Of a stretch of DNA of 64,000 nt, positions 1 to 64,000 are shown in pieces. Positions within the stretch are counted from its first letter, which is position 1. Each line of letters opens with the position of its first letter. A model generated the notes under the pieces. That model ran no database searches. It was not told where the DNA came from and saw only the letters and a program-made list of their open reading frames with translations. Origin of the DNA: Catellatospora citrea (GTDB lineage: Bacteria; Actinomycetota; Actinomycetes; Mycobacteriales; Micromonosporaceae). The translations under genes were made by a program, and so were the position numbers. The stretch is taken from the NCBI RefSeq assembly GCF_003610235.1, contig NZ_RAPR01000001.1, positions 3,472,001-3,536,000 on the forward strand, written 5' to 3'.

Positions 1-421
1 GGGTGGCGATCTGGGCCAGCGCGGTCATCTCGTCGAGCGGGTTGGACACCACGATGACGACGGCGTTGGGCGCGTGCTTCGCGACCTGCTCGGCCACCCC
101 GCGGACGATCTTGGCGTTGACGCCCAGCAGGTCCATGCGGCTCATGCCGGGCTTGCGCGGCAGGCCGGCGGTGATCACGACGATGTCGGAGCCGGCGATG
201 GCCTCGTAGCCCGAGCCGTCGACACCCGTGGTGGCCCCGACGACCTTGGTCTCGAAGCCCTCGATGGAGCGGGACTGGTTGAGGTCCAGGGCGAGACCCT
301 CGGGCTTGCCCTCGATGATGTCGGTCAGCACGACAGTCTCGAAGACGTCGTACTCGGCGAGGCGCTGCGCGGTGGTCGAGCCGTAGAAACCGGCGCCGAC
401 GACGGTGACCTTCTTGCCCAT
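1..421 (-). CDS. mdh: Malate dehydrogenase, LDH-like type (3' part missing)
   Basis: NAD-dependent oxidation of malate to oxaloacetate in the TCA cycle. The visible 140 N-terminal residues begin MGKKVTVVGAGFYG, a Rossmann dinucleotide-binding GxGxxG loop, followed by an acidic residue after the second strand (VLTDIIEG) as in NAD-specific enzymes. The segment AGLPRKPGMSRMDLL is the mobile substrate-loop region of the lactate/malate dehydrogenase family, and VVSNPLDEMT is the conserved strand that follows. The start ATG is preceded by AGGGAG nine bases upstream. The gene reads off the left edge, so its C-terminal half with the catalytic histidine is not seen. It follows folD on the same strand after 124 bases. 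Confidence 0.93.
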   Translation of the reverse strand, partial: MGKKVTVVGAGFYGSTTAQRLAEYDVFETVVLTDIIEGKPEGLALDLNQSRSIEGFETKVVGATTGVDGSGYEAIAGSDIVVITAGLPRKPGMSRMDLLGVNAKIVRGVAEQVAKHAPNAVVIVVSNPLDEMTALAQIAT

Positions 422-545
422 TGGCACATACTCCCTGCTGGCGGATGTCTGGTGGTAACCAGCACAGCCCTGTGACGAAGGTGTAACGATCCGCACCATA
501 GTCCGCACCGTCTATCGACGGCCTGTCGGGTGCGGCCGATGTGGG

Positions 546-1409
546 CTAGAGCGCCGACTCGGCCTTCTCGACCACGTTGGTGAGCAGCATGGCGCGAGTC
601 ATCGGCCCTACCCCGCCCGGGTTCGGCGAGACGAACCCGGCCACGTCGAAGACGCCCGCATGCACGTCACCGACGATGTGTTTCTTCCCGTCCGGGCCCT
701 CCACCCGCGACACGCCGACGTCGAGCACGGCCGCGCCGGGGCGGACCAGGTCCGCGGTGATGATGCCGGGCACCCCCGCCGCGGCCACCACGATGTCGGC
801 CCTGCGGGTGTGCGCGGCCAGGTCCTTGGTGCCGGTATGGCAGAGGGTCACCGTGGCGTTCTCGGTGCGCCGGGTGAGCAGCAGGCCCAGCGGGCGGCCC
901 ACGGTGACACCGCGGCCGACGACACAGACCTCGGCGCCCGAGATCGGCACGTGGTATCGGCGCAGCAGCTCGACGATGCCGCGCGGGGTGCACGGCAGCG
1001 GCGCGGGCACGCCCAGCACCAGCCGGCCGAGGTTGATCGGGTGCAGCCCGTCGGCGTCCTTCTCCGGGTCGATCAGCTCCAGCACCCGCTGCTCGTCCAA
1101 GCCCTTGGGCAACGGCAACTGGACGATGTAGCCGGTGCACGCGGGATCGGCGTTCAGCTCGGCGACGGCACGCTCCACATCGGCCTGGCTCGCGTCGGCG
1201 GGCAGGTCGCGGCGCAGCGAGGCGATGCCGACCTCGGCGCAGTCGCGGTGCTTGCCGTTGACGTACCACCGCGAGCCGGGGTCGTCGCCGACCAGCACCG
1301 TGCCCAGACCCGGGGTGATGCCGCGGGCGTGCAGCGCGGCCACCCGCGTCCGCAGATCCGCCTTGATCGCCGCCGCGGACTCGGTGCCGTTGAGGATCGT
1401 CGCCGTCAT
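546..1409 (-). CDS. folD: Bifunctional methylenetetrahydrofolate dehydrogenase/cyclohydrolase
   Basis: Interconverts 5,10-methylene-, methenyl- and 10-formyl-tetrahydrofolate in the cytoplasm and so supplies the formyl donor used by PurN and PurH encoded nearby. At 287 aa it has the usual family length. Family signatures are visible: [14 protein letters not shown] with the catalytic Lys region, [14 protein letters not shown], the [13 protein letters not shown] stretch, and the Rossmann segment [17 protein letters not shown]. The C terminus has the typical [13 protein letters not shown] motif as [15 protein letters not shown]. The frame stays open 42 codons upstream, but that part lacks family similarity, so I start at the ATG giving MTATILNG. 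Confidence 0.95.
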
Positions 1410-2005
1410 GCCGTCGATCCTGCCATCCCTGCTTCGATCACCCGAAACCAGGACATCCGTTGCCGACCGCCCGGCTCGCGGCCCGAGAGGACCGTTCATG
1501 ATCGACCGACTTGCCGGGCAATGGGGCGTATGCACCGTGGCGATACGCCCGTTTGCCAGGCAAATTCGAGGATCATGACGCGCTGGGGGCTAGCGGCTGC
1601 GATGACCGCCGTCGATCATTTGGCCCCTTAGCTGCGCAACTAACTGTGGGTAACAGTGGGATAGATCACCGCGTGGCCTTGGTTGCAGGATCTTCCAGCA
1701 TCCGGGACGCCATAACGGGCCAAATCGGGCTGCCGACCGTCCCACTATGTGACCGGCGACTATTGCCCTGGTCACGTTCCGAATCGGGCATACTGACTTA
1801 GTTCCGCCCATATGGCAGGCGACTCTCTAATACCAGAGTCTGGACGCGATCCGCAAGTACTCCACCCGTAGACTGTTGCGAATCTGCAACTCGTGGGTTT
1901 GGTGCCGAGCCCGGCTTCGTCCTACCTTTGCCGGACGTTGCACTGCGTGACAACGGCTGGTCAGCCTGCCGTTGTGAGGTGTGACGTAGGAGATGAGGAG
2001 GCTCA
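1410..2005. promoter_or_regulatory. Long divergent intergenic region (folD / oppA)
   Basis: About 600 bases without a convincing gene, between divergent folD and oppA. It holds two 11-base palindromes of form TTGCCnGGCAA (1511-1521 and 1552-1562) flanking an inverted repeat GGGCGTAT/ATACGCCC (1524-1531, 1543-1550). It also holds GTGACC-N15-GGTCAC (1749-1775) and a hairpin GACTCT/AGAGTC (1821-1840). Some stretches are AT-richer than the coding DNA. Promoters for both genes must lie here, but I cannot assign -35/-10 boxes with confidence. Confidence 0.5.
1511..1562. repeat. Paired palindromes TTGCCnGGCAA, candidate operator
   Basis: Two copies of TTGCC-N-GGCAA, centred at 1516 and 1557, are 41 bases apart, close to four helical turns. 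An 8-bp inverted repeat lies between them. Equal phasing on one face of the helix is typical of paired repressor sites. They are about 100 bases upstream of folD and about 445 bases upstream of oppA. The regulator is unknown. Confidence 0.45.
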
Positions 2006-3634
2006 ATGCAGGTCCGTAGGCTCGCAGCCTGGGCTGCTCTCCCGCTCGCTGTCACTCTGGGCCTGTCGGCCTGTGGCAAGAGCGGTGGCAGCGACTCGGG
2101 TGGCGCCAACCCCAATGGTGTGGTTTCCATCGGCATCGCCGAACCGAAGCACCTGATTCCGTCCAACACCTCGGAGACCAGTGGCTCCCAGGTGCTGGCG
2201 GCGCTGTTCGCCCCCCTGGTGGACTTCGACGAGGCCAACAAGCCCTTCGAGGTGGCCGCGCAGGAGATCAGCACCACCGACAACAAGACCTGGACGATCA
2301 AGCTGAAGGACGGCTGGACGTTCCACAACGGCGAGCCGGTCACCGCCGACAGCTACATCAACGCCTGGAACTACGCGGCCTACGGCCCGAACGCCCAGGA
2401 CAACAACTACTTCTTCGACAAGGTCGAGGGTTACAAGGACCTCAACCCCGCCGACGCGAAGGCCACCCCCACGGCGACCACCCTCACCGGTCTCAAGAAG
2501 GTCGACGACAAGACCTTCACCGTGACCCTGAGCGCGCCGTTCAGCGAGTTCAAGTCGCAGCTGGGCTACACCGCGTACTACCCCCTGCCGAACTCCGCGT
2601 TCGAGAGCGTCACCGCCTCGCCGCTGGTGATCGCCAAGGCTTACGAGGACGCCCCCGTCGGCAACGGCCCGTTCAAGATCAAGGGCACCTGGCAGCACGA
2701 CGCCCAGGTCGAGGTCGAGAAGTTCGACGGCTTCGCCGGCACCAAGCCGAGCATCGGCGGCGCCCTGTTCAAGATCTACCAGAACAGCGACGCCGAGTAC
2801 GCCGACCTCCAGGCCAACAACCTGGACGTGGTGAAGCAGATCCCGACCGCCGCGCTGTCCACGGCGCAGGGCGACCTGGGTGACCGCTACCAGACGAGCC
2901 CGGCGTCGACGCTGCAGGTGCTCGCGTTCCCGACCTTCGACAAGCGCTTCGCCAAGCCGGAGGTCCGCAAGGCCATCTCCATGGCGATCGACCGTGAGGA
3001 GATCGCGAACAAGGTCTTCCAGGGTTCGCAGAAGGCCGCCTACTCCTTCGTCTCCCCGGTCGTCGCGGGTTACCGCGACAAGACCTGTGGCGCGGCGTGC
3101 GAGTTCAACGCGACCGAGGCCAAGAAGCTCTACACGGAGAACGACGGCCCGAAGTCGATCAACATCACGTACAACGCCGACGGCGGCCACCAGGAGTGGG
3201 TCGACGCGACCTGCAACCAGCTCAAGGCCAACCTGGGCGTCGAGTGCGTGGGCACCCCCGAGGCCAAGTTCGCCGACCTGCTGACCAAGGCCAAGGCGAA
3301 GAAGGAAATCGGCATGTTCCGCATGGGCTGGGTCATGGACTACCCGTCCATGGAGAACTACCTCGGCCCGCTGTACTCCACCGGTGGTTCCTCGAACTAC
3401 TACGGCTACAGCAACCCCACCTTCGACAACCTGCTGAAGGAGGGTTCGGCGGCGCCGACCCAGGAAGAGGCGATCAAGAAGTACCAGCAGGCCGAGGACA
3501 TCCTCGCCCAGGAGATGCCGGTCCTTCCGCTGCGCTTCGGCCAGAACGTCTTCGGTTCCTCGACCAAGGTCAAGGACGTTCACATCGACCTGTTCAACCG
3601 GGTCGACCTCAACAAGATCCAGATTGTCAGCTGA
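2006..3634 (+). CDS. oppA: Oligopeptide ABC transporter substrate-binding lipoprotein (operon 1)
   Basis: Extracellular peptide-binding lipoprotein of the SBP_bac_5 family that delivers substrate to the OppBCDF importer encoded just downstream. The N terminus is a lipoprotein signal peptide with lipobox LSAC and lipidated Cys23, then a Gly/Ser-rich linker. The mature part shows the family start VSIGIAEPKHLIPSNTSE, the WTIKLKDGWTFHNGEPVTADSY segment and the RKAISMAIDREEIANKVF helix. At 542 aa it has the usual length. GAGGAG lies six bases before the ATG. A perfect 14-bp hairpin follows the stop codon and separates it from oppB. Paralogue of the protein encoded at 29839-31479. Substrate specificity cannot be read from sequence. 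Confidence 0.92.
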   Translation: MQVRRLAAWAALPLAVTLGLSACGKSGGSDSGGANPNGVVSIGIAEPKHLIPSNTSETSGSQVLAALFAPLVDFDEANKPFEVAAQEISTTDNKTWTIKLKDGWTFHNGEPVTADSYINAWNYAAYGPNAQDNNYFFDKVEGYKDLNPADAKATPTATTLTGLKKVDDKTFTVTLSAPFSEFKSQLGYTAYYPLPNSAFESVTASPLVIAKAYEDAPVGNGPFKIKGTWQHDAQVEVEKFDGFAGTKPSIGGALFKIYQNSDAEYADLQANNLDVVKQIPTAALSTAQGDLGDRYQTSPASTLQVLAFPTFDKRFAKPEVRKAISMAIDREEIANKVFQGSQKAAYSFVSPVVAGYRDKTCGAACEFNATEAKKLYTENDGPKSINITYNADGGHQEWVDATCNQLKANLGVECVGTPEAKFADLLTKAKAKKEIGMFRMGWVMDYPSMENYLGPLYSTGGSSNYYGYSNPTFDNLLKEGSAAPTQEEAIKKYQQAEDILAQEMPVLPLRFGQNVFGSSTKVKDVHIDLFNRVDLNKIQIVS

Positions 3635-3653
3635 AGTCTGACGGTCGACTGAC

Positions 3654-3690
3654 GGTGGTGGTGCCGGTCCCCTGGGCCGGCACCACCACC
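3654..3690 (+). terminator. GC-rich intercistronic hairpin after oppA
   Basis: Perfect 14-bp stem (3654-3667 / 3677-3690) with a 9-base loop and no T-run. It starts 20 bases after the oppA stop and sits inside the putative operon, so it more likely causes partial termination or protects the oppA mRNA than ends the operon. Confidence 0.7.
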
Positions 3691-3825
3691 GCGCCCTGAC
3701 CCCTCGCCCCCGGCGATCCCCGACCGGACCAGGCGCACCACCACCACGTCGACCGCGGCCCCATGGTACGAAGAACACGGATATTTCGTGCCAATCGGGC
3801 TGCCTGGTGAGAGAAGAAATCGACG

Positions 3826-4752
3826 ATGTTCCGCTACCTTGTGCGGCGCTTCCTCCAGATGATCATGGTGTTCATCGCGACCACACTCATCGTGTACTCG
3901 CTGATGTACCTGACCGGAGGCGACCCCATCCAGGCCCTGGCCGGCGAGAAGCCGGTCACCGACCTGCAGCGCGCCCAGCTGACCGTGAAGTACGGACTGG
4001 ACCAGCCGTTCCTGGTCCGGTACTGGAACTACCTGACCGACCTGCTGCACGGTGACTTCGGCACCACGCTGACCGGACGTCCCATCAAGGACATCCTGCT
4101 GGACGCCTGGCCGGTCACCATGCAGCTCGCGCTCATCGCCATCCTGGTCACGATCATCTTCGGCGTCACCGCCGGCGTCATCGCGGGCATCCGGCGCGGC
4201 AGCATCTTCGACAACGCGACCCTGGTCCTGACGCTGATCGTGATCGGCATCCCGTCGGTCGTGCTCGCGCCGCTGGCGCAGTACCTCTTCACCATCCAGT
4301 GGAAGCTCTTCCCCACCACGGCCAGCGGCAGCCCGACCTGGTACGAGCTGGTGCTGCCCGGCGTCGTGCTGGGATCGCTGTCGGTGGCCACCGCGATGCG
4401 GCTGACCCGCGCCTCGGTCAGCGAGAACCTGCGCGCCGACTTCGTGCGCACCGCCCGCTCCAAGGGCATGCCCGGCCGCCGGGTGATCGGCATCCACGTG
4501 CTGCGCAACTCGCTGATCCCGATCGTGACCTTCCTCGGTGTCGAGCTGGGCAGCCTGATGGCCGGCGCGATCGTCACCGAGAGCGTCTTCAACGTCCCCG
4601 GCGTCGGCTTCCAGCTGTCCCGCGCTCTGAAGACCGAGGACACCCCGCTGGTCATCGGCATCGTCAGCGTGCTGGTGATCGTCTTCCTGGTGGCCAACCT
4701 GATCGTCGACCTGCTCTACGCGGTGCTCGACCCGCGCATCCGGTACGAGTAA
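3826..4752 (+). CDS. oppB: Oligopeptide ABC transporter permease OppB (operon 1)
   Basis: First inner-membrane permease of the peptide importer, about six transmembrane helices, 308 aa. The start MFRYLVRRFLQMIMVF and the following TGGDP motif are typical of OppB/DppB. The cytoplasmic EAA loop that contacts the ATPases is visible as RTARSKGMPGRRVIGIHVLRN, followed by a GAIVTESVFNVPGVG segment. The gene follows oppA after a hairpin and lies 12 bases upstream of oppC. Confidence 0.92.
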   Translation: MFRYLVRRFLQMIMVFIATTLIVYSLMYLTGGDPIQALAGEKPVTDLQRAQLTVKYGLDQPFLVRYWNYLTDLLHGDFGTTLTGRPIKDILLDAWPVTMQLALIAILVTIIFGVTAGVIAGIRRGSIFDNATLVLTLIVIGIPSVVLAPLAQYLFTIQWKLFPTTASGSPTWYELVLPGVVLGSLSVATAMRLTRASVSENLRADFVRTARSKGMPGRRVIGIHVLRNSLIPIVTFLGVELGSLMAGAIVTESVFNVPGVGFQLSRALKTEDTPLVIGIVSVLVIVFLVANLIVDLLYAVLDPRIRYE

Positions 4753-4764
4753 GAGGTTCCTGAC

Positions 4765-5733
4765 ATGACCGACTTCGAGTCCGTGGCCGCGACCGAGCTG
4801 CACACGGCTACCCCCGGACCGGCCGGCGATCCGAACGCGCCCGGCCAGCCGCACACCCTTGAGGTGTCCAAGCCCCGCAGCGCCAGCGCGGACGCCTGGC
4901 GCGAGCTGCGCCGCCGCCCGCTGTTCTGGGTCGCGCTCGTGATCGTCGCGCTGATCCTGCTGATCGCCGCCTTCCCGTCGCTGTTCACCTCGGCCGACCC
5001 GGCCACGTGCGCGCTGCGCAACCGCATGGGCGCCCCGTCCGGCGCGGCCATCTTCGGGTACGACGTGCAGGGCTGCGACGTGTTCGCCAAGGCCATCTAC
5101 GGCACCAAGAACTCACTGCTGGTCGGCACCGGCGCGGCGCTGCTCGCCGGGCTCCTCGGCATGGCGCTGGGCATCACCTCCGGCTACTTCGGCGGCTGGT
5201 GGGACGGGGTCGTCTCGCGGATCATCGACATCGTGCTCGGCCTGCCGCTGCTGCTGGCCGGCATCGTGTTCATGAAGCGGGTCACCAACGCGGGCGGCGG
5301 CCAGACCGCCATCCTGCTCGCGCTGATCGCCATCCTCGGCCTGCTCGGCTGGACCACCGCGGCCCGCGTCATCCGCTCCTCGGTGATCACCGCCAAGCAG
5401 CAGGACTACGTGCACGCCGCGAAGATGCTGGGCGCCGGCAGCGGCCGCATCATGTGGCGGCACATCCTGCCGAACTCGCTGGCGCCGTTCATCGTGATCA
5501 TCACGATGGCGCTGGGCTCGTTCATCGCCGCCGAGGCGACGCTGTCCTTCCTGGGCATCGGCCTGCGGCCGCCGGCCCAGTCCTGGGGCATCGAGATCTC
5601 GACCGCGCGGCTCTACATGCGGGAGAACGCCGTCCCGCTGATCGTGCCGTCGACGTTCCTGGCGCTGACCGTGCTCGCCTTCATCATCCTGGGCGACGCG
5701 ATCCGCGAAGCCTTCGACCCGAAGCTGCGGTGA
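4765..5733 (+). CDS. oppC: Oligopeptide ABC transporter permease OppC (operon 1)
   Basis: Second permease subunit, 322 aa. A cytoplasmic N-terminal extension of about 45 residues precedes the first helix (WRELRRRPLFWVALVIVALI), the arrangement usual for OppC/DppC. The EAA loop reads DYVHAAKMLGAGSGRIMWRH, and EATLSFLGIGLRPPAQSWG is the conserved loop that follows. The gene ends GDAIREAFDPKLR, the canonical OppC C terminus. It is tightly spaced between oppB (12 bases) and oppD (4 bases), so co-translation is likely. Confidence 0.93.
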   Translation: MTDFESVAATELHTATPGPAGDPNAPGQPHTLEVSKPRSASADAWRELRRRPLFWVALVIVALILLIAAFPSLFTSADPATCALRNRMGAPSGAAIFGYDVQGCDVFAKAIYGTKNSLLVGTGAALLAGLLGMALGITSGYFGGWWDGVVSRIIDIVLGLPLLLAGIVFMKRVTNAGGGQTAILLALIAILGLLGWTTAARVIRSSVITAKQQDYVHAAKMLGAGSGRIMWRHILPNSLAPFIVIITMALGSFIAAEATLSFLGIGLRPPAQSWGIEISTARLYMRENAVPLIVPSTFLALTVLAFIILGDAIREAFDPKLR

Positions 5734-5737
5734 CAAC

Positions 5738-6772
5738 ATGACCGACATCCACGTCAGCTCCTCCCCCGCCACCGGCGGCGGCGGTCGTCACCTGCTCGAG
5801 GTGAAGGACCTCTACGTCGAGTTCCACACCCGCGACGGCGTCGCCCGCGTGATCAACGGCGTCTCGTACCACCTCGACCCGGGCGAGACCCTGGCCGTGC
5901 TGGGCGAGTCGGGCTCCGGCAAGTCGGTGACCGCGCAGGCGATCATGGGCATCCTGGACATGCCCCCGGCGAAGATCCCCGGCGGCCAGATCCTCTACAA
6001 GGGCGAGAACCTGCTCGCCATGTCGGAGGAGAAGCGCCGGCAGGTGCGCGGCAAGGAGATCTCCATGATCTTCCAGGACGCGCTGTCGGCCCTGAACCCG
6101 GTCTTCCCGGTGGGCTGGCAGATCTCCGAGACGCTGCGCACCCGCGCCGGCATGTCCCGCAAGGACGGGCTGAAGCGGGCCGTCGAACTGATGGACCTGG
6201 TCAAGATCCCGGCCGCCAAGGCCAGGATCAAGGACTACCCCCACCAGTTCTCCGGCGGTATGCGCCAGCGCGTCATGATCGCGATGTCGCTGGCCATGGA
6301 CCCCAAGGTCCTCATCGCGGACGAGCCGACCACCGCGCTCGACGTGACCGTGCAGGCCCAGATCATGGACCTGCTCGGGGACCTGCGCCGCGACCTCGAC
6401 ATGGGCCTGATCCTGATCACGCACGACCTGGGCGTGGTCGCCGACGTCGCGGACCGCATCGCGGTCATGTACGCGGGCCGCATCGTCGAGCACGCGGACG
6501 TGCGCAGCGTCTACAAGCACCCGGCGCACCCGTACACCGAGGGCCTGCTCGACTCGATCCCGCGGCTGGACTCCAAGGGCACCGAGCTGGCCACCATCAA
6601 GGGCCTGCCGCCGAACCTGATGCGCCCGCCGACGGGCTGCGCGTTCCACCCGCGCTGCAAGTACGCCAAGGCGGTCTGCACCACTGAGACACCCCGCTCG
6701 CTGGACCTCGGCCACGGCCGGACCAGCGCGTGCCACTTCGCTAAGGAGATGCTCGATGGCACACTCCGCTGA
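5738..6772 (+). CDS. oppD: Oligopeptide ABC transporter ATPase OppD (operon 1)
   Basis: Cytoplasmic ATPase that pairs with OppF to power import. Walker A is GESGSGKS at residues 56-63, the signature is FSGGMRQR, Walker B reads [11 protein letters not shown] and the switch histidine is in LITHDLG. The C-terminal oligopeptide-transporter region carries CAFHPRC and further cysteines (VC, SACHF), as in family members that may bind a metal cluster. The start lies four bases after oppC with only a weak ribosome site, so translational coupling is likely. The 3' end overlaps oppF by 17 bases. Confidence 0.94.
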
Positions 6773-7796
6773 GAACGTCGCGGCCTCCCGGCCCGCCGGC
6801 GAGCCGCTGCTGCGGGTCGAGAACCTGGTCAAGCACTTCCCGATCACCCAGGGCATCCTCTTCAAGAAGAAGGTCGGCGCGGTCAAGGCGGTCGACGGGG
6901 TCAGCTTCGAGCTGCACCGCGGCGAGACGCTGGGCATCGTCGGCGAGTCGGGCTGCGGCAAGTCGACGCTGGCCAAGCTGCTGATGCGGCTGGAGACGCC
7001 GACCGCGGGCCGGGCCATGCTCAAGGGCAAGGACATCTTCAAGGTGTCCGGCTCCGAGCTGCGCCGCATGCGCCGCAACATCCAGATGGTGATGCAGGAC
7101 CCGTACACCTCGCTGAACCCGCGGATGACCGTCGGCGACATCATCGGCGAGCCGTACGAGATCCACACCGAGGTGGCGCCGAAGGGCGACCGCCAGCGCC
7201 GGGTGCAGGAACTGCTGGAGCTCGTGGGCCTCAACCCCGAGCACATCAACCGCTACCCGCACCAGTTCTCCGGCGGACAGCGCCAGCGCATCGGCATCGC
7301 CCGCGCGCTGGCCCTCAAGCCCGAGATCATCGTCTGCGACGAGCCGGTGTCCGCGCTGGACGTGTCGATCCAGGCCCAGGTCATCAACCTGCTGGAGAAG
7401 CTGCAGGGCGAGCTGGACCTGTCCTACATCTTCATCGCGCACGACCTGTCCGTGGTGCGGCACATCTCCGACCGGGTCGGCGTCATGTACCTCGGCAAGA
7501 TGGTCGAGGTCGGCACCGACGCGGAGATCTACGAGCGGCCGACCCACCCGTACACCCAGGCGCTGCTGTCGGCGGTGCCGGTGCCGGACCCGGACGCCCG
7601 CGCCCACCGCGACGTGATCCGGCTCGTCGGCGACGTGCCGTCCCCGGCCAACCCGCCGTCGGGCTGCCGGTTCCGCACCCGGTGCTGGAAGGCGCAGGAG
7701 CGCTGCTCGGTGGAGGAGCCGCTGCTCATCCGCCGCGGCGTCGACCCGCACCCGAGCGCCTGCCACTTCGCGGAGCTGCGCCAGGTCGTCGGCTGA
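6756..7796 (+). CDS. oppF: Oligopeptide ABC transporter ATPase OppF (operon 1)
   Basis: Second ATPase of the importer, 346 aa. It has Walker A GESGCGKS, signature FSGGQRQR, Walker [12 protein letters not shown] and switch [10 protein letters not shown]. The C-terminal region GCRFRTRC plus later cysteines matches the oligo_HPY domain. Very similar to the OppF at 25767-26774: the segment from [18 protein letters not shown] onwards is almost identical. Last gene of the operon, ending just before a perfect 24-bp terminator shared with convergent purH. Confidence 0.94.
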
Positions 7797-7823
7797 CCCA
7801 GCCGCCACCCCGCAAGAGCTGAA

Positions 7824-7875
7824 AAGAAGGAAGGGGGCCTTCTCCACATCCGTGGAGAAGGCCCCCTTCCTTCTT
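7824..7875. terminator. Bidirectional terminator between oppF and purH
   Basis: Perfect 24-bp inverted repeat (7824-7847 / 7852-7875) with a 4-base loop. The outer stem is A-rich on one side and T-rich on the other, so it can act as an intrinsic terminator in both directions for the convergent genes. Confidence 0.93.
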
Positions 7876-7879
7876 GCGC

Positions 7880-9454
7880 TCAGTGGGCGAAGTGGCGGGA
7901 GCCGGTCAGGTAGAGGGTGATGCCGGCGGCTTTCGCCGCGGCGATGACCTCCTCGTCGCGGATCGAGCCGCCCGGCTGCACCACCGCGGTCACGCCCGCG
8001 TCCAGCAGGATCTGCAGGCCGTCGGCGAACGGGAAGAACGCGTCCGAGGCGGCCACCGAGCCGCGGGCCCGGTCACCGGCCCGGGAGACCGCCAGGCGGC
8101 ACGAGTCGACCCGGTTGACCTGGCCCATGCCCACGCCCACGCTGGCACCGTCCTTGGCCAGCAGGATCGCGTTGGACTTGACGGCCCGGATCGCGCCCCA
8201 GGCGAACTCGAGGTCGTCGAGCTGCTCGGCCGTGGCGGGCTCGCCCGTGGCCAGCCGCCAGTTGGCCGCGTCGTCGCCGGGCGCGCCGAAGTCGTCACGG
8301 GTCTGCACCAGCATGCCGCCGGACACCTGCCGCAGCTCGACCTTGTTCGGCCGGAACGCCGGGGCGAGCAGCACGCGCAGGTTCTTCTTCGCGGTCAGGA
8401 TCTCCACCGCCTCCGGCGCGTACGCGGGGGCCACCACGACCTCGGTGAAGATCTCGGCGATCTGCTTGGCCAGCTCCGCGGTCACCTCGCCGTTGACCGC
8501 GATGATGCCGCCGTACGCCGAGACCGGGTCACACGCATGCGCCTTGGCGTGCGCGTCGGCCACCGACACCGTGGAGATCGCGATGCCGCACGGGTTGGCG
8601 TGCTTGATGACCGCGACGGCGTGCACGCCCTCGAAGTCGTGCACGGTGCGCCAGGCGGCGTCGGCGTCGATGTAGTTGTTGTAGGACATCTCCTTGCCGC
8701 CGAGCTGCTGCGCGCGGGCCAGGCCGGGCGCGGCGGACGGGTCGATGTACAGCGCCGCCGCCTGGTGCGGGTTCTCGCCGTAGCGCAGCACGTTGCTGCG
8801 CCACAGGCCGAGCCCGGCGTACTCCGGCCAGGCGAAGCCCTCGGCCGGGGCCGGGGCCAGCTCCTGGGCGCACCAGTTCGCCACCGCGATGTCGTAGTCG
8901 GCGATGTCGGCGAAGGCCCGCGCGGCCAGTGCGCGGCGCTCGCCGAGCGAGAAACCGCCGGCCTCCAGCGCCGCGGCGATCAGGTGGTAGTCGGCCGGCG
9001 AGGTGACCACCGCGACGTTGGCGTGGTTCTTGGCCGCCGCGCGCACCATCGCCGGACCGCCGATGTCGATCTTCTCGATGCACTCGTCCGTCGAGGCGCC
9101 CGACGCCACCGTCTCGGAGAACGGGTACAGGTTGGACACCAGCAGGTCGAACGGCTCGATGTCGAGCTCGGTGAGCTGCGCGCGGTGCGTGTCGAGGCGC
9201 ACGTCGGCCAGCAGGCCCGCGTGCACCCGCGGGTGCAGCGTCTTGACCCGCCCGTCCAGGGTCTCCGGGAAGCCCGTCAGCTCCTCGACCCGGGTCACCG
9301 GCGAGCCGGTGGTCTCGATCTGCTGCGCCGTGCTGCCGGTCGAGACGATCTCGACCCCGTGCCGCCGCAGCGTCGCGGCGAGGGCCTCCAGCCCGGTCTT
9401 GTCCCACACGCTGATCAGCGCGCGTCGAATGGGCTTGCGCTCATCCGTGGTCAT
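7880..9454 (-). CDS. purH: Bifunctional AICAR transformylase / IMP cyclohydrolase
   Basis: Last two steps of de novo IMP synthesis: formylation of AICAR with 10-formyl-THF, then ring closure. At 524 aa it has the normal length. The N-terminal MGS-like cyclohydrolase domain shows [10 protein letters not shown] and [16 protein letters not shown]. The C-terminal transformylase domain has the catalytic Lys-His pair in [11 protein letters not shown] and [21 protein letters not shown] lies just upstream of the ATG. It follows purN on the same strand after about 110 bases. Its product feeds GuaB2 and GuaA, encoded elsewhere in the window. Confidence 0.96.
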
Positions 9455-9563
9455 GCCTTCTCCTCGCTACATTAAGGGCCGGCCTGAGCTGCCGACCCCG
9501 TGGTCCGCTCGCCGCACGCTGTCGCGTCCGTCCCCGGCCGTCGCGGCGCGGGAGCACGGTCGA

Positions 9564-10169
9564 TCAGCCGACGATCACTTTTCTGCCGTTGACGGTCCAG
9601 CCGTGGCGCGCCATGCGGCCGACGTACTCGACCAGCTGCCCGCGCTCGGCGTCCTTGATGCGCTCGGAGAGGGTGTCCTCGGTGTCGTCGTCGAGCACCG
9701 GCACCGCGACCTGCGCGATGATCGGTCCGGTGTCCACGCCGCCGTCCACGAAATGCAGCGTGGCGCCGGCCAGCTTCACCCCGTACTCGACGGCGTCGCG
9801 CGGGCCGTGCATGCCGGGGAAGGCCGGCAGCAGCGCGTTGTGGGTGTTGACATAACGTCCGCCGAACCGGTCCAGGAACGCCTTGCCCACCAGCTTGAGG
9901 AAGCCCGCACCGATCACGAGGTCGGGCTGGTGCGCCGCGGTCAGGTCGGTGAACGTTTCGTCCCAGTCCTGCCGGGTAGCGAAGTCCGGGACCCGGGCGA
10001 CGAAGGTGGACACTCCTGCGGCCTCGGCGCGGGCCAGGCCCGCGATGCCGTGGCGGTCCGCGCCGACACCGACGACGGCCGCCCCGTATGCGGGGTCGGC
10101 GCAGGCATCGAGCAGAGCTTGGAGATTGGTACCGGAACCGGAGACCAGGACGACGAGGCGAGCGGTCAC
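9564..10169 (-). CDS. purN: Phosphoribosylglycinamide formyltransferase
   Basis: Transfers a formyl group from 10-formyl-THF to GAR, the third step of purine synthesis. The start MTARLVVLVSGSGTNLQALL contains the phosphate-binding SGSGTNLQ loop. The catalytic Asn and His lie in NTHNALLPAFPG (NIHPSLLP in E. coli, so the Pro is replaced by Asn), and the catalytic Asp lies in VDGGVDTGPII. At 201 aa it is full length. GTG start. A TAGGGT hexamer ends six bases before it, suggesting a leaderless mRNA. It lies downstream of perM in transcription order, as I recall from Mycobacterium. Confidence 0.95.
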   Translation of the reverse strand: MTARLVVLVSGSGTNLQALLDACADPAYGAAVVGVGADRHGIAGLARAEAAGVSTFVARVPDFATRQDWDETFTDLTAAHQPDLVIGAGFLKLVGKAFLDRFGGRYVNTHNALLPAFPGMHGPRDAVEYGVKLAGATLHFVDGGVDTGPIIAQVAVPVLDDDTEDTLSERIKDAERGQLVEYVGRMARHGWTVNGRKVIVG

Positions 10170-10175
10170 CTCTGC

Positions 10176-10181
10176 ACCCTA
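10176..10181 (-). promoter_or_regulatory. -10-like hexamer for leaderless purN
   Basis: TAGGGT on the minus strand, six bases before the GTG start. There is no separate Shine-Dalgarno at proper distance (AGAGG directly abuts the start codon). Confidence 0.45.
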
Positions 10182-10358
10182 TCGGGCAGCCGCGGCGCTG
10201 CTCGCGTCGGGTGCGGCGCGCACTTACGGCGTTTTGCCCGACAAACCCGCAAATAAAGTAGATATTGGGCGAAGAACTGCATTCCAGAACGTGCCGACCC
10301 CGCCCGGCCAGCCGGGTGCCGTCACCCCGCACGCTCTGCCGAACGCGAGGAGCCGATC

Positions 10359-11366
10359 TTGACGCAACCGCCGAAGCCACCGGAGACGCCGGAGGAGCCG
10401 CCGTCGTGGCCGCCGCAGCCGCCGTCGCGCGAGGACCAGCCGCCCGCTCCGCCCTCGCCCGATGTGCCGCCGCCGCCGAGCGAGCCGGTTCCCGCACCCC
10501 CCGAAGGCGCGACCTGGTCCCCCGAGCCGGAGCCGGTCTCCGCGGCTGCCGGCCCCGAGCCGGAACCGCCGGCCGGCCAGGAGCCGCCGTCCGCGCCCGA
10601 ACCCGCCGCGCCGGCCACCGGCTCGCCAGGCACCGCCGGTGGCGTCTGGCCGGAGCCGCCGGCCGCCCCGGAACCGCCGACGAGCGTGGACAACCCGTTC
10701 AACCCGCCGCCCGCGCCGGAGTTCGCGCCGCCGGTCGCCATGAGCGACCCGACCGCGCCCACCCCGCCGACGCCGCCGGTCCCGCCGTCGCCGCCCACGC
10801 CGCCCGGCCCGCCGCCACCGATGCCGCCGGTGCCCCCGCCGCCGTCGGTCGGGGCGAGCACGCCCACGCCGCCGGGCTGGCCCGAGCCCGCGGAACAGCC
10901 GTACCCGGCGTCCGCGCCGCCGCCTCCGCCGGTGGCCGGCCCCTACGGCTCGGGCGGCGGGACGGTGTACAGCTCGGGCGGCACCCCACTGCCGCCGCCT
11001 CCGCCGCCACCGCCCTCGATCGGGGGACCGCCGCCGCCCCCGCCGCTGGGCCCCGCTCAGGGCACCGTCTACCAGAAGGCCGGCGGGCAGAACAACCTGT
11101 TCGGCTGGATCGCCCTGGCCTGCGGCATCATCGGCACCGGCTGCTGCTGCTGCCCGTGGCTCAACGGCGCCCCGTTCATCGGCGGCATCCCGGCGGTCAT
11201 CCTCGGGGCCATGCACCTCAACAAGGTGAAGAAGGGCGCGGCGTCGATGTCGTGGCTCGGCTGGGTCGCCATCGCGCTCGGCGTCATCGCCATGATCGCT
11301 GCGATCTGCGGTATCGCGACCGGCTGGCAGGACCGGATCTACGAGCAGTACCAGCAGTTCAACTGA
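10359..11366 (+). CDS. Proline-rich DUF4190-like membrane protein
   Basis: 335 aa. Residues 1 to about 240 are low-complexity and extremely rich in Pro with Glu, Ala and Gly, including PPPPPPP runs. The last about 95 residues form a two-helix membrane domain: LFGWIALACGIIGTGCCCCPWLNGAP, then a basic loop HLNKVKKG, then LGWVAIALGVIAMIAAICGIATG. This arrangement resembles DUF4190 proteins. The start codon is TTG, chosen because GAGGAG is correctly spaced and no better start exists in frame. The long Pro runs imply dependence on EF-P. Function unknown. It is divergent from purN and the first of four small plus-strand membrane-protein genes around perM. Confidence 0.72.
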   Translation: MTQPPKPPETPEEPPSWPPQPPSREDQPPAPPSPDVPPPPSEPVPAPPEGATWSPEPEPVSAAAGPEPEPPAGQEPPSAPEPAAPATGSPGTAGGVWPEPPAAPEPPTSVDNPFNPPPAPEFAPPVAMSDPTAPTPPTPPVPPSPPTPPGPPPPMPPVPPPPSVGASTPTPPGWPEPAEQPYPASAPPPPPVAGPYGSGGGTVYSSGGTPLPPPPPPPPSIGGPPPPPPLGPAQGTVYQKAGGQNNLFGWIALACGIIGTGCCCCPWLNGAPFIGGIPAVILGAMHLNKVKKGAASMSWLGWVAIALGVIAMIAAICGIATGWQDRIYEQYQQFN

Positions 11367-11378
11367 TCCACTCGCATC

Positions 11379-11416
11379 GACTGGTGGGACAGCTGTTATC
11401 AGCTGTCCCACCAGTC
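11379..11416 (+). terminator. Intrinsic terminator after the proline-rich gene
   Basis: Perfect 17-bp stem (11379-11395 / 11400-11416) with loop TTAT, 12 bases after the stop codon. Confidence 0.88.
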
Positions 11417-11500
11417 ACATCCGTCACAACTTGCTATTAGACTCCGCACGTTTGGCAACGGCTCACTCCGAGCCACCACCCCGACACCCCTGGAGTCTCC

Positions 11501-11785
11501 ATGACCTACGGTTCCCAGCAGCCGCAGATCGACAACAACCTGACGATGTCCATCGTCTCGATCTTCCTGTTCTGGCCGCTGGCCATCCCGGCCATCATCA
11601 ACGCCAACAAGGTCAACCCGCTGCTGCAGGCGGGCGACTACGCGGGCGCCCAGGCCGCCGCGGCCGAGTCCAAGAAGTGGTCGAAGCTCGCCCTCATCAT
11701 CGGCGGCGTCGCCTGGGCCCTGGTCTGCGTCTGCTGCGCGCTCAACTTCTTCGTCCTCGGCGCCAACGGCGCCGCGGGCATGTGA
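11501..11785 (+). CDS. CD225/dispanin-family small membrane protein
   Basis: 94 aa with two hydrophobic segments. The order is typical of the CD225/dispanin family: a short polar N terminus, helix 1 (LTMSIVSIFLFWPLAIPAI), the conserved cytoplasmic loop NANKVNPLLQAGDYAGAQ with AAAAESKKWSK, then helix 2 (LALIIGGVAWALVCVCCALNF) with adjacent cysteines. Eukaryotic relatives are interferon-induced transmembrane proteins. Bacterial members have no settled function. TGGAG precedes the ATG at suitable distance. It lies between a terminator and the 3' end of convergent perM. Confidence 0.8.
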   Translation: MTYGSQQPQIDNNLTMSIVSIFLFWPLAIPAIINANKVNPLLQAGDYAGAQAAAAESKKWSKLALIIGGVAWALVCVCCALNFFVLGANGAAGM

Positions 11786-11792
11786 TCAGCCG

Positions 11793-13574
11793 TCACTGCA
11801 CCAGCTGACGGGCGGTCCGCACGGCGGGCCGCCCGTCTGTTTCCTTCCGCACACCGTGCACCGCCCAGGATCCGGCGACCCCGAGCAGCCCACCCAGCGC
11901 CACCACCAGCGCCGCCATCGCCGCGACCTGCCACACCACGGGTCCCGTGCGCACCGGACCGGTCACCGGCAGCACCCCGCCGGACGCGTACGCGGCGGCG
12001 GCCAGCAGCACTCCGGCCACCACGCCGGCGGTCAGCGCCGAGCCGCACAGGCGCAGCCAGCGCGGCTGAGGCGTGAGCACATCGCCGAGCCGGGTCCGGC
12101 GCGGGCGCAGCCGCCGCCGGGTCATGAGCACCGCCGCGGCCGCGCCGCCGAGCAGCGGCAGCACCGTGAGCAGCCACCCCAGCCCCTGGAGCGGGCCGGT
12201 CGGCACCCCGGCGAACACCGGCAGGTGGGTCAGCGGCAGGGTGCCCGCGGCGAACCCCGGGCCCAGCAGGTAGGAAGCCGCCCAGACGGCGAAGTTCGGC
12301 CCGTACACCAGGCTCAGCAGGGTCAGCCCGGCCTGACCGAGCACCCCGGTGGAGAACCCGGCGAGGTCGTGTGTGGCCTGTGTCCCGTTCATCGCCACCG
12401 CGAGGCCCACCGCGCCCGCGCCGACCGCGAGCACCAGCAGCGCGGCGACCACGCCGGCCCGTACGCCATCGCGCAGCAGCACCGGCGTGCGCCGGGCCAG
12501 CCGGCGCAGCACCCCGCCGCTGCGCAGCACCCCGGCCGCGCCCCCCACCGCGCCCAGCACCACGAAGTGCAGCCCGGCGCGCCACGGGGTCACGAACAGT
12601 CCCGGCCCGTCGGCCAGCGCGGCGGCGAGCACCCCGAAACAGCCGTACACCGCTGCCACGGCCAGCGTGCCCAGCACCGCATGCCGGATCGACCCGCTGC
12701 CCTGGGCTCCCATTGCCCGGGTCGTGTGCACCCCGGCCCGGTTGACCCGCCACAGCGCGAACGCGGTGAGCGCCAGCGGCGCCAGCTCCATCGTGCCCAG
12801 CTGACCGTTGACCGGCACGGTGATCGGCACGCCGTGCCCGAGCAGCCAGGCGGCCAGCACCAGGCGCAGCGACAGCCCCCAGTCCACGGCTCCCTCGGCG
12901 GCCCGCGCGGCCACCGTCAGCAGCATCAGCGGCCCGAGCACCAGCAGCGTCGCCCAGCCCGTGTTGACCAGCGCCGCCACCGGCAGCGGCGCGCCCCGCG
13001 GGCGCAGCGTGCCGGCCGGGCGGCCGCGCGGCAGCAGCACGGTCTCCATGGTGGCGATCTCGTCGTCCAGCGGCTCCCGCGGCACGGGGCGGCTCACGTC
13101 GATCTTGACCGTCTCCCGCGCCGCCAGGTGCGCCAGATCGATCTTGACGGTGTCCCGGGTGGCCAGCGCCGGGTCGTCAGCGAACCCGCCGGAGTCCGGA
13201 TCGGCATCGGCGGTGCCGGTGGTGCGGTCCGGCCCGGCCGCGTCCGGGTCGGCGGTGTCCCGGTCGGGGGTCTCCAGGCGGCGGCTCGCGTCCGTGCCGG
13301 AGGCGACGGGGTCACCGGTCGCGTCCGTTTCGGTGTCGTCGGCGCCGGGGCTCGCGTCGGTGTCCGTTTCGGTCGGGCTGCCGGGCGTGTCGCGGCGGGC
13401 GCGCTCCGGTGCGGCGGCATCGCGTTCGGACGGATCCGGGCCGGACGCGGGGGCCTGCGGCACGGCCGGACGCGAACCGTCCCCAGACGACCGCGAATAC
13501 GCGTCCAAACCCTCGCCGGGCGCAGCGCGCCGCAGCTCAGGCTGCACGCCGAGGGACTCACCTTGCTCCGTCAT
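11793..13574 (-). CDS. perM: PerM-like (DUF6350) integral membrane protein
   Basis: 593 aa. Residues 1 to about 185 are predicted disordered and rich in Asp, Thr, Pro and Ala, with the near-repeats RDTVKID and RETVKID followed by METVLL. The rest is hydrophobic with roughly ten transmembrane helices. Family marks are GHGVPITVPVNGQLGTMELAPLALTAF and the RVNRAG segment. The order perM-purN-purH downstream of sucCD matches my memory of the Mycobacterium locus where PerM (Rv0955) stabilises the divisome under stress, which supports the name. The tail is longer than I expect from mycobacteria. The molecular role is inferred from the family only. Confidence 0.78.
   Translation of the reverse strand: MTEQGESLGVQPELRRAAPGEGLDAYSRSSGDGSRPAVPQAPASGPDPSERDAAAPERARRDTPGSPTETDTDASPGADDTETDATGDPVASGTDASRRLETPDRDTADPDAAGPDRTTGTADADPDSGGFADDPALATRDTVKIDLAHLAARETVKIDVSRPVPREPLDDEIATMETVLLPRGRPAGTLRPRGAPLPVAALVNTGWATLLVLGPLMLLTVAARAAEGAVDWGLSLRLVLAAWLLGHGVPITVPVNGQLGTMELAPLALTAFALWRVNRAGVHTTRAMGAQGSGSIRHAVLGTLAVAAVYGCFGVLAAALADGPGLFVTPWRAGLHFVVLGAVGGAAGVLRSGGVLRRLARRTPVLLRDGVRAGVVAALLVLAVGAGAVGLAVAMNGTQATHDLAGFSTGVLGQAGLTLLSLVYGPNFAVWAASYLLGPGFAAGTLPLTHLPVFAGVPTGPLQGLGWLLTVLPLLGGAAAAVLMTRRRLRPRRTRLGDVLTPQPRWLRLCGSALTAGVVAGVLLAAAAYASGGVLPVTGPVRTGPVVWQVAAMAALVVALGGLLGVAGSWAVHGVRKETDGRPAVRTARQLVQ
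11808..11837 (+). terminator. Possible terminator for the CD225 gene, inside the perM 3' end
   Basis: 9-bp stem GACGGGCGG/CCGCCCGTC followed by TGTTTCC on the plus strand. It overlaps the last codons of the convergent perM gene. Confidence 0.45.
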
Positions 13575-13698
13575 CAGGCGCTACCTAACCACAAACGAGC
13601 CGGGTTGACTATGAACCCTACCCCGTGGCCATTTCGACCCGATATGCGAGTTAGGAGGGATACGCTGCGAACAAGGTCGTTCATCGAGGAGGCATGTC

Positions 13699-14034
13699 GT
13701 GACCTACACACCGCCACCGCCGTCAGTGCCGCCGCCGCCTCCACCGCCGCCGGTGCCGCCACCGCCGCCGGGCCCGCCGCCCTACGGGACGCCGTCGGGC
13801 ATGCCGGGCAAGGGCGACCGCGTGACGCTGTACGGCGTGCTCGGCATCGTCCTGGGCCTCTGCTGCTGCGGCCTCATCGGCCTGATCCTGGGCTGGCTGT
13901 CGGTGCAGGAGGCGAAGAAGGTCGGCAAGAAGCCGACGCTGGGTTACATCGCGATGGCCGTCGGTGTCATCGGCATCATCTGGAACATCATCTACGGCAT
14001 CCGCTACTCCAGCGGCGGGATGAAGTTCAACTGA
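13699..14034 (+). CDS. Small proline-rich two-helix membrane protein
   Basis: 111 aa. The first about 35 residues are almost pure Pro with a PPYG motif. Helix 1 (YGVLGIVLGLCCCGLIGLILGWLS) is followed by the basic loop VQEAKKVGKK and helix 2 (LGYIAMAVGVIGIIWNIIYGI), a DUF4190-like plan. I start at GTG because GAGGAGG ends six bases upstream; an earlier ATG sits one base after that site and runs into a stop after two codons. Divergent from perM; 23 bases upstream of a paralogue, so probably one transcript. Function unknown. Confidence 0.75.
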   Translation: MTYTPPPPSVPPPPPPPPVPPPPPGPPPYGTPSGMPGKGDRVTLYGVLGIVLGLCCCGLIGLILGWLSVQEAKKVGKKPTLGYIAMAVGVIGIIWNIIYGIRYSSGGMKFN

Positions 14035-14057
14035 ACTAGTCGGGATAGGGGAAACCC

Positions 14058-14444
14058 ATGACGAACGACCCGCTGCCGCCGTACGAGCCGCCGCCGGTGA
14101 CCCCGCCACCAGCGCCGCCGCCGCTCAACCCGCCGCCGCCACCACCGCCACCGGGCCCGCCGCCCTACGGCTTGCCGCCGGCCTCGGGCGGCGGCAAGGA
14201 CCTGGCGATGATCTACGGAATCATCGGCATCGTCGTCGCCGTGTTCTGCTGCGCGCCGCTGGGCATCCTGTTCGGCTGGCTGTCCATGAAGGAGGCCCGG
14301 GAACGGGGCGCGGACCAGACGCTGGGCAAGGTCGCCTTCTGGCTGGGCATCGCGTTCACCGCCCTGGCCGTGATCGGTGTGATCCTGGCCTGCGTCGCCG
14401 GCGCGTTCAGCGGCAACATGTACAACCACCGCGGCGGCTACTGA
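14058..14444 (+). CDS. Small proline-rich two-helix membrane protein (paralogue)
   Basis: 128 aa and clearly a paralogue of the preceding gene: a Pro-rich N terminus ending GPPPYG, helix 1 (IYGIIGIVVAVFCCAPLGILFGWLS), the loop MKEARERGADQ, and helix 2 (AFWLGIAFTALAVIGVILACVAGAF). Cysteines sit at the cytoplasmic-side end of helix 1, as in its neighbours. AGGGGA precedes the ATG. A perfect 17-bp terminator follows and is shared with convergent sucD. Function unknown. Confidence 0.75.
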   Translation: MTNDPLPPYEPPPVTPPPAPPPLNPPPPPPPPGPPPYGLPPASGGGKDLAMIYGIIGIVVAVFCCAPLGILFGWLSMKEARERGADQTLGKVAFWLGIAFTALAVIGVILACVAGAFSGNMYNHRGGY

Positions 14445-14453
14445 CCGAGACGA

Positions 14454-14492
14454 ACGGTGGGCGTCCTCCCGACCCGGGAGGACGCCCACCGT
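14454..14492. terminator. Bidirectional terminator before sucD
   Basis: Perfect 17-bp stem (14454-14470 / 14476-14492), 5-base loop, between the convergent proline-rich gene and sucD. Confidence 0.92.
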
Positions 14493-14509
14493 CTTACGTG
14501 CGTACGGCC

Positions 14510-15397
14510 TCAGCGGCCGGACATGACCTCGCGCATCAGGCGAGCGGTCTCCGACGGCGTCTTGCCGACCTTGACCCCGGCCGCCTCCAGCGCCGCCTTC
14601 TTGGCGTCGGCGGTGCCGGACGAGCCCGAGATGATCGCGCCCGCGTGGCCCATGGTCTTGCCGGGAGGGGCGGTGAAGCCGGCGATGTAGCCGACGACGG
14701 GCTTGGTCACGTGCGCCTTGATGAACTCGGCCGCGCGCTCCTCGGCGTCGCCGCCGATCTCACCGATCATGACGATGGCCTCGGTCTCCGGGTCGTCCTG
14801 GAAGGCCGCGAGCGCGTCGATGTGGGTGGTGCCGATGATCGGGTCGCCACCGATGCCCACGGCGGTCGAGAAGCCGATGTCCCGCAGCTCGTACATGAGC
14901 TGGTAGGTCAGCGTGCCGGACTTCGACACCAGGCCGATGCGGCCGGAGCCGGCGATGTCGGCCGGGATGATGCCCGCGTTGCTGGCGCCCGGGGACGCGA
15001 CGCCGGGGCAGTTCGGGCCGATGATCCGGGTCTTGTTGCCCGTCTCGACGGCGTGCGCCCAGAAGGCGGCGGTGTCGTGCACCGGCACGCCCTCGGTGAT
15101 CACGACGGCCAGGCCGATGCCCGCGTCGATCGCCTCGACGACGGCGTCCTTGGTGAACGCCGGCGGCACGAAGATGACGGTGACGTCCGCGCCGGTCTCC
15201 TTCATCGCGTCGGCCACCGAGCCGAACACGGGCACCGCGGTGCCGTCGAAGTCGACCGAGGTGCCCGCCTTGCGCGGGTTGACGCCGCCCACGATCTGGG
15301 TGCCCGCGGCCAGCATGCGGCGGGTGTGCTTGGAGCCCTCGGAGCCGGTCATGCCCTGAACGATGACCTTGGAGTCCTTGGTGAGCCAGATAGCCAT
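14510..15397 (-). CDS. sucD: Succinyl-CoA ligase alpha subunit
   Basis: Alpha subunit of the TCA-cycle enzyme that makes succinate and a nucleoside triphosphate from succinyl-CoA; it binds CoA and carries the phosphohistidine. At 295 aa it is full length. [16 protein letters not shown] is the CoA-binding start, [11 protein letters not shown] the conserved middle motif, and [20 protein letters not shown] holds the active-site His. It starts seven bases after the sucC stop and is co-transcribed with sucC. Confidence 0.97.
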
Positions 15398-15404
15398 TGT
15401 CAGA

Positions 15405-16583
15405 TCACTTCCCAGCCGCTGCGAGCTCGGCGGCGCGCTTGGCGGCGCCGTCCATGGTGTCCACTCGCTGCACGAGCGGGTTGTTCGCGCTGTCGAGGAT
15501 CGCGCGACCGGCCTCGGCGTTGTTGCCGTCGAGGCGTACGACCAGCGGCTTCGTCACGGACTCGCCGCGGCCCTCCAGCATGGCCAGCGCCTGCACGATG
15601 CCGTTGGCGACCGCGTCGCACGCGGTGATGCCGCCGAAGACGTTGACGAACACGCTCTTGACCGCGGGGTCGGACAGCACGATCTCCAGACCGTTCGCCA
15701 TGACCTCCGCGGACGCGCCGCCGCCGATGTCGAGGAAGTTCGCGGGCTTGACGCCACCGAACTGCTCACCGGCGTACGCGACCACGTCCAGCGTGGACAT
15801 GACCAGGCCCGCGCCGTTGCCGATGATGCCGACCTCGCCGTCGAGCTTGACGTAGTTGAGGTCCTTGGCCTTGGCGGCCTGCTCCAGCGGGTCGACCGCG
15901 GCCTTGTCCTCCAGCGCCTCGTGGTCGGCGTGGCGGAAGCCGGCGTTCTCGTCCAGCGTCACCTTCGCGTCCAGGCACAGCACCTTGCCGGAGCTGATCT
16001 TCGCGAGCGGGTTGACCTCGACCAGCGTCGCGTCCTCGGCCCGGAAGGTCTGCCACAGCTTGATCGCGATGTCCACGACCTGGTCGGCGACCTCGGCCGG
16101 GAAGTGGCCGGCGGTGACGATCTCACGCGCCAGCGCCTCGTCGACGCCACGGTTGGCGTCGATCGCGATCTTCGCGACCTTCTCCGGCTGCTCCTCGGCG
16201 ACGGTCTCGATCTCCATACCGCCGGCGACGCTGGCGATGCACAGGAAGGTGCGGTTCGCCCGGTCCAGCAGGTAGGAGAAGTAGTACTCCTCGACGATGT
16301 CGGCCGTCTCGGCCAGCATCACCTTGTGGACCGTGTGGCCCTTGATGTCCATGCCAAGGATGTCGTTCGCGCGGTCGTACGCCTCGGTCGCATCGGCGGC
16401 GAGCTTCACGCCGCCGGCCTTGCCGCGGCCACCGACCTTCACCTGCGCCTTGACGACGACCCGGCCGCCCAGGCGCTCGGCGATGGCGCGGGCCTCCTCC
16501 GGGGTCTCGGCGACGCCACCGGCGAGCACGGGCAGACCGTGCTTCTCGAAGACATCGCGCCCCTGGTACTCGTACAGGTCCAC
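15405..16583 (-). CDS. sucC: Succinyl-CoA ligase (ADP/GDP-forming) beta subunit
   Basis: Nucleotide-binding beta subunit with an N-terminal ATP-grasp domain and a C-terminal CoA-ligase domain. It starts [19 protein letters not shown], has [20 protein letters not shown] for nucleotide binding, [10 protein letters not shown] for the metal site, and [20 protein letters not shown] in the C-terminal domain. At 392 aa it is full length. The start is GTG with AGAGG six bases upstream. First gene of the sucCD pair. Confidence 0.97.
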
Positions 16584-16747
16584 CGATACCTCTTCGTGTC
16601 CAGCCCATGGCGTCGCGGGCTGGACGCCCGCTGCGACGCGTAGGGACCATTGCCCATCCTCCGCTGGCTGGGCCTTCCGCGCAGCCTAACGGTCGGTCAG
16701 CGCAACGTATCGGCACGACCGCCCGGTGTGCCCAACTGCACACCGGT

Positions 16748-16799
16748 CGCCGTCCGGCACCGGCCCGGCCCGAAGGCCGCCGCGCGGCGCCGGACGGCG
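16748..16799 (-). terminator. Inverted repeat downstream of the membrane-protein gene
   Basis: 11-bp perfect arms (16748-16758 / 16789-16799) around a 30-base GC-rich loop, between the end of the minus-strand gene at 16813 and the sucC start. A terminator role is plausible but the loop is long. Confidence 0.4.
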
Positions 16800-16812
16800 T
16801 GGTGGCAGGTGC

Positions 16813-17496
16813 TCAGCCGAGCAGCTCGACCGGCACCCGGCCGGCGGCCTGGTAGCGCAGCGCGGCGAGGAGTTCGGCCGGGGTGCCCGGGGCCGCGCCG
16901 ACCGGCACGTGGATGTTGGTGCCCAGCTTCTTCATCCGCCGCCGCTGCGCGACGGCGGTGCCGGCCCGGTTCTCCACGTTGCCCTGCTTCGCGAGGTTGA
17001 ACTGGGGCTCGATGCGGGAGTCGCGGGGCTTCACGCACAGCTGCGGGCCGTGCCAGTTGCGCACGTACACCGACTCGACGTCGGCCCAGGGCAGGTGCAG
17101 CACGCGGGCCTTGTCGAGCATGGGCCGGACGTACACCCCGCCGGCGTCGGCGGCGAGCTGCACCGGGCGCAGCTGGCGCGCGACCGAGACCGGCAGCCAC
17201 GCCAGCAGGCCCAGCACGAGCACGAGCGCGCCGAGCCCGACCATGCCGCTGTTCATGTCGCCGTACTTGGCGCTGTGCACCGTCTCCTGGCTGTGCAGCA
17301 GCAGGTAAACCCCGGTGGGCAGCATGAAGAGGCTGAGCAGGGTCATGATCACGAGTTCGCCGCGGCGGTGCGCGAGCAGGTGCCGCCAGGTGCCGGCGAG
17401 CTGCACCGTCACCGGCAGGCCGGCGGGGATGAGCTGCCGCACCGTCGGGACGGCCGCGGGGGCGGGGGTGCCCGCCAGGGGGTCAGGGCTGGTCAT
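16813..17496 (-). CDS. Uncharacterised two-helix membrane protein
   Basis: 227 aa from the chosen start. Two adjacent hydrophobic helices lie near residues 55-75 and 90-115 (LVIMTLLSLFMLPTGVYLLL and MVGLGALVLVLGLLAWLPVSV). A cytoplasmic domain follows, with LAADAGGVYVRPM and VLHLPWADVESVYVRNW, a pattern like a PH-type domain in which a short helix-strand pair precedes a tryptophan. I do not recognise the family with certainty. The frame is open 22 codons upstream; I prefer the ATG giving MTSPDPLAG, but no strong ribosome site decides this. Confidence 0.6.
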   Translation of the reverse strand: MTSPDPLAGTPAPAAVPTVRQLIPAGLPVTVQLAGTWRHLLAHRRGELVIMTLLSLFMLPTGVYLLLHSQETVHSAKYGDMNSGMVGLGALVLVLGLLAWLPVSVARQLRPVQLAADAGGVYVRPMLDKARVLHLPWADVESVYVRNWHGPQLCVKPRDSRIEPQFNLAKQGNVENRAGTAVAQRRRMKKLGTNIHVPVGAAPGTPAELLAALRYQAAGRVPVELLG

Positions 17497-17803
17497 GGCG
17501 CGTGAACCTAGCAGCCCGTCACTCTTTTCGGTGACCCTGCGCATGCCCGTAACCCCGGCCACCGGCCGTCGTTGAGTCTGATGTCAGAGAGCTGAGGCCG
17601 GAACGGCCGAGGCAGGATGACACAAACGGCCGATGCCCTGTCGGTCGAGGGGTGGCGGCGGGGCATCGTGCATAGAGGAGCCGGACGTGTGAGGGGTGCG
17701 TCCGGCTCCTCCCTTTCTGCGTGTCCGTGAGGTCGTCCGGAGCGCACACGCACCCCCGAAGCCGGTCCGGCGCGGGGGTGCGGTCTTACCAAGGGGTATG
17801 AGG
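17497..17803. other. Intergenic region with two strong hairpins
   Basis: About 300 bases with no supported gene. A 13-bp stem (17675-17687 / 17699-17711) is followed on the plus strand by CCTTTCT. A 10-bp stem (17749-17758 / 17773-17782) lies just after the icmB stop. Both are probably the termination zone of the minus-strand icmB transcript. The upstream part must contain the promoter of the membrane-protein gene. Confidence 0.5.
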
Positions 17804-18211
17804 TCAGGCAGGCTGGGCGGTCGCCACGTTGGCCCGCACCCAGTCGACGATGGCGTGGGTCGTCGCGCCGGGCGTGAACACCTTGGCCACGCCGAGCCGC
17901 TCCAGCTCGGGGATGTCCGCGTCGGGGATGATGCCGCCGCCGAACACCACCATGTCCCCGGCGCCGCGCTCGCGCAGCAGCTCGACCACCCGCGGGAACA
18001 GGGTCATGTGCGCGCCGGACAGCACGGACAGGCCGACCGCGTCGGCGTCCTCCTGGATCGCGGTCTCCACGATCTGCTCCGCCGTCTGGTGCAGGCCGGT
18101 GTAGATGACCTCCATACCCGCGTCGCGCAGGGCTCTGGCCACCACCTTCGCGCCCCGGTCGTGCCCGTCGAGCCCGGGCTTGGCGACGACCACGCGAATA
18201 CGAGTGCCCAT
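17804..18211 (-). CDS. icmB: Stand-alone cobalamin-binding mutase small subunit (IcmB-like)
   Basis: 135 aa, a complete B12-binding domain without a catalytic barrel. The signature DGHDRG at residues 15-20 supplies the axial His17 (DxHxxG). [12 protein letters not shown] and [13 protein letters not shown] are the later cobalamin-loop motifs. This matches the small subunit of isobutyryl-CoA mutase, which interconverts isobutyryl- and n-butyryl-CoA with a separate large subunit. No large subunit is in the window. From memory Streptomyces places icmB close to pcrA and sucCD in the same way. Partnering with another acyl-CoA mutase is possible. Confidence 0.7.
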
Positions 18212-18562
18212 CAGTGCTCACCTCTCCGCCGTACTGACCTTAACGAACGGTAACCCACCCACCGACGCTCACTGCCAGCGGTCCAGCGGTCTCTGTCCGC
18301 GACACCTATATATACGCGCTGCCCCGCGCGTCACTACTCTCCGTAGGTCTCGCATTCCCGACAAATAGCGTCGCTATCGGGCAAGTCGGGCCGGACAGTC
18401 GCACTCATAGCGAAGAGATGCCGGACAGGAGCTTGTGCCTACCCCTACGGGTTGGTTAAGTTGTGCCGCAGCGCAACGAGAAATCCCCAAAGATGTGCCA
18501 TCCAAAAATGGGTGACAGAGCGTCGCGGCAACCAGCGGCGCCACCGATGACGGAGGCTGTAC
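18212..18562. promoter_or_regulatory. Divergent intergenic region (icmB / M23 peptidase)
   Basis: About 350 bases without a gene. Features seen: an AT-rich CTATATATACG near 18306, an imperfect hairpin containing ATAGC-GTC-GCTAT near 18365-18385, and a CGGAGG ribosome site before the GTG of the peptidase. Cell-wall peptidase genes of actinobacteria often follow a c-di-AMP (ydaO) riboswitch, but its conserved core is not visible here. Confidence 0.4.
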
Positions 18563-19270
18563 GTGCAATACAGGCCAACACTGTTACGGGAGGGTGACCG
18601 CTACCGCGGCCGCCGACGGGCTCCCGCCCCGCCCCGCAGCAGATACCTCGCTGTAGTCACGACCGCTTTCGTCGGTGCAGGGATTGTCGCCTTCGGTGCC
18701 GGAGCCGGCATCAAGGACGCGAAGACCGACGCTCTCGTCGGCGACACCGCCGCCTCGGAACTCAGCGGGGCCCGCCTCGAAGCCGCCGAACGCGCCGGCC
18801 GTGGCGAGGACCGCTCGCTCAGCACCTCGATCGCCCAGTCCCCGAACGCGTGGGTCCTGCCGAACCACGACTACCGCCTGACCTCCCTGTTCGGTCAGCG
18901 CTGGGGCAAGGCGCACAAGGGCGTCGACATCGCCGTGCCCGAGGGCACGCCCGTCGCCGCGATGCACGAGGGCATCGTCGTGCTGGCCCGCTACAACGGC
19001 GGCTACGGCAACCACGTGATCATCGACCACGGCAACGGCCTGAAGACCACATACGGGCACAACAGCCGTCTCATGGTCAAGGAAGGCCAGCGGGTCAAGG
19101 CGGGCGACATCATCGCCATCTCCGGCAGCACCGGCCACTCCACCGGCCCGCACGTCCACCTTGAGATCCACGTGAACGACGTCGCGGTGAACCCCATCCC
19201 GTGGTTCAAGTCGCACGGTGTCGACCTCGAGTTGGAGATCGAACAGGCCTACGACGGCTCGGTGAGCTGA
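18563..19270 (+). CDS. Membrane-anchored M23/LytM peptidase
   Basis: 235 aa putative cell-wall endopeptidase. A basic N terminus precedes one transmembrane helix or uncleaved signal (residues about 28-50, YLAVVTTAFVGAGIVAFGAGAG). A short linker follows, then the LytM domain from about 110. Zinc ligands are visible: His and Asp in HKGVDIA and the HxH of GPHVHLEIH. SGSTGHSTGPH is the family core. The GTG start has CGGAGG upstream. Likely cuts peptidoglycan cross-bridges. Paralogue of the next gene. Confidence 0.85.
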   Translation: MQYRPTLLREGDRYRGRRRAPAPPRSRYLAVVTTAFVGAGIVAFGAGAGIKDAKTDALVGDTAASELSGARLEAAERAGRGEDRSLSTSIAQSPNAWVLPNHDYRLTSLFGQRWGKAHKGVDIAVPEGTPVAAMHEGIVVLARYNGGYGNHVIIDHGNGLKTTYGHNSRLMVKEGQRVKAGDIIAISGSTGHSTGPHVHLEIHVNDVAVNPIPWFKSHGVDLELEIEQAYDGSVS

Positions 19271-19280
19271 TTTTCCTCCG

Positions 19281-19317
19281 CAAAGCCGCCCGGTATCGCG
19301 AGATCCGGGCGGCTTTG
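19281..19317 (+). terminator. Intrinsic terminator between the two M23 genes
   Basis: 13-bp perfect stem (19281-19293 / 19305-19317), 11-base loop, the stem closing with CAAAG/CTTTG and followed by TCGTGTTC. The two peptidase genes are therefore probably separate transcripts. Confidence 0.85.
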
Positions 19318-19545
19318 TCGTGTTCTGCCGCTCCCGGCGGTGGCCCCGGTCACCGGAATCCGGTGGCGCACGTCACTCGACCCTGACGGGACTCAGGGTA
19401 GGCCCGGGTACGTAAAGGGGACATAACTCCCGAGTGGTACCCGCCCGCATGTCCGTTCCGGCTTGGGGGCGGGCTGGCCATACCTGCTTTGACCAGGCAA
19501 CATAGCTCGAGCCCGTGTCAACGTAGACCCGGAGGTTCCCACCTC

Positions 19546-20340
19546 ATGCAAGGCAGCAGTACCGAACTCCTCAAGGCAGCCCGCGCCCAGTACGACATCG
19601 TCAGCGACAAGATCCGAAGCGGCCTCCGCGGCCGCTCGCGTCATGTCGTGGCCGTCGCGGCACTGGCCGGCATCGCGTCTGTAGGCCTGGTCGCAGCCAA
19701 CATCGACAACGGACCCACCGAGGTCACCCCCGTGGCGGCGACGTCCACGGTCAGCCGCGAGGCGGCGGCGGAACGCGCCGACCGCTCCGCGCGCACCACG
19801 GCGAAGACCCAGCTCGCCGCGCCCAAGGCGGCGCCGAAGGCCAAGTCGGTCGCGCCCAAGGCGGCCCAGCCCGCGCAGAGCAAGGCGAAGGCCGGCACCT
19901 CGGTGCCCAAGGCCAAGGCCGCCGCGCCGGTCAAGGTCCGCCCCACCTGGGGCAGCCCCATGCCGGGCGCTCAGGTCACCTCCTGCTTCGGTCAGCGCTG
20001 GGGCGTCCTGCACGCCGGCGTCGACCTCGCCGAGCCCGCCGGCACCCCGATCCGCGCGGTCGGCCCCGGCACCGTGTTCAGCAACGGCTGGGCCTACAGC
20101 GGCTACGGCATCTCCGTGGTCGTCGACCACGGCGACGGCTACTTCACCCACTACGCCCACATGAGCCGCGACGCGGTGCAGATCGGCCAGAAGGTGAAGG
20201 CCGGCGACCTGCTCGGCTACGAGGGCTCCACCGGCGACTCCACCGGCCCCCACCTGCATTTCGAGGTGCACAAGGGCATGTGGAACCAGATCGAGCCGAG
20301 CGCGTGGCTGAAGGCCCGCGGCGTGCCGATCAGCTGCTGA
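19546..20340 (+). CDS. M23/LytM peptidase with Ala/Lys/Pro linker
   Basis: 264 aa from the ATG preceded by GGAGG. The N-terminal cytoplasmic segment (about 35 residues) and one transmembrane helix (VVAVAALAGIASVGLVAA) are followed by an about 70-residue linker of Ala, Lys and Pro repeats (APKAAPKAK, SKAKAGTSVPKAKA), likely spanning or binding the wall. The C-terminal LytM domain starts at VTSCFGQRWG. Zinc ligands are in HAGVDLA and GPHLHFEVH. It shares the FGQRWG core with the preceding peptidase. Expected substrate: peptidoglycan stem peptides. Confidence 0.87.
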   Translation: MQGSSTELLKAARAQYDIVSDKIRSGLRGRSRHVVAVAALAGIASVGLVAANIDNGPTEVTPVAATSTVSREAAAERADRSARTTAKTQLAAPKAAPKAKSVAPKAAQPAQSKAKAGTSVPKAKAAAPVKVRPTWGSPMPGAQVTSCFGQRWGVLHAGVDLAEPAGTPIRAVGPGTVFSNGWAYSGYGISVVVDHGDGYFTHYAHMSRDAVQIGQKVKAGDLLGYEGSTGDSTGPHLHFEVHKGMWNQIEPSAWLKARGVPISC

Positions 20341-20407
20341 CCCGCACCTCCCGGACGCCGGTGCGCCACCCGCGCACCGCGTCCCCCAGCGGAAACCCCA
20401 CCCCCCG

Positions 20408-20449
20408 ACACGTGTGGGCCCGGATCACCAGATCCGGGCCCACACGTGT
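20408..20449. terminator. Terminator between M23 peptidase and pcrA
   Basis: Perfect 18-bp stem (20408-20425 / 20432-20449), 6-base loop, 70 bases after the peptidase stop, between convergent genes. Confidence 0.85.
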
Positions 20450-20494
20450 ATATCCGCCCAGGCCCGCCCGCCCGCTTGCGCCGATGATCGGCGG

Positions 20495-20583
20495 TTCGTG
20501 TCGGAAGGTGGCGTCGAGCCGCACTTTCCAACACGAAGCGGCGATCAAGGCTGCCAGGCCGGGTCTGCGCAGGCCCGGCCTGG
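20495..20583 (-). terminator. Termination zone downstream of pcrA
   Basis: A perfect 10-bp stem (20554-20563 / 20574-20583) lies immediately after the pcrA stop. An imperfect 16-bp stem (TTCGTGT... at 20495 paired with ...ACACGAA ending at 20537) lies further on. The first is the likely pcrA terminator. Confidence 0.65.
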
Positions 20584-20585
20584 GC

Positions 20586-23015
20586 TCAGATCTTCTCCAG
20601 GGGGGCGTGGCGGAGGACCAGCCAGAGGACCTGGTCGCCGAAGTCGACCTGCACCTGGGCCCGCGCTCCCGCGCCCTGCACGGCGAGCACCCGGCCCAGT
20701 CCGTAGCGCTGGTGGTTGACCCGGTCGCCGGCCGACAGCGACGGCGCCGCGGCCAGATCGCTCGCGGTGGCCAGCTTGCTCGGGTCGATGCCGATCTTGC
20801 TGGCGAGCGCCGCGGCCCGGGCGGTGCCGCCCACGAAGGTGCCGCTCCCCCGCTCCTGCGCCCGCTCGCGGCCGCCGATGCCGCCGCCCCGGGAACCCCA
20901 CGAGGTGTACGCCCCCTCGGTGCGCTTCCAGTCGAGCAGCTCCGGCGGCAGCTCCTCCAGGAAGCGCGACGCCGGGTTGTACTGCGGCTGCCCCCACGCC
21001 GAGCGGGTCACCGCCCGGGACAGGTAGAGCCGGCGGCGGGCGCGGGTGATGCCGACATAGGCCAGCCGCCGCTCCTCCTCCAGCTCCTTGACCTCGCCCA
21101 GCGACCGCAGGTGCGGGAAGACCCCGTCCTCCAGGCCGGTGAGGAAGACCACGGGGAACTCCAGGCCCTTGGCGGTGTGCAGCGTCATCAGCGTGACCAC
21201 GCCCTGGTGCTCCGGGTCGTCCGAGGGCACCTGGTCGGCGTCGGCCACCAGTGCGACCTGCTCCAGGAAGCCGGCCAGGGTGGGCGTCTCGTCGGCCGCG
21301 GCGGTGCGCTCGGCGTACTCCCGGGCCACGCTGACGAGTTCCTGCAGGTTCTCGACCCGGCCCTCGTCCTGCGGGTCCAGGCTCTCCTCCAGCTCCGAGA
21401 GCAGCCCGGACTCGGTCAGCAACTGCTCCAGCAACTGCTCCGGCGGCGCGGTGCGGGCCAGCTCGCGCGCGGAGTCCATCATGGCCAGGAAGTCGCCGAT
21501 GGAGTTGACCGCGCGGGTCGAGATGCCCGGCGCTTCGGCGGCCCGGCGCAACGCGGCCCCGAAGGAGACCCGGTCGCGCGCGGCCAGCGCCTCCACGACG
21601 GCCTCGGCACGGTCGCCGAGACCCCGCTTGGGGGTGTTGATGATGCGGCGCATGCTGACCGTGTCGTCCTCATTGGACACCGCCCGCAGGTAGGCCAGCG
21701 CGTCGCGGACCTCCTTGCGCTCGTAGAAGCGCACCCCGCCGACGACCTTGTAGGGCAGGCCGAGCCGGATGAAGATGTCCTCGAAGACCCGGGACTGGGC
21801 ATTGGTGCGGTAGAACACCGCGACGTCGCCGGGCCGGGCCGACTCGGCGTCGGTGAGCCGGTCGATCTCGCGGGCCACCCAGTCGGCCTCGGCGTGCTCG
21901 TTGTCGGCGACATAGCCGACGATCTGCTCACCCGCGCCCTGGTCGCTCCACAGCCGCTTGGGCTTGCGGTCGCTGTTGCGGTCGATGACCGCGTTGGCGG
22001 CGGACAGGATGGTCTGCGTGGAGCGGTAGTTCTGCTCCAGCAGGATGGTGCGCGCCTGCGGGTAGTCCCGCTCGAACTCCAGGATGTTGCGGATGGTCGC
22101 GCCGCGGAACGCGTAGATCGACTGATCGGCGTCACCCACCACGCACAGCTCGCCGGTGTCCCCGACCAGCTCCTTGACCAGCGTGTACTGGGCGTGGTTG
22201 GTGTCCTGGTACTCGTCGACGAGCACGTGGCGGAAGCGCCGCCGGTACTTCTCCGTCACCTCGGGCTTGGCCTGCAGCAGGTGCACGGTGCGCATGATGA
22301 TGTCGTCGAAGTCGAGCGCGTGGGCCTGCTGCAGCCGCTGCTGGTAGAGCGTGTAGGCCTCGCCCAGCACCCGCTCGGCGGGCCCGTGCGGGCTGAACGC
22401 CTCGGGGTCGACCAGCTCGTTCTTGAGGTTCGACACCTGCGCGGCCAGGCTGCGCGGTGGGTAGCGCTTGGGGTCCAGGTCGAGTTCGCGGGCGACCAGC
22501 TGCATCAGCCGGCGCGAGTCGTCCGCGTCGTAGATCGAGAAGGTCGACTTGAGGCCGGCGTGCTCGTGCTCGGCGCGCAGGATGCGCAGGCAGGCCGAGT
22601 GGAACGTGGACACCCACATCATCCGGGCCCGGTTGCCGACCTGGTGTGCGACCCGTTCGCGCAGCTCACCGGCGGCCTTGTTGGTGAACGTGATGGCCAG
22701 GATCTCGCCGGGGTGCACCCCGCGGGCGGCCAGCAGGTAGGCGATGCGCTGGGTCAGCACCCGGGTCTTGCCGGAGCCGGCACCCGCGACGATGAGCAGC
22801 GGTGTGCCCTCGTGGGTGACGGCCGCCCGCTGGGGCTCGTTCAGGCCCTCCAGGAGCGCCGCCACGCGGGGGCCGGACTCGGTGGGGGCCCGGTCACCCG
22901 GGGACGGCCAGGAGCCGCCGGAGGCCTTCTCGGCGGGCGGTTTCACGGTGGCGGGCCTCCCCCCGGGCGTCGTCTCGGACGGCGTCATCTCGGGGAGATC
23001 GAAGAGCGCATGCAT
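20586..23015 (-). CDS. pcrA: ATP-dependent DNA helicase PcrA/UvrD
   Basis: 809 aa SF1A 3'-5' helicase for repair and for clearing replication or recombination intermediates. Residues 1-50 are a poorly conserved Pro/Gly/Ser-rich leader. Motif I is GAGSGKT at 78-84, preceded by the Q-motif segment LNEPQRAAV. Motif II is DEYQDTN; QSIYAFRGA is motif III, YRSTQTIL motif IV, and TLHTAKGLEFP motif V. The C-terminal SAGDRVNHQRYGLGRVLAVQG region is the Tudor-like RNA-polymerase-binding domain of PcrA. TAGACT nine bases before the ATG suggests a leaderless or very short leader. Confidence 0.96.
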   Translation of the reverse strand: MHALFDLPEMTPSETTPGGRPATVKPPAEKASGGSWPSPGDRAPTESGPRVAALLEGLNEPQRAAVTHEGTPLLIVAGAGSGKTRVLTQRIAYLLAARGVHPGEILAITFTNKAAGELRERVAHQVGNRARMMWVSTFHSACLRILRAEHEHAGLKSTFSIYDADDSRRLMQLVARELDLDPKRYPPRSLAAQVSNLKNELVDPEAFSPHGPAERVLGEAYTLYQQRLQQAHALDFDDIIMRTVHLLQAKPEVTEKYRRRFRHVLVDEYQDTNHAQYTLVKELVGDTGELCVVGDADQSIYAFRGATIRNILEFERDYPQARTILLEQNYRSTQTILSAANAVIDRNSDRKPKRLWSDQGAGEQIVGYVADNEHAEADWVAREIDRLTDAESARPGDVAVFYRTNAQSRVFEDIFIRLGLPYKVVGGVRFYERKEVRDALAYLRAVSNEDDTVSMRRIINTPKRGLGDRAEAVVEALAARDRVSFGAALRRAAEAPGISTRAVNSIGDFLAMMDSARELARTAPPEQLLEQLLTESGLLSELEESLDPQDEGRVENLQELVSVAREYAERTAAADETPTLAGFLEQVALVADADQVPSDDPEHQGVVTLMTLHTAKGLEFPVVFLTGLEDGVFPHLRSLGEVKELEEERRLAYVGITRARRRLYLSRAVTRSAWGQPQYNPASRFLEELPPELLDWKRTEGAYTSWGSRGGGIGGRERAQERGSGTFVGGTARAAALASKIGIDPSKLATASDLAAAPSLSAGDRVNHQRYGLGRVLAVQGAGARAQVQVDFGDQVLWLVLRHAPLEKI

Positions 23016-23024
23016 CGTCTGGAG

Positions 23025-23030
23025 AGTCTA
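23025..23030 (-). promoter_or_regulatory. -10-like hexamer before pcrA
   Basis: TAGACT on the minus strand, nine bases before the ATG. No clear Shine-Dalgarno lies between them. Confidence 0.35.
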
Positions 23031-23162
23031 TGCGCCCCCTACGACATCGACCCAGCCCGCCACCGGTGAGCGTGAAACCGGGCCGTAGCGAGAAGGTCGT
23101 GCAGGTGTCACCGATGGGCGGTGGCGCGGCAGAAACGCATACGCAAGGATGCCTTCATAAAT

Positions 23163-23184
23163 CATCGCGCACCCCCGCGCGATG
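23163..23184 (+). promoter_or_regulatory. Hairpin in the 5' leader of the nucleotidase gene
   Basis: Perfect 8-bp stem CATCGCGC/GCGCGATG with a 6-base C-rich loop, ending seven bases before the CTGGAGG ribosome site. It may modulate translation; no ligand motif is recognised. Confidence 0.4.
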
Positions 23185-23203
23185 CCGACTCTGGAGGCCC
23201 CCC

Positions 23204-25048
23204 ATGAATCACCCCCGTTCTCGGGGCTGGGCAGGCAAGATGCGGCACCTGGCGCTACCGGCGCTGGCCGTGGCCGTCGTCGCGACGATCCCGTTGAGCA
23301 GCGGTTCGAACGCATCTTCGGCCCCGGCGTGGACACCCCTCTCGCCGGTGTCGGTCAACATGGCCGCGGCGGCTCCGGCCGGCCACGCGGCGTACGGCAA
23401 CCTGCTCGCGTTCAACGACTTCCACGGCGCGATCGACGCGCCGACCGGCAGCGGCGCGGCGGTGCTGGGCACCCCTGCGGGCGGTGTCGAATACCTGGCG
23501 CACTGGGTCAAGAAGCTGCGCGCCGAGGGCGAGGCGGCAGGCCAGGAGGTCGTCACCGTCGGCGCGGGCGACATGATCGGCGCGACCCCGCTGGTCAGCG
23601 CGGCGTTCCATGACGAGCCCACCATCGAGCTGCTCAGCGAGCTGGGCCTCGACGTCAGCTCGGTCGGCAACCACGAGTTCGACGAGGGCGTCACCGAGCT
23701 CCAGCGGATGCAGCACGGCGGCTGCCACCCGGTCGACGGCTGCTTCGCCGGCGACGGCTTCGCCGGCGCGGAGTTCCAGTACCTCGCCGCGAACGTCACC
23801 GACAAGCGCACCAAGCTGCCCATCCTGCCGCCGGTCGACGTGAAGATCATCGACGGCGTGCCGGTCGGCTTCATCGGCATGACGCTGGAGGGCACCCCGG
23901 GCATCGTGAACCCGGCCGGCATCACCAAGGTCGACTTCCGGGACGAGGTCGAGACCGCGAACCTGTGGAGCGGCCTGCTGCGGCTGGTCGGCATCAAGGC
24001 GCAGGTGCTGCTGCTGCACGAGGGCGGCCAGCAGGGCGCCACCGGCAACATCTCCACCTGTGACGGCTTCACCGGCGTGATCTCCCCGATCGTGGCCGGG
24101 CTGCGCGACGAGATCGGCGTCGTGGTCTCCGGCCACACGCACCGCTTCTACTCGTGCTCGCTGCCCAACAAGTCGGGCAAGCCGGTCGTGGTCACCAGCG
24201 CCGGCACCAACGGCCAGCTGGTCACCGACATCACGCTGAACATGGACCGGCGCAGCCGCACCTTCACCTCGATCGAGGCGCACAACGTCGTCGTCGAGAA
24301 CGGCGTACGCAACGCCGACGGCACCTGGCAGACCACCGCGCCCGGCGTGTTCGTGCGCAACCCCGCGCTGGTCGACCCGGCCGCCAAGACGATCGCGGAC
24401 AAGTACCGCACCGCCGTGGCGCCGCTGGCCAACCGGATCGTCGGCAGCGTCTCCGCCGACATCGTCCGCGACGTCGTGCCCAGCGGCGAGAGCCCGCTCG
24501 GCGACGTCATCGCCGACGCCCAGCTGGCCTGGACCGCCTCCGCCGGGGCACAGCTCGCGCTGATGAACCCGGGCGGCATCCGGGCCGCGATCACCTACGC
24601 GAACTCGCCCGGTGGCGAGGCGCCGGGCCAGGTGACCTACGGCGAGGCGTTCACCGTCCAGCCGTTCAACAACCTGGTCGTGACCGCCTCCCTGACCGGG
24701 GCGCAGCTCGACGCGGTGCTGGAGCAGCAGTTCGCCGGCCACGCCGGCCAGAACACCACCAAGATCCTTCAGATCTCGGCGGGCTTCACGTACTCGTACG
24801 ACAGCACCCTGCCGCTCGGCAGCCGGGTCTCCGACCTGAAGCTGAACGGCACGCCGATCGATCCGGCGGCCAGCTACAAGGTGACGACGAACGACTTCCT
24901 GGCCAACGGCGGCGACAACTTCACGGCGCTGACCGCGGGCACGGGCCGGGTCTACGCGCCTGGGTTCGACGTCGACGCGCTGGTGGCGCACCTGGCCACC
25001 GGCCCGATCACCCCGGGACCGGCCAACCGCATCACCAAGCTCGGCTGA
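23204..25048 (+). CDS. Secreted 5'-nucleotidase / 2',3'-cyclic phosphodiesterase family protein
   Basis: 614 aa exported metallophosphoesterase that releases phosphate and nucleosides from extracellular nucleotides. A basic N terminus and hydrophobic segment (LALPALAVAVVATIPL) form a signal peptide. The N-terminal calcineurin-like domain has the metal motifs NDFHG, GAGDMIGATP, GNHEFD and SGHTH. The C-terminal nucleotidase domain shows MNPGGIRAAITY, the FTVQPFNNLVV loop and NDFLANGGDNFT for base binding. The frame extends 58 codons upstream, but GGAGG before the ATG and the signal peptide fix the start here. No C-terminal anchor is seen. Confidence 0.9.
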   Translation: MNHPRSRGWAGKMRHLALPALAVAVVATIPLSSGSNASSAPAWTPLSPVSVNMAAAAPAGHAAYGNLLAFNDFHGAIDAPTGSGAAVLGTPAGGVEYLAHWVKKLRAEGEAAGQEVVTVGAGDMIGATPLVSAAFHDEPTIELLSELGLDVSSVGNHEFDEGVTELQRMQHGGCHPVDGCFAGDGFAGAEFQYLAANVTDKRTKLPILPPVDVKIIDGVPVGFIGMTLEGTPGIVNPAGITKVDFRDEVETANLWSGLLRLVGIKAQVLLLHEGGQQGATGNISTCDGFTGVISPIVAGLRDEIGVVVSGHTHRFYSCSLPNKSGKPVVVTSAGTNGQLVTDITLNMDRRSRTFTSIEAHNVVVENGVRNADGTWQTTAPGVFVRNPALVDPAAKTIADKYRTAVAPLANRIVGSVSADIVRDVVPSGESPLGDVIADAQLAWTASAGAQLALMNPGGIRAAITYANSPGGEAPGQVTYGEAFTVQPFNNLVVTASLTGAQLDAVLEQQFAGHAGQNTTKILQISAGFTYSYDSTLPLGSRVSDLKLNGTPIDPAASYKVTTNDFLANGGDNFTALTAGTGRVYAPGFDVDALVAHLATGPITPGPANRITKLG

Positions 25049-25077
25049 CCCACCACCCGGATAGATCAAGGTCTCAC

Positions 25078-25194
25078 ATGATGGTCGACGTGCTTGCGCA
25101 GCGAGGTATTCATGGCATACTTGGCAACGTGATCAACCAGGCGTTCTACTTTACCTATGGCTCCGGGAACCCGGCAGTCGTAGGTCGCGCCTGA
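25078..25194 (+). CDS. Candidate aromatic leader peptide of the chorismate mutase attenuator
   Basis: A 38-codon ORF ends 14 bases before a strong hairpin and about 100 bases before chorismate mutase. Codons 23-25 are Phe-Tyr-Phe, then Thr-Tyr (TTC TAC TTT ACC TAT at 25144-25158), so four of five consecutive codons are aromatic in a GC-rich genome where TTT and TAT are rare. ATG at 25078, ATG at 25081 and an in-frame GTG at 25129 are all possible starts; only a weak AAGG lies upstream. Ribosome stalling on Phe/Tyr shortage would be the sensing step. From memory, an FYF leader controls aroF in Corynebacterium; I know of none described for chorismate mutase here. Confidence 0.6.
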   Translation: MMVDVLAQRGIHGILGNVINQAFYFTYGSGNPAVVGRA

Positions 25195-25208
25195 GCACAC
25201 AGACCTCA

Positions 25209-25243
25209 CGAAAGCCCCGGGCTCCCAGAGCCCGGGGCTTTCG
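25209..25243 (+). terminator. Attenuator terminator hairpin upstream of chorismate mutase
   Basis: 15-bp perfect stem (25209-25223 / 25229-25243) with a 5-base loop and then CCTTTGTCCC, placed between the leader ORF and the chorismate mutase start. The leader carries CCGGG and CCCGG segments (25163-25174) that could pair with the 5' arm, but I see no long antiterminator. Confidence 0.75.
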
Positions 25244-25291
25244 CCTTTGTCCCGGCCACTGGTGAGCGACAATCCCATCGAGGAGTCCCAC

Positions 25292-25576
25292 ATGAGCGCC
25301 ATCGCCCACGAGACCGGCACCACCGCGCCGGAGGCCGCCACCGAGATCAGCTCGATGCGCGAGCGCATCGACCAGATCGACGCCGCCCTCATCGCGCTGT
25401 GGAAGGAGCGTGCCGCGATCTCGCAGCAGGTCGGCAAGACCCGCGTCGCCTCCGGCGGCACCCGCCTGGTGCTCAGCCGCGAGCGGGAGATCATGGACCG
25501 CTTCCGCGCCGAACTCGGCCCCGACGGCACCCAGCTCGCCCTGCTCATCCTCCGCGCCGGCCGCGGCCCGCTGTAA
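25292..25576 (+). CDS. Chorismate mutase, AroQ class
   Basis: 94 aa monofunctional enzyme converting chorismate to prephenate, the branch to Phe and Tyr. The all-helical AroQ pattern is visible: SMRERIDQIDAALIALWKER with the N-terminal catalytic Arg, the Lys of QVGKTR (K49), and the Arg-Glu pair in LSREREIMDRF (R63, E64). No prephenate dehydratase or dehydrogenase domain is fused. I start at MSAIAHE because GAGGAG precedes it; the frame is open 15 codons upstream. The leader ORF plus terminator upstream imply attenuation control by aromatic amino acids. Confidence 0.9.
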   Translation: MSAIAHETGTTAPEAATEISSMRERIDQIDAALIALWKERAAISQQVGKTRVASGGTRLVLSREREIMDRFRAELGPDGTQLALLILRAGRGPL

Positions 25577-25577
25577 T

Positions 25578-25642
25578 CCGCAACTCCTAAAGATTCGCGG
25601 GCACCGCCTCCCGCTGTTGGCCCGACTCTTCAAGAGTTGCGG
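25578..25642. repeat. Imperfect inverted repeat, CCGCAACTC family (copy 1)
   Basis: Arms 25578-25601 and 25621-25642 pair with a few mismatches and a 2-base gap. The right arm contains ACTCTTCAAGAGTTGCGG, itself near-palindromic. It starts two bases after the chorismate mutase stop. A second copy is at 49355-49419. Either a dispersed extragenic palindrome or a terminator. Confidence 0.6.
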
Positions 25643-25657
25643 CAGAGGGCACATGCA

Positions 25658-25690
25658 CAGGGCACCGCCCGCTACGCGGACGGTGCCCTG
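25658..25690 (+). terminator. Terminator after chorismate mutase
   Basis: 10-bp perfect stem CAGGGCACCG/CGGTGCCCTG (25658-25667 / 25681-25690) followed by CTCTATGTTG, between convergent chorismate mutase and oppF. Confidence 0.65.
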
Positions 25691-25766
25691 CTCTATGTTG
25701 ACCCGGTGGCGGGCGGTCCGGCCGGAGGCTCAACCCCACCTGACCGTTCGCCACCGGGAGACACTC

Positions 25767-26774
25767 CTACCCCGCGTGCACCACGTCCCGCTCCTGCGCG
25801 AAGTGGCATGCGCTCGGGTGCCCCGAGGTGGGGCGGATCTGCAGCAACGGCGGCTCCGTCGCGCAGATCTCCTGTGCCTTCCAGCACCGGGTGCGGAAGC
25901 GGCAGCCCGACGGCGGGTTGGCCGGCGACGGGACGTCGCCCTCCAACCGGATGACCGCCTTGCGCTGACGCGCCGTGGGGTCCGGCACCGGCACCGCGGA
26001 CAGCAGAGCCTGCGTGTACGGGTGCGTCGGCCGGACGTAGATGTCGTCGTCGGTGCCGACCTCGACCATCTTGCCGAGGTACATCACGCCCACCCGGTCG
26101 GCGATGTGGCGCACCACCGACAGGTCGTGGGCGATGAAGATGTACGACAGGTTGAACTCGTTCTGCAGCTGGTCCAGCAGGTTCATCACCTGCGCCTGGA
26201 TCGACACGTCGAGTGCCGACACGGGCTCGTCGCAGACGATGACCTCCGGCTTGAGCGCGAGGGCACGGGCGATGCCGATGCGCTGGCGCTGACCGCCGGA
26301 GAACTGGTGCGGGTACCGGTTGATGTGCTCGGGGTTGAGACCGACCACGTCCAGCAGGTCCTGCACCTTGCGCCGCCGCTCGCCCTTGGGCGCCACCTCG
26401 GGGTGGATCTCGAACGGCTCCCCGACGATGTCGCCCACGGTCATCCGCGGGTTGAGCGAGGTGTACGGGTCCTGCATGACGAGCTGGATGTTGCGACGCA
26501 GCCGGCGCTGGTCGGCCGGGTTGAGCCGCAGCACGTCCCGCCCCTGGTAGCGCACCTCACCCGAGGTGGGCTTCTCCAGGTTCATCAGCAGCTTGGCCAG
26601 CGTCGACTTGCCACAGCCCGACTCGCCGACGATGCCCAGGGTCTCGCCCTTGTGCAGGTCGAGCGAGACACCGTCGACCGCCTTGATCTGCCCGATGGTG
26701 CGCTTGAAGACGATGCCCTGGCGGATCGGGAAGTGCTTGACCAGGTCGCGTACTTCGAGGATCACTTCACTCAC
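25767..26774 (-). CDS. oppF: Oligopeptide ABC transporter ATPase OppF (operon 2)
   Basis: 335 aa ATPase. It has Walker A GESGCGKS, signature FSGGQRQR, Walker [12 protein letters not shown] and switch [10 protein letters not shown], and ends with the cysteine-containing GCRFRTRC region. The start is a GTG (VSEVILEV) that overlaps the last eight bases of oppD (stop at 26767-26769), so translation is coupled; a longer in-frame extension upstream is not family-like. It is the last gene of the minus-strand operon and strongly resembles OppF of operon 1. Confidence 0.93.
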   Translation of the reverse strand: MSEVILEVRDLVKHFPIRQGIVFKRTIGQIKAVDGVSLDLHKGETLGIVGESGCGKSTLAKLLMNLEKPTSGEVRYQGRDVLRLNPADQRRLRRNIQLVMQDPYTSLNPRMTVGDIVGEPFEIHPEVAPKGERRRKVQDLLDVVGLNPEHINRYPHQFSGGQRQRIGIARALALKPEVIVCDEPVSALDVSIQAQVMNLLDQLQNEFNLSYIFIAHDLSVVRHIADRVGVMYLGKMVEVGTDDDIYVRPTHPYTQALLSAVPVPDPTARQRKAVIRLEGDVPSPANPPSGCRFRTRCWKAQEICATEPPLLQIRPTSGHPSACHFAQERDVVHAG

Positions 26775-27804
26775 GGCCGTACAGCTCCTCTGCGAAGTGA
26801 CAGGCGCTGGAGCGGACGCCACCCAGCTCGATCAGCGCGGGGCGCTGGGTCGAGCAGATGTCACGCGCCATCTGGCACCGCGGGTGGAACGCGCAGCCCG
26901 AGGGGATGCGCAGCAGGTTGGGCGGAAGACCCTTGATGGTGTTGAGCTCCTGGCCCTTGAGGTCCAGGCGCGGCAGCGAGTCCAGCAGGGCCAGCGTGTA
27001 CGGGTGGCAGGGCTTGCCGTACAGGTTGTGCACGTCGGCCTGCTCCACGATCCGGCCCGCGTACATGACCGCGATCCGGTCCGCGACGTCGGCGACCACG
27101 CCGAGGTCGTGGGTGATCAGGATCATGCCCATGTTCCGGTCGCGGCGGATCTCCGCCAGCAGGTCCATGATCTGGGCCTGCACCGTCACGTCGAGCGCCG
27201 TGGTGGGCTCGTCCGCGATCAGCACCTCGGGGTCCAGCGCCAGCGCCATGGCGATCATGACGCGCTGGCGCATGCCGCCGGAGAACTGGTGCGGGTAGTC
27301 CTTCAGGCGCGTCTTCGCCGCCGGGATCTTGACCAGGTCCAGCAGCTCCGTGGCGCGCTGGTAGCCGTCGGCGCGGCTCATGCCCCGCCGCTTGCGGAAC
27401 AGCTCGGCGATCTGGAACCCGACCGTGAAGACCGGGTTCAGCGCCGAGAGCGCGTCCTGGAACACCATCGCGATGCCCTCGCCGCGGACCAGCCGGCGCT
27501 CGTCCTTGCCCATGGTGAGCAGGTCCTTGCCGCGGAAGCGGATGGAACCGCCCGTCACGAAGCCCGGCGGGGTGTCGAGGATGCCCATGATGGTCTGCGC
27601 CGTCACGCTCTTGCCGGAGCCCGACTCGCCGAGCACCGCCAACGTCTCACCGGCGTCCACGTGGTACGACACACCGTTGATCACCTTGGCCACGCCGTCC
27701 CGGGTGCGGAACTCGACGTGCAGGTTGTCGACCTCGAGCAGGTGGCCCGCAGAGCCGCCGTCGACGCCTTGCACCGGCGCCGTCTTCACCTTGATGTCAC
27801 TCAC
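26767..27804 (-). CDS. oppD: Oligopeptide ABC transporter ATPase OppD (operon 2)
   Basis: 345 aa. GTG start ([10 protein letters not shown]) with a perfect AGGAGG four bases upstream (27809-27814). It has Walker A GESGSGKS, signature FSGGMRQR, Walker [13 protein letters not shown] and switch [11 protein letters not shown]. The C-terminal CAFHPRC and later cysteines match OppD of operon 1. The reading frame stays open far upstream through oppC, which is coincidental: that stretch is the alternate frame of a real permease gene. Confidence 0.94.
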
Positions 27805-27812
27805 GACGCCTC

Positions 27813-28796
27813 CTAGCGCAGCTTCGGGTCTAGTGCGTCGCGCACGGCATCGCCGAGCATGACGAAGCTGAGCACCGCAATGGCGAGGAACGCGGCGGGG
27901 AACGCCATGATGTAGGGCGCGGTCTCCATGTAGTTGCGACCGTCGCCGATCATGATGCCCCAGGAGACGACCGGCTCCCGCAGGCCGACGCCGAGGAAGG
28001 ACAGTGTCGCCTCCGCGCCGATGTACCCGCCGAGCGTGATCGTGCCGACCACCACCATCGGGGCGACGGCGTTGGGCAGGACGTGCCGGAAGATGACCCG
28101 GCCCGGCCGGGCGCCCAGCGCCTGCGCGGCGTGCACGTAGTCCAGCTGCTTGGTGGACAGCACCGCCGCCCGCATGATGCGGGCGAACGACGGCCAGCCC
28201 AGCGCGACGAACGTCATGATCACCAGGCTGGTGATGCGGAACGCGCTCGGGCTGTCCTGCACCGGTGCGAAGGTCGACAGGATCACCAGCGCGCCGAGCA
28301 CGAACGGCAGGCCGAGGAAGATGTCGCCGAACCGCGCCAGCAGCGTGTCGGTCCAGCCGCCCAGGTAGCCGCTCAGGATGCCGAAGGTCCCGCCCAGCAG
28401 CATGTTGCCGATGACCGCGGACAGGCCCACCACGATCGAGGCGCGGGCGCCGTAGACCGTCCGGGCGTAGATGTCCTTGCCCTGCAGGTCGAATCCGAAC
28501 TGGCCCTGCTTGCCGAACTGGAACCAGCTGCCGAAGTCCGGCGGGGTCAGGCTCCGGTTGAGGTCGGCCGCCTGGGGATCGACGGAGCTGAACAGCGACG
28601 GGAACGCGGCCATCAGCACGAAGATCGTGATCATGATCGCGGAGATCACGAACAGCGGCTTGCGCCGCAGCTCGTACCAGGCGTCCGTCCACAAGCTACG
28701 CGGCTTGTCCTTCTTGGGGGCCGACTCCACGACCGCCGGGGTCGCCGGCATCGGGGCGGCCTCGGCCGTGGGCGTGGCCACTTCCGGGCTACTCAT
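27813..28796 (-). CDS. oppC: Oligopeptide ABC transporter permease OppC (operon 2)
   Basis: 327 aa permease. A Pro/Ala-rich cytoplasmic N terminus of about 45 residues precedes WYELRRKPLFVISAIMITIFVLMA, the first helix. The EAA loop is DYVHAAQALGARPGRVIFRH, followed by EATLSFLGVGLREPVVSWG, ending GDAVRDALDPKLR. The ATG lies within the end of oppB (8-base overlap), so I chose it over an upstream frame without similarity. Same architecture as OppC of operon 1. Confidence 0.93.
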   Translation of the reverse strand: MSSPEVATPTAEAAPMPATPAVVESAPKKDKPRSLWTDAWYELRRKPLFVISAIMITIFVLMAAFPSLFSSVDPQAADLNRSLTPPDFGSWFQFGKQGQFGFDLQGKDIYARTVYGARASIVVGLSAVIGNMLLGGTFGILSGYLGGWTDTLLARFGDIFLGLPFVLGALVILSTFAPVQDSPSAFRITSLVIMTFVALGWPSFARIMRAAVLSTKQLDYVHAAQALGARPGRVIFRHVLPNAVAPMVVVGTITLGGYIGAEATLSFLGVGLREPVVSWGIMIGDGRNYMETAPYIMAFPAAFLAIAVLSFVMLGDAVRDALDPKLR

Positions 28797-29697
28797 AGCG
28801 GATCCTCGGGTCCAAGACCCCGTACAGAAGGTCGACGAGCAGGTTGACGATGAGGTAGACGAGCACCAGGATCGCCACGATCGACACCACCACACCGGAC
28901 TGCCGGCGGTTGATGGAGTCGAACAGCAGCCCGCCGATGCCGCGGATGTTGAAGATGCCCTCGGTGACGATGGCGCCGCCCATGAGCGCGCCGAGGTCCA
29001 GGCCGAGCCAGGTGACGACCGGGATCATCGAGTTGCGCAGCAGGTGCACGCCCGTGACGCGGCCGGGGGCCAGGCCCTTGGCGACCGCGGTCCGCACGTA
29101 GTCGGCACGCCGGTTCTCCACCAGGTTCACCCGGGTCAACCGGGTGATGTACGCCAGCGAGCCGCTGCCCAGGATGAGACCAGGGATGATCAGCTCCACC
29201 AGGGGCGCCTCGGGCGACACCGACGCCAGCCCCAGGGAGTAGCGGGCCACGAGACCGATCACGAAGATCGGCGTGGCGATCAGGACCAGGGTCGACACCA
29301 GCACCAGGTTGTCGATGAAGCTGCCCCGGCGAAGGCCGGTGAGCACGCCGGCGGTGATGCCGATCAGCGCCTCGGCGGCGACGGCCACCAGTGCGAGCTT
29401 GATCGAGACGGGGAAGGCCTGCGCCAGCAGTTCACCGATGTCGGTGCCGTTGAAGGTCTGGCCGAACTCGCCGCGCATCAGGTTGGTCAGGTAGTTCAGG
29501 TACTGCACGGGCAGCGGGTCGTCCAGGCCGAACTTGTCGGTCATGGACTGGACGTACGAGGCCGGGCACTGCCGTTCGCCGCAACGTCCCGCAAAAGGAT
29601 CACCTGGTAGTCCCCACACCAGGAACCAGATGAGAAAGGTGGTGCCGATGAAGACAGGGATCGCCTGCAGCAAACGGCGGAGGGCATATCGCCCCAT
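28789..29697 (-). CDS. oppB: Oligopeptide ABC transporter permease OppB (operon 2)
   Basis: 302 aa permease starting MGRYALRRLLQAIPVFIG, typical of OppB/DppB, with about six helices. Between helices 1 and 2 it carries a loop with two cysteines (AGRCGERQCPASY) that OppB of operon 1 lacks; an extracytoplasmic disulfide is possible. The EAA loop is RTAVAKGLAPGRVTGVHLLRN. GAGGAG precedes the ATG. Nested hairpins separate it from the binding-protein gene upstream. Confidence 0.92.
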   Translation of the reverse strand: MGRYALRRLLQAIPVFIGTTFLIWFLVWGLPGDPFAGRCGERQCPASYVQSMTDKFGLDDPLPVQYLNYLTNLMRGEFGQTFNGTDIGELLAQAFPVSIKLALVAVAAEALIGITAGVLTGLRRGSFIDNLVLVSTLVLIATPIFVIGLVARYSLGLASVSPEAPLVELIIPGLILGSGSLAYITRLTRVNLVENRRADYVRTAVAKGLAPGRVTGVHLLRNSMIPVVTWLGLDLGALMGGAIVTEGIFNIRGIGGLLFDSINRRQSGVVVSIVAILVLVYLIVNLLVDLLYGVLDPRIRYE

Positions 29698-29730
29698 GAC
29701 TACTCCTCACTGAGCCTCGCCGAGATAGGG

Positions 29731-29819
29731 CCGACCCCACATGCCGCGGCGGTCACCCGCCGCGTCACCTGGGGTCGGACCCGCCGGCGTGCCGGGCCCT
29801 CGCGGGCACGGCACGCCGG
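29731..29819 (-). terminator. Nested hairpins between oppA and oppB (operon 2)
   Basis: A 9-bp stem (29731-29739 / 29770-29778) encloses an 8-bp stem (29745-29752 / 29757-29764). Beside it is a second 10-bp hairpin (29784-29793 / 29810-29819) directly after the oppA stop. No T-run. Position mirrors the hairpin in operon 1. Confidence 0.65.
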
Positions 29820-29838
29820 TTCATATCCGGTGCCTAGC

Positions 29839-31479
29839 TCACTTGACCGTGACGGTGGCCAGGTCCAGCTCGCCAAAGGTGTTGATGGTGACGGTCGCGA
29901 GCTTCGCGGACCACACGGTCTGCTGCGACGAGTGCCACAGCGGGATGGTCGGCATGAGAGCCGGCAGCATCGCCTCGGCGTCCTGGTACAGCTTCTCGGC
30001 GGCCGCGAGGTCGGCGGTGCCGTCGGCCTCCTTCAGCTTCGCGTCGAACGCCGCGTCCGAGAACTTGCCGTCGTTGGACGAGGCACCCGTCTTGAGCAGC
30101 GGGTTCAGCCAGTTCTCGATGTGCGGGTAGTCAGCCTGCCAGCCGGCGCGGGACATGCCCGTCATCTTCTGGGTGGTGACCAGCGTGCGGAACTCACCGA
30201 AGGTCGGGAACGGCTTGCCGGTGCAGGTCACCTGCAGGGCGGTCGCGATGCTGTTGCAGACGGCGTCGACCCACGGCTTGTGCGAGGCGTCACCGTTGTA
30301 AGCCAGGGAGATCTCCTTCGGCTTGGTGGTCGCCGAGTCGTACAGAGCCTTGGCCTTGGCGGCGTCGAAGGTGCAGAACTCGCCACACGAGCCGTCCTTG
30401 TAGCCGGCCATGTTCGGGTTGACCCAGCCGTTCATCGGGATGCGCGTGTTGTTGAAGATCTTCTCGACGATCAGCTTGCGGTCGATCGCCATCGAGATCG
30501 CCTGGCGCACCTTCGGGTCGTTGTAACCCGGCAGCCAGGTCGGCATCGCGATGAAGGCCGACGACGAGACCGGCTTGTTGCTCGAGCGGTCCGCACCGAA
30601 GTCCGTCTTGTACAGGTCGCCGACCAGCTTGGCCGACGGAACCTGCTGCTGGAAGTCGATGGTGCCGTTCTTGACGTCCTCGTAGGCGGCGGCGTCGTCG
30701 GTGTAGACGCGGAAGACGACGTCCTTCACCTTCGGCTTGTCGGCGCCCTGGTAGTCGTCGTTACGGGTGACCTTCAGCTCGACGTTCTTGGTCCACGAGT
30801 CGAGCTTGAAGGGGCCGTTGCCGATCGGCTTCTGGCCGAAGGCAGCCGGGTCCTTGAAGAAGGCGTCCGGCAGCGGCATGAACGCCGAGTAACCGACCTT
30901 GATCGGCCACAGGTTCGACGGGCCGCTCAGGGTCACCTCGAACGTGTTGTCGTCGACGACCTTCAGACCGTCGAGCTTGTCCTTGGCCGGCTTCGGGGCC
31001 ACCTGAGGCTTGTCCGGACCGTCCGGGTCCTCGCTGACGACGTCGCTGTAGCCCTTGATGTCACCGAAGAACGTGCCGTTGATCAGACCGTTCGGCGAGT
31101 ACGCCGCGTAGTTCCACGCGTCGACGTAGTTCTTCGCGGTGACGGAGGTGCCGTCGTGCCACTTCCAGCCCGGCTTGAGCTTGACGGTCCAGGTCGTGCC
31201 GCCGTCAGCGGAGGTGATCGACTCGGCGTTCGCCATCTCGGTCTTGGCGTCGGCAGCCGCGTAGTTCGTCAGACCGGTGAAGAGCGCGTCGATGACCACG
31301 CCGCCCTGGGTCTCCGAGGTACCGGCCGGCACCAGCGGGTTCTGGGGCTCGCTCCAGCTGATGATGAACGAGCCGTCGTTCTTGGGTGCTTCCGGCTCAG
31401 GCGTGCTGGTGCAACCAGCCGCGGCCAGGGCGACAGCGGTCAGACCGACTGCCACCTTCCATGGGGTAATCCCACGCAT
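29839..31479 (-). CDS. oppA: Oligopeptide ABC transporter substrate-binding lipoprotein (operon 2)
   Basis: 546 aa SBP_bac_5 lipoprotein: signal peptide with lipobox AAGC (Cys23), then mature SFIISWSEPQNPLVPAGTSE, WTVKLKPGWKWHDGTSVTAKNY and RQAISMAIDRKLIVEKIF. It captures peptides outside the cell for OppBCDF of the same operon. GAGGAGG lies upstream of the ATG. Paralogous to OppA at 2006-3634 but clearly diverged, so the two importers may differ in peptide preference. Confidence 0.92.
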   Translation of the reverse strand: MRGITPWKVAVGLTAVALAAAGCTSTPEPEAPKNDGSFIISWSEPQNPLVPAGTSETQGGVVIDALFTGLTNYAAADAKTEMANAESITSADGGTTWTVKLKPGWKWHDGTSVTAKNYVDAWNYAAYSPNGLINGTFFGDIKGYSDVVSEDPDGPDKPQVAPKPAKDKLDGLKVVDDNTFEVTLSGPSNLWPIKVGYSAFMPLPDAFFKDPAAFGQKPIGNGPFKLDSWTKNVELKVTRNDDYQGADKPKVKDVVFRVYTDDAAAYEDVKNGTIDFQQQVPSAKLVGDLYKTDFGADRSSNKPVSSSAFIAMPTWLPGYNDPKVRQAISMAIDRKLIVEKIFNNTRIPMNGWVNPNMAGYKDGSCGEFCTFDAAKAKALYDSATTKPKEISLAYNGDASHKPWVDAVCNSIATALQVTCTGKPFPTFGEFRTLVTTQKMTGMSRAGWQADYPHIENWLNPLLKTGASSNDGKFSDAAFDAKLKEADGTADLAAAEKLYQDAEAMLPALMPTIPLWHSSQQTVWSAKLATVTINTFGELDLATVTVK

Positions 31480-31729
31480 GCGTGTGCCTCCTCAGGCGCT
31501 CACGAGGGGGTGTGAGGTGGCCACACTTTCGCACCCCGTGTGCACGCGCCGGAAGGGCCTGATACCAACCCGTTACCGAGACGGGACGACGCCGATATCC
31601 CGTCAAGAAATGCTTCACATCTCGGCGCGACGTCCTGACCAGCGGGTTTTGTGCTGGTTGAGGCAGTAGTCGATCGAGGGACGAAACAAGATGGTAACTG
31701 GCATCCCAGCCTGTGGGCGATACCGAGAG
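31480..31729. promoter_or_regulatory. Intergenic region upstream of oppA (operon 2)
   Basis: 250 bases between the response-regulator stop and oppA, both minus strand. A short hairpin ACCAGC/GCTGGT (31638-31658) may end the response-regulator transcript. The remainder should hold the opp promoter. The TTGCCnGGCAA palindromes found before operon 1 are absent, so the two operons seem differently controlled. Confidence 0.4.
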
Positions 31730-32389
31730 TTACACGAGGCGTCGATCTGCTGCCCAACGCGACAATTCATACCTGTTGGACATCTGCAGTTTACGGAGCA
31801 CATTGGAGACATGGGTCTCCACCGTCTTGATGGAGATGAACAGCTCCTTGGCGATCTCCTTGTACGCGTACCCCCGGGCCAGCAGCCGCAGCACCTCGCG
31901 CTCCCGGTTGGTCAGCTGGTCCAGCTCCGGGTCGGCCACCGGCGCGTCCGGGCGCGCGGCGAAGGCGTCCAGCACGAACCCGGCCAGCCGGGGCGAGAAG
32001 ACCGCGTCCCCGTCGGCCACCCGCCGGATCGCGTCCACCAGATCGTCCGGGGAGATCGTCTTGGTGACGTAGCCGCGCGCGCCCGCCCGGATCAAACCGA
32101 TCACGTCCTCGGCCGCGTCGGAGACCGACAGCGCCAGGAAGCGCACCTGCGGCTGGGTCTTGCGCACCGCGTCGAGCACCGCGCGGCCGCCGCCGTCCGG
32201 CATGTGCACGTCCAGCAGCACCACGTCCGGCACCACCGAGCCGATCATCGACACGGCCTGGGCCACCGTCGCCGCCTCGCCGACCACGTCGACGTGGCCC
32301 CCCAGCTCGGCCCGTACGCCCGCGCGGAACATCCCGTGGTCGTCGACCAGGAACACCCGCAACCGCTGCCCGCTGACGTTCTCGGTCAT
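31730..32389 (-). CDS. NarL/FixJ-family response regulator
   Basis: 219 aa. The N-terminal receiver has the acidic pair in VFLVDDHGMFRAG, phospho-acceptor Asp in VVLLDVHMPDG, Ser in LALSVSD and Lys in GYVTKTISP. The C-terminal LuxR-type helix-turn-helix reads LTNREREVLRLLARGYAYKEIAKEL then VKTVETHVSNVLRKLQ with one substitution. It is encoded 43 bases after the PspC-histidine kinase and is its likely partner. A GTG two codons upstream is possible, but GAGGGG is better spaced for the ATG. Confidence 0.93.
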   Translation of the reverse strand: MTENVSGQRLRVFLVDDHGMFRAGVRAELGGHVDVVGEAATVAQAVSMIGSVVPDVVLLDVHMPDGGGRAVLDAVRKTQPQVRFLALSVSDAAEDVIGLIRAGARGYVTKTISPDDLVDAIRRVADGDAVFSPRLAGFVLDAFAARPDAPVADPELDQLTNREREVLRLLARGYAYKEIAKELFISIKTVETHVSNVLRKLQMSNRYELSRWAADRRLV

Positions 32390-32432
32390 GCCCACCCCTC
32401 GTTCCGCTCGCTCATACCCCGCCGCCGCCCGC

Positions 32433-33680
32433 TCATGCCGGCGTCTCCTTCGGCTCCTTCGGCGAGGTGACCGCCATGGTCAGTCTCACCTCGGTGCCCT
32501 CGCCGACCTCGCTGCGGATCTCCGCGTGGCCGCCGTGCCGCGACATACGCCCGATGATCGAACCACGGACGCCGTGCCGCCGCTCCTCGACACCGTTGAG
32601 GTCGAACCCGGTGCCCCGGTCGCGGACGAACACGCTCAGCATGGTCGGCTCCGCCTCGGCGTACAACGACACGGTCTTGACCTTGGCATGGCGGGCCGCG
32701 TTGACCAGCGCCTCGCGCGCCGCGGCGACGATCGCGGACACCTTGTCGTCCACCAGGCGGTCACCGACCACCACCGCCTCCACGGCGATGCCGTAGGTGT
32801 CCTCCACCTCCGCGGCGGCCTGCTGGAGCGCCGCGGCGAAGTGCTCGGTCGGGGAGCCGGTGGGCTGGTAGAGCCAGTTGCGCAGGCTGCGCTCCTGGCC
32901 CCGGGCGATGCGCTGCACGGCCGCCGGATCGGCCGCGTTGCGCTGGATCAGCGCCAGCGTGTGCAGCACCTGGTCGTGCACCATCGCGGCGAGCTCCGCG
33001 CGTTCCTGCTCGCGGATGCGGCCCTCGCGCTCGGCGCGCAGCGCGGTCAGCGTGCGCCACAGCACGGGCGCCGCCACGAGGCCGACGCCGGCGAGCGCGA
33101 CCAGCGCGAACGCGATCGCCCGCCACATGTCGGCCCAGGACACGTTGGCGACCGGGGAGTAGAGGAAGACCAGGCCGAGGATGCCCACCGCGACCAGCAC
33201 CCCGCCGGCCAGGAAGCGCAGCAGGTAGATCCGGCGGTCCCCGTCGGAGAGGGCGGCCAGCCAGGGGGCCGACGGCGACTCGTCGGACCAGCGCTGGCGG
33301 CGGTCCGGGTCACTCTGGTGCCAGATGATGCCCGCGCCGACCGCGACCAGGGCGACCAGCCAGCCGACGGTCATCCCGATGCCGCCGTTGTGATTGATCA
33401 GCGTGCTGACCGTCATCAGCGCCAGCCCGGCCAGCACGAACGGGGCCAGCCGCCACAGCGAGCGGGGACGGGTCTCCCCCGGCCCGGCCGGCAGCACGGC
33501 CCAGAAGGCGGCGTAGAGGAGCGCACCGAGGCCGTTGATGGGCAGCAGCAGGACGAAGGCGATCCGGATCAGCGTCGGAGACAGCCGTACGTTCGCGGCG
33601 ATGCCCCCGGCCACCCCGGCGACCAGGCGGTCGGAGCGGGAGCGGGTCAGGCGGGGGGAGTCGGGCACGGAGGGCTGCAC
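32433..33680 (-). CDS. Histidine kinase with N-terminal PspC domain
   Basis: 415 aa membrane sensor. Residues about 10-70 are a PspC domain (RSDRLVAGVAGGIAANVRLSPTLIRIAFVLL). Further transmembrane helices lie near residues 80-130 and 155-210. The dimerisation/phospho-acceptor helix AELAAMVHDQVLHTLALIQ contains the His of HisKA_3-type kinases. The HATPase has EALVNAARHAK (N box) and VRDRGTGFDL (G box). Start is GTG. Divergent from the PspC/LiaF-like gene, suggesting that it senses or controls envelope stress through that protein. Confidence 0.9.
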   Translation of the reverse strand: MQPSVPDSPRLTRSRSDRLVAGVAGGIAANVRLSPTLIRIAFVLLLPINGLGALLYAAFWAVLPAGPGETRPRSLWRLAPFVLAGLALMTVSTLINHNGGIGMTVGWLVALVAVGAGIIWHQSDPDRRQRWSDESPSAPWLAALSDGDRRIYLLRFLAGGVLVAVGILGLVFLYSPVANVSWADMWRAIAFALVALAGVGLVAAPVLWRTLTALRAEREGRIREQERAELAAMVHDQVLHTLALIQRNAADPAAVQRIARGQERSLRNWLYQPTGSPTEHFAAALQQAAAEVEDTYGIAVEAVVVGDRLVDDKVSAIVAAAREALVNAARHAKVKTVSLYAEAEPTMLSVFVRDRGTGFDLNGVEERRHGVRGSIIGRMSRHGGHAEIRSEVGEGTEVRLTMAVTSPKEPKETPA

Positions 33681-33803
33681 AGGGTCGATGGTTTCACGAG
33701 GTGGACGCCATCGCCCACGGGTGAGGCCCCGGAGATGGGCCGCCGCACATTCTCAGGGTCCGCTCAGGGTCGCCGCCTGAGGCAGGTCAGGCCTGCTCAG
33801 CGG

Positions 33804-33809
33804 GACTAT
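33804..33809 (+). promoter_or_regulatory. -10-like hexamer for leaderless pspC-like gene
   Basis: GACTAT ends seven bases before the ATG at 33817, with no Shine-Dalgarno in between. Confidence 0.45.
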
Positions 33810-33816
33810 CGACAGC

Positions 33817-35208
33817 ATGAGCGATGAGACCCCGACGCCGCCCGGCGCGGTGCCCCCCGGGCAGGCCCCGCCCGCGGCACAGGCTCCGCCCCCTCCACCC
33901 CCTCCCCCTCCCCACGGCGAGTCGTCCCCCTACGCCTCCTGGGCGGCGCCGTACGGCCTGATCCGGCCGCGCCACGGCCGCTACCTGGCCGGCGTGTGCG
34001 GCGCGCTGGGCCGCGCCACCAAGACCGACCCGCTGCTGTGGCGGGTGCTGATCGGCGTGCTCTCCGTGTTCGGCGTGGGCATCGTCGTCTACCTGGCGGC
34101 CTGGCTGCTCACCCCGGCCGAGGGCGACAGCTCGTCGCCGGTCGAGGCGCTGTTCGGCCGCGGCTACTCGGGCACCTCGTCCACGCTGACGCTGGTGATC
34201 GGCGTACTCACGGTGATCATGATCGGCGCGGTGACCAACAGCTTCGAGGTCGCCGTCATCGCCGCGATCGGGCTGGTCATCGCCGCGCTCGTGGTGAGCC
34301 GCAACGCGGCCGGCGGCCAGCCGCCGCGCAGCCGGCCCGGCGCGACCTACCTGCCCCCGGACTACGCCGCGGCGCCTCCGCCAGTGACTCGTCCTGGCGG
34401 CTCGCCTGAACGGCGACCCACCTGGGACTCCTCACCAGCGGTCACCGTGCCGGCCGCCGCGCCGATGCCCGCCGCGGTGACGGTGCCCGTGCCGCCGCTG
34501 GAGCCCACCGGTTACCGGCCCCCGTTCGCCCCGCACGGCCCGTACGCCCCCGCGGCGCCGCCTCCCCCGCCGCCTCCGCTCAAGGCGCCCAAGGTGAAGC
34601 GGGAGCCGTCCCGGCTCGGTCGGTTGATCTTCGGGCTGACCATGGTCGCGCTCGGCGGTCTCGCGATGGCCGACATGGCCGGCGTCTCCATTCCGGGCAG
34701 CACCTACGTCGCCGCCGCGCTGGGCATGGTGGGCCTCGGGCTGGTCATCGGCGCCTGGTTCGGCCGGGCGCGCGGCTACATCCTGATCGGCATCGTGCTC
34801 GCCCTGGTGCTGCCGATGGTCGCCGCGACCGGTGACTGGAGCCGGGAGCGCACCCAGGCCGGCACCGTGACCTGGATGCCGACCTCACTGGAGGAGCTGC
34901 ACGACCGGTACGAGCACCGCTTCGGCGAGGCCACGCTCGACCTGACCGGGCTCGACCTGACCGGCCAGGACGTCGAGGTGTCCGCGCAGATCACCGGCGG
35001 CGACCTGAAGGTCATCGTGCCGCCGGACGTCGACGTCACCGTCGTCGCGCAGGTCAACCTCGCCGACGCCGACGTCTTCGGCCGCAGCATCAGCGGGGCC
35101 GGGCAGCGCGACACCCAGACCAGCCTCGGCGACGACGGCAAGCCGGGCCCCGGCAAGCTGCTCCTCAAACTCGACGTCAACCTCGGTCACGCGGAGGTGA
35201 TCCGGTGA
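33817..35208 (+). CDS. PspC / LiaF-like membrane protein
   Basis: 463 aa. A Pro-rich N terminus (residues 1-33) precedes a PspC domain (RPRHGRYLAGVCGALGRATKTDPLLWRVLIGVLSVFG). Two or more helices and a second Pro-rich linker (about 160-255) follow, then helices around 265-335 and a C-terminal domain with TGGDLKVIVPPDVDVTV and VNLADADVFG, a beta-helical pattern like LiaF/DUF2154 proteins. It overlaps the next gene by four bases. Divergent from the PspC-kinase. Probably a membrane partner of that two-component system. Confidence 0.82.
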   Translation: MSDETPTPPGAVPPGQAPPAAQAPPPPPPPPPHGESSPYASWAAPYGLIRPRHGRYLAGVCGALGRATKTDPLLWRVLIGVLSVFGVGIVVYLAAWLLTPAEGDSSSPVEALFGRGYSGTSSTLTLVIGVLTVIMIGAVTNSFEVAVIAAIGLVIAALVVSRNAAGGQPPRSRPGATYLPPDYAAAPPPVTRPGGSPERRPTWDSSPAVTVPAAAPMPAAVTVPVPPLEPTGYRPPFAPHGPYAPAAPPPPPPPLKAPKVKREPSRLGRLIFGLTMVALGGLAMADMAGVSIPGSTYVAAALGMVGLGLVIGAWFGRARGYILIGIVLALVLPMVAATGDWSRERTQAGTVTWMPTSLEELHDRYEHRFGEATLDLTGLDLTGQDVEVSAQITGGDLKVIVPPDVDVTVVAQVNLADADVFGRSISGAGQRDTQTSLGDDGKPGPGKLLLKLDVNLGHAEVIR

Positions 35209-35468
35209 AGAACCACCGCACCGACTCGGTCTCGCTGTTCTTCGGCCTCGTCTTCCTGCTCGTGGCGGGCGCCTTCCTGGTCGGCGAGGTGACCGACGTC
35301 GAGCTGCCCTCGCTGGGCTGGTTCATCGCCGGCGGCCTGATCATCCTGGGCGTGCTGGCCGTGCTCGGCGCGCTGTCGCCCCGGCGGGGCGGCGACCCGG
35401 CCGCGGTCGAGCCCGCCCCGGAGGCGGCCGCGACCGCCGCCGAGCCGGAGCCCGAGCGCGTCGACTGA
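35205..35468 (+). CDS. Small two-helix membrane protein in the PspC operon
   Basis: 87 aa. Helix 1 (SVSLFFGLVFLLVAGAFLVG) and helix 2 (LGWFIAGGLIILGVLAVLGAL) are followed by an acidic Ala/Glu/Pro tail. The GTG start overlaps the stop of the PspC/LiaF gene (GTGA), so translation is coupled. No known domain recognised. Function unknown, presumably in the same envelope system. Confidence 0.8.
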   Translation: MKNHRTDSVSLFFGLVFLLVAGAFLVGEVTDVELPSLGWFIAGGLIILGVLAVLGALSPRRGGDPAAVEPAPEAAATAAEPEPERVD

Positions 35469-35483
35469 GCACCGACCCCACCG

Positions 35484-35521
35484 AGCGCCCCTCACCGCGC
35501 GAGTCCGCGGTGAGGGGCGCT
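35484..35521 (+). terminator. Terminator of the PspC operon
   Basis: Perfect 16-bp stem (35484-35499 / 35506-35521), 6-base loop. Confidence 0.9.
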
Positions 35522-35635
35522 CTATGCTGACCGGTGAACCACCGGTCGACGACGACGAGGAGCACCTCCCATGAGCGAGCGTTTCATGAGGCTCAGTCCG
35601 GGTCGTGCCGCCGACAAGCGCAGCGAGGAGAAGGC

Positions 35636-36892
35636 ATGAGCCAGCACCCGACCGATCGTCCCGGCACACCGGCGCTGGGCCCGCTCGGCCAGATCCGCAT
35701 CGGCGACCGCGCCGCCCGCACCCTGACCACCGAGCTGGCGCGCCACGCCGGCCCCAAGACGGCCCTGCTGGTCGGCGCGTCGGCGGACTCGCTGGTGCTG
35801 GCCGAGGCGCTGGACGCGCTGCTGCCCGGTGACAAGCTCACCGTGGTCGCGGCCGACGCGAGCGTCGCGGGCCACCTGGCCACCCTGGGCAGCTTCCTGG
35901 CCGAGCGGGTCAAGGTCGTCGACGACCTCGCCGCGGCCGAGGCCGCCGAGCTGGTGATCGTCGCCGAGCCGGTGGTCGGCTCCGGCGAGGAGGCGCGCAA
36001 CACCGTCGAGCAGCTGAGCAAGTACGTCGCCGAGGGTGGTCTGCTGATCATCGCCGCGGTGGCGCTGCCGGGCCTGTCCGGCGGCGCGACCGACGAGCTC
36101 GACCGCATCGCGGCCCGCCAGGGCGTCGGCTCCGACCTGGTGCTGCGCAACACTCCGCCGGTACGCGTGCACCGCCTGCGCTTCACCGACGTCGACCCGG
36201 CCGTGGCCGGCAAGCTCAGCCCCGCCTTCCGCCCGTCCAGCGTGCCGCTCTACGGCACGATGAACATCGACTCCAACGGCGTCGCGGCGGCCGGCATCGC
36301 GCTGGGCGCGGCCGCGTTCCTCAAGGCCACCCGGCCGAAGTCGAAGGCGTGGATGCTCCCGGCGCTGCTGGCCGCCCCCGTGGCCGCCTTCTTCCGCGAC
36401 CCCGAGCGCGAGGTGCCCGCCGACCCGACCGCGGTCGTCGCCTCGGCCGACGGCCGGGTCCTCAGCGTGGAGCACATCTACGACGAGCGCTTCGCCGACG
36501 AGGAGTTCCTGCGCATCGCGGTGTTCCTGTCCGTGTTCGACGTGCACGTCAACCGCGCTCCGGTGGCCGGCAAGGTCGTCGACTACTTCGTCGAGGACGG
36601 CGGGTACGCCAACGCGATGAAGCCGGAGGCGGAGCACAACGTGGCGGCGTACACCGTGCTGGAGACGCCGGAGCGCAACCGGGTCGTGGTCGCCCAGCGG
36701 ACCGGTCTGATCGCCCGGCGCATCGTGCAGCGGGCCCCGATCGGCGCGCTGCTGGCCAAGGGCGAGCGGTTCGGCCTGATCCGCTTCGGCTCCCGCACCG
36801 ACGTCTACCTGCCCGCCGACAAGGCCGAGGCCCTGGTCGCCCCCGGCGACCGCGTCTCCGGCGGCTCCACGGTCATCGCCCGCCTGCGCTGA
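35636..36892 (+). CDS. psd: Phosphatidylserine decarboxylase with methyltransferase-like N-terminal domain
   Basis: 418 aa. The C-terminal about 210 residues are Psd: it decarboxylates phosphatidylserine to phosphatidylethanolamine at the membrane. FRDPEREVPADPTAVVASADG, VFDVHVNRAPVAG and the self-cleavage site RFGSRTDV (Gly385-Ser386, forming the pyruvoyl group) are visible. The N-terminal about 180 residues resemble a class I Rossmann methyltransferase (KTALLVGASADSLVLAEAL, LTVVAADAS, AELVIVAEPV, GGLLIIAAVA) but motif I lacks a clear GxGxG. Helices around 225-260 (VAAAGIALGAAAFL, MLPALLAAPVAAF) link the parts. GAGGAG precedes the ATG. Convergent with pssA. Confidence 0.88.
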   Translation: MSQHPTDRPGTPALGPLGQIRIGDRAARTLTTELARHAGPKTALLVGASADSLVLAEALDALLPGDKLTVVAADASVAGHLATLGSFLAERVKVVDDLAAAEAAELVIVAEPVVGSGEEARNTVEQLSKYVAEGGLLIIAAVALPGLSGGATDELDRIAARQGVGSDLVLRNTPPVRVHRLRFTDVDPAVAGKLSPAFRPSSVPLYGTMNIDSNGVAAAGIALGAAAFLKATRPKSKAWMLPALLAAPVAAFFRDPEREVPADPTAVVASADGRVLSVEHIYDERFADEEFLRIAVFLSVFDVHVNRAPVAGKVVDYFVEDGGYANAMKPEAEHNVAAYTVLETPERNRVVVAQRTGLIARRIVQRAPIGALLAKGERFGLIRFGSRTDVYLPADKAEALVAPGDRVSGGSTVIARLR

Positions 36893-36907
36893 CCCGCCCC
36901 ACTCCCC

Positions 36908-36947
36908 GGACCGGGGCCCCTGCCGTTCGCGGCGCGGGCCCCGGTCC
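36908..36947 (+). terminator. Terminator of psd
   Basis: Perfect 12-bp stem (36908-36919 / 36936-36947) followed by GTTTTGGG. Confidence 0.85.
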
Positions 36948-36969
36948 GTTTTGGGTGGGCGCACAGGAA

Positions 36970-37004
36970 AGCGCCGCCCCGGTCCAGTGGACCGGGGCGG
37001 CGCT
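36970..37004 (-). terminator. Terminator of pssA
   Basis: Perfect 16-bp stem (36970-36985 / 36989-37004) with a 3-base loop. On the minus strand it is followed by TTCCTGTGC. It lies 14 bases after the pssA stop. Confidence 0.87.
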
Positions 37005-37018
37005 CCGTGGATCTGTGG

Positions 37019-37999
37019 TCAGGCGATGCGGGCGGCCGTCCGGCGCTGGCGGGCCCAGATGACCGGGCCGCTCAGCAGGTAGACCAGCACCAGCAGGCCG
37101 AAGGTGACCTGCGTGTTCCAGACCAGGCCGACCAGCGGCAGCAGGAACAGCGTCGGCGGCAGCTTGACCACCTTCGCGAGCTTGGCGTACGGGAAGCTGG
37201 AGACCATCGCGATGGCCAGCAGCACCACCCCGAACACCATCGCCCCGGCCGGCAGCGCGCTGCCCATCGTGGTCTTCAGCAGCACGGTCACCGCCAGCAC
37301 GGTCGCCGCCATGGTGGTCGGCACGCCGCAGAAGAAGCGGCCGTCCTTCGGCGAGACGTTGAACCGGGCCAGCCGGACCGCCGCGCAGCAGGCGACCATG
37401 GCGCAGGCCGCGATCAGCACCGGCGTCGGGACGCTGCCCTGGAGCGTGGCGAACACGACGACGGGCGCGGCGATGCCGAACGACGTCATGTCGCCCAGCG
37501 AGTCCATCTGCACGCCGAACGGGCTGGCCACGCCGAACTTGCGGGCCAGGGCGCCGTCGAGGCCGTCGAAGGTGATGCAGGCGAGCAGGCACAGTGCGCC
37601 GTACATGGGCGCGCGGCCGTCGGGCCGGCCGATGACCGCGAGGAAGATCGCGGTCATGCCGAGCAGCAGGCTGCTCAGCGTGCAGGCCTGTACCAGGGCG
37701 AACTTGATGCGGCGGTCGAGCGTGCGCTCGCCCGGCAGCAGCGGGATCGTCGTCGGGGTCGGCTGCTCCACCGGCTCGGCCGTGACGGCCTGCTCGATGG
37801 CGCGCAGTTCGACCGGGTCAAGGCCAGGCAGCGCGGTGCTCGTCGCAACGGAGTGATCAGCCTTGCGCAGGCGGCCCACCGGCACCAGCAGCATCTGCCG
37901 GGCGAAGGAGCCACCGGCACGCAAGCGGCCGGTCCACTGGCGGCCCGCAGGGCGCGGGCTGTCCGTCAAGCGACGCCGACGCCATAAGGCTCTCGGCAC
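37019..37999 (-). CDS. pssA: CDP-diacylglycerol--serine O-phosphatidyltransferase
   Basis: 326 aa integral membrane enzyme making phosphatidylserine from CDP-diacylglycerol and serine; its product is the substrate of the Psd encoded convergently. The CDP-alcohol phosphatidyltransferase motif is complete in DGLDGALARKFG, a short spacer and GVQMDSLGD (DGxDGxxAR-x8-GxxxDxxxD). About seven helices follow an about 100-residue basic N-terminal region. I choose a GTG start because GGAGGG (38007-38012) is seven bases upstream; an upstream ATG actually lies inside that ribosome site. Confidence 0.9.
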   Translation of the reverse strand: MPRALWRRRRLTDSPRPAGRQWTGRLRAGGSFARQMLLVPVGRLRKADHSVATSTALPGLDPVELRAIEQAVTAEPVEQPTPTTIPLLPGERTLDRRIKFALVQACTLSSLLLGMTAIFLAVIGRPDGRAPMYGALCLLACITFDGLDGALARKFGVASPFGVQMDSLGDMTSFGIAAPVVVFATLQGSVPTPVLIAACAMVACCAAVRLARFNVSPKDGRFFCGVPTTMAATVLAVTVLLKTTMGSALPAGAMVFGVVLLAIAMVSSFPYAKLAKVVKLPPTLFLLPLVGLVWNTQVTFGLLVLVYLLSGPVIWARQRRTAARIA

Positions 38000-38219
38000 G
38001 TGTCGTCCCTCCATACCGGTTTCGGTTCCTTTCCGCCGCCTCAGCGGACCGACCGGCTTTTGCGGCCTACACCATCGCACACGTCCGTGTGCCTTGGCGA
38101 TACCCGGCGCGATCTTCACGCGCCGTCCCTGCTGACGGGGGCAATCCGCCCGTCGGAGGGCAGCAGCGCTCCGGGGGCTGTTCGTCTTGTCAGCGTCCGA
38201 GTCTACCCGACAGCGGCAA
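38000..38219. other. Intergenic region pssA / Nudix
   Basis: 220 bases with the pssA ribosome site and promoter region. It also holds a CACACG/CGTGTG hairpin near 38080 and GACGGG/CCCGTC (38134-38154), which may end the Nudix transcript. No gene supported. Confidence 0.4.
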
Positions 38220-39152
38220 TCAGGAAATATGTCGCAATTCTCGGTGAGCCGACTCGGTCAGCGGAATATCGACCAGCTCATCGGGGGTGAACCAGCGGGC
38301 CTGCGCGGTGGACCCGCCGGCCGCCTCGGTGACGGACGGCACTGTGGGCTCCGGCACCACGACGCGGTACACGGCGCGCACGACGTACCAGTCGTAGGGC
38401 TCCCCCTCGGGGCCCATCGCGGCGGGGTTGTGCGTCGAGTTGACCCGGATCAGCTCGGTCACCTCGCCGACCTGCCCCGACTCCTCGAAGACCTCGCGGA
38501 CCAGGCCGATCGGCGGGGTCTCGCCGAAGTCCGTGCCGCCGCCGGGCAGGTGCCACTTGCCCGCGCCCGGGTAGTTCTCCGCGATCAGCGACAGCAGCAC
38601 CCGGCCGGCCGGGTCGGTGACCACGCCGTACGCCCCGAAGCGGGCGACCTTGCGGGCGCCGCCGAGGTCGCGCCCGTCCGGCCCCATCTCCCCCGCCTCG
38701 TCGGGGGACGCGGGACGCTGCCCGCTGGCCGGGCCGGTGGCCGCCAGCCCCAGCGTGTGGGCGGCGAACGGGATGAGGTCCAGCGAGCCCAGCCGGGCGG
38801 GCTCGACCCAGGCGGGCAGGTCGGAGGTGCCGTCGGTCTCCACGGTCAGCTCACCGCCGGTGACGGTCATGTCGTAGATGATGCGGTCGTGGTGCAGCAG
38901 CACCCCGCGCCACGGGAACTCGACCAGGTCCGAGGTCACCTCACGCAGGCCCGTGATCCGGGCGGTCAGGCCGGTCTCCTCGCGGAACTCGCGGACCACG
39001 GCCGCCGCCGGGTCCTCGCCGTGCTCCAGGCCCCCACCGGGCAGGAACCACACGCCCGGGAAGTTGGACCTGGCCGACGAGCGGACCAGCAGCAGCCGGC
39101 CCTGCTCGTCGTGCGCTATGCCGTAGGCCCCGATACGCCGCCGCTTCTGCAT
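38220..39152 (-). CDS. Tandem double-Nudix hydrolase
   Basis: 310 aa made of two Nudix domains. The first box is GGLEHGEDPAAAVVREFREE followed by TGL (complete Gx5Ex7REUxEExGU). The second, near residue 215, is GGTDFGETPPIGLVREVFEE followed by SGQ, so only the last hydrophobic position differs. Each domain begins with a similar RxGAYG(I/V) strand and has a W-LPGGG stretch before the box. Such enzymes hydrolyse nucleoside diphosphates linked to another moiety; the substrate is unknown. GAGGAG precedes the ATG. It is 112 bases downstream of a paralogue with the same two-domain plan. Confidence 0.85.
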   Translation of the reverse strand: MQKRRRIGAYGIAHDEQGRLLLVRSSARSNFPGVWFLPGGGLEHGEDPAAAVVREFREETGLTARITGLREVTSDLVEFPWRGVLLHHDRIIYDMTVTGGELTVETDGTSDLPAWVEPARLGSLDLIPFAAHTLGLAATGPASGQRPASPDEAGEMGPDGRDLGGARKVARFGAYGVVTDPAGRVLLSLIAENYPGAGKWHLPGGGTDFGETPPIGLVREVFEESGQVGEVTELIRVNSTHNPAAMGPEGEPYDWYVVRAVYRVVVPEPTVPSVTEAAGGSTAQARWFTPDELVDIPLTESAHRELRHIS

Positions 39153-39264
39153 GCCTGCTCCTCGCTGATGCTCGTCGGCGGCATGACCGAGCATCATGGT
39201 TCGCTCGCTGCGCTCGCCCACCACGACAGGCTATCGGGCGCCCACGACCCGGCCGCGGCCCTGG

Positions 39265-40224
39265 TCAGGCCGGCGGCTTCGTCAGCAGGGCGGCCTTCAG
39301 GGCCTCGGCGGTGACCTCGGTGACGTCCTCCGGCCCGAGCCCGACCAGCTCGTCCTTGGTGACCCAGCGGGCCTCGGCGGTCGAGCCGCCGACGTCGTAC
39401 ACCTTGGGCTTGGTGGCCCGGTCGACGCGGACCCGGTAGAAGGCCCGCACGCCGTGCCAGTCGATGGGGTAGCCCTCCGGACCCAGCGAGGCCGGGTCGC
39501 GGTGGCTGGCCACCCCGAGCAGCTCGCCGAGCCGGCCGCGCTGGCCCGTCTCCTCGACCAGCTCCCGGATCAGGGCGACGCCGGGCTGCTCGCCATAGTC
39601 GGTGCCGCCGCCGGGCAGGTGCCACTTGCCCGCGCCCGGGTAGTTGGCCGCGATCCGGGTCAGCAGCACCCGCTGCAGCCGGTCGGTGACCACGGCGTAC
39701 GCCGCGAAGCGCTGCGCGCGGTGCAGCCCGTCCGGGCCCGGTGCGGCGAAGAAGGACGGGAAGTCGGGCACCTCGTCGGGCAGCAGGTCGATCGCCGCCT
39801 CGGTGATGCCCAGCGCGCCCGCCGTGAAGGGCCGCAGCGGCAGTTTCGCCGCCTCGTCGGGGGTGAGCCAGCGCACCAGGTCGGTGGGCTGGTCGACGCG
39901 CTCCCGCAGCGCGCCGCCGCGAACCCGGGCCGCGTAGATCACGCGGTCGGTGTGGATGGTGACGCCGCGGTGCGGCAGCGCCCGGATGTCGGCCAGGACG
40001 TCGCGCAGCCCGGTCACGGCCACGCTCAACCCGGTCTCTGCGGCGGTCTCCCTGACGACGGTGTCATTGGGATGCTCGCCGTGGTCCACTGCCCCGCCAG
40101 GCAGGGACCAGACGCCCGGCGTACCGGACTGCATGGAGGCCCGGACCAGAAGCACCTGGTCGGCCTCGTTGGTGATGACGGCGTAGGCGGCGATCCGCCG
40201 CAACGGCTCCAGCGCGGTGGTCAC
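39265..40224 (-). CDS. Tandem double-Nudix hydrolase (paralogue)
   Basis: 319 aa, again two Nudix domains. The N-terminal box GGAVDHGEHPNDTVVRETAA followed by ETGL has Ala at the first position of the metal-binding Glu pair (AE instead of EE). The C-terminal box GGTDYGEQPGVALIRELVEE followed by TGQ is complete except for the last hydrophobic residue. The loop GAGKWHLPGGGTD is shared with the adjacent paralogue. GTG start without a strong ribosome site. Downstream of guaA on the same strand; a nucleotide clean-up role would fit but is not shown. Confidence 0.85.
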   Translation of the reverse strand: MTTALEPLRRIAAYAVITNEADQVLLVRASMQSGTPGVWSLPGGAVDHGEHPNDTVVRETAAETGLSVAVTGLRDVLADIRALPHRGVTIHTDRVIYAARVRGGALRERVDQPTDLVRWLTPDEAAKLPLRPFTAGALGITEAAIDLLPDEVPDFPSFFAAPGPDGLHRAQRFAAYAVVTDRLQRVLLTRIAANYPGAGKWHLPGGGTDYGEQPGVALIRELVEETGQRGRLGELLGVASHRDPASLGPEGYPIDWHGVRAFYRVRVDRATKPKVYDVGGSTAEARWVTKDELVGLGPEDVTEVTAEALKAALLTKPPA

Positions 40225-40335
40225 GAGAAACCATTCTCCCCCGGCGAGAAGATCACGACAAGATGTCCGATTTTACGATCATGTTTCCACCGCTATGCAA
40301 TAGTTTGCACCGGCCGTTCGGCCTACCCCAGAAGT

Positions 40336-40374
40336 GATCAAAGGCCCCACCCGGTAAGGGTGAGGCCTCGATCA
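40336..40374 (-). terminator. Terminator of guaA
   Basis: Stem AGGCC-c-CACCC / GGGTG-a-GGCCT (40342-40352 / 40358-40368) with one mismatch, loop GGTAA, extended outward by GATC/GATC. It lies just after the guaA stop. Confidence 0.65.
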
Positions 40375-40388
40375 GCAGATAGCGGGAT

Positions 40389-41942
<1,554 letters not shown>

Positions 41943-41949
41943 GAGGTCA

Positions 41950-41955
41950 ATCTTA
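41950..41955 (-). promoter_or_regulatory. -10-like hexamer for leaderless guaA
   Basis: TAAGAT on the minus strand ends seven bases before the ATG. It overlaps the intergenic gap after the DUF3152 gene. Confidence 0.5.
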
Positions 41956-41969
41956 GGGTGCGACGCAGG

Positions 41970-42728
41970 TCACCCCACGTAGTGGACCCCGTCCGGGTAC
42001 GGGTACGGGTTGGGCTTGCAGCCCTGCAGCTCCTTGGTCTGCTGCTGCATCACCGGCGCGAGCTTGCCCCGGCCGGGGCAGTTGACGTGCCCGTGCCCGA
42101 GGAAGTGACCGACCTCATGGTTGATGACCATGTTGCGGTACACGTCCATGTCGGTGAACCCCTCCGCGCCGTTGGTCCAGCGCCGCAGGTTGATCACCAC
42201 GTTGTCGCCGTACCGGCAGGAGAAGATGCCGTTGGTCTGCAGCCCCGCCTTGGCGCAGAGCCGGTCCGTGGTGCCGGGGGTGGACAGCATGATGCGGAAG
42301 TTCGCCGACGCGCCCGGGGCGACCCGCTGGAAGCGCCACTTCTTCGAGGCGATCCAGCTGTGCTCGTCGGACAGCACCTGCTCGACCACGGCCGCGAACC
42401 CGTCCGCGTCGAACGCGGTGATGCCCTCCTCCACCTGCACCTGATACCGCCGCAGGGCGCCGGCGTCGCCGACCACCGGCGAGCTGCCCGCGGCGGTGGT
42501 GAAGGTGCCCTCGCCGCGCTCCAGCACGGTGGTGTTCTTGGTCGGCTGCGGCGACGGTCCCGTCGAGGGCGACGGCGACGGCTCGGCGGGCGACGGCTCC
42601 GCCGAAAGCATCGGCTGCGGCGACGCGGCCTGCTGGAACTGAGGCTGCTCAGGTGTGCCGCCGCAGCCCGCCAGGGCCAGCGCCAGCACCGCGACCGTCG
42701 TCATACGAGCGGCGAAGATCCTCCCCAT
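41970..42728 (-). CDS. DUF3152 lipoprotein with zinc-metalloprotease motif
   Basis: 252 aa exported protein. Signal peptide with lipobox LAGC (Cys22), a Pro/Ser/Glu-rich linker to about residue 65, then a compact domain. The C-terminal HEVGHFLGHGH fits HExxHxxGxxH, the zinc motif of metzincin-type proteases, preceded by DVYRNMVIN. Four cysteines in the domain could form disulfides (LCAKAG, FSCRYG, VNCPG, LQGCKP). The ATG has AAGGTGAT upstream. It lies between the GMC oxidoreductase and guaA. Activity is inferred from the motif only. Confidence 0.82.
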   Translation of the reverse strand: MGRIFAARMTTVAVLALALAGCGGTPEQPQFQQAASPQPMLSAEPSPAEPSPSPSTGPSPQPTKNTTVLERGEGTFTTAAGSSPVVGDAGALRRYQVQVEEGITAFDADGFAAVVEQVLSDEHSWIASKKWRFQRVAPGASANFRIMLSTPGTTDRLCAKAGLQTNGIFSCRYGDNVVINLRRWTNGAEGFTDMDVYRNMVINHEVGHFLGHGHVNCPGRGKLAPVMQQQTKELQGCKPNPYPYPDGVHYVG

Positions 42729-42763
42729 GGCGATCACCTTATGCGGACGGATGTCGCCCGTGG

Positions 42764-44413
42764 TCACGCCTCGGCGATTTTGCGGTACGGCTCGCCCAGC
42801 GGCGGCCGCCGGTCCGGCTCGCCCTTCACCGGCCACGCCGCGAAGGCCCGCTCGGCCTGCGCGGTGATGGTCAGCGACGGGTTCACGCCCAGATTCGCCG
42901 CGACCGCGGCCCCGTCGGCGACGTGCAACCCCGGATGCCCGAAGACCCGCTGGTACGGGTCCACGACGCCGTGTTCGGCGTCCGCCCCGATCACGGCCCC
43001 GCCGAGGATGTGCGCGGTCAGCGGGATGTCGAGCACCTCCGGCAGCGCCCCACCGGGCAGTCCGCCGATCTCCTCGGCCAGCAGCCGCACCGCCTCGTTT
43101 CCTGCCGGGATCCAGGTCGGGTTCGGCGCGCCGTGGCCCTGCGTCGAGCGCAGCCCACCGCGCCGCAGCCGCACCGTCAGCGAGTTGTCCGCCGACTGCA
43201 TGACCAGCGCGATGATGGTGCGGTTGGACCAGTCGCGCACCGACATGGCCCGCAGGTACGCGAAGGGCCACCGGAACATCGCCTTCGCCCAGCGCCGCCC
43301 GCGCCCCGGCCCGCCGTCGGTCAGCGCCGACTGCAGCAGCCCCATCGAGTTCGAGCCCTTGCCGTAGCGCACCGGCTCGATGTGGGTCCGCTCGTCCGGA
43401 TGGAACGAACTCGTGATCGCCACACCCTCGGTGTACTTCAGCCCCTGCTTGCGGGCCTGTCCGGGCAGCACCGTCGCGCCGACCAGCGACTCGGAGTTGG
43501 TGCGGGTCAGCGCGCCGACCCGGTCCGACAGCCGGGGCAGGTCGCCGGAGGCCTTCATGGCGTGCAGCAGCCGCTGGGTGCCCAGCGCGCCCGCCGCGAA
43601 CACCACCTGCCCGGCCTCGATCACCCCACCGCCGACTGCTCGCCGCCGACGCCCGAACCGCGCCCCGGTCCTGGCCACCTCGACCCGGTAGCCGGCCCCC
43701 TCGACCGGCTTGACGGCGGTGACCGTCGACATCGGGAAGATCTGTGCACCGGCCTGCTCGGCGAGCCACAGGTAGTTCTTGACCAGGGTGTTCTTCGCGT
43801 TGTGGCGGCAGCCGGTCATGCACTCGCCGCAGTGCAGGCAGCCCGCCCGCGCCGGGCCCTTCCCGTCGAAGTACGGGTCCGGCACGGACTGGCCGGGCAT
43901 ACCGAGGAAGACGCCGACCGGGGTGGGGTGGAACGTGTCGCCGACGCCCATCAGCTCGGCTACCTTGCGCATCGCCTCGTCGGCGGGGGTGGTCCGGTCG
44001 TACACGGTCACCCCGAGCATGCGCTCCGCGGTGTCGTAGTGCGGGGCCAGCTCGGCCTTCCAGTCGGCGATGTCGCGCCACTGCGGGTCGGTGTAGAACG
44101 GGTCCAGCGGGCGGTACAACGTGTTGGCGTACACCAGCGAGCCGCCGCCGACGCCCGCGCCGGACAGCACCAGCACGCCCGCGCCCTGGTGGCCCTTGTC
44201 CGGGCGCAGCAGGGTGATCCGCTGGATGCCGTAGCAGCCCAGCGCCGGCGCCCACAGGAACCGTCGCAGCCGCCAGCTGGTCTTCGGGAAGTCGCCGTCG
44301 GCGAACCTGCGTCCCGCCTCCAGCACGGCGACGGAGTAGCCCTTCTCGGCCAGCCGCAGCGCCGCCACACTCCCGCCGAACCCGGAGCCGATCACCACCA
44401 CGTCGTACCGCAT
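42764..44413 (-). CDS. GMC-type flavoprotein oxidoreductase, ChoD-like
   Basis: 549 aa. The N-terminal FAD-binding fold is VVVIGSGFGGSVAALRLAEKGYSVAVLEAG; GAGVGGGSLVYANTLY binds the flavin, and the C-terminal DGAAVAANLGVNPSLTI closes the site with the catalytic Asn/His region. Unusual for plain GMC enzymes is CLHCGECMTGC (C-x2-C-x2-C-x3-C), an iron-sulfur-like cluster motif followed by RHNAKNTL. Annotated cholesterol oxidases such as mycobacterial ChoD are the closest type I recall, also beside guaB3. The true substrate is uncertain. AATAAT six bases before the ATG suggests a leaderless mRNA. Confidence 0.85.
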   Translation of the reverse strand: MRYDVVVIGSGFGGSVAALRLAEKGYSVAVLEAGRRFADGDFPKTSWRLRRFLWAPALGCYGIQRITLLRPDKGHQGAGVLVLSGAGVGGGSLVYANTLYRPLDPFYTDPQWRDIADWKAELAPHYDTAERMLGVTVYDRTTPADEAMRKVAELMGVGDTFHPTPVGVFLGMPGQSVPDPYFDGKGPARAGCLHCGECMTGCRHNAKNTLVKNYLWLAEQAGAQIFPMSTVTAVKPVEGAGYRVEVARTGARFGRRRRAVGGGVIEAGQVVFAAGALGTQRLLHAMKASGDLPRLSDRVGALTRTNSESLVGATVLPGQARKQGLKYTEGVAITSSFHPDERTHIEPVRYGKGSNSMGLLQSALTDGGPGRGRRWAKAMFRWPFAYLRAMSVRDWSNRTIIALVMQSADNSLTVRLRRGGLRSTQGHGAPNPTWIPAGNEAVRLLAEEIGGLPGGALPEVLDIPLTAHILGGAVIGADAEHGVVDPYQRVFGHPGLHVADGAAVAANLGVNPSLTITAQAERAFAAWPVKGEPDRRPPLGEPYRKIAEA

Positions 44414-44419
44414 GCCGAG

Positions 44420-44425
44420 ATTATT
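44420..44425 (-). promoter_or_regulatory. -10-like hexamer for leaderless GMC gene
   Basis: AATAAT on the minus strand, six bases before the ATG, no ribosome site between. Confidence 0.5.
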
Positions 44426-44477
44426 ACCGGCCAGTTAACCAAGCGGAAGAGGTCACGCGCGAAGGCTCAGGCCGGGG

Positions 44478-45908
44478 TCACTGGGTGGGGCGGCCGGTTT
44501 CGAAGAGCCACTTCTGGAAGAAGTCGGTGAGGTTCTGGCCGCTGATGCGCTCGGCGAGGGTGATGAACTCGGCGGTGTTGGCGTTGCCGTCGCGCTGCTC
44601 GGCGGCCCAGGTCTTCAGGATCTCGAAGAACTTGTCGTCGCCGACGAGCTTGCGCAGCGCGTGCAGGGTCATCCCACCGCGGTCGTAGACGCTGCCGGAG
44701 AAGATGTTGTCCGCGCCGGGCGAGCCGGGGGCGATGTCCCAGATCCGGCTGCCGGGGTCGTCGTACCGGGAGTCGAACTCCTCCTGGATGGTCGACACGC
44801 CGATCTTCTCGCCCCACATCCACTGGGCGTACGTCGCGAAGCCCTCGTTGAGCCAGATGTGCTCCCAGCGGTCGACCGACACGCTGTCGCCGAACCACTG
44901 GTGGGCCAGCTCGTGCGCGACCACGATGGTGTTCTGGCCGCGGCTCCAGAAGGCGTTGGAGTAGACCGGCCGGGTCTGCGTCTCCAGGGCGTAGCGCACC
45001 CGCTCGTCGTCGATGACGATGCCGCCGTAGGCGTCGAACGGGTAGGGCCCGAAGTACTGCTCCAGGAAGTCGGTGATCTCGGTGGTCTGCGCCATGGCCT
45101 CGTCGATGTCGCCCTTGGGCAGCGACTCGGCGACCGCGGTCAGCACCGGCTTGCCCTTGTGCGTGCCCTCGACCGTGCGGTAGTCGCCGATCACGAAGGT
45201 GGCCAGGTAGGGCGCCATGGGCGAGGTGACCTTCCAGCGCCAGCTGGTCCAGCCGTCCTGGGTGGACTTGCCTTCGAGCAGGCCGTTGCTGATGGCGTCG
45301 AGGTCGCCGGGCACGGTCAGCTCGATGGCGTACAGCGCCTTGTCCTTGGGGTGGTCGTTGACCGGGAACCAGGTGGTCGCCGACTCGGGCTCGCCGAGGG
45401 TGAACGCGCCGTCGGGGGTGGTCAGGAAGCCGGTCACGCCGAGGTCGGCGGCGGTGATCGCCTTGGGCACGCCGCCGTAGGCGACCACGGTGACGAACTG
45501 CTTGCCGGTGCCGACCGGGGCGGCCGGGGTGATGATCAGCTCGTCGTCCTGCCGGGTCGAGGTCGCCGCCGCGCCGTCCACAGTGATCTTGTCGACGACG
45601 AGGCCGTGCAGGTCGAGGTGGAACTTCGACAGGTCGGTGCTCGCCGTGGCGGTCACCGTGGCGACGCCCGCGAGCTTGTCGGTCGCCGGGTCATACTTGA
45701 TCTTCAGGTCGTACGCGGAGACGTCGTAGCCGCCGTTGCCGTAGCCGGGGAAGTACGGGTCACCGGCGCCGGACAGGTTGACCGGCCCCGACACCGGCTC
45801 GGGGAACCGGTCCTGCGCACCGGTGAACAGGGGCCTGGTCGGTCCTGAGCAGCCGGCCAGCAGCGCGGCCGTCACCGCCGCCGCCGCGACCCACGTACGC
45901 CTGACCAT
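44478..45908 (-). CDS. M1-family metallopeptidase lipoprotein
   Basis: 476 aa exported aminopeptidase-like protein. The signal peptide has lipobox LAGC (Cys20). An N-terminal beta-sandwich domain (to about 220) is followed by the gluzincin catalytic domain with HELAHQWFGDSV, then NEGFATYAQW supplying the third zinc ligand Glu (HExxH-x18-E). The usual GxMEN motif is replaced by YGGIVIDDE, so exopeptidase specificity may differ. It lacks the long C-terminal armadillo domain of full-size M1 enzymes. GGAGG precedes the ATG. Confidence 0.9.
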   Translation of the reverse strand: MVRRTWVAAAAVTAALLAGCSGPTRPLFTGAQDRFPEPVSGPVNLSGAGDPYFPGYGNGGYDVSAYDLKIKYDPATDKLAGVATVTATASTDLSKFHLDLHGLVVDKITVDGAAATSTRQDDELIITPAAPVGTGKQFVTVVAYGGVPKAITAADLGVTGFLTTPDGAFTLGEPESATTWFPVNDHPKDKALYAIELTVPGDLDAISNGLLEGKSTQDGWTSWRWKVTSPMAPYLATFVIGDYRTVEGTHKGKPVLTAVAESLPKGDIDEAMAQTTEITDFLEQYFGPYPFDAYGGIVIDDERVRYALETQTRPVYSNAFWSRGQNTIVVAHELAHQWFGDSVSVDRWEHIWLNEGFATYAQWMWGEKIGVSTIQEEFDSRYDDPGSRIWDIAPGSPGADNIFSGSVYDRGGMTLHALRKLVGDDKFFEILKTWAAEQRDGNANTAEFITLAERISGQNLTDFFQKWLFETGRPTQ

Positions 45909-45984
45909 GCGACCTCCCGCCGTAGAGCCTCCACCCTAACCGCCGTCGCCGACGCACGATGGCGACTCGGCCCTCATCCCGCAC

Positions 45985-46025
45985 GAAGCCCCGCCGAGCT
46001 GCGCGAACAGCAGCGGCGGGGCTTC
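45985..46025 (-). terminator. Terminator downstream of guaB3
   Basis: Perfect 12-bp stem (45985-45996 / 46014-46025) with a 17-base loop that can fold further, 19 bases after the guaB3 stop. Confidence 0.8.
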
Positions 46026-46044
46026 GGTCAGGCGGTAGCCGGGC

Positions 46045-47178
46045 TCAGTTGTCGAGCAGCAGGCCGACCTTCTGGAACTCCTTCAGGTCGCGGTAGCCGC
46101 ACTTGGCCATCGCCCGCTTGAGGCCGCCGAACAGGTTCAGCAGGCCGTCGGGGTCGGTGGCCGGGCCGTAGAGCAGCTGCTCCAGCGAGCCGAGCGGCTC
46201 CGGGGTCAGCCCGATCGAGCCGCGCGGCAGCTTCGGGTGGCTGGCCGACGGGTGCCACCACAGGCCGTTGCCGGGCATGCCCTCGGCCAGCGACAGCGGC
46301 GCGCCGAGCATGACCGCGTCCGCGCCGCAGCCCAGCGCCTTGGCGATGTCGCCGGAGGTGTGCAGGTCGCCGTCGGCGATCAGGTGCACGTACCGGCCGC
46401 CGGTCTCGTCGAGGTAGTCGCGGCGGGCCGCGGCCGCGTCGGCGATCGCGCTGGCCATCGGCACCCGGATGCCGAGCACGGCCTCGCTGGTGGTCAGGTG
46501 GTCCGCGCCGATGCCGACGATGACGCCCGCCGCGCCGGTGCGCATCAGGTGCAGCGCCGTCTGGTAGTTGGTGCAGCCGCCGACGATGACCGGCAGGTCC
46601 AGGTCGGCGATGAACTCCTTGAGGTTCAGCGGCTCGTCCACCGTGGAGACGTGCTCCGCCGACACGATGGTGCCCTGGATGACCAGCAGGTCCACCCCGG
46701 AGTCGAGGATGACCGGGGCCAGCGCCAGGGTGTGCTGCGGGGACACCCGCACCGCCACCGTGACGTTGCCGTCGCCGGCCAGCGCGCGCATCTCGCGCAC
46801 CCGCTCCGCGATCAGCTCCGGCTTGATCGGCTCGGCGGCGTAGAGCTGCTGCAGCCGGGCGGTCAGGTTCTCCTCCTCGCCGGCCTCGGCCAGCGCTTCG
46901 AGCTGCTTGCGCGGGTCCTCGTACCGGGTCCACAGGCCCTCGACGTTGAGCACGCCCAGCCCGCCGAGCCGGCCCAGCGCGACCGCGCTGGCCGGACTCA
47001 TGATCGCGTCGGACGGGTGCGCCACGCACGGGATGCCGAACTTGTACGCGTCGAGCTGCCAGTTCGTCGAGACGTCGTCCACATCGCGGGTACGGCGGCT
47101 CGGCACGATCGCGATGTCATCCAGGTGGTAGCCGCGCTGGGCGGTCTTCCCCATGCCGATCTCGACGATGTCACGCAC
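46045..47178 (-). CDS. guaB3: GuaB3-family IMP dehydrogenase-like protein
   Basis: 377 aa TIM-barrel protein without CBS domains, an actinobacterial branch of the IMPDH/GMP reductase superfamily. It has the characteristic start VEIGMGKTAQRGYHLDDIAIVPSRRTRD and GGCTNYQTALHLMRTGAAGVI in place of the catalytic-Cys GxICT loop of IMPDH. The GTG start has AGAGGA seven bases upstream. It follows guaB2 on the same strand. Its reaction (GMP reductase or a regulatory role) is not decided by sequence alone. Confidence 0.92.
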   Translation of the reverse strand: MRDIVEIGMGKTAQRGYHLDDIAIVPSRRTRDVDDVSTNWQLDAYKFGIPCVAHPSDAIMSPASAVALGRLGGLGVLNVEGLWTRYEDPRKQLEALAEAGEEENLTARLQQLYAAEPIKPELIAERVREMRALAGDGNVTVAVRVSPQHTLALAPVILDSGVDLLVIQGTIVSAEHVSTVDEPLNLKEFIADLDLPVIVGGCTNYQTALHLMRTGAAGVIVGIGADHLTTSEAVLGIRVPMASAIADAAAARRDYLDETGGRYVHLIADGDLHTSGDIAKALGCGADAVMLGAPLSLAEGMPGNGLWWHPSASHPKLPRGSIGLTPEPLGSLEQLLYGPATDPDGLLNLFGGLKRAMAKCGYRDLKEFQKVGLLLDN

Positions 47179-47217
47179 AGTGGATCCTCTCCGCGGTTCT
47201 CTTCAGCTTCGCAGACG

Positions 47218-48819
<1,602 letters not shown>

Positions 48820-48880
48820 TCATGGAGATCTGTCGCTGACGCGCGGGGGACTCATGCCCCCGCTCCCGCGCTCAGGGGTC

Positions 48881-48886
48881 TAACGT
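48881..48886 (+). promoter_or_regulatory. -10-like hexamer for leaderless DUF5319 gene
   Basis: TAACGT ends six bases before the GTG at 48893. The AAGGGG between them is too close to the start to serve as a normal ribosome site. Confidence 0.45.
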
Positions 48887-48892
48887 GAAGGG

Positions 48893-49273
48893 GTGCAGCA
48901 CGACGAGCCCATTGACCCCTTCCACGGGGACCCGACCGACCCCACGGCCGGCCTGGACGACCCCGAGGGCGACGCGTACGGCGAGCTCTCGACCCAGGAG
49001 CGCGCCGATCTGCTCGCCGACCTCGCCGAGCTCGAGGTCTACCAGGTGCTGCTCTCCCCGAAGGGCATCCGCGGCCTCGTCGTCGACTGCGAGGACTGCC
49101 GGGAGCCGCACTACTTCGACTGGGACCTGCTCCGGGGCAACCTGCGCCACCTGCTCGACTCCGGCCGGCCGCGGGTGCACGAGCCCGCCTACGACCCCGA
49201 CCCGGACCACTACGTGACCTGGGAGTACGCCCGCGGCTACGCCGACGCCGTGGACGACATGGTCGAGGAGTAA
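48893..49273 (+). CDS. DUF5319 family protein
   Basis: 126 aa acidic cytoplasmic protein of unknown function. Distinctive segments are DPFHGDP near the N terminus, LSPKGIRGLVVDCEDCREPHYFDWDLLRGNLRHLLDSG with a CxxC, and the C-terminal YVTWEYARGYADAVDDM. It is divergent from guaB2 and, as I recall, its mycobacterial counterpart (Rv3412) lies in the same place next to guaB2. Start is GTG, probably leaderless. Conservation of context rather than motif suggests a housekeeping role. Confidence 0.8.
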   Translation: MQHDEPIDPFHGDPTDPTAGLDDPEGDAYGELSTQERADLLADLAELEVYQVLLSPKGIRGLVVDCEDCREPHYFDWDLLRGNLRHLLDSGRPRVHEPAYDPDPDHYVTWEYARGYADAVDDMVEE

Positions 49274-49285
49274 CCGAACGACGCC

Positions 49286-49321
49286 GATCAGGCCGTGCCG
49301 CATCCGCCGCACGGCCTGATC
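49286..49321 (+). terminator. Terminator of the DUF5319 gene
   Basis: 13-bp perfect stem (49286-49298 / 49309-49321), 13 bases after the stop codon. Confidence 0.8.
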
Positions 49322-49354
49322 CGTGTTCGGGGCCCGGCCGAGCGGCTGCCCCTG

Positions 49355-49419
49355 GCGCAACTCTTTAAGACTCGCGGCATTCGGGTGGCCCGGTGGCCGC
49401 AAGTCTTCAAGAGTTGCGC
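49355..49419. repeat. Imperfect inverted repeat, CGCAACTC family (copy 2)
   Basis: 23-base arms (49355-49377 / 49397-49419) with two mismatches. The right arm shares TCTTCAAGAGTTGCG with copy 1 at 25578-25642. Intergenic and between convergent genes in both cases. Confidence 0.65.
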
Positions 49420-49456
49420 AACGGCGCAACGGCGCGACGGCGCGACGGCGCGACGG
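49417..49456. repeat. Tandem octamer array CGC(A/G)ACGG x5
   Basis: Five consecutive 8-base units, two with A and three with G at position 4, starting at the end of the CGCAACTC repeat and abutting the luxR terminator. Looks like slippage expansion of the repeat edge. Confidence 0.8.
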
Positions 49457-49500
49457 CGGCGGCGCCCGGCGCGGGAGGGGTTCGCGCCGGGCGCCGCCGC
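49456..49500 (-). terminator. Terminator of the LuxR-type regulator gene
   Basis: Perfect 18-bp GC-only stem (49456-49473 / 49483-49500), 9-base loop, three bases beyond the stop codon on the minus strand. Confidence 0.87.
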
Positions 49501-49503
49501 TGG

Positions 49504-50292
49504 TCAGAAGACCAGGCCGGCGCGGAAACCGGCTGCCACCGCGTGCGCGCGGTCGCGTGCGCCGAGTTTGCGGAACAGCCGCCGGGCGTGGGTCTTGACG
49601 GTGTCCTCGGAGACGAACAGGTCGCGGCCGATCTCGGCGTTGCTCTGGCCGTCGGCCATCCCGCGGAGCACCTGGAGCTCGCGCTCGGTCAGCGTGACCG
49701 AGCGCGCCGGGCGCACCGCCCCACCGGGTGGAGCCTCCCCCGGCAGGTCGCCACGCTGGGCGGGCACCACCGCGGAGGACACCGTGCCCGGAGCACGGTT
49801 GGCGTACGGCACCGACATGCCCGGACCGGCCGGCGGCATGGCCCGGCCGGGCCCGGCGGGCGCGCGGGAGGCGCCTGCCATCACCCCGCTGACCGCGGGC
49901 CGGATGGCGTCGGCGGTGCGGGTGGCGGGCCTGCTGACCAGCAGCAGCGCCTTGGCGGCGGTGCTCACCGGGTCAGGGTCGGTCCCGCCGATCAGCCCTC
50001 TGGCCCCGGCCCGGATGGCGGCCTGCGCGGCGGCAGGCTCCTCCGGGCCGAACAGCACCAGTTGGGCGTGCGGCACCGCGGTCATCACCTTTCGGGTGAA
50101 TCCCACGGTATCGGGCCGGGTGAGCGCGGTGTCGGCCAGCACGATCCCGGCCGGGAACGCGGCGAGCTGCGCAATCGCCTCGGCGGCGCTGGTCACGGTA
50201 CGCACTCCCGCGGCCACCCCCAGGCGCTCGGCACACGAGGCGATGGTCGCGGCCGCCGCGGCGGTGCGGACGCATACGAGAACGGTCTGCAC
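49504..50292 (-). CDS. LuxR-family regulator with atypical receiver domain
   Basis: 262 aa. The C-terminal helix-turn-helix is canonical: LTERELQVLRGMADGQSNAEIGRDL then SEDTVKTHARRLFRKLGARDRA. The N-terminal about 115 residues have a receiver-like fold (VLVCVRTAAAAATIASCAERL, GIVLADTAL, AQLVLFGPEE, ARGLIGG). The acidic pair after strand 1 and the conserved Lys are missing, so normal phosphorylation is doubtful. A Pro/Gly/Ala linker joins the parts. GTG start with GAGGGGG upstream. Divergent from whiD. Confidence 0.85.
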   Translation of the reverse strand: MQTVLVCVRTAAAAATIASCAERLGVAAGVRTVTSAAEAIAQLAAFPAGIVLADTALTRPDTVGFTRKVMTAVPHAQLVLFGPEEPAAAQAAIRAGARGLIGGTDPDPVSTAAKALLLVSRPATRTADAIRPAVSGVMAGASRAPAGPGRAMPPAGPGMSVPYANRAPGTVSSAVVPAQRGDLPGEAPPGGAVRPARSVTLTERELQVLRGMADGQSNAEIGRDLFVSEDTVKTHARRLFRKLGARDRAHAVAAGFRAGLVF

Positions 50293-50492
50293 GGTGATCC
50301 CCCTCTCTCCTGCGAAGAAGACCACGAGACACCCAGATCATTACGCACTTTCCGGGGATTCCGTCGAAATCTCGGTCCAGCACTACCTGATCATCCACTG
50401 GATGGCGACAAGTGGACGTACGCGGAGTAACGTGCTGACGTTGCCTAAATCTCTTCGCTTGAACTCAAGCCTCCCATCCCCTAGGAGGTCAG

Positions 50493-50858
50493 ATGGCTCA
50501 CTTCCGCAGACTTCCCGGTCCGATAGCCGACGTTTGGGACTGGCAGCATCACGGCGCGTGCAAAGGCCGTGACAGCCTGCAGTTCTTCCACCCCGATGGT
50601 GAAAGAGGCTCATCTCGGGGGCGCCGCGAAAGCGCGGCGAAACAGGTATGCAATCGCTGCCCGGTCCGCTCTGAATGCGCCGCGCATGCGTTGACCACCC
50701 GCGAACCATACGGCGTATGGGGCGGGTTCACCGAGCACGAGCGGAGCCAACTGTTGCAACTGGGCTGGCGCGAATGCGCCGACCGACGCGGTGAACGCGT
50801 CGACGTGCAGCGGCTCGAAGCTCGGCTGTCCGAGGACGTCAGCGCACCTGCACGCTGA
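50493..50858 (+). CDS. whiD: WhiB-family iron-sulfur regulator, WhiD/WhiB3 type
   Basis: 121 aa. Four cluster-binding cysteines: C23 (HHGACKG), C53, C56 and C62 (QVCNRCPVRSEC). The GVWGG turn at 74-78 and a basic C-terminal part follow. The N terminus FRRLPGPIADVWDWQ is typical of WhiD/WhiB3, which bind [4Fe-4S] and regulate sporulation septation or redox metabolism together with sigma region 4. TAGGAGGT is correctly spaced before the ATG. Its 3' end overlaps the convergent molybdopterin gene by 20 bases. Neighbourhood with groEL1 and guaB2 supports the orthology. Confidence 0.93.
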   Translation: MAHFRRLPGPIADVWDWQHHGACKGRDSLQFFHPDGERGSSRGRRESAAKQVCNRCPVRSECAAHALTTREPYGVWGGFTEHERSQLLQLGWRECADRRGERVDVQRLEARLSEDVSAPAR

Positions 50859-52395
50859 TCGTGTGCCAGCCGGTCGCCCCGTCCGGGGCCGGATCCGCGC
50901 GGGCCTCCGTCTGCACCTGACCACTGGTGTCCGCCGCGCGCACGGCGAGCGTGTGCTCGCCCGGCGCGGCGTCCCAGCGGAAGCTCCACTGCCGCCAGGT
51001 GTCCGGTGACACCGTGCCGGCCAGGTCGGCGGGCTGCCACGGGCCGTCGTCGACGCGTACCTCCACCGCGGTCACGCCACGGTGCTGGGCCCAGGCGACC
51101 CCGGCCACGGTGACCATGCCCGCGGTGACCGTGCCGCCCTCGCGCGGCGTGTCGATCCGGGACTCGGTCTTGATCGGGCCCTGCGCCGCCCAGCCCCGGC
51201 GCACCCAGTACGCGTCGAAGTCGGCGAAGGAGCTCAGTTCCAGCTCGGTGACCCACTTGGTGGCGCTGACGTAGCCGTAGAGGCCCGGCACCACCATGCG
51301 CACCGGGAAGCCGTGCTCGACCGGCAGCGGCTCGCCGTTCATCGCCACGGCCAGCATCGCGTCGCGGCCGTCGCGCAGCGCGGCGGTGGGGGTGCCGCAG
51401 TTCCAGCCGTCCACCGAACGGCTGACGACCTGGTCGGCGCCGTCCAGCGGGCCGGCCTCGTCCAGCAGGTCCTTCAGCGGCACGCCGAGCCAGCGGGCGT
51501 TGCCGATGAGGTCGCCGCCGACCTCGTTGGATACGCAGGCCAGCGTCACGTAACGCTCGATCATCGGACGGGCCAGCAGCTGCTCGAAGTTCAGCGTGAT
51601 CGGCCGGGCCACCCGGCCGTGGATGCGAAACTGCCAGGTCGCCGGGTCGACCTGCGGCACGATCAGCGCCGTGTCGATGCGGTAGAAGTCGCCGTTGGGG
51701 GTCACGTACTCGGACAGGCCCGCCACGGGCGGGTTCACCGTGCCGGGCAGGGCGGGCGCGGGGCTCGTGGGCTGCGGCAGCGTGATCGCCGCACGGGCCT
51801 GCTGCACGTCCTTGCGGGCGGCCAGCGCGCGCCCGACGTAGCCGGAGACCAGCGCCACGCCGAACCCGGCCGCGCTCAGCCGCAGGAAACGCCGCCGCCC
51901 CGCCGCGCGGGACGCCGCGGTGGCCGGGCTGTCGGGCAGCTGCTCCACGCGGGCGGCGACCTCCAGCAGCAGGTGCAGCACGCCCACCGCGGCGGCCGCG
52001 CCGAGCACGGCGGGCAGGAACGCGGCGGCCCCGGCGTTCGGGCGGGTCAGCGCCGCCGCGGCCCCGATCAGGCCGAACAGCATGATCCCGGCCACGCCCC
52101 AGCGGAAGTCGCGGCGTGCGGCCAGGCCGACCAGCGCCGCGAAGACCACCAGCAGCAGCGACGTGCCGACCAGCAGGGCGACCTTGTCGTACACCCCGAA
52201 GGCGCTGATCGCCGCGGCCTTGACCGGCTCCGGCACCAGGTCGATCACCGCGCCGCCGACCGCGATCAGCGGCGCGCTGCGCGGCCCCGTCCACACCGCG
52301 ACCAGCTCGCCCAGCCCCACCGCCACCGCGGCCGAGGCCACGCCCGCGACCATCGCCCTGCTCCGACTCACCACGATCGCCAGTCTGCTCCGCAT
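50839..52395 (-). CDS. Membrane-anchored molybdopterin-dependent oxidoreductase (sulfite oxidase fold)
   Basis: 518 aa. About five N-terminal helices (residues 15-150) are followed by a basic stretch AAGRRRFLRLSAAGFGVAL that is twin-arginine-like but internal. The sulfite-oxidase-type Moco domain shows TLACVSNEVGGDLIGNARW with the Mo-ligand Cys, and FPVRMVVPGLYGYVSATKWV. A C-terminal dimerisation domain (VTVAGVAWAQHRGVTAVEVRVD) follows. The catalytic part probably faces outside. Electron partner and substrate unknown. Confidence 0.87.
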   Translation of the reverse strand: MRSRLAIVVSRSRAMVAGVASAAVAVGLGELVAVWTGPRSAPLIAVGGAVIDLVPEPVKAAAISAFGVYDKVALLVGTSLLLVVFAALVGLAARRDFRWGVAGIMLFGLIGAAAALTRPNAGAAAFLPAVLGAAAAVGVLHLLLEVAARVEQLPDSPATAASRAAGRRRFLRLSAAGFGVALVSGYVGRALAARKDVQQARAAITLPQPTSPAPALPGTVNPPVAGLSEYVTPNGDFYRIDTALIVPQVDPATWQFRIHGRVARPITLNFEQLLARPMIERYVTLACVSNEVGGDLIGNARWLGVPLKDLLDEAGPLDGADQVVSRSVDGWNCGTPTAALRDGRDAMLAVAMNGEPLPVEHGFPVRMVVPGLYGYVSATKWVTELELSSFADFDAYWVRRGWAAQGPIKTESRIDTPREGGTVTAGMVTVAGVAWAQHRGVTAVEVRVDDGPWQPADLAGTVSPDTWRQWSFRWDAAPGEHTLAVRAADTSGQVQTEARADPAPDGATGWHTISVQVR

Positions 52396-52415
52396 CGGCC
52401 CCGAACAACATCACC

Positions 52416-52563
52416 CGATGCCTTACCGATGCCTTACCGATGCGTCCGCTCGGCCCGGTGCACGCGGCAGTTTCGGGGAGACTGCCGCCTCGCGTCGGCC
52501 GGAACGTGCGGATTCCCCGAAACTGCGGGCCCGAGCGGCGTGAGCGGCCCGAGCGGCGTGAGC
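52416..52563. repeat. Repeat-dense intergenic patch before groEL
   Basis: Three repeat types in 150 bases: CGATGCCTTAC twice in tandem plus CGATGC (52416-52443); a perfect 13-bp inverted repeat GCAGTTTCGGGGA/TCCCCGAAACTGC (52467-52479 / 52514-52526); and an 18-base unit starting GGCCCGAGCGG repeated exactly (52528-52545, 52546-52563). No gene is supported. Confidence 0.85.
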
Positions 52564-52591
52564 GCCGGGCGGGCCCGTGGGAAACGCGACA

Positions 52592-52619
52592 GCGGGCCCC
52601 GGCCGAAGCCGGGACCCGC
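52592..52619 (-). terminator. Terminator of groEL
   Basis: 12-bp stem with one mismatch (52592-52603 / 52608-52619), loop CGAA, 19 bases after the groEL stop. Confidence 0.8.
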
Positions 52620-52638
52620 CGTTGTCAGCCGCTCAGGC

Positions 52639-54294
<1,656 letters not shown>

Positions 54295-54305
54295 TTAAAC
54301 GTCAC

Positions 54306-54343
54306 GATGCCCCGGCTCGCCCTCGCGGGCGGGCCGGGGCATC
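54306..54343 (-). terminator. Hairpin between groES and groEL
   Basis: 11-bp perfect stem (54306-54316 / 54333-54343) whose loop can add GCCC/GGGC pairs; no T-run. It lies inside the operon, so an attenuating or mRNA-processing role is more likely than full termination. Confidence 0.65.
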
Positions 54344-54350
54344 GCACGGA

Positions 54351-54659
54351 TCACTTCTCGACGACCGCGAGGACGTCGCGGGCGGAGAGCAGCAGGTACT
54401 CCTCGCCGGCGTACTTGACCTCGGTGCCGCCGTACTTCGAGTAGATGACCTTGTCACCCACCTTGACGTCGACCGGGATGCGGGTGCCCTTGTCGTCGAC
54501 GCGGCCAGGGCCGACAGCGAGGACGGTGCCCTCCTGCGGCTTCTCCTTGGCGGTGTCGGGGATCACGAGGCCCGACGCGGTGGTGGTCTCAGCCTCGTTC
54601 GCCTGGACCAGGATCCGGTCCTCGAGCGGCTTGATCGCAACCTTCGTCGCGGTAGTCAC
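54351..54659 (-). CDS. groES: Co-chaperonin GroES
   Basis: 102 aa lid of the chaperonin. [44 protein letters not shown] contains the mobile loop, and [33 protein letters not shown] the core. I choose the GTG start (VTTATKV): AGGAGG at 54668-54673 is eight bases away, whereas the ATG two codons upstream is only two bases from it. First gene of the groESL operon. Confidence 0.97.
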
Positions 54660-54787
54660 GAGCATACCCTCCTGGGGTATAGCCCCGGGATCTCGCGGCA
54701 CGAGACCCGGGTGTTGTCTTCTGGTCAAGTCTTCGCCCGAGCGTTGCCGTCGTCGCGGGTGTCGGCCTCGCCGGGCGGGTCATGCGT

Positions 54788-54814
54788 TAGCACTCTGCAT
54801 GGCAGGGTGCTAAC
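54788..54814. promoter_or_regulatory. CIRCE operator (downstream copy)
   Basis: TTAGCACTC-N9-GGGTGCTAA, one mismatch from the HrcA consensus TTAGCACTC-N9-GAGTGCTAA. It lies just downstream of the groES -10 box, over the expected start of transcription. Confidence 0.93.
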
Positions 54815-54820
54815 TCCGAA

Positions 54821-54849
54821 CATTATGCCGCGTCTAGCACTCAGTCAAG
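54821..54849 (-). promoter_or_regulatory. groESL promoter
   Basis: -35 TTGACT (54844-54849) and -10 TAATGT (54821-54826) on the minus strand with a 17-base spacer, a vegetative-type promoter placed between and partly within the two CIRCE operators. Confidence 0.8.
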
Positions 54850-54861
54850 GAGAGTGCCAGC
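54835..54861. promoter_or_regulatory. CIRCE operator (upstream copy)
   Basis: CTAGCACTC-N9-GAGTGCCAG, matching the CIRCE consensus except at the outer bases. The -35 box falls in its N9 spacer, so HrcA binding would block polymerase. Confidence 0.88.
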
Positions 54862-54980
54862 CGCCACTCGGTGAATTATCCGATTCACCTGGTGTCCAGC
54901 GCTCGGCGGGGGCGTGTCGCGGCCGACTGTGACGTCCTCGATCCACCCGCCACCGCCGGAGTCCGGCGCGCGGCCGCTGC

Positions 54981-54986
54981 CAGAAT
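54981..54986 (+). promoter_or_regulatory. -10-like hexamer for leaderless methyltransferase gene
   Basis: CAGAAT ends six bases before the GTG at 54993. Confidence 0.4.
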
Positions 54987-54992
54987 GAGGGC

Positions 54993-56162
54993 GTGGATCT
55001 CGATCAGCTCGCGCAGCTGCGTACCCCCGACGGTGTGGCGGCGCTGGACCTGGCCGCGGAGCTGACCGGGACCGACGAGCTGGCCGCCGCCTCGGCGCTG
55101 CGGGCCCGCGGCGTGCCACCCGGCCTCGCCGCCGCCGCCCTCACCCAGGTCTCGCTGCGCCGCCGCGCGTCGGCCAAGTTCGGCGCGGACGCCGGGCGGG
55201 TCTTCCTCACCCGCGCCGGGCTGGAGCAGGCCACCCGCGAGATCGTCGCGACCCGCCGCGCGGCCCGGCTGCGCGCCGCCGGGGCGACGGCCCTGGCCGA
55301 CCTGGGCTGCGGCCTCGGCGCCGACCTGCGCGCCGTCGCCGCGACCGGCATCCGGGCGTACGGCGTCGACGCCGACCCGCTGACCGCCGCCTGCGCCGCG
55401 CTCAACGCCCCCGAGGCGACCGTGGCCTGCGGCGACGCACGCGACTTCGACCTGAGCCAGGTCGACGCGGTGTTCTGCGACCCGGCGCGCCGCAGCGGCG
55501 GCCGCCGCGTGTTCCGGCCCGAGGACTACTCGCCGCCCTGGGACTGGGTGGTGTCCCTGCCGCAGCGGGTGCCCCGCACCGTGCTCAAGCTCGCCCCCGG
55601 CATCGACCAGGCGCTGCTGCCCCCCGGCTGCGAGCTGGAACTGGTCTCCGTCGACGGCGACGTGGTCGAGGCCGCCGCCTGGTGCGGCCCGCTGGCGTCG
55701 TCGCCGCGCCGGGCCACGGTGTTCCGCGACGGCGTCCCGCACGAGCTGACCGGCAGCGGCGAGCAGACCGCCCCGGTCGCCCCGCCCGGCCGCTACGTGA
55801 CCGACCCCGACGGGGCCGTGGTCCGCGCCCACCTGGTCGCCGAGTTCGCCGCGGCGCACGGCGGCTGGCTCGCCGACCCGAACATCGCCTACGTCTGGTC
55901 CGACGCCCCGATCGTCTCCCCGTTCGGCCGCTGCTTCGCCGTCGACGAGGTGCTCCCGTTCTCCCTCAAGCGCCTGCGCGCCACGCTGCGCGACCGCCAG
56001 GTCGGCCGCCTCGAGATCCTCAAACGCGGCAGCGCCCTCGACGTCGAACAGCTCCGCCGCGACCTCCGCCTGTCCGGCCCCCACCCCGCCTCCCTCCTGC
56101 TCACCCGCACCGCCACCACCCCCCTCGCCATCCTCGCCACCCCCCTCCCCCCACCGGGTTGA
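54993..56162 (+). CDS. Class I SAM-dependent methyltransferase with THUMP-like C terminus
   Basis: 389 aa. The N-terminal about 90 residues are helical (LAQLRTPDGVAALDLAAEL, SLRRRASAKFGADAGRVFLTRAGLEQA). The SAM-binding core has motif I LADLGCGLGADLRAVAA, motif II YGVDADPLTAACAALN, and VFCDPARRSGGRRVF as motif IV (DPA instead of DPPY). The C-terminal KLAPGIDQALLPPGCELELVSVDGDVVEAAAW and LEILKRGSALD match THUMP-like methyltransferases. RNA is the likely substrate class, but which one is unknown. GTG start, probably leaderless. Confidence 0.82.
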   Translation: MDLDQLAQLRTPDGVAALDLAAELTGTDELAAASALRARGVPPGLAAAALTQVSLRRRASAKFGADAGRVFLTRAGLEQATREIVATRRAARLRAAGATALADLGCGLGADLRAVAATGIRAYGVDADPLTAACAALNAPEATVACGDARDFDLSQVDAVFCDPARRSGGRRVFRPEDYSPPWDWVVSLPQRVPRTVLKLAPGIDQALLPPGCELELVSVDGDVVEAAAWCGPLASSPRRATVFRDGVPHELTGSGEQTAPVAPPGRYVTDPDGAVVRAHLVAEFAAAHGGWLADPNIAYVWSDAPIVSPFGRCFAVDEVLPFSLKRLRATLRDRQVGRLEILKRGSALDVEQLRRDLRLSGPHPASLLLTRTATTPLAILATPLPPPG

Positions 56163-56238
56163 TCATGAACTTATGGACGTGTTCGACGGCGTGTCGTGTC
56201 CACAAGTCCCTGATCGATTCCCGTGCCCGCGGCGGCGG

Positions 56239-56244
56239 TAGCAT
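56239..56244 (+). promoter_or_regulatory. -10-like hexamer for leaderless ybaK
   Basis: TAGCAT ends six bases before the GTG at 56251; no ribosome site lies between. Confidence 0.5.
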
Positions 56245-56250
56245 CGCGGC

Positions 56251-56730
56251 GTGGCCAGCCAGGGGACTCCCGCGACAGCACTGCTCACCAAGCAGAAGGT
56301 GAAGCACACGCTGCACCCGTACGAGGTCTCGCCCGACTCCCCCAACTACGGCGCGCTGGTCGCCGAGGCCATCGGCGCCGACCCGGCGCGGGTGTTCAAG
56401 ACGCTGGTCACCGAGGTCGACGGCGCGCTCACCGTGGCCGTGGTGCCGGTGACCGGCGAGATCGACCTCAAGGCGCTCGCCGCGGCGGCCGGCGGCAAGA
56501 AGGCGGCCATGGCCGACCGCGACCTCGCCGAGAAGACCACCGGCTACGTCCGCGGCGGCATCAGCCCGCTCGGCCAGCGCAAGCGCCTGCCCACGGTGAT
56601 CGACCGGTCGGCCCTCGACGGCGACCTGATCTACGTCTCCGCCGGCAAGCGCGGCCTCCAGCTCCGCCTGGCCCCCACCGACCTGGTCCGCCTGACCTCG
56701 GCCACCCTCGCCCCCATCGCCCGCGCCTGA
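56251..56730 (+). CDS. ybaK: Cys-tRNA(Pro)/Cys-tRNA(Cys) deacylase YbaK
   Basis: 159 aa trans-editing enzyme that removes cysteine wrongly attached to tRNA(Pro). The YbaK fold is recognisable from ARVFKTLVTEVDGALTVAVVPV with the catalytic Lys, LAEKTTGYVRGGISPLGQRKRLPTVID, and ISAG-like YVSAGKRGLQLRL. Full length. GTG start with a -10-like TAGCAT six bases upstream suggests a leaderless transcript. Downstream of the methyltransferase gene by 88 bases. Confidence 0.93.
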   Translation: MASQGTPATALLTKQKVKHTLHPYEVSPDSPNYGALVAEAIGADPARVFKTLVTEVDGALTVAVVPVTGEIDLKALAAAAGGKKAAMADRDLAEKTTGYVRGGISPLGQRKRLPTVIDRSALDGDLIYVSAGKRGLQLRLAPTDLVRLTSATLAPIARA

Positions 56731-57119
56731 CCCGGCGCGCCCGGTCACGAATATCGCCATTTCTGGTCAAAACCTGCGGTAGCACCCAGGGTTCTGACCC
56801 GAACCCGCGATCTTGAAACCCACCGCCCGCCGGTCGACCAGGCATGTCCAATTGCCGGGATTCGCGCAAGATCTGCGGTTCGGGAAAGGGCAGCGAGCGG
56901 GCGGGTTACGGGGACGTTGCTGAATTGTTATTGCCAACAACAAACCTTGGGCTTGCGCGTTTGTATTTGTTGCGCATACGTTGTCGCACACAACAAAACC
57001 CCGTGTGACCGGCCTCACGCACTGATGAACGCTGTTGGACTCGCCTGGTCCCGGAACCCGGCGGGGCCGCCCGCACCACCTGAATACACACCCCTGAATC
57101 CGAGAGGATTTGAGCAACG
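56731..57119. promoter_or_regulatory. Intergenic region upstream of xylF with TTGTT/AACAA repeats
   Basis: About 390 bases without a gene. The first half has an imperfect 18-base inverted repeat (56798-56815 / 56867-56884, CCCGAACC...ATCTTG with three central mismatches), possibly the ybaK terminator. The second half is markedly AT-rich with several TTGTT and AACAA half-sites (56925-56997), a likely operator for the sugar operon. The xylF ribosome site GAGAGG ends the region. Confidence 0.55.
56925..56997. promoter_or_regulatory. Candidate ROK-regulator operator cluster
   Basis: TTGTT-N6-AACAA (56925-56940), GTTGT-N5-ACAAC (56980-56994) and TTTGTTG-N18-CAACAAA (56966-56972 / 56991-56997) overlap in one AT-rich stretch 120-195 bases before xylF. 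The ROK regulator encoded four genes downstream is the obvious candidate to bind. Confidence 0.5.
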
Positions 57120-58205
57120 ATGCGCAAAGGGATCCTGGCTGTAGCCATGACCGGCCTGATGGCCGTCAGCGGCTTGGCCGCCTGTGCGGAAGACGCCCAG
57201 CCCGCCGACTCGAAGACGCCGTTCGTCGGCGTCATCCTGCCGGACAGCAAGTCCTCGGCCCGCTGGGAGACCGCGGACCGCAAGTACCTCGAAGAGGCCT
57301 TCAAGGCCGCGAACGTCAAGTACGACATCCAGAACGCCCAGGGTGACAAGACCCAGTTCCAGAGCCTCGCGGACCAGATGATCACCAAGGGCGTCACCGT
57401 CCTGGTCATCGTCAACCTCGACTCCGGCACCGGCAAGGCCGTGCTGGACAAGGCCGCGGCGCAGGGCATCCCGACCATCGACTACGACCGGCTCACGCTG
57501 GGCGGCAACGCGAAGTACTACGTGTCCTTCGACAACGTCGCGGTCGGCCGCCTGCAGGGTGAGGGCCTGGTCAAGTGCCTCACCGAGAAGGGCACCAAGA
57601 ACCCGGCCATCGCGCAGCTGAACGGCTCGCCGACCGACAACAACGCGACCCTCTTCAAGGAGGGCGGCGTGTCGGTGCTGAAGCCGAAGTACGACGCCAA
57701 GGAGTACACCCTCGCTGACGACCAGGCCGTGCCGGACTGGGACAACGCGCAGGGCGGCGTGCTCTTCGAGCAGATGCTGACCAAGGCCAACGGCAAGATC
57801 GACGGCGTGCTCGCCGCGAACGACGGCCTGGGCAACGCGGCGATCTCGATCCTGAAGAAGAACAAGCTCAACGGCAAGGTCCCGGTCACCGGCCAGGACG
57901 CGACCGTGCAGGGCCTGCAGAACATCCTCCTCGGCGACCAGTGCATGACCGTGTACAAGGCCGTCAAGAAGGAGGCCACCGCGACCGCCGAGCTGGCGAT
58001 CGCCCTGGCCCAGGGTCAGACCAAGTCCGTCTCGCAGACCACCAAGGACTCCGAGACCGGCAAGGACGTGCCCTCGGTCCTGCTGGAGCCGCAGGCGATC
58101 TACTTCAACAACGTGAAGGACGTCGTCACCGACGGCTACGTCACCAAGGCAGAGCTGTGCACCGCCGACTTCGCGGCCAAGTGCACCGAGGCCGGCATCA
58201 GCTGA
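57120..58205 (+). CDS. xylF: Sugar ABC transporter substrate-binding lipoprotein, XylF-like
   Basis: 361 aa periplasmic-binding-protein-like lipoprotein (lipobox LAAC, Cys22). FVGVILPDSKSSARWETADRKYLEEAF and IPTIDYDRL resemble xylose-binding XylF proteins; VLAANDGLGNAAISILKKN and TGQDATVQGLQNILLGDQ are the C-lobe sugar-contact segments. Four cysteines lie late in the mature part (QCMTV, LCTADFAAKC plus one earlier). First gene of xylFGH, separated from xylG by a 15-bp hairpin. D-xylose is the best guess, but other aldopentoses or hexoses cannot be excluded. Confidence 0.88.
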   Translation: MRKGILAVAMTGLMAVSGLAACAEDAQPADSKTPFVGVILPDSKSSARWETADRKYLEEAFKAANVKYDIQNAQGDKTQFQSLADQMITKGVTVLVIVNLDSGTGKAVLDKAAAQGIPTIDYDRLTLGGNAKYYVSFDNVAVGRLQGEGLVKCLTEKGTKNPAIAQLNGSPTDNNATLFKEGGVSVLKPKYDAKEYTLADDQAVPDWDNAQGGVLFEQMLTKANGKIDGVLAANDGLGNAAISILKKNKLNGKVPVTGQDATVQGLQNILLGDQCMTVYKAVKKEATATAELAIALAQGQTKSVSQTTKDSETGKDVPSVLLEPQAIYFNNVKDVVTDGYVTKAELCTADFAAKCTEAGIS

Positions 58206-58223
58206 CCTGATTGCTCAACCGGA

Positions 58224-58264
58224 ATGTGGTCCCTGGGGGTCGCAAGACGCCCCAGGGACCACAT
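58224..58264 (+). terminator. Hairpin between xylF and xylG
   Basis: Perfect 15-bp stem (58224-58238 / 58250-58264), 11-base loop, no T-run, 18 bases after the xylF stop. Third binding-protein gene in the window followed by such a structure. Confidence 0.75.
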
Positions 58265-58303
58265 CTGTGGAACAGGCAGTAACCCCTCGAACGGAGCGCC
58301 CAG

Positions 58304-59074
58304 ATGGGAACCCCTCTACTCGAACTGCGTGGGATCAACAAGAGCTTCGGCCCGGTGCAGGTGCTGCGGGACGTCGCTTTCACGGTCCACCCAGGCGAGG
58401 TAACCGCACTCGTCGGCGACAACGGTGCCGGCAAGTCAACGCTGGTCAAGTGCATCGGCGGGATCTACCCCATCGACTCAGGCGAATACCTGATGGAGGG
58501 TAAGCCCGTCCACGTGCACAACCCGCGCGACGCCGCGAGCCACGGCGTCGAAATCGTTTACCAGGATCTCGCCCTCTGCGACAACCTCGACATCGTCCAG
58601 AACATGTTCCTGGGCCGCGAGAAGAAGAGCGGCATGATCCTCGACGAGCCGACCATGGAGCAGCTCGCCCAGCAGACCCTGGCCGGCCTGTCCGTGCGTA
58701 CCGTCAAGTCGGTGCGCCAGCAGGTGTCCAGCCTCTCCGGCGGCCAGCGGCAGACCGTGGCGATCGCCAAGGCCGTGCTCTGGAACAGCAAGCTGGTCAT
58801 CCTCGACGAGCCGACCGCCGCCCTCGGCGTGGCGCAGACCCAGCAGGTGCTGGAGCTGGTCCGCCGCCTGGCCGACAACGGTCTGGCCGTTGTCCTGATC
58901 TCCCACAACATGAACGACGTGTTCGCTGTCTCCGACCGGATCGCCGCGCTCTACCTGGGCCGGATGGCGGCCCAGGTGAAGACGTCGGACGTCACCCACT
59001 CGCAGGTGGTCGAGCTGATCACCTCCGGCCGCAGCGGCACGCTGGGCCTCGTCGAGGAAGGAGCCGCAGCGTGA
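58304..59074 (+). CDS. xylG: Sugar ABC transporter ATPase, XylG-like
   Basis: 256 aa with a single nucleotide-binding domain, shorter than the fused double-ATPase (about 500 aa) of enteric XylG, so it probably works as a homodimer. Walker A GDNGAGKST, Q-loop IVYQDLALCDNL, signature LSGGQRQ, Walker B KLVILDEPTAALG, switch LISHNMND. GGAG lies before the ATG. Its last four bases overlap the xylH start. Confidence 0.92.
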   Translation: MGTPLLELRGINKSFGPVQVLRDVAFTVHPGEVTALVGDNGAGKSTLVKCIGGIYPIDSGEYLMEGKPVHVHNPRDAASHGVEIVYQDLALCDNLDIVQNMFLGREKKSGMILDEPTMEQLAQQTLAGLSVRTVKSVRQQVSSLSGGQRQTVAIAKAVLWNSKLVILDEPTAALGVAQTQQVLELVRRLADNGLAVVLISHNMNDVFAVSDRIAALYLGRMAAQVKTSDVTHSQVVELITSGRSGTLGLVEEGAAA

Positions 59075-60336
59075 GCGCCACCACCACGAACCCCTACGAG
59101 ACCGGGGAGAAGGCCGCGGTCCCGGCCAAGGACGACGGCGGGCTCTGGGCTTACCTGCGCAGCTACGGCCAGCGGGTCCGCGGCGGCGACATGGGCGCGC
59201 TGCCGGCCGTGCTCGGCATCATCGTGCTGACGATCGTCTTCTCGGCCGCCCGGCCCTCCTTCCTCACCCCGTTGAACTTCGCCAACCTGCTGACGCAGGC
59301 GGGACCGATCGTCGTGCTCGGCATGGGCCTGGTCTTCGTGCTGCTGCTCGGCGAGATCGACCTCAGCGCCGGCTTCGCGTCGGGCGTCTGCGCCGCGGTG
59401 CTCGCGATCATGCTGACCACGAACGGCTACCCCTGGTACGTCGGCGTGGCCGCGGCGATCGCCACCGGTGTCGTGATCGGCCTGCTGCTGGGCTTCCTGG
59501 TGGCCAAGGTCGGCATCCCCTCCTTCGTGGTCACCCTCGCCGGCTTCCTGGCTTTCCAGGGCACGGTGCTGTGGCTGCTCAAGGAGGGCACCAACATCTC
59601 GGTCCGCGACGAGGTCATCATCTCGCTGGAGAACGAGTACATGCCGCCGATGGTCGGCTGGGCCCTGGGCGGCCTGACCGTGCTCGGCTTCGCCGCCACG
59701 CAGCTGATCCAGCAGCGCAACCGCCGCCGCCGCGGGCTGCCCGCGATGCTGTGGCAGGTCGTCGCCTTCCGGGTGATCGGCCTCGCGGTCCTGGTGGGCG
59801 TCGCGGTCTCCGTGCTGAACGAGGAGCGCAGCCGCAACGCGCTGTTCTCGCTCAAGGGCGTGCCGATCGTGGTGCCCGTGATCGGCGTGCTCCTGCTGCT
59901 GTGGACGTTCGTGCTGCGCCGCACCGCCTTCGGCCGCCACATCTACGCCGTCGGCGGCAACCGCGAGGCGGCCCGCCGGGCCGGTATCGCGGTGGACCGC
60001 ATCCGCATCTCCGCGTTCGTCATCTGCTCCGCGATGGCGGCGGTCAGCGGCATCCTGGCCGCCAGCATGGCGCGCTCCGTCGACCCCAACACCGGCGGCT
60101 CGAACGTGCTGCTGTACGGCGTCGCCGCGGCGGTCATCGGTGGCACCAGCCTCTTCGGCGGCAAGGGCCGGGTGCTCGACGCGGTGCTCGGCGGCCTGGT
60201 GATCACAATGATCATCAACGGTATGGGCCTGGTCGGCTGGAGTTCGGCGTACAAGTACGTCGCCACCGGCGTCGTGCTGCTGCTGGCGGCGAGCGTGGAT
60301 GCTTTCTCGCGCAGGCGTTCCGCCGCGAGCAGCTGA
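59071..60336 (+). CDS. xylH: Sugar ABC transporter permease, XylH-like
   Basis: 421 aa permease of the BPD_transp_2 family with about ten helices. LLLGEIDLSAGFASGVCAAV and FAVGGN-like IYAVGGNREAARRAGI, the cytoplasmic coupling loop, are characteristic of sugar permeases; AAAVIGGTSLFGGKGRVLDAVLGG follows. The GTG start overlaps xylG (GTGA), so coupling is likely. It ends with a basic RRRSAASS tail, 29 bases before the ROK gene. Confidence 0.92.
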   Translation: MSATTTNPYETGEKAAVPAKDDGGLWAYLRSYGQRVRGGDMGALPAVLGIIVLTIVFSAARPSFLTPLNFANLLTQAGPIVVLGMGLVFVLLLGEIDLSAGFASGVCAAVLAIMLTTNGYPWYVGVAAAIATGVVIGLLLGFLVAKVGIPSFVVTLAGFLAFQGTVLWLLKEGTNISVRDEVIISLENEYMPPMVGWALGGLTVLGFAATQLIQQRNRRRRGLPAMLWQVVAFRVIGLAVLVGVAVSVLNEERSRNALFSLKGVPIVVPVIGVLLLLWTFVLRRTAFGRHIYAVGGNREAARRAGIAVDRIRISAFVICSAMAAVSGILAASMARSVDPNTGGSNVLLYGVAAAVIGGTSLFGGKGRVLDAVLGGLVITMIINGMGLVGWSSAYKYVATGVVLLLAASVDAFSRRRSAASS

Positions 60337-60365
60337 ACCGACGTACGCCTGTCTACGGGAGAATC

Positions 60366-61541
60366 ATGCGAGCGGGACCGAGCCAGGAGGAGATCCGGCG
60401 GCAGAACCTCGGCGCGTTGCTGCGGTTCGTGCACGTGCGCGGCTCTATCTCCCGTGCCGAGCTCACCTCCGAACTCGGTCTCAACCGCTCCACCATCGGC
60501 GCCCTCACCGCTGACCTGGCCGCTGTCGGCCTGGTCAGCGAGGAGGCGCCGCGGGAGACCGGCCGCGCCGGCCGCCCGTCACTGGTGGTGCGCCCGTCCT
60601 CCGAGCTGGTCTACTCATACGCCGCGAGCGTGGAGGTGGACCGGGTCCGGGTGGCCCGGGTCGGGCTGGGCGGCGTCATCCTCGACCAGCGGGAGGCGCC
60701 GCGCCCGCGCGGCGAGGCCATCGAGGCGGTACGCCCCGTCGCGGAGTTCGTCGCGCAGATGGCCGAGACCGTCAAGCCGCAGGCCCGGTGCATCGGGGCC
60801 GGCATCGCCGTGTGCGGGCTGGTCCGCCGCGAGGACGGCCTGGTCCGGCTCGGCCCGCACCTGGGCTGGCTGGACGAGCCGCTCGGGCATGCCCTGCAGG
60901 ACCGGCTGCCGGACCTGCTGCCGCAGGTCGCCGTCGGCAACGTGGCGGACCTGTGCGCGCTGGCCGAGCACACCCGCGGCGTCGCCGTGGGCTGCGACAA
61001 CATCATCTACATGTACGGCGACGTCGGCGTCGGCGCGGGCATCATCGCCGGCGGTCGCCGGGTCACCGGGCACGGTGGATACGGCGGCGAGGTCGGCCAC
61101 ATGGTGGTCAACCCGCACGGCCGCCCCTGCGGCTGCGGCTCCCGCGGCTGCTGGGAGACCGAGATCGGCGAGCACGCGCTGCTGCACGCCGCCGGTCGCG
61201 ACACCGCGCAGGGCAGCGACGCGGTGCTGGCCGTGGTCGACGCGGCCGCACGCGGCGACGCCACCGCCCAGGTCGCGGTGCGCCAGGTCGGCGACTGGCT
61301 CGGCTTCGGCGTGGCCAACCTGGTCAACATCTTCAACCCGGAACTGGTCATCTTCGGCGGCACGCTGCGCGATGTGTACCTGGCCGCGGCGGCGCAGGTG
61401 CGCAGCCGCCTGAACAGCATCGGCCTGCCCGCCACCCGCGAGCACGTCCGGCTGCGCACGCCCAAGCTGGGCGGGGACGCGGCCCTGCTGGGCGCGGCGG
61501 AACTCGCCTTCGAGCAGTTGCTGGCCGACCCGCTGGGGTGA
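60366..61541 (+). CDS. ROK-family transcriptional regulator
   Basis: 391 aa. The N-terminal winged helix (SQEEIRRQNLGALLRFVHVRGSISRAELTSELGLNRSTIGALTADL) binds DNA. The ROK domain has GYGGEVGHMVVNPHG and the zinc motif CGCGSRGCWET, which mark a sugar-responsive repressor; VGVGAGIIAGGR is the nucleotide/sugar-fold loop. GGGAGA precedes the ATG. It lies directly after xylH on the same strand and probably represses xylFGH in the absence of its sugar through the TTGTT/AACAA sites upstream of xylF. Confidence 0.9.
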   Translation: MRAGPSQEEIRRQNLGALLRFVHVRGSISRAELTSELGLNRSTIGALTADLAAVGLVSEEAPRETGRAGRPSLVVRPSSELVYSYAASVEVDRVRVARVGLGGVILDQREAPRPRGEAIEAVRPVAEFVAQMAETVKPQARCIGAGIAVCGLVRREDGLVRLGPHLGWLDEPLGHALQDRLPDLLPQVAVGNVADLCALAEHTRGVAVGCDNIIYMYGDVGVGAGIIAGGRRVTGHGGYGGEVGHMVVNPHGRPCGCGSRGCWETEIGEHALLHAAGRDTAQGSDAVLAVVDAAARGDATAQVAVRQVGDWLGFGVANLVNIFNPELVIFGGTLRDVYLAAAAQVRSRLNSIGLPATREHVRLRTPKLGGDAALLGAAELAFEQLLADPLG

Positions 61542-61557
61542 ATACCGGCCGGTAGCC

Positions 61558-61587
61558 CACAACCATCCAGCACAATGGATGGTTGTG
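61558..61587. promoter_or_regulatory. Perfect 12-bp palindrome over the dam-type gene start
   Basis: CACAACCATCCA / TGGATGGTTGTG (61558-61569 / 61576-61587) around GCACAA. It covers every plausible start of the methylase gene (ATG 61575, ATG 61579, GTG 61585), so it could be an autoregulatory operator, a start-masking RNA hairpin, or the ROK terminator. CACAAT at 61571-61576 resembles a -10 box. Confidence 0.6.
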
Positions 61588-62538
61588 CCGGCCCCTTTCC
61601 CGCCTCGTCGACTGCCCGGCCTCGCCGACGTGCCCCACGCGATCCCGTACCAGGGCAGCAAGCGGCAGCTCGCGCACGCCATCGTGCCGCTGCTCCCGCC
61701 GGACACCGTCCGGCTGCTGGAGCCGTTCGCCGGGTCGGCTGCCGTCGCCATCGCCGCCCGGCACCTGCGCATCGGCGAGACCGCGGAGATCAGCGACGTG
61801 AACGAGCCGCTGATGCGGCTGTGGCAGCGGGTGCTGGCCGAGCCGCTGGCACTGGCCGCCGACTACGAACGGCTGTGGCACGAGCAGCTGAGCGACCCGA
61901 AGGCGTACTACGACGCGGTGCGCACCCGCTTCAACGCGACCCACGAGCCGCACTGCCTGCTCTACCTGCTCGCCCGCTGCGTCAAGGCGGCGGTGCGCTA
62001 CAACCGCGAGGGCGGCTTCAACCAGGGCCCGGACCGTCGGCGGCTGGGCGCCCGCCCCGACGCGATGCGCGCCCGGCTGGCCGCCACCGCCCGGGTGCTG
62101 GCCGGCTGCCGGGCGCACACCGCCGACTACGCCGACGTGCTGAGCCGGGCGCTGCCCGGGGACGTGGTCTACCTCGACCCGCCCTACCAGGGCGTGAGTC
62201 AGGCCCGGGACCACCGGTACATGGCCGGGCTGCCGCGCGAGGCGTTCGTGGCGCGGCTGCGCGAGGCGGTCGGCCGGGGCACGTCGTTCCTGCTGTCGTA
62301 CGACGGCCTGGCCCGCGACGGCAGCACCGGCGAGCGCAGCTACGGCGACCCGCTCCCCGCCGACCTGGGCCTGCTCCACCTGCACCTGGACGCGGGCACC
62401 TCCTCCCAGGCCACCCTCAACGGCAGGCACACCCGCACCGTCGAGTCCCTCTACCTCTCCCCCGCCCTGGCCACCCGCCTCGGCGGCCCCGACGCGGTCC
62501 ACGCGGCCCTGACCGGAGCGCCCACCTCTCCCCTCTGA
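61579..62538 (+). CDS. Dam-type DNA adenine N6-methyltransferase (D12 class)
   Basis: 319 aa. AdoMet-binding motif X is PYQGSKRQL, motif I LLEPFAGSAAVA (AGSAA instead of the usual AGSGA or AGGGA), then DVNEPLMRLW, and the catalytic motif IV is VVYLDPPYQGVS (DPPY). This order matches the MethyltransfD12 family, typically methylating adenine in short palindromes. No restriction enzyme gene is adjacent in the window. The start is uncertain among ATG 61579 and GTG 61585; an alternative ATG at 61575 is in another frame. Target sequence unknown. Confidence 0.85.
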   Translation: MVVPAPFPPRRLPGLADVPHAIPYQGSKRQLAHAIVPLLPPDTVRLLEPFAGSAAVAIAARHLRIGETAEISDVNEPLMRLWQRVLAEPLALAADYERLWHEQLSDPKAYYDAVRTRFNATHEPHCLLYLLARCVKAAVRYNREGGFNQGPDRRRLGARPDAMRARLAATARVLAGCRAHTADYADVLSRALPGDVVYLDPPYQGVSQARDHRYMAGLPREAFVARLREAVGRGTSFLLSYDGLARDGSTGERSYGDPLPADLGLLHLHLDAGTSSQATLNGRHTRTVESLYLSPALATRLGGPDAVHAALTGAPTSPL

Positions 62539-62560
62539 TAGACGGGCGCAGGCGCCCGGG

Positions 62561-64000
62561 TCAGGACTGCCAGGAGCGCCAGAGGGCGGCGTAGGAGCCC
62601 TCGGCGGCGACGAGTTCGTCGTGGGAGCCGAGTTCGGCGATGCGGCCGTCCTCGACCACGGCGACCCGGTCGGCGTCGTGCGCCGAGAACAGCCGGTGCG
62701 CGATGGCGATCACCGTGCGCCCGTCCAGCACCGCGGCCAGCGAGCGTTCCAGGTGCCGGGCCGCGCGCGGGTCGATCAGCGAGGTGGCCTCGTCCAGCAC
62801 CAGCGTGTGCGGATCGGCCAGCACGAGACGGGCCAGCGCGAGCTGTTGCGCCTGCGCGGGCGAGACCTCGTGCCGCCCGCCGCCGACCTCGGTGTCGAGG
62901 CCTTCGGGCAGCTCGTCGACCCAGTCCAGGGCGTCCACCGCGGCCAGCGCCTCGCGCAGCCGCGCCTCGGACGCGTCCGGCCGGGCCAGCGCCAGGTTGT
63001 CGCGCAGCGTGCCGACGAACACGTGGTGCTCCTGGGTGACCAGCGCGACGTGGCCGCGCAGCTCCTCCAGCGGCAGCTCGACCAGCGGCGCGCCGCCGAC
63101 GGCGACGGTGCCGGTGCGCGGGCCGTCGATGCCGGCCAGCAGCCGGCCCAGGGTCGACTTGCCCGCACCGGACGGGCCGACCATGGCCAGCCGCTCGCCG
63201 GGCGCGATGGACAGGTCCACGCCGTGCAGCACGTCACGGCCCGCGGTGTACGCGTAGCGCACGTCGGTCGCGGTGAGCCGCTCCGAGTCGGGGCGCGCGC
63301 CGGTGACCTCGCGGTCGTCGGCGATCTCGGCCACGCCCAGCAGCCGGGCCAGCGACGTCGCGCCGACCTGCAGCTCGTCGGCCCAGCCGAGGAGCCGGTC
63401 GATCGGCTCGATCAGCTGCTGCACGTAGAACACGGCCGTGACGACCAGGGCCAGTGGCACCCAGCCCTGGATGTAGAACCAGCCGCCCAGGAACAGCGTC
63501 GCCGCCACCGGCAGCGTGAAGCCCAGGTCGACGATCGGCCAGAAGAAGGTGCGCAGCCGCAGCGTGCCCCGCTCGGCCCGGTACTGCTCGCGCAGGTCGT
63601 GGTCGGTGCGCGCGATGCGGCGCGCGCCGGTGCGCAGGGCCTCGGTGGTGCGCGCGCCGTCGAAGGTCTCCGTCAGCCCGTCGATGACCTCGGAGGAGGC
63701 GGCGTTCTCGCGCAGGTAGGCCTTGGGGGCGCGGCGCAGGTACCAGCGGGCGCCGCCGACGATGATCGGCGCGCCGATCAGGCAGGGCAGCGCCAGCAGC
63801 GGGGACAGCCAGACCAGCGCGGCCGCCGTCAGCACGAGCGTGATCAGGGCGATCAGCGTCTCCGGCACGCCGCGGCGCATGCTGTGCGACAGCTGCGCGA
63901 CATCCCGGCTGGTACGCGTGACGAGGTCGCCGGTGCCCGCCCGCTCCACCGTGGACAGCGGGATGGCCAGCACCCGGTCGACGAACTCCTCGCGCAGCTC
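62561..64000 (-). CDS. ABC exporter, fused membrane and ATPase domains (5' part missing)
   Basis: The visible 479 C-terminal residues enter from the right edge. They include the later transmembrane helices of an ABC-type exporter (LIALITLVLTAAALVWLSPLLALPCLIGAP, IVDLGFTLPVAATLFLGGWFYIQGW) and a full ATPase domain: Walker A GPSGAGKST, Q-loop VTQEHHVF, Walker B TLVLDEATSLID, switch IAHRL. The signature is VSPAQAQQ rather than LSGGQ, a variant typical of one half of heterodimeric exporters, so a partner gene just beyond the edge is likely. Convergent with the methylase gene. Cargo unknown. Confidence 0.9.
   Translation of the reverse strand, partial: ELREEFVDRVLAIPLSTVERAGTGDLVTRTSRDVAQLSHSMRRGVPETLIALITLVLTAAALVWLSPLLALPCLIGAPIIVGGARWYLRRAPKAYLRENAASSEVIDGLTETFDGARTTEALRTGARRIARTDHDLREQYRAERGTLRLRTFFWPIVDLGFTLPVAATLFLGGWFYIQGWVPLALVVTAVFYVQQLIEPIDRLLGWADELQVGATSLARLLGVAEIADDREVTGARPDSERLTATDVRYAYTAGRDVLHGVDLSIAPGERLAMVGPSGAGKSTLGRLLAGIDGPRTGTVAVGGAPLVELPLEELRGHVALVTQEHHVFVGTLRDNLALARPDASEARLREALAAVDALDWVDELPEGLDTEVGGGRHEVSPAQAQQLALARLVLADPHTLVLDEATSLIDPRAARHLERSLAAVLDGRTVIAIAHRLFSAHDADRVAVVEDGRIAELGSHDELVAAEGSYAALWRSWQS

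Follow-up and report, generated by a model that had tools for sequence, protein, structure and literature searches.

Chorismate mutase is the enzyme that opens phenylalanine and tyrosine synthesis. In Escherichia coli, the pheL-pheA and trpL-trpE attenuators form 1:2, 2:3 and 3:4 pairings and possess an intrinsic terminator. Closer to the organism studied here, Neshat et al. in 2014 reportedly described the AroR leader of aroF in Corynebacterium glutamicum. This leader precedes a DAHP synthase gene and contains Phe-Tyr-Phe, and stalling of the ribosome on it is stated to raise transcription, with a response to Phe and not to Tyr, in the available part of the review PMC11802643; the accessible text of PMC4046766 gives AroR as a predicted leader. 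An FYF leader before aroF in this species had also been mentioned in an initial annotation of our locus. By description, and as far as these partial texts go, AroR-aroF is the nearest published actinobacterial case: it shares with our locus a Phe-Tyr-Phe leader peptide, an actinobacterial host and the aromatic pathway, whereas the gene there encodes DAHP synthase and here chorismate mutase, so that our leader does not lie before an aroF.

Other actinobacterial leaders are more distant in content. In Streptomyces lividans TK24, leaderless leader peptides stand ahead of amino-acid genes, and the available part of PMC8079986 gives 8 of them (Leu 2, Trp 2, Ala, Ile, Met, Thr), none being for Phe or Tyr; the likeness to our case lies in leader frames transcribed leaderless in an actinomycete. 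Actinobacterial attenuators were also predicted by comparison by Seliverstov et al. 2005, who, in the accessible portion of PMC1262725, report phenylalanine/tyrosine operons without conserved upstream RNA structures in the genomes then studied. The Acholeplasma uORFC-13-1 motif upstream of aroF associates a short frame with a terminator, and attenuation has been proposed for it in the part of PMC8632094 available; phylum and gene are both different, and the likeness is one of description and not of sequence. Many premature transcripts are reported for S. clavuligerus in the accessible text of PMC8269248. No report of an attenuator of an actinobacterial chorismate mutase was present among the literature matches listed, in which subscription papers are poorly covered, and an earlier prediction or detection may exist. 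The mechanism type is already known; the interest lies in how widely it occurs within the class and in how the leader residues correspond to the downstream gene.

We analyzed a window of 64,000 nucleotides from Catellatospora citrea, whose positions are used throughout, all features being on its forward strand. The initial annotation had proposed a ribosome-mediated Phe/Tyr attenuator of chorismate mutase. Comparison between genomes supports this proposal through a conserved leader, conserved codons and terminator, covariation in the hairpin P1, complementarity in the pairing P3 and an association with the gene, and the element is very probably a ribosome-mediated transcription attenuator of aroQ, of the classical trp/phe type. 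The gene itself (25292..25576) encodes a monofunctional AroQ chorismate mutase of 94 aa, as announced: Pfam CM_2 and NCBIfam PRK07857 and TIGR01808 all exceed their cut-offs, and its best solved relative is Rv0948c. It lies in the pathway of the amino acids that would be sensed, and a likely Shine-Dalgarno sequence, GAGGAG, can be recognized by eye at 25280..25285.

The 38-codon frame 25078-25194, with Phe-Tyr-Phe-Thr-Tyr as codons 23-27, is present as claimed, and its start codon had rightly been flagged as doubtful. ATG 25078 is ruled out as a start: the -10 box comes only after it, and it shares the leader's reading frame in Catellatospora loci alone; outside this genus the conserved frame starts at the equivalent of GTG 25129. 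Delimited by comparison with relatives, the leader peptide frame (25129..25194) thus runs from GTG to TGA and encodes MINQAFYFTYGSGNPAVVGRA before its stop, with the regulatory codons UUC UAC UUU ACC UAU (Phe-Tyr-Phe-Thr-Tyr) at 25144..25158. GGCATACT is invariant (16/16 sequences) when the window is compared with 15 loci from six named genera, and it is followed after 6-7 nt by a GTG and then by a peptide of 21-22 residues up to the stop codon. The -10 element CATACT (25116..25121) is conserved across the loci compared, and in the window GTG 25129 stands 7 nt past it, a spacing from which we infer that the leader transcript is probably leaderless and starts at or near this codon. A possible but weak -35 element, TTGCGC (25094..25099), is found 16 nt before the -10.

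These features were also counted in 114 leaders, a set that omits 21 loci (L016, seven non-leaders and 13 duplicates of named loci) as well as L100, where no leader having an aromatic-Gly anchor was detected by the script. In 107/114 of them, the start codon is preceded by a -10-like hexamer (out of a set selected by eye) that ends 4-9 nt away. The best -35 match averages 3.13 of 6 in the 63 Micromonosporaceae leaders versus 2.16 in shuffles, which is weak, and by the same scoring neither of the small groups of f3f4 and DAHP-synthase leaders shows a -35 signal. The aromatic fraction reaches 0.205 in the leader frame versus 0.051 and 0.069 for the remaining frames, a contrast that is somewhat inflated since the script picked the leader frame partly on aromatic content, favouring Phe/Tyr-rich frames. 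The frame, predicted to be translated, carries codons for the end products: within a stretch of seven residues that has the anchor as its last position, the leaders preceding chorismate mutase (n = 102) contain Phe in 102 cases, Tyr in 102 and Trp in 3.

From the (Thr-)Tyr-Gly codons onwards, the RNA is predicted to fold into hairpin P1 (1:2; 25153..25185), with arms 25153-25166 and 25171-25185 and -20.8 kcal/mol, and into hairpin P2 round the stop codon (25182..25206), where AGGUC (25182-25186) pairs with GACCU (25202-25206). Between leader and gene sits an intrinsic-terminator-like hairpin (3:4; 25209..25243), predicted to terminate, in which 25209-25224 and 25228-25243 form a perfect 16-bp stem around the loop CCA (-33.5 kcal/mol); it has a short U run within its 3' arm and is devoid of a long U tail. 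Its position 14 nt past the end of the frame had been given correctly, whereas the stem of 15 bp claimed needs to be lengthened by one pair. An antiterminator, of which an obvious long form had been noted as lacking, can be proposed from the comparison: strand 2, GGGAACCCGG in the P1 loop (25165..25174), can pair with CCGGGCUCCC in the 5' arm of the terminator (25217-25226) over a small inner hairpin, forming P3. Computed pairing and the arm-swap test described below indicate that P3 and the terminator are mutually exclusive, although P3 is not favoured in the full-length fold. We also observed that 25138-25144 (CAGGCGU) can pair with 25187-25193 (GCGCCUG) in an outer stem linking the beginning of the frame to its end, and that a similar outer stem is formed by different sequences in the leaders of other families.

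We propose that transcription beginning at or near GTG 25129 would yield a leaderless leader frame. With ample charged Phe- and Tyr-tRNA, the ribosome would reach the stop codon and cover strand 2, so that the terminator would form and aroQ would stay untranscribed. If charged Phe- or Tyr-tRNA became short, the ribosome would stall on UUC-UAC-UUU-ACC-UAU and mask the 5' arm of P1; strand 2 could then pair with the nascent terminator arm, closed over P2, and the polymerase, once P3 had formed, would read through into aroQ. Either of Phe or Tyr might be the one that matters. In the absence of translation, P1 and the outer stem would form and then the terminator, so that the default state would be off. 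The 1:2, 2:3 and 3:4 pairings and the intrinsic terminator parallel those of pheL-pheA and trpL-trpE, and the end-product-rich leader of these two, described in the available part of PMC11802643, is shared as well. Our locus differs from the E. coli attenuators by a probably leaderless start, by two amino acids in one leader, by a monofunctional AroQ and by an antiterminator that uses the 1:2 loop and encloses a second hairpin.

How widely is this organization distributed? A covariance model, R1, built from the 16 sequences mentioned above, matches 298/300 genomes of the same family and 282/282 of the good-quality ones, the two genomes without a match having a completeness of 69% and 77%. This bears on the idea that the hairpin would be the ordinary 3' terminator of the nucleotidase-like gene upstream, accompanied by a chance frame. 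The frame of that gene does stop at 25048, about 160 nt ahead of the hairpin, but the interval contains a promoter-like box and the leader, both conserved in all these matching genomes and beyond, which leaves this explanation a negligible probability.

To return to the attenuator reading, class-wide matches among 394 genomes amount to 80 for R1 and 140 for a wider model, R2, bare terminators being included in both figures. Loci L017-L075 are followed by a chorismate mutase frame in 59/59 cases; of the next 60 (L076-L135), 41 precede chorismate mutase, 12 DAHP synthase, and 7 (L116, L126, L128, L130, L131, L133 and L135) were judged non-leaders, these locus sets L017-L135 partly overlapping the named loci. 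Among 20 R2 places fetched, 15 are leaders before chorismate mutase or DAHP synthase, one of which (L184) is locus L113 again, and five (L177, L178, L182, L183 and L187) were judged non-leaders. Examples of the peptides are MFGQRFYFYYGTGSPAAVGRA in Micromonosporaceae, MLTHPTFLFTYGNRPTGCHGRAA in f21/g70 (presumably Streptomyces), MVDATCRFFYGIRTPAPVIAC in f3 and MLNAQRRFFYGYRPAVPVV in f2/g45 (probably Mycobacterium), the last type being found at 8/8 places fetched. At these places (L168-L175), a short leader ending in FFYGYR..VPV plus one or two residues stands before chorismate mutase, with UAG as the stop codon and a different terminator; R2 is without a match in most f2 genomes among those listed. 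In the alignment upstream of chorismate mutase, by which the initial annotation had suggested its proposal be judged, the Phe/Tyr codons, the hairpin and the gene are kept together across several actinobacterial families, and compensating stem changes are found in P1. We propose that the Phe/Tyr branch point is controlled in this way in many actinobacteria. Two loci deviate in the leader itself: in L004 (Catellatospora vulcania, 2324-2457), FY is replaced by CS (QACSFTYG) with F-T-Y kept, and sensing may be weakened; in L100, a frameshift occurs right after FYF and the RNA hairpins are still recognisable.

Covariation in P1 was analyzed on 57 distinct segments of chorismate mutase leaders, which are related sequences. 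In the outer stem, 93.9% of cells are paired, compensatory changes occur at 3/7 outer pairs, and 42 cells are changed on both sides versus 12.2 in shuffles; the pair count on 31 hand-picked segments of the 57 gave the same outcome as on all. The covariation score is 0.330 versus 0.221 for shuffled segments (0/500 reach 0.330) and at most 0.107 for slid versions of the stem, a control that is lenient because the stem was derived from the same sequences. The seventh pair is unpaired in 18/56 cells. As for P2, its four predicted pairs never vary in the 16-sequence alignment, so that covariation evidence is absent there.

P3 is predicted in 113/114 leaders, where, in RNA cut at the proximal terminator arm and folded only beyond the footprint of the stalled ribosome, the first 15 nt form at least 5 pairs with that arm and enclose an inner hairpin; L115, the sole exception, has an inserted hairpin. 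The partners of the window's leader type, GGGAACCCGG and CCGGGCUCCC, are replaced elsewhere by GGACUCC/GGAGUCC (f3), GGACCCG/CGGGUCC (f19) and CGGCCC/GGGCCG (Streptomyces-like). In those f3 leaders for which folds were computed, an A that is bulged out of the terminator stem is paired in P3. On the other hand, when 19 leaders were folded at full length, the terminator persisted in 19/19 despite a stalled ribosome and preference was not given to P3, which would thus have to win kinetically, during transcription, like in classical attenuators.

Exchanging arms between families (at most 6 arms sampled per foreign family), we found the own terminator arm to be better than the mean foreign arm in 94/101 distinct leaders. 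In a family-by-family matrix with at most 8 members per family, of which f34, f3f4 and f38 hold only 2, 3 and 1, the diagonal is best in 6/6 rows. The share of foreign arms that perform equally well is 10% or less in 31/55 Micromonosporaceae, 29/29 Streptomyces-like, 2/2 f34, 3/3 f3f4, 6/11 DAHP-synthase and 1/1 f38 leaders. A control by synonymous recoding gave P<=0.05 in 41/55, 4/29, 2/2, 2/3, 8/11 and 0/1 leaders of the same groups, respectively. Both controls are uneven between families.

Such strong RNA folding and conserved hairpins would also be expected from a switch independent of translation, that is a riboswitch or a protein-bound leader holding a frame by chance. However, no Rfam family, leaders, T-box and riboswitches included, scores above cut-off in the whole window, aromatic enrichment is confined to one frame (with the above caveat on frame selection), and the start codon is conserved together with its spacing to the -10 box; we consider such a switch extremely unlikely. 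The leader family is unrecognised by any model of the Rfam copy searched. The best Rfam score at 25208-25244, 30.4 bits for RF01791 (F6 TB sRNA) versus a cut-off of 46, covers the terminator only and probably reflects nothing more than hairpin likeness.

The peptide could also act by itself, either as an arrest peptide whose tail stalls the ribosome or as a functional small protein, Phe/Tyr supply not being sensed. The peptide, tail included, is indeed well conserved within Micromonosporaceae, but the tail varies between families and is frameshifted in the Streptomyces-like loci L057 and L114, where the aromatic codons are kept and the RNA arms are similar. In 48 Micromonosporaceae leaders, third codon positions of codons 12-21 are about as conserved as the first and second (0.900, 0.908 and 0.888 for positions one to three), which also argues against a function of the tail as peptide. 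Codons 7-11 of the same leaders give 0.921, 0.756 and 0.793; the first base is the highest, a pattern to be anticipated where Phe (UUY) can stand in for Tyr (UAY) and vice versa. Interchange of this kind is seen (FYFYY, YYFYY, FFYY) and, like the change of the aromatic set with the downstream gene, speaks against an arrest peptide. An action of the peptide itself is therefore very unlikely in our opinion.

The attenuator reading, if true, implies that the codon content of leaders predicts the amino acids sensed by each gene. Counted over the same seven residues, f19 leaders before DAHP synthase (n = 12) contain Phe in 11, Tyr in 11 and Trp in 11; in L132, where the anchor was set one step too early by the script, the whole peptide holds all three. 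The difference in Trp from chorismate mutase leaders gives a Fisher P of 7e-12, relatedness being ignored. Five further DAHP synthase leaders (L179, L180, L181 and L185 from f19, L186 from f31) have Trp in four cases, which brings the count to 15/17 in the two families. The f19 enzyme of L117 was scored as DAHP synthase by Pfam and NCBIfam, the 11 other f19 enzymes were assigned from the similarity of their N-terminal sequences and the five later ones by phmmer. The leaders of L117-L124, L127, L129, L132, L134, L179-L181, L185 and L186 resemble those of chorismate mutase but have, in most cases, Trp added (FWFWYG, FWRFYG).

The window's own genome contains a second attenuator-like leader (L137, G000:C1 ~5613.0-5613.2 kb), MVRMYWRFTLALGGAGGSMR followed by a stop codon, upstream of an AroFGH-type DAHP synthase. 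It comprises Tyr, Trp and Phe, and an inverted repeat of 17 bp accompanies it, as does a hairpin resembling a terminator. Counting the own genome, the family provided 30 loci of this enzyme, and in 19 of them the gene is preceded by a leader containing Tyr, Trp and Phe; L142 and L143 have, by eye, Tyr and Phe without Trp, and L144 is ambiguous. No leader was found before the enzyme in L160-L167, a group that includes three loci left unplaced by the script. Before the type II DAHP synthase of the own genome (L136), there is no convincing leader, one aromatic-containing frame lying 273 nt before the match start. A tentative hypothesis, to which we give slightly less than an even chance, is that the leaders found across much of the class derive from a single ancestral module of attenuation, its sensor codons being retuned to the gene, Phe/Tyr before chorismate mutase and Phe/Trp/Tyr before DAHP synthase, so that both Micromonosporaceae enzymes would be attenuated and would read different aromatic sets. 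The RNA likeness between leader groups may instead result from convergence.

Finally, Phe is encoded by UUU in 135/210 cases in leaders versus 2/86 in six window genes. This preference may contribute to sensitivity, or its role may be limited to preventing the stretch from pairing. The corresponding figures are 1/46 in the genes behind Micromonosporaceae leaders and 9/24 behind Streptomyces-like leaders, in frames untrimmed at the start codon.
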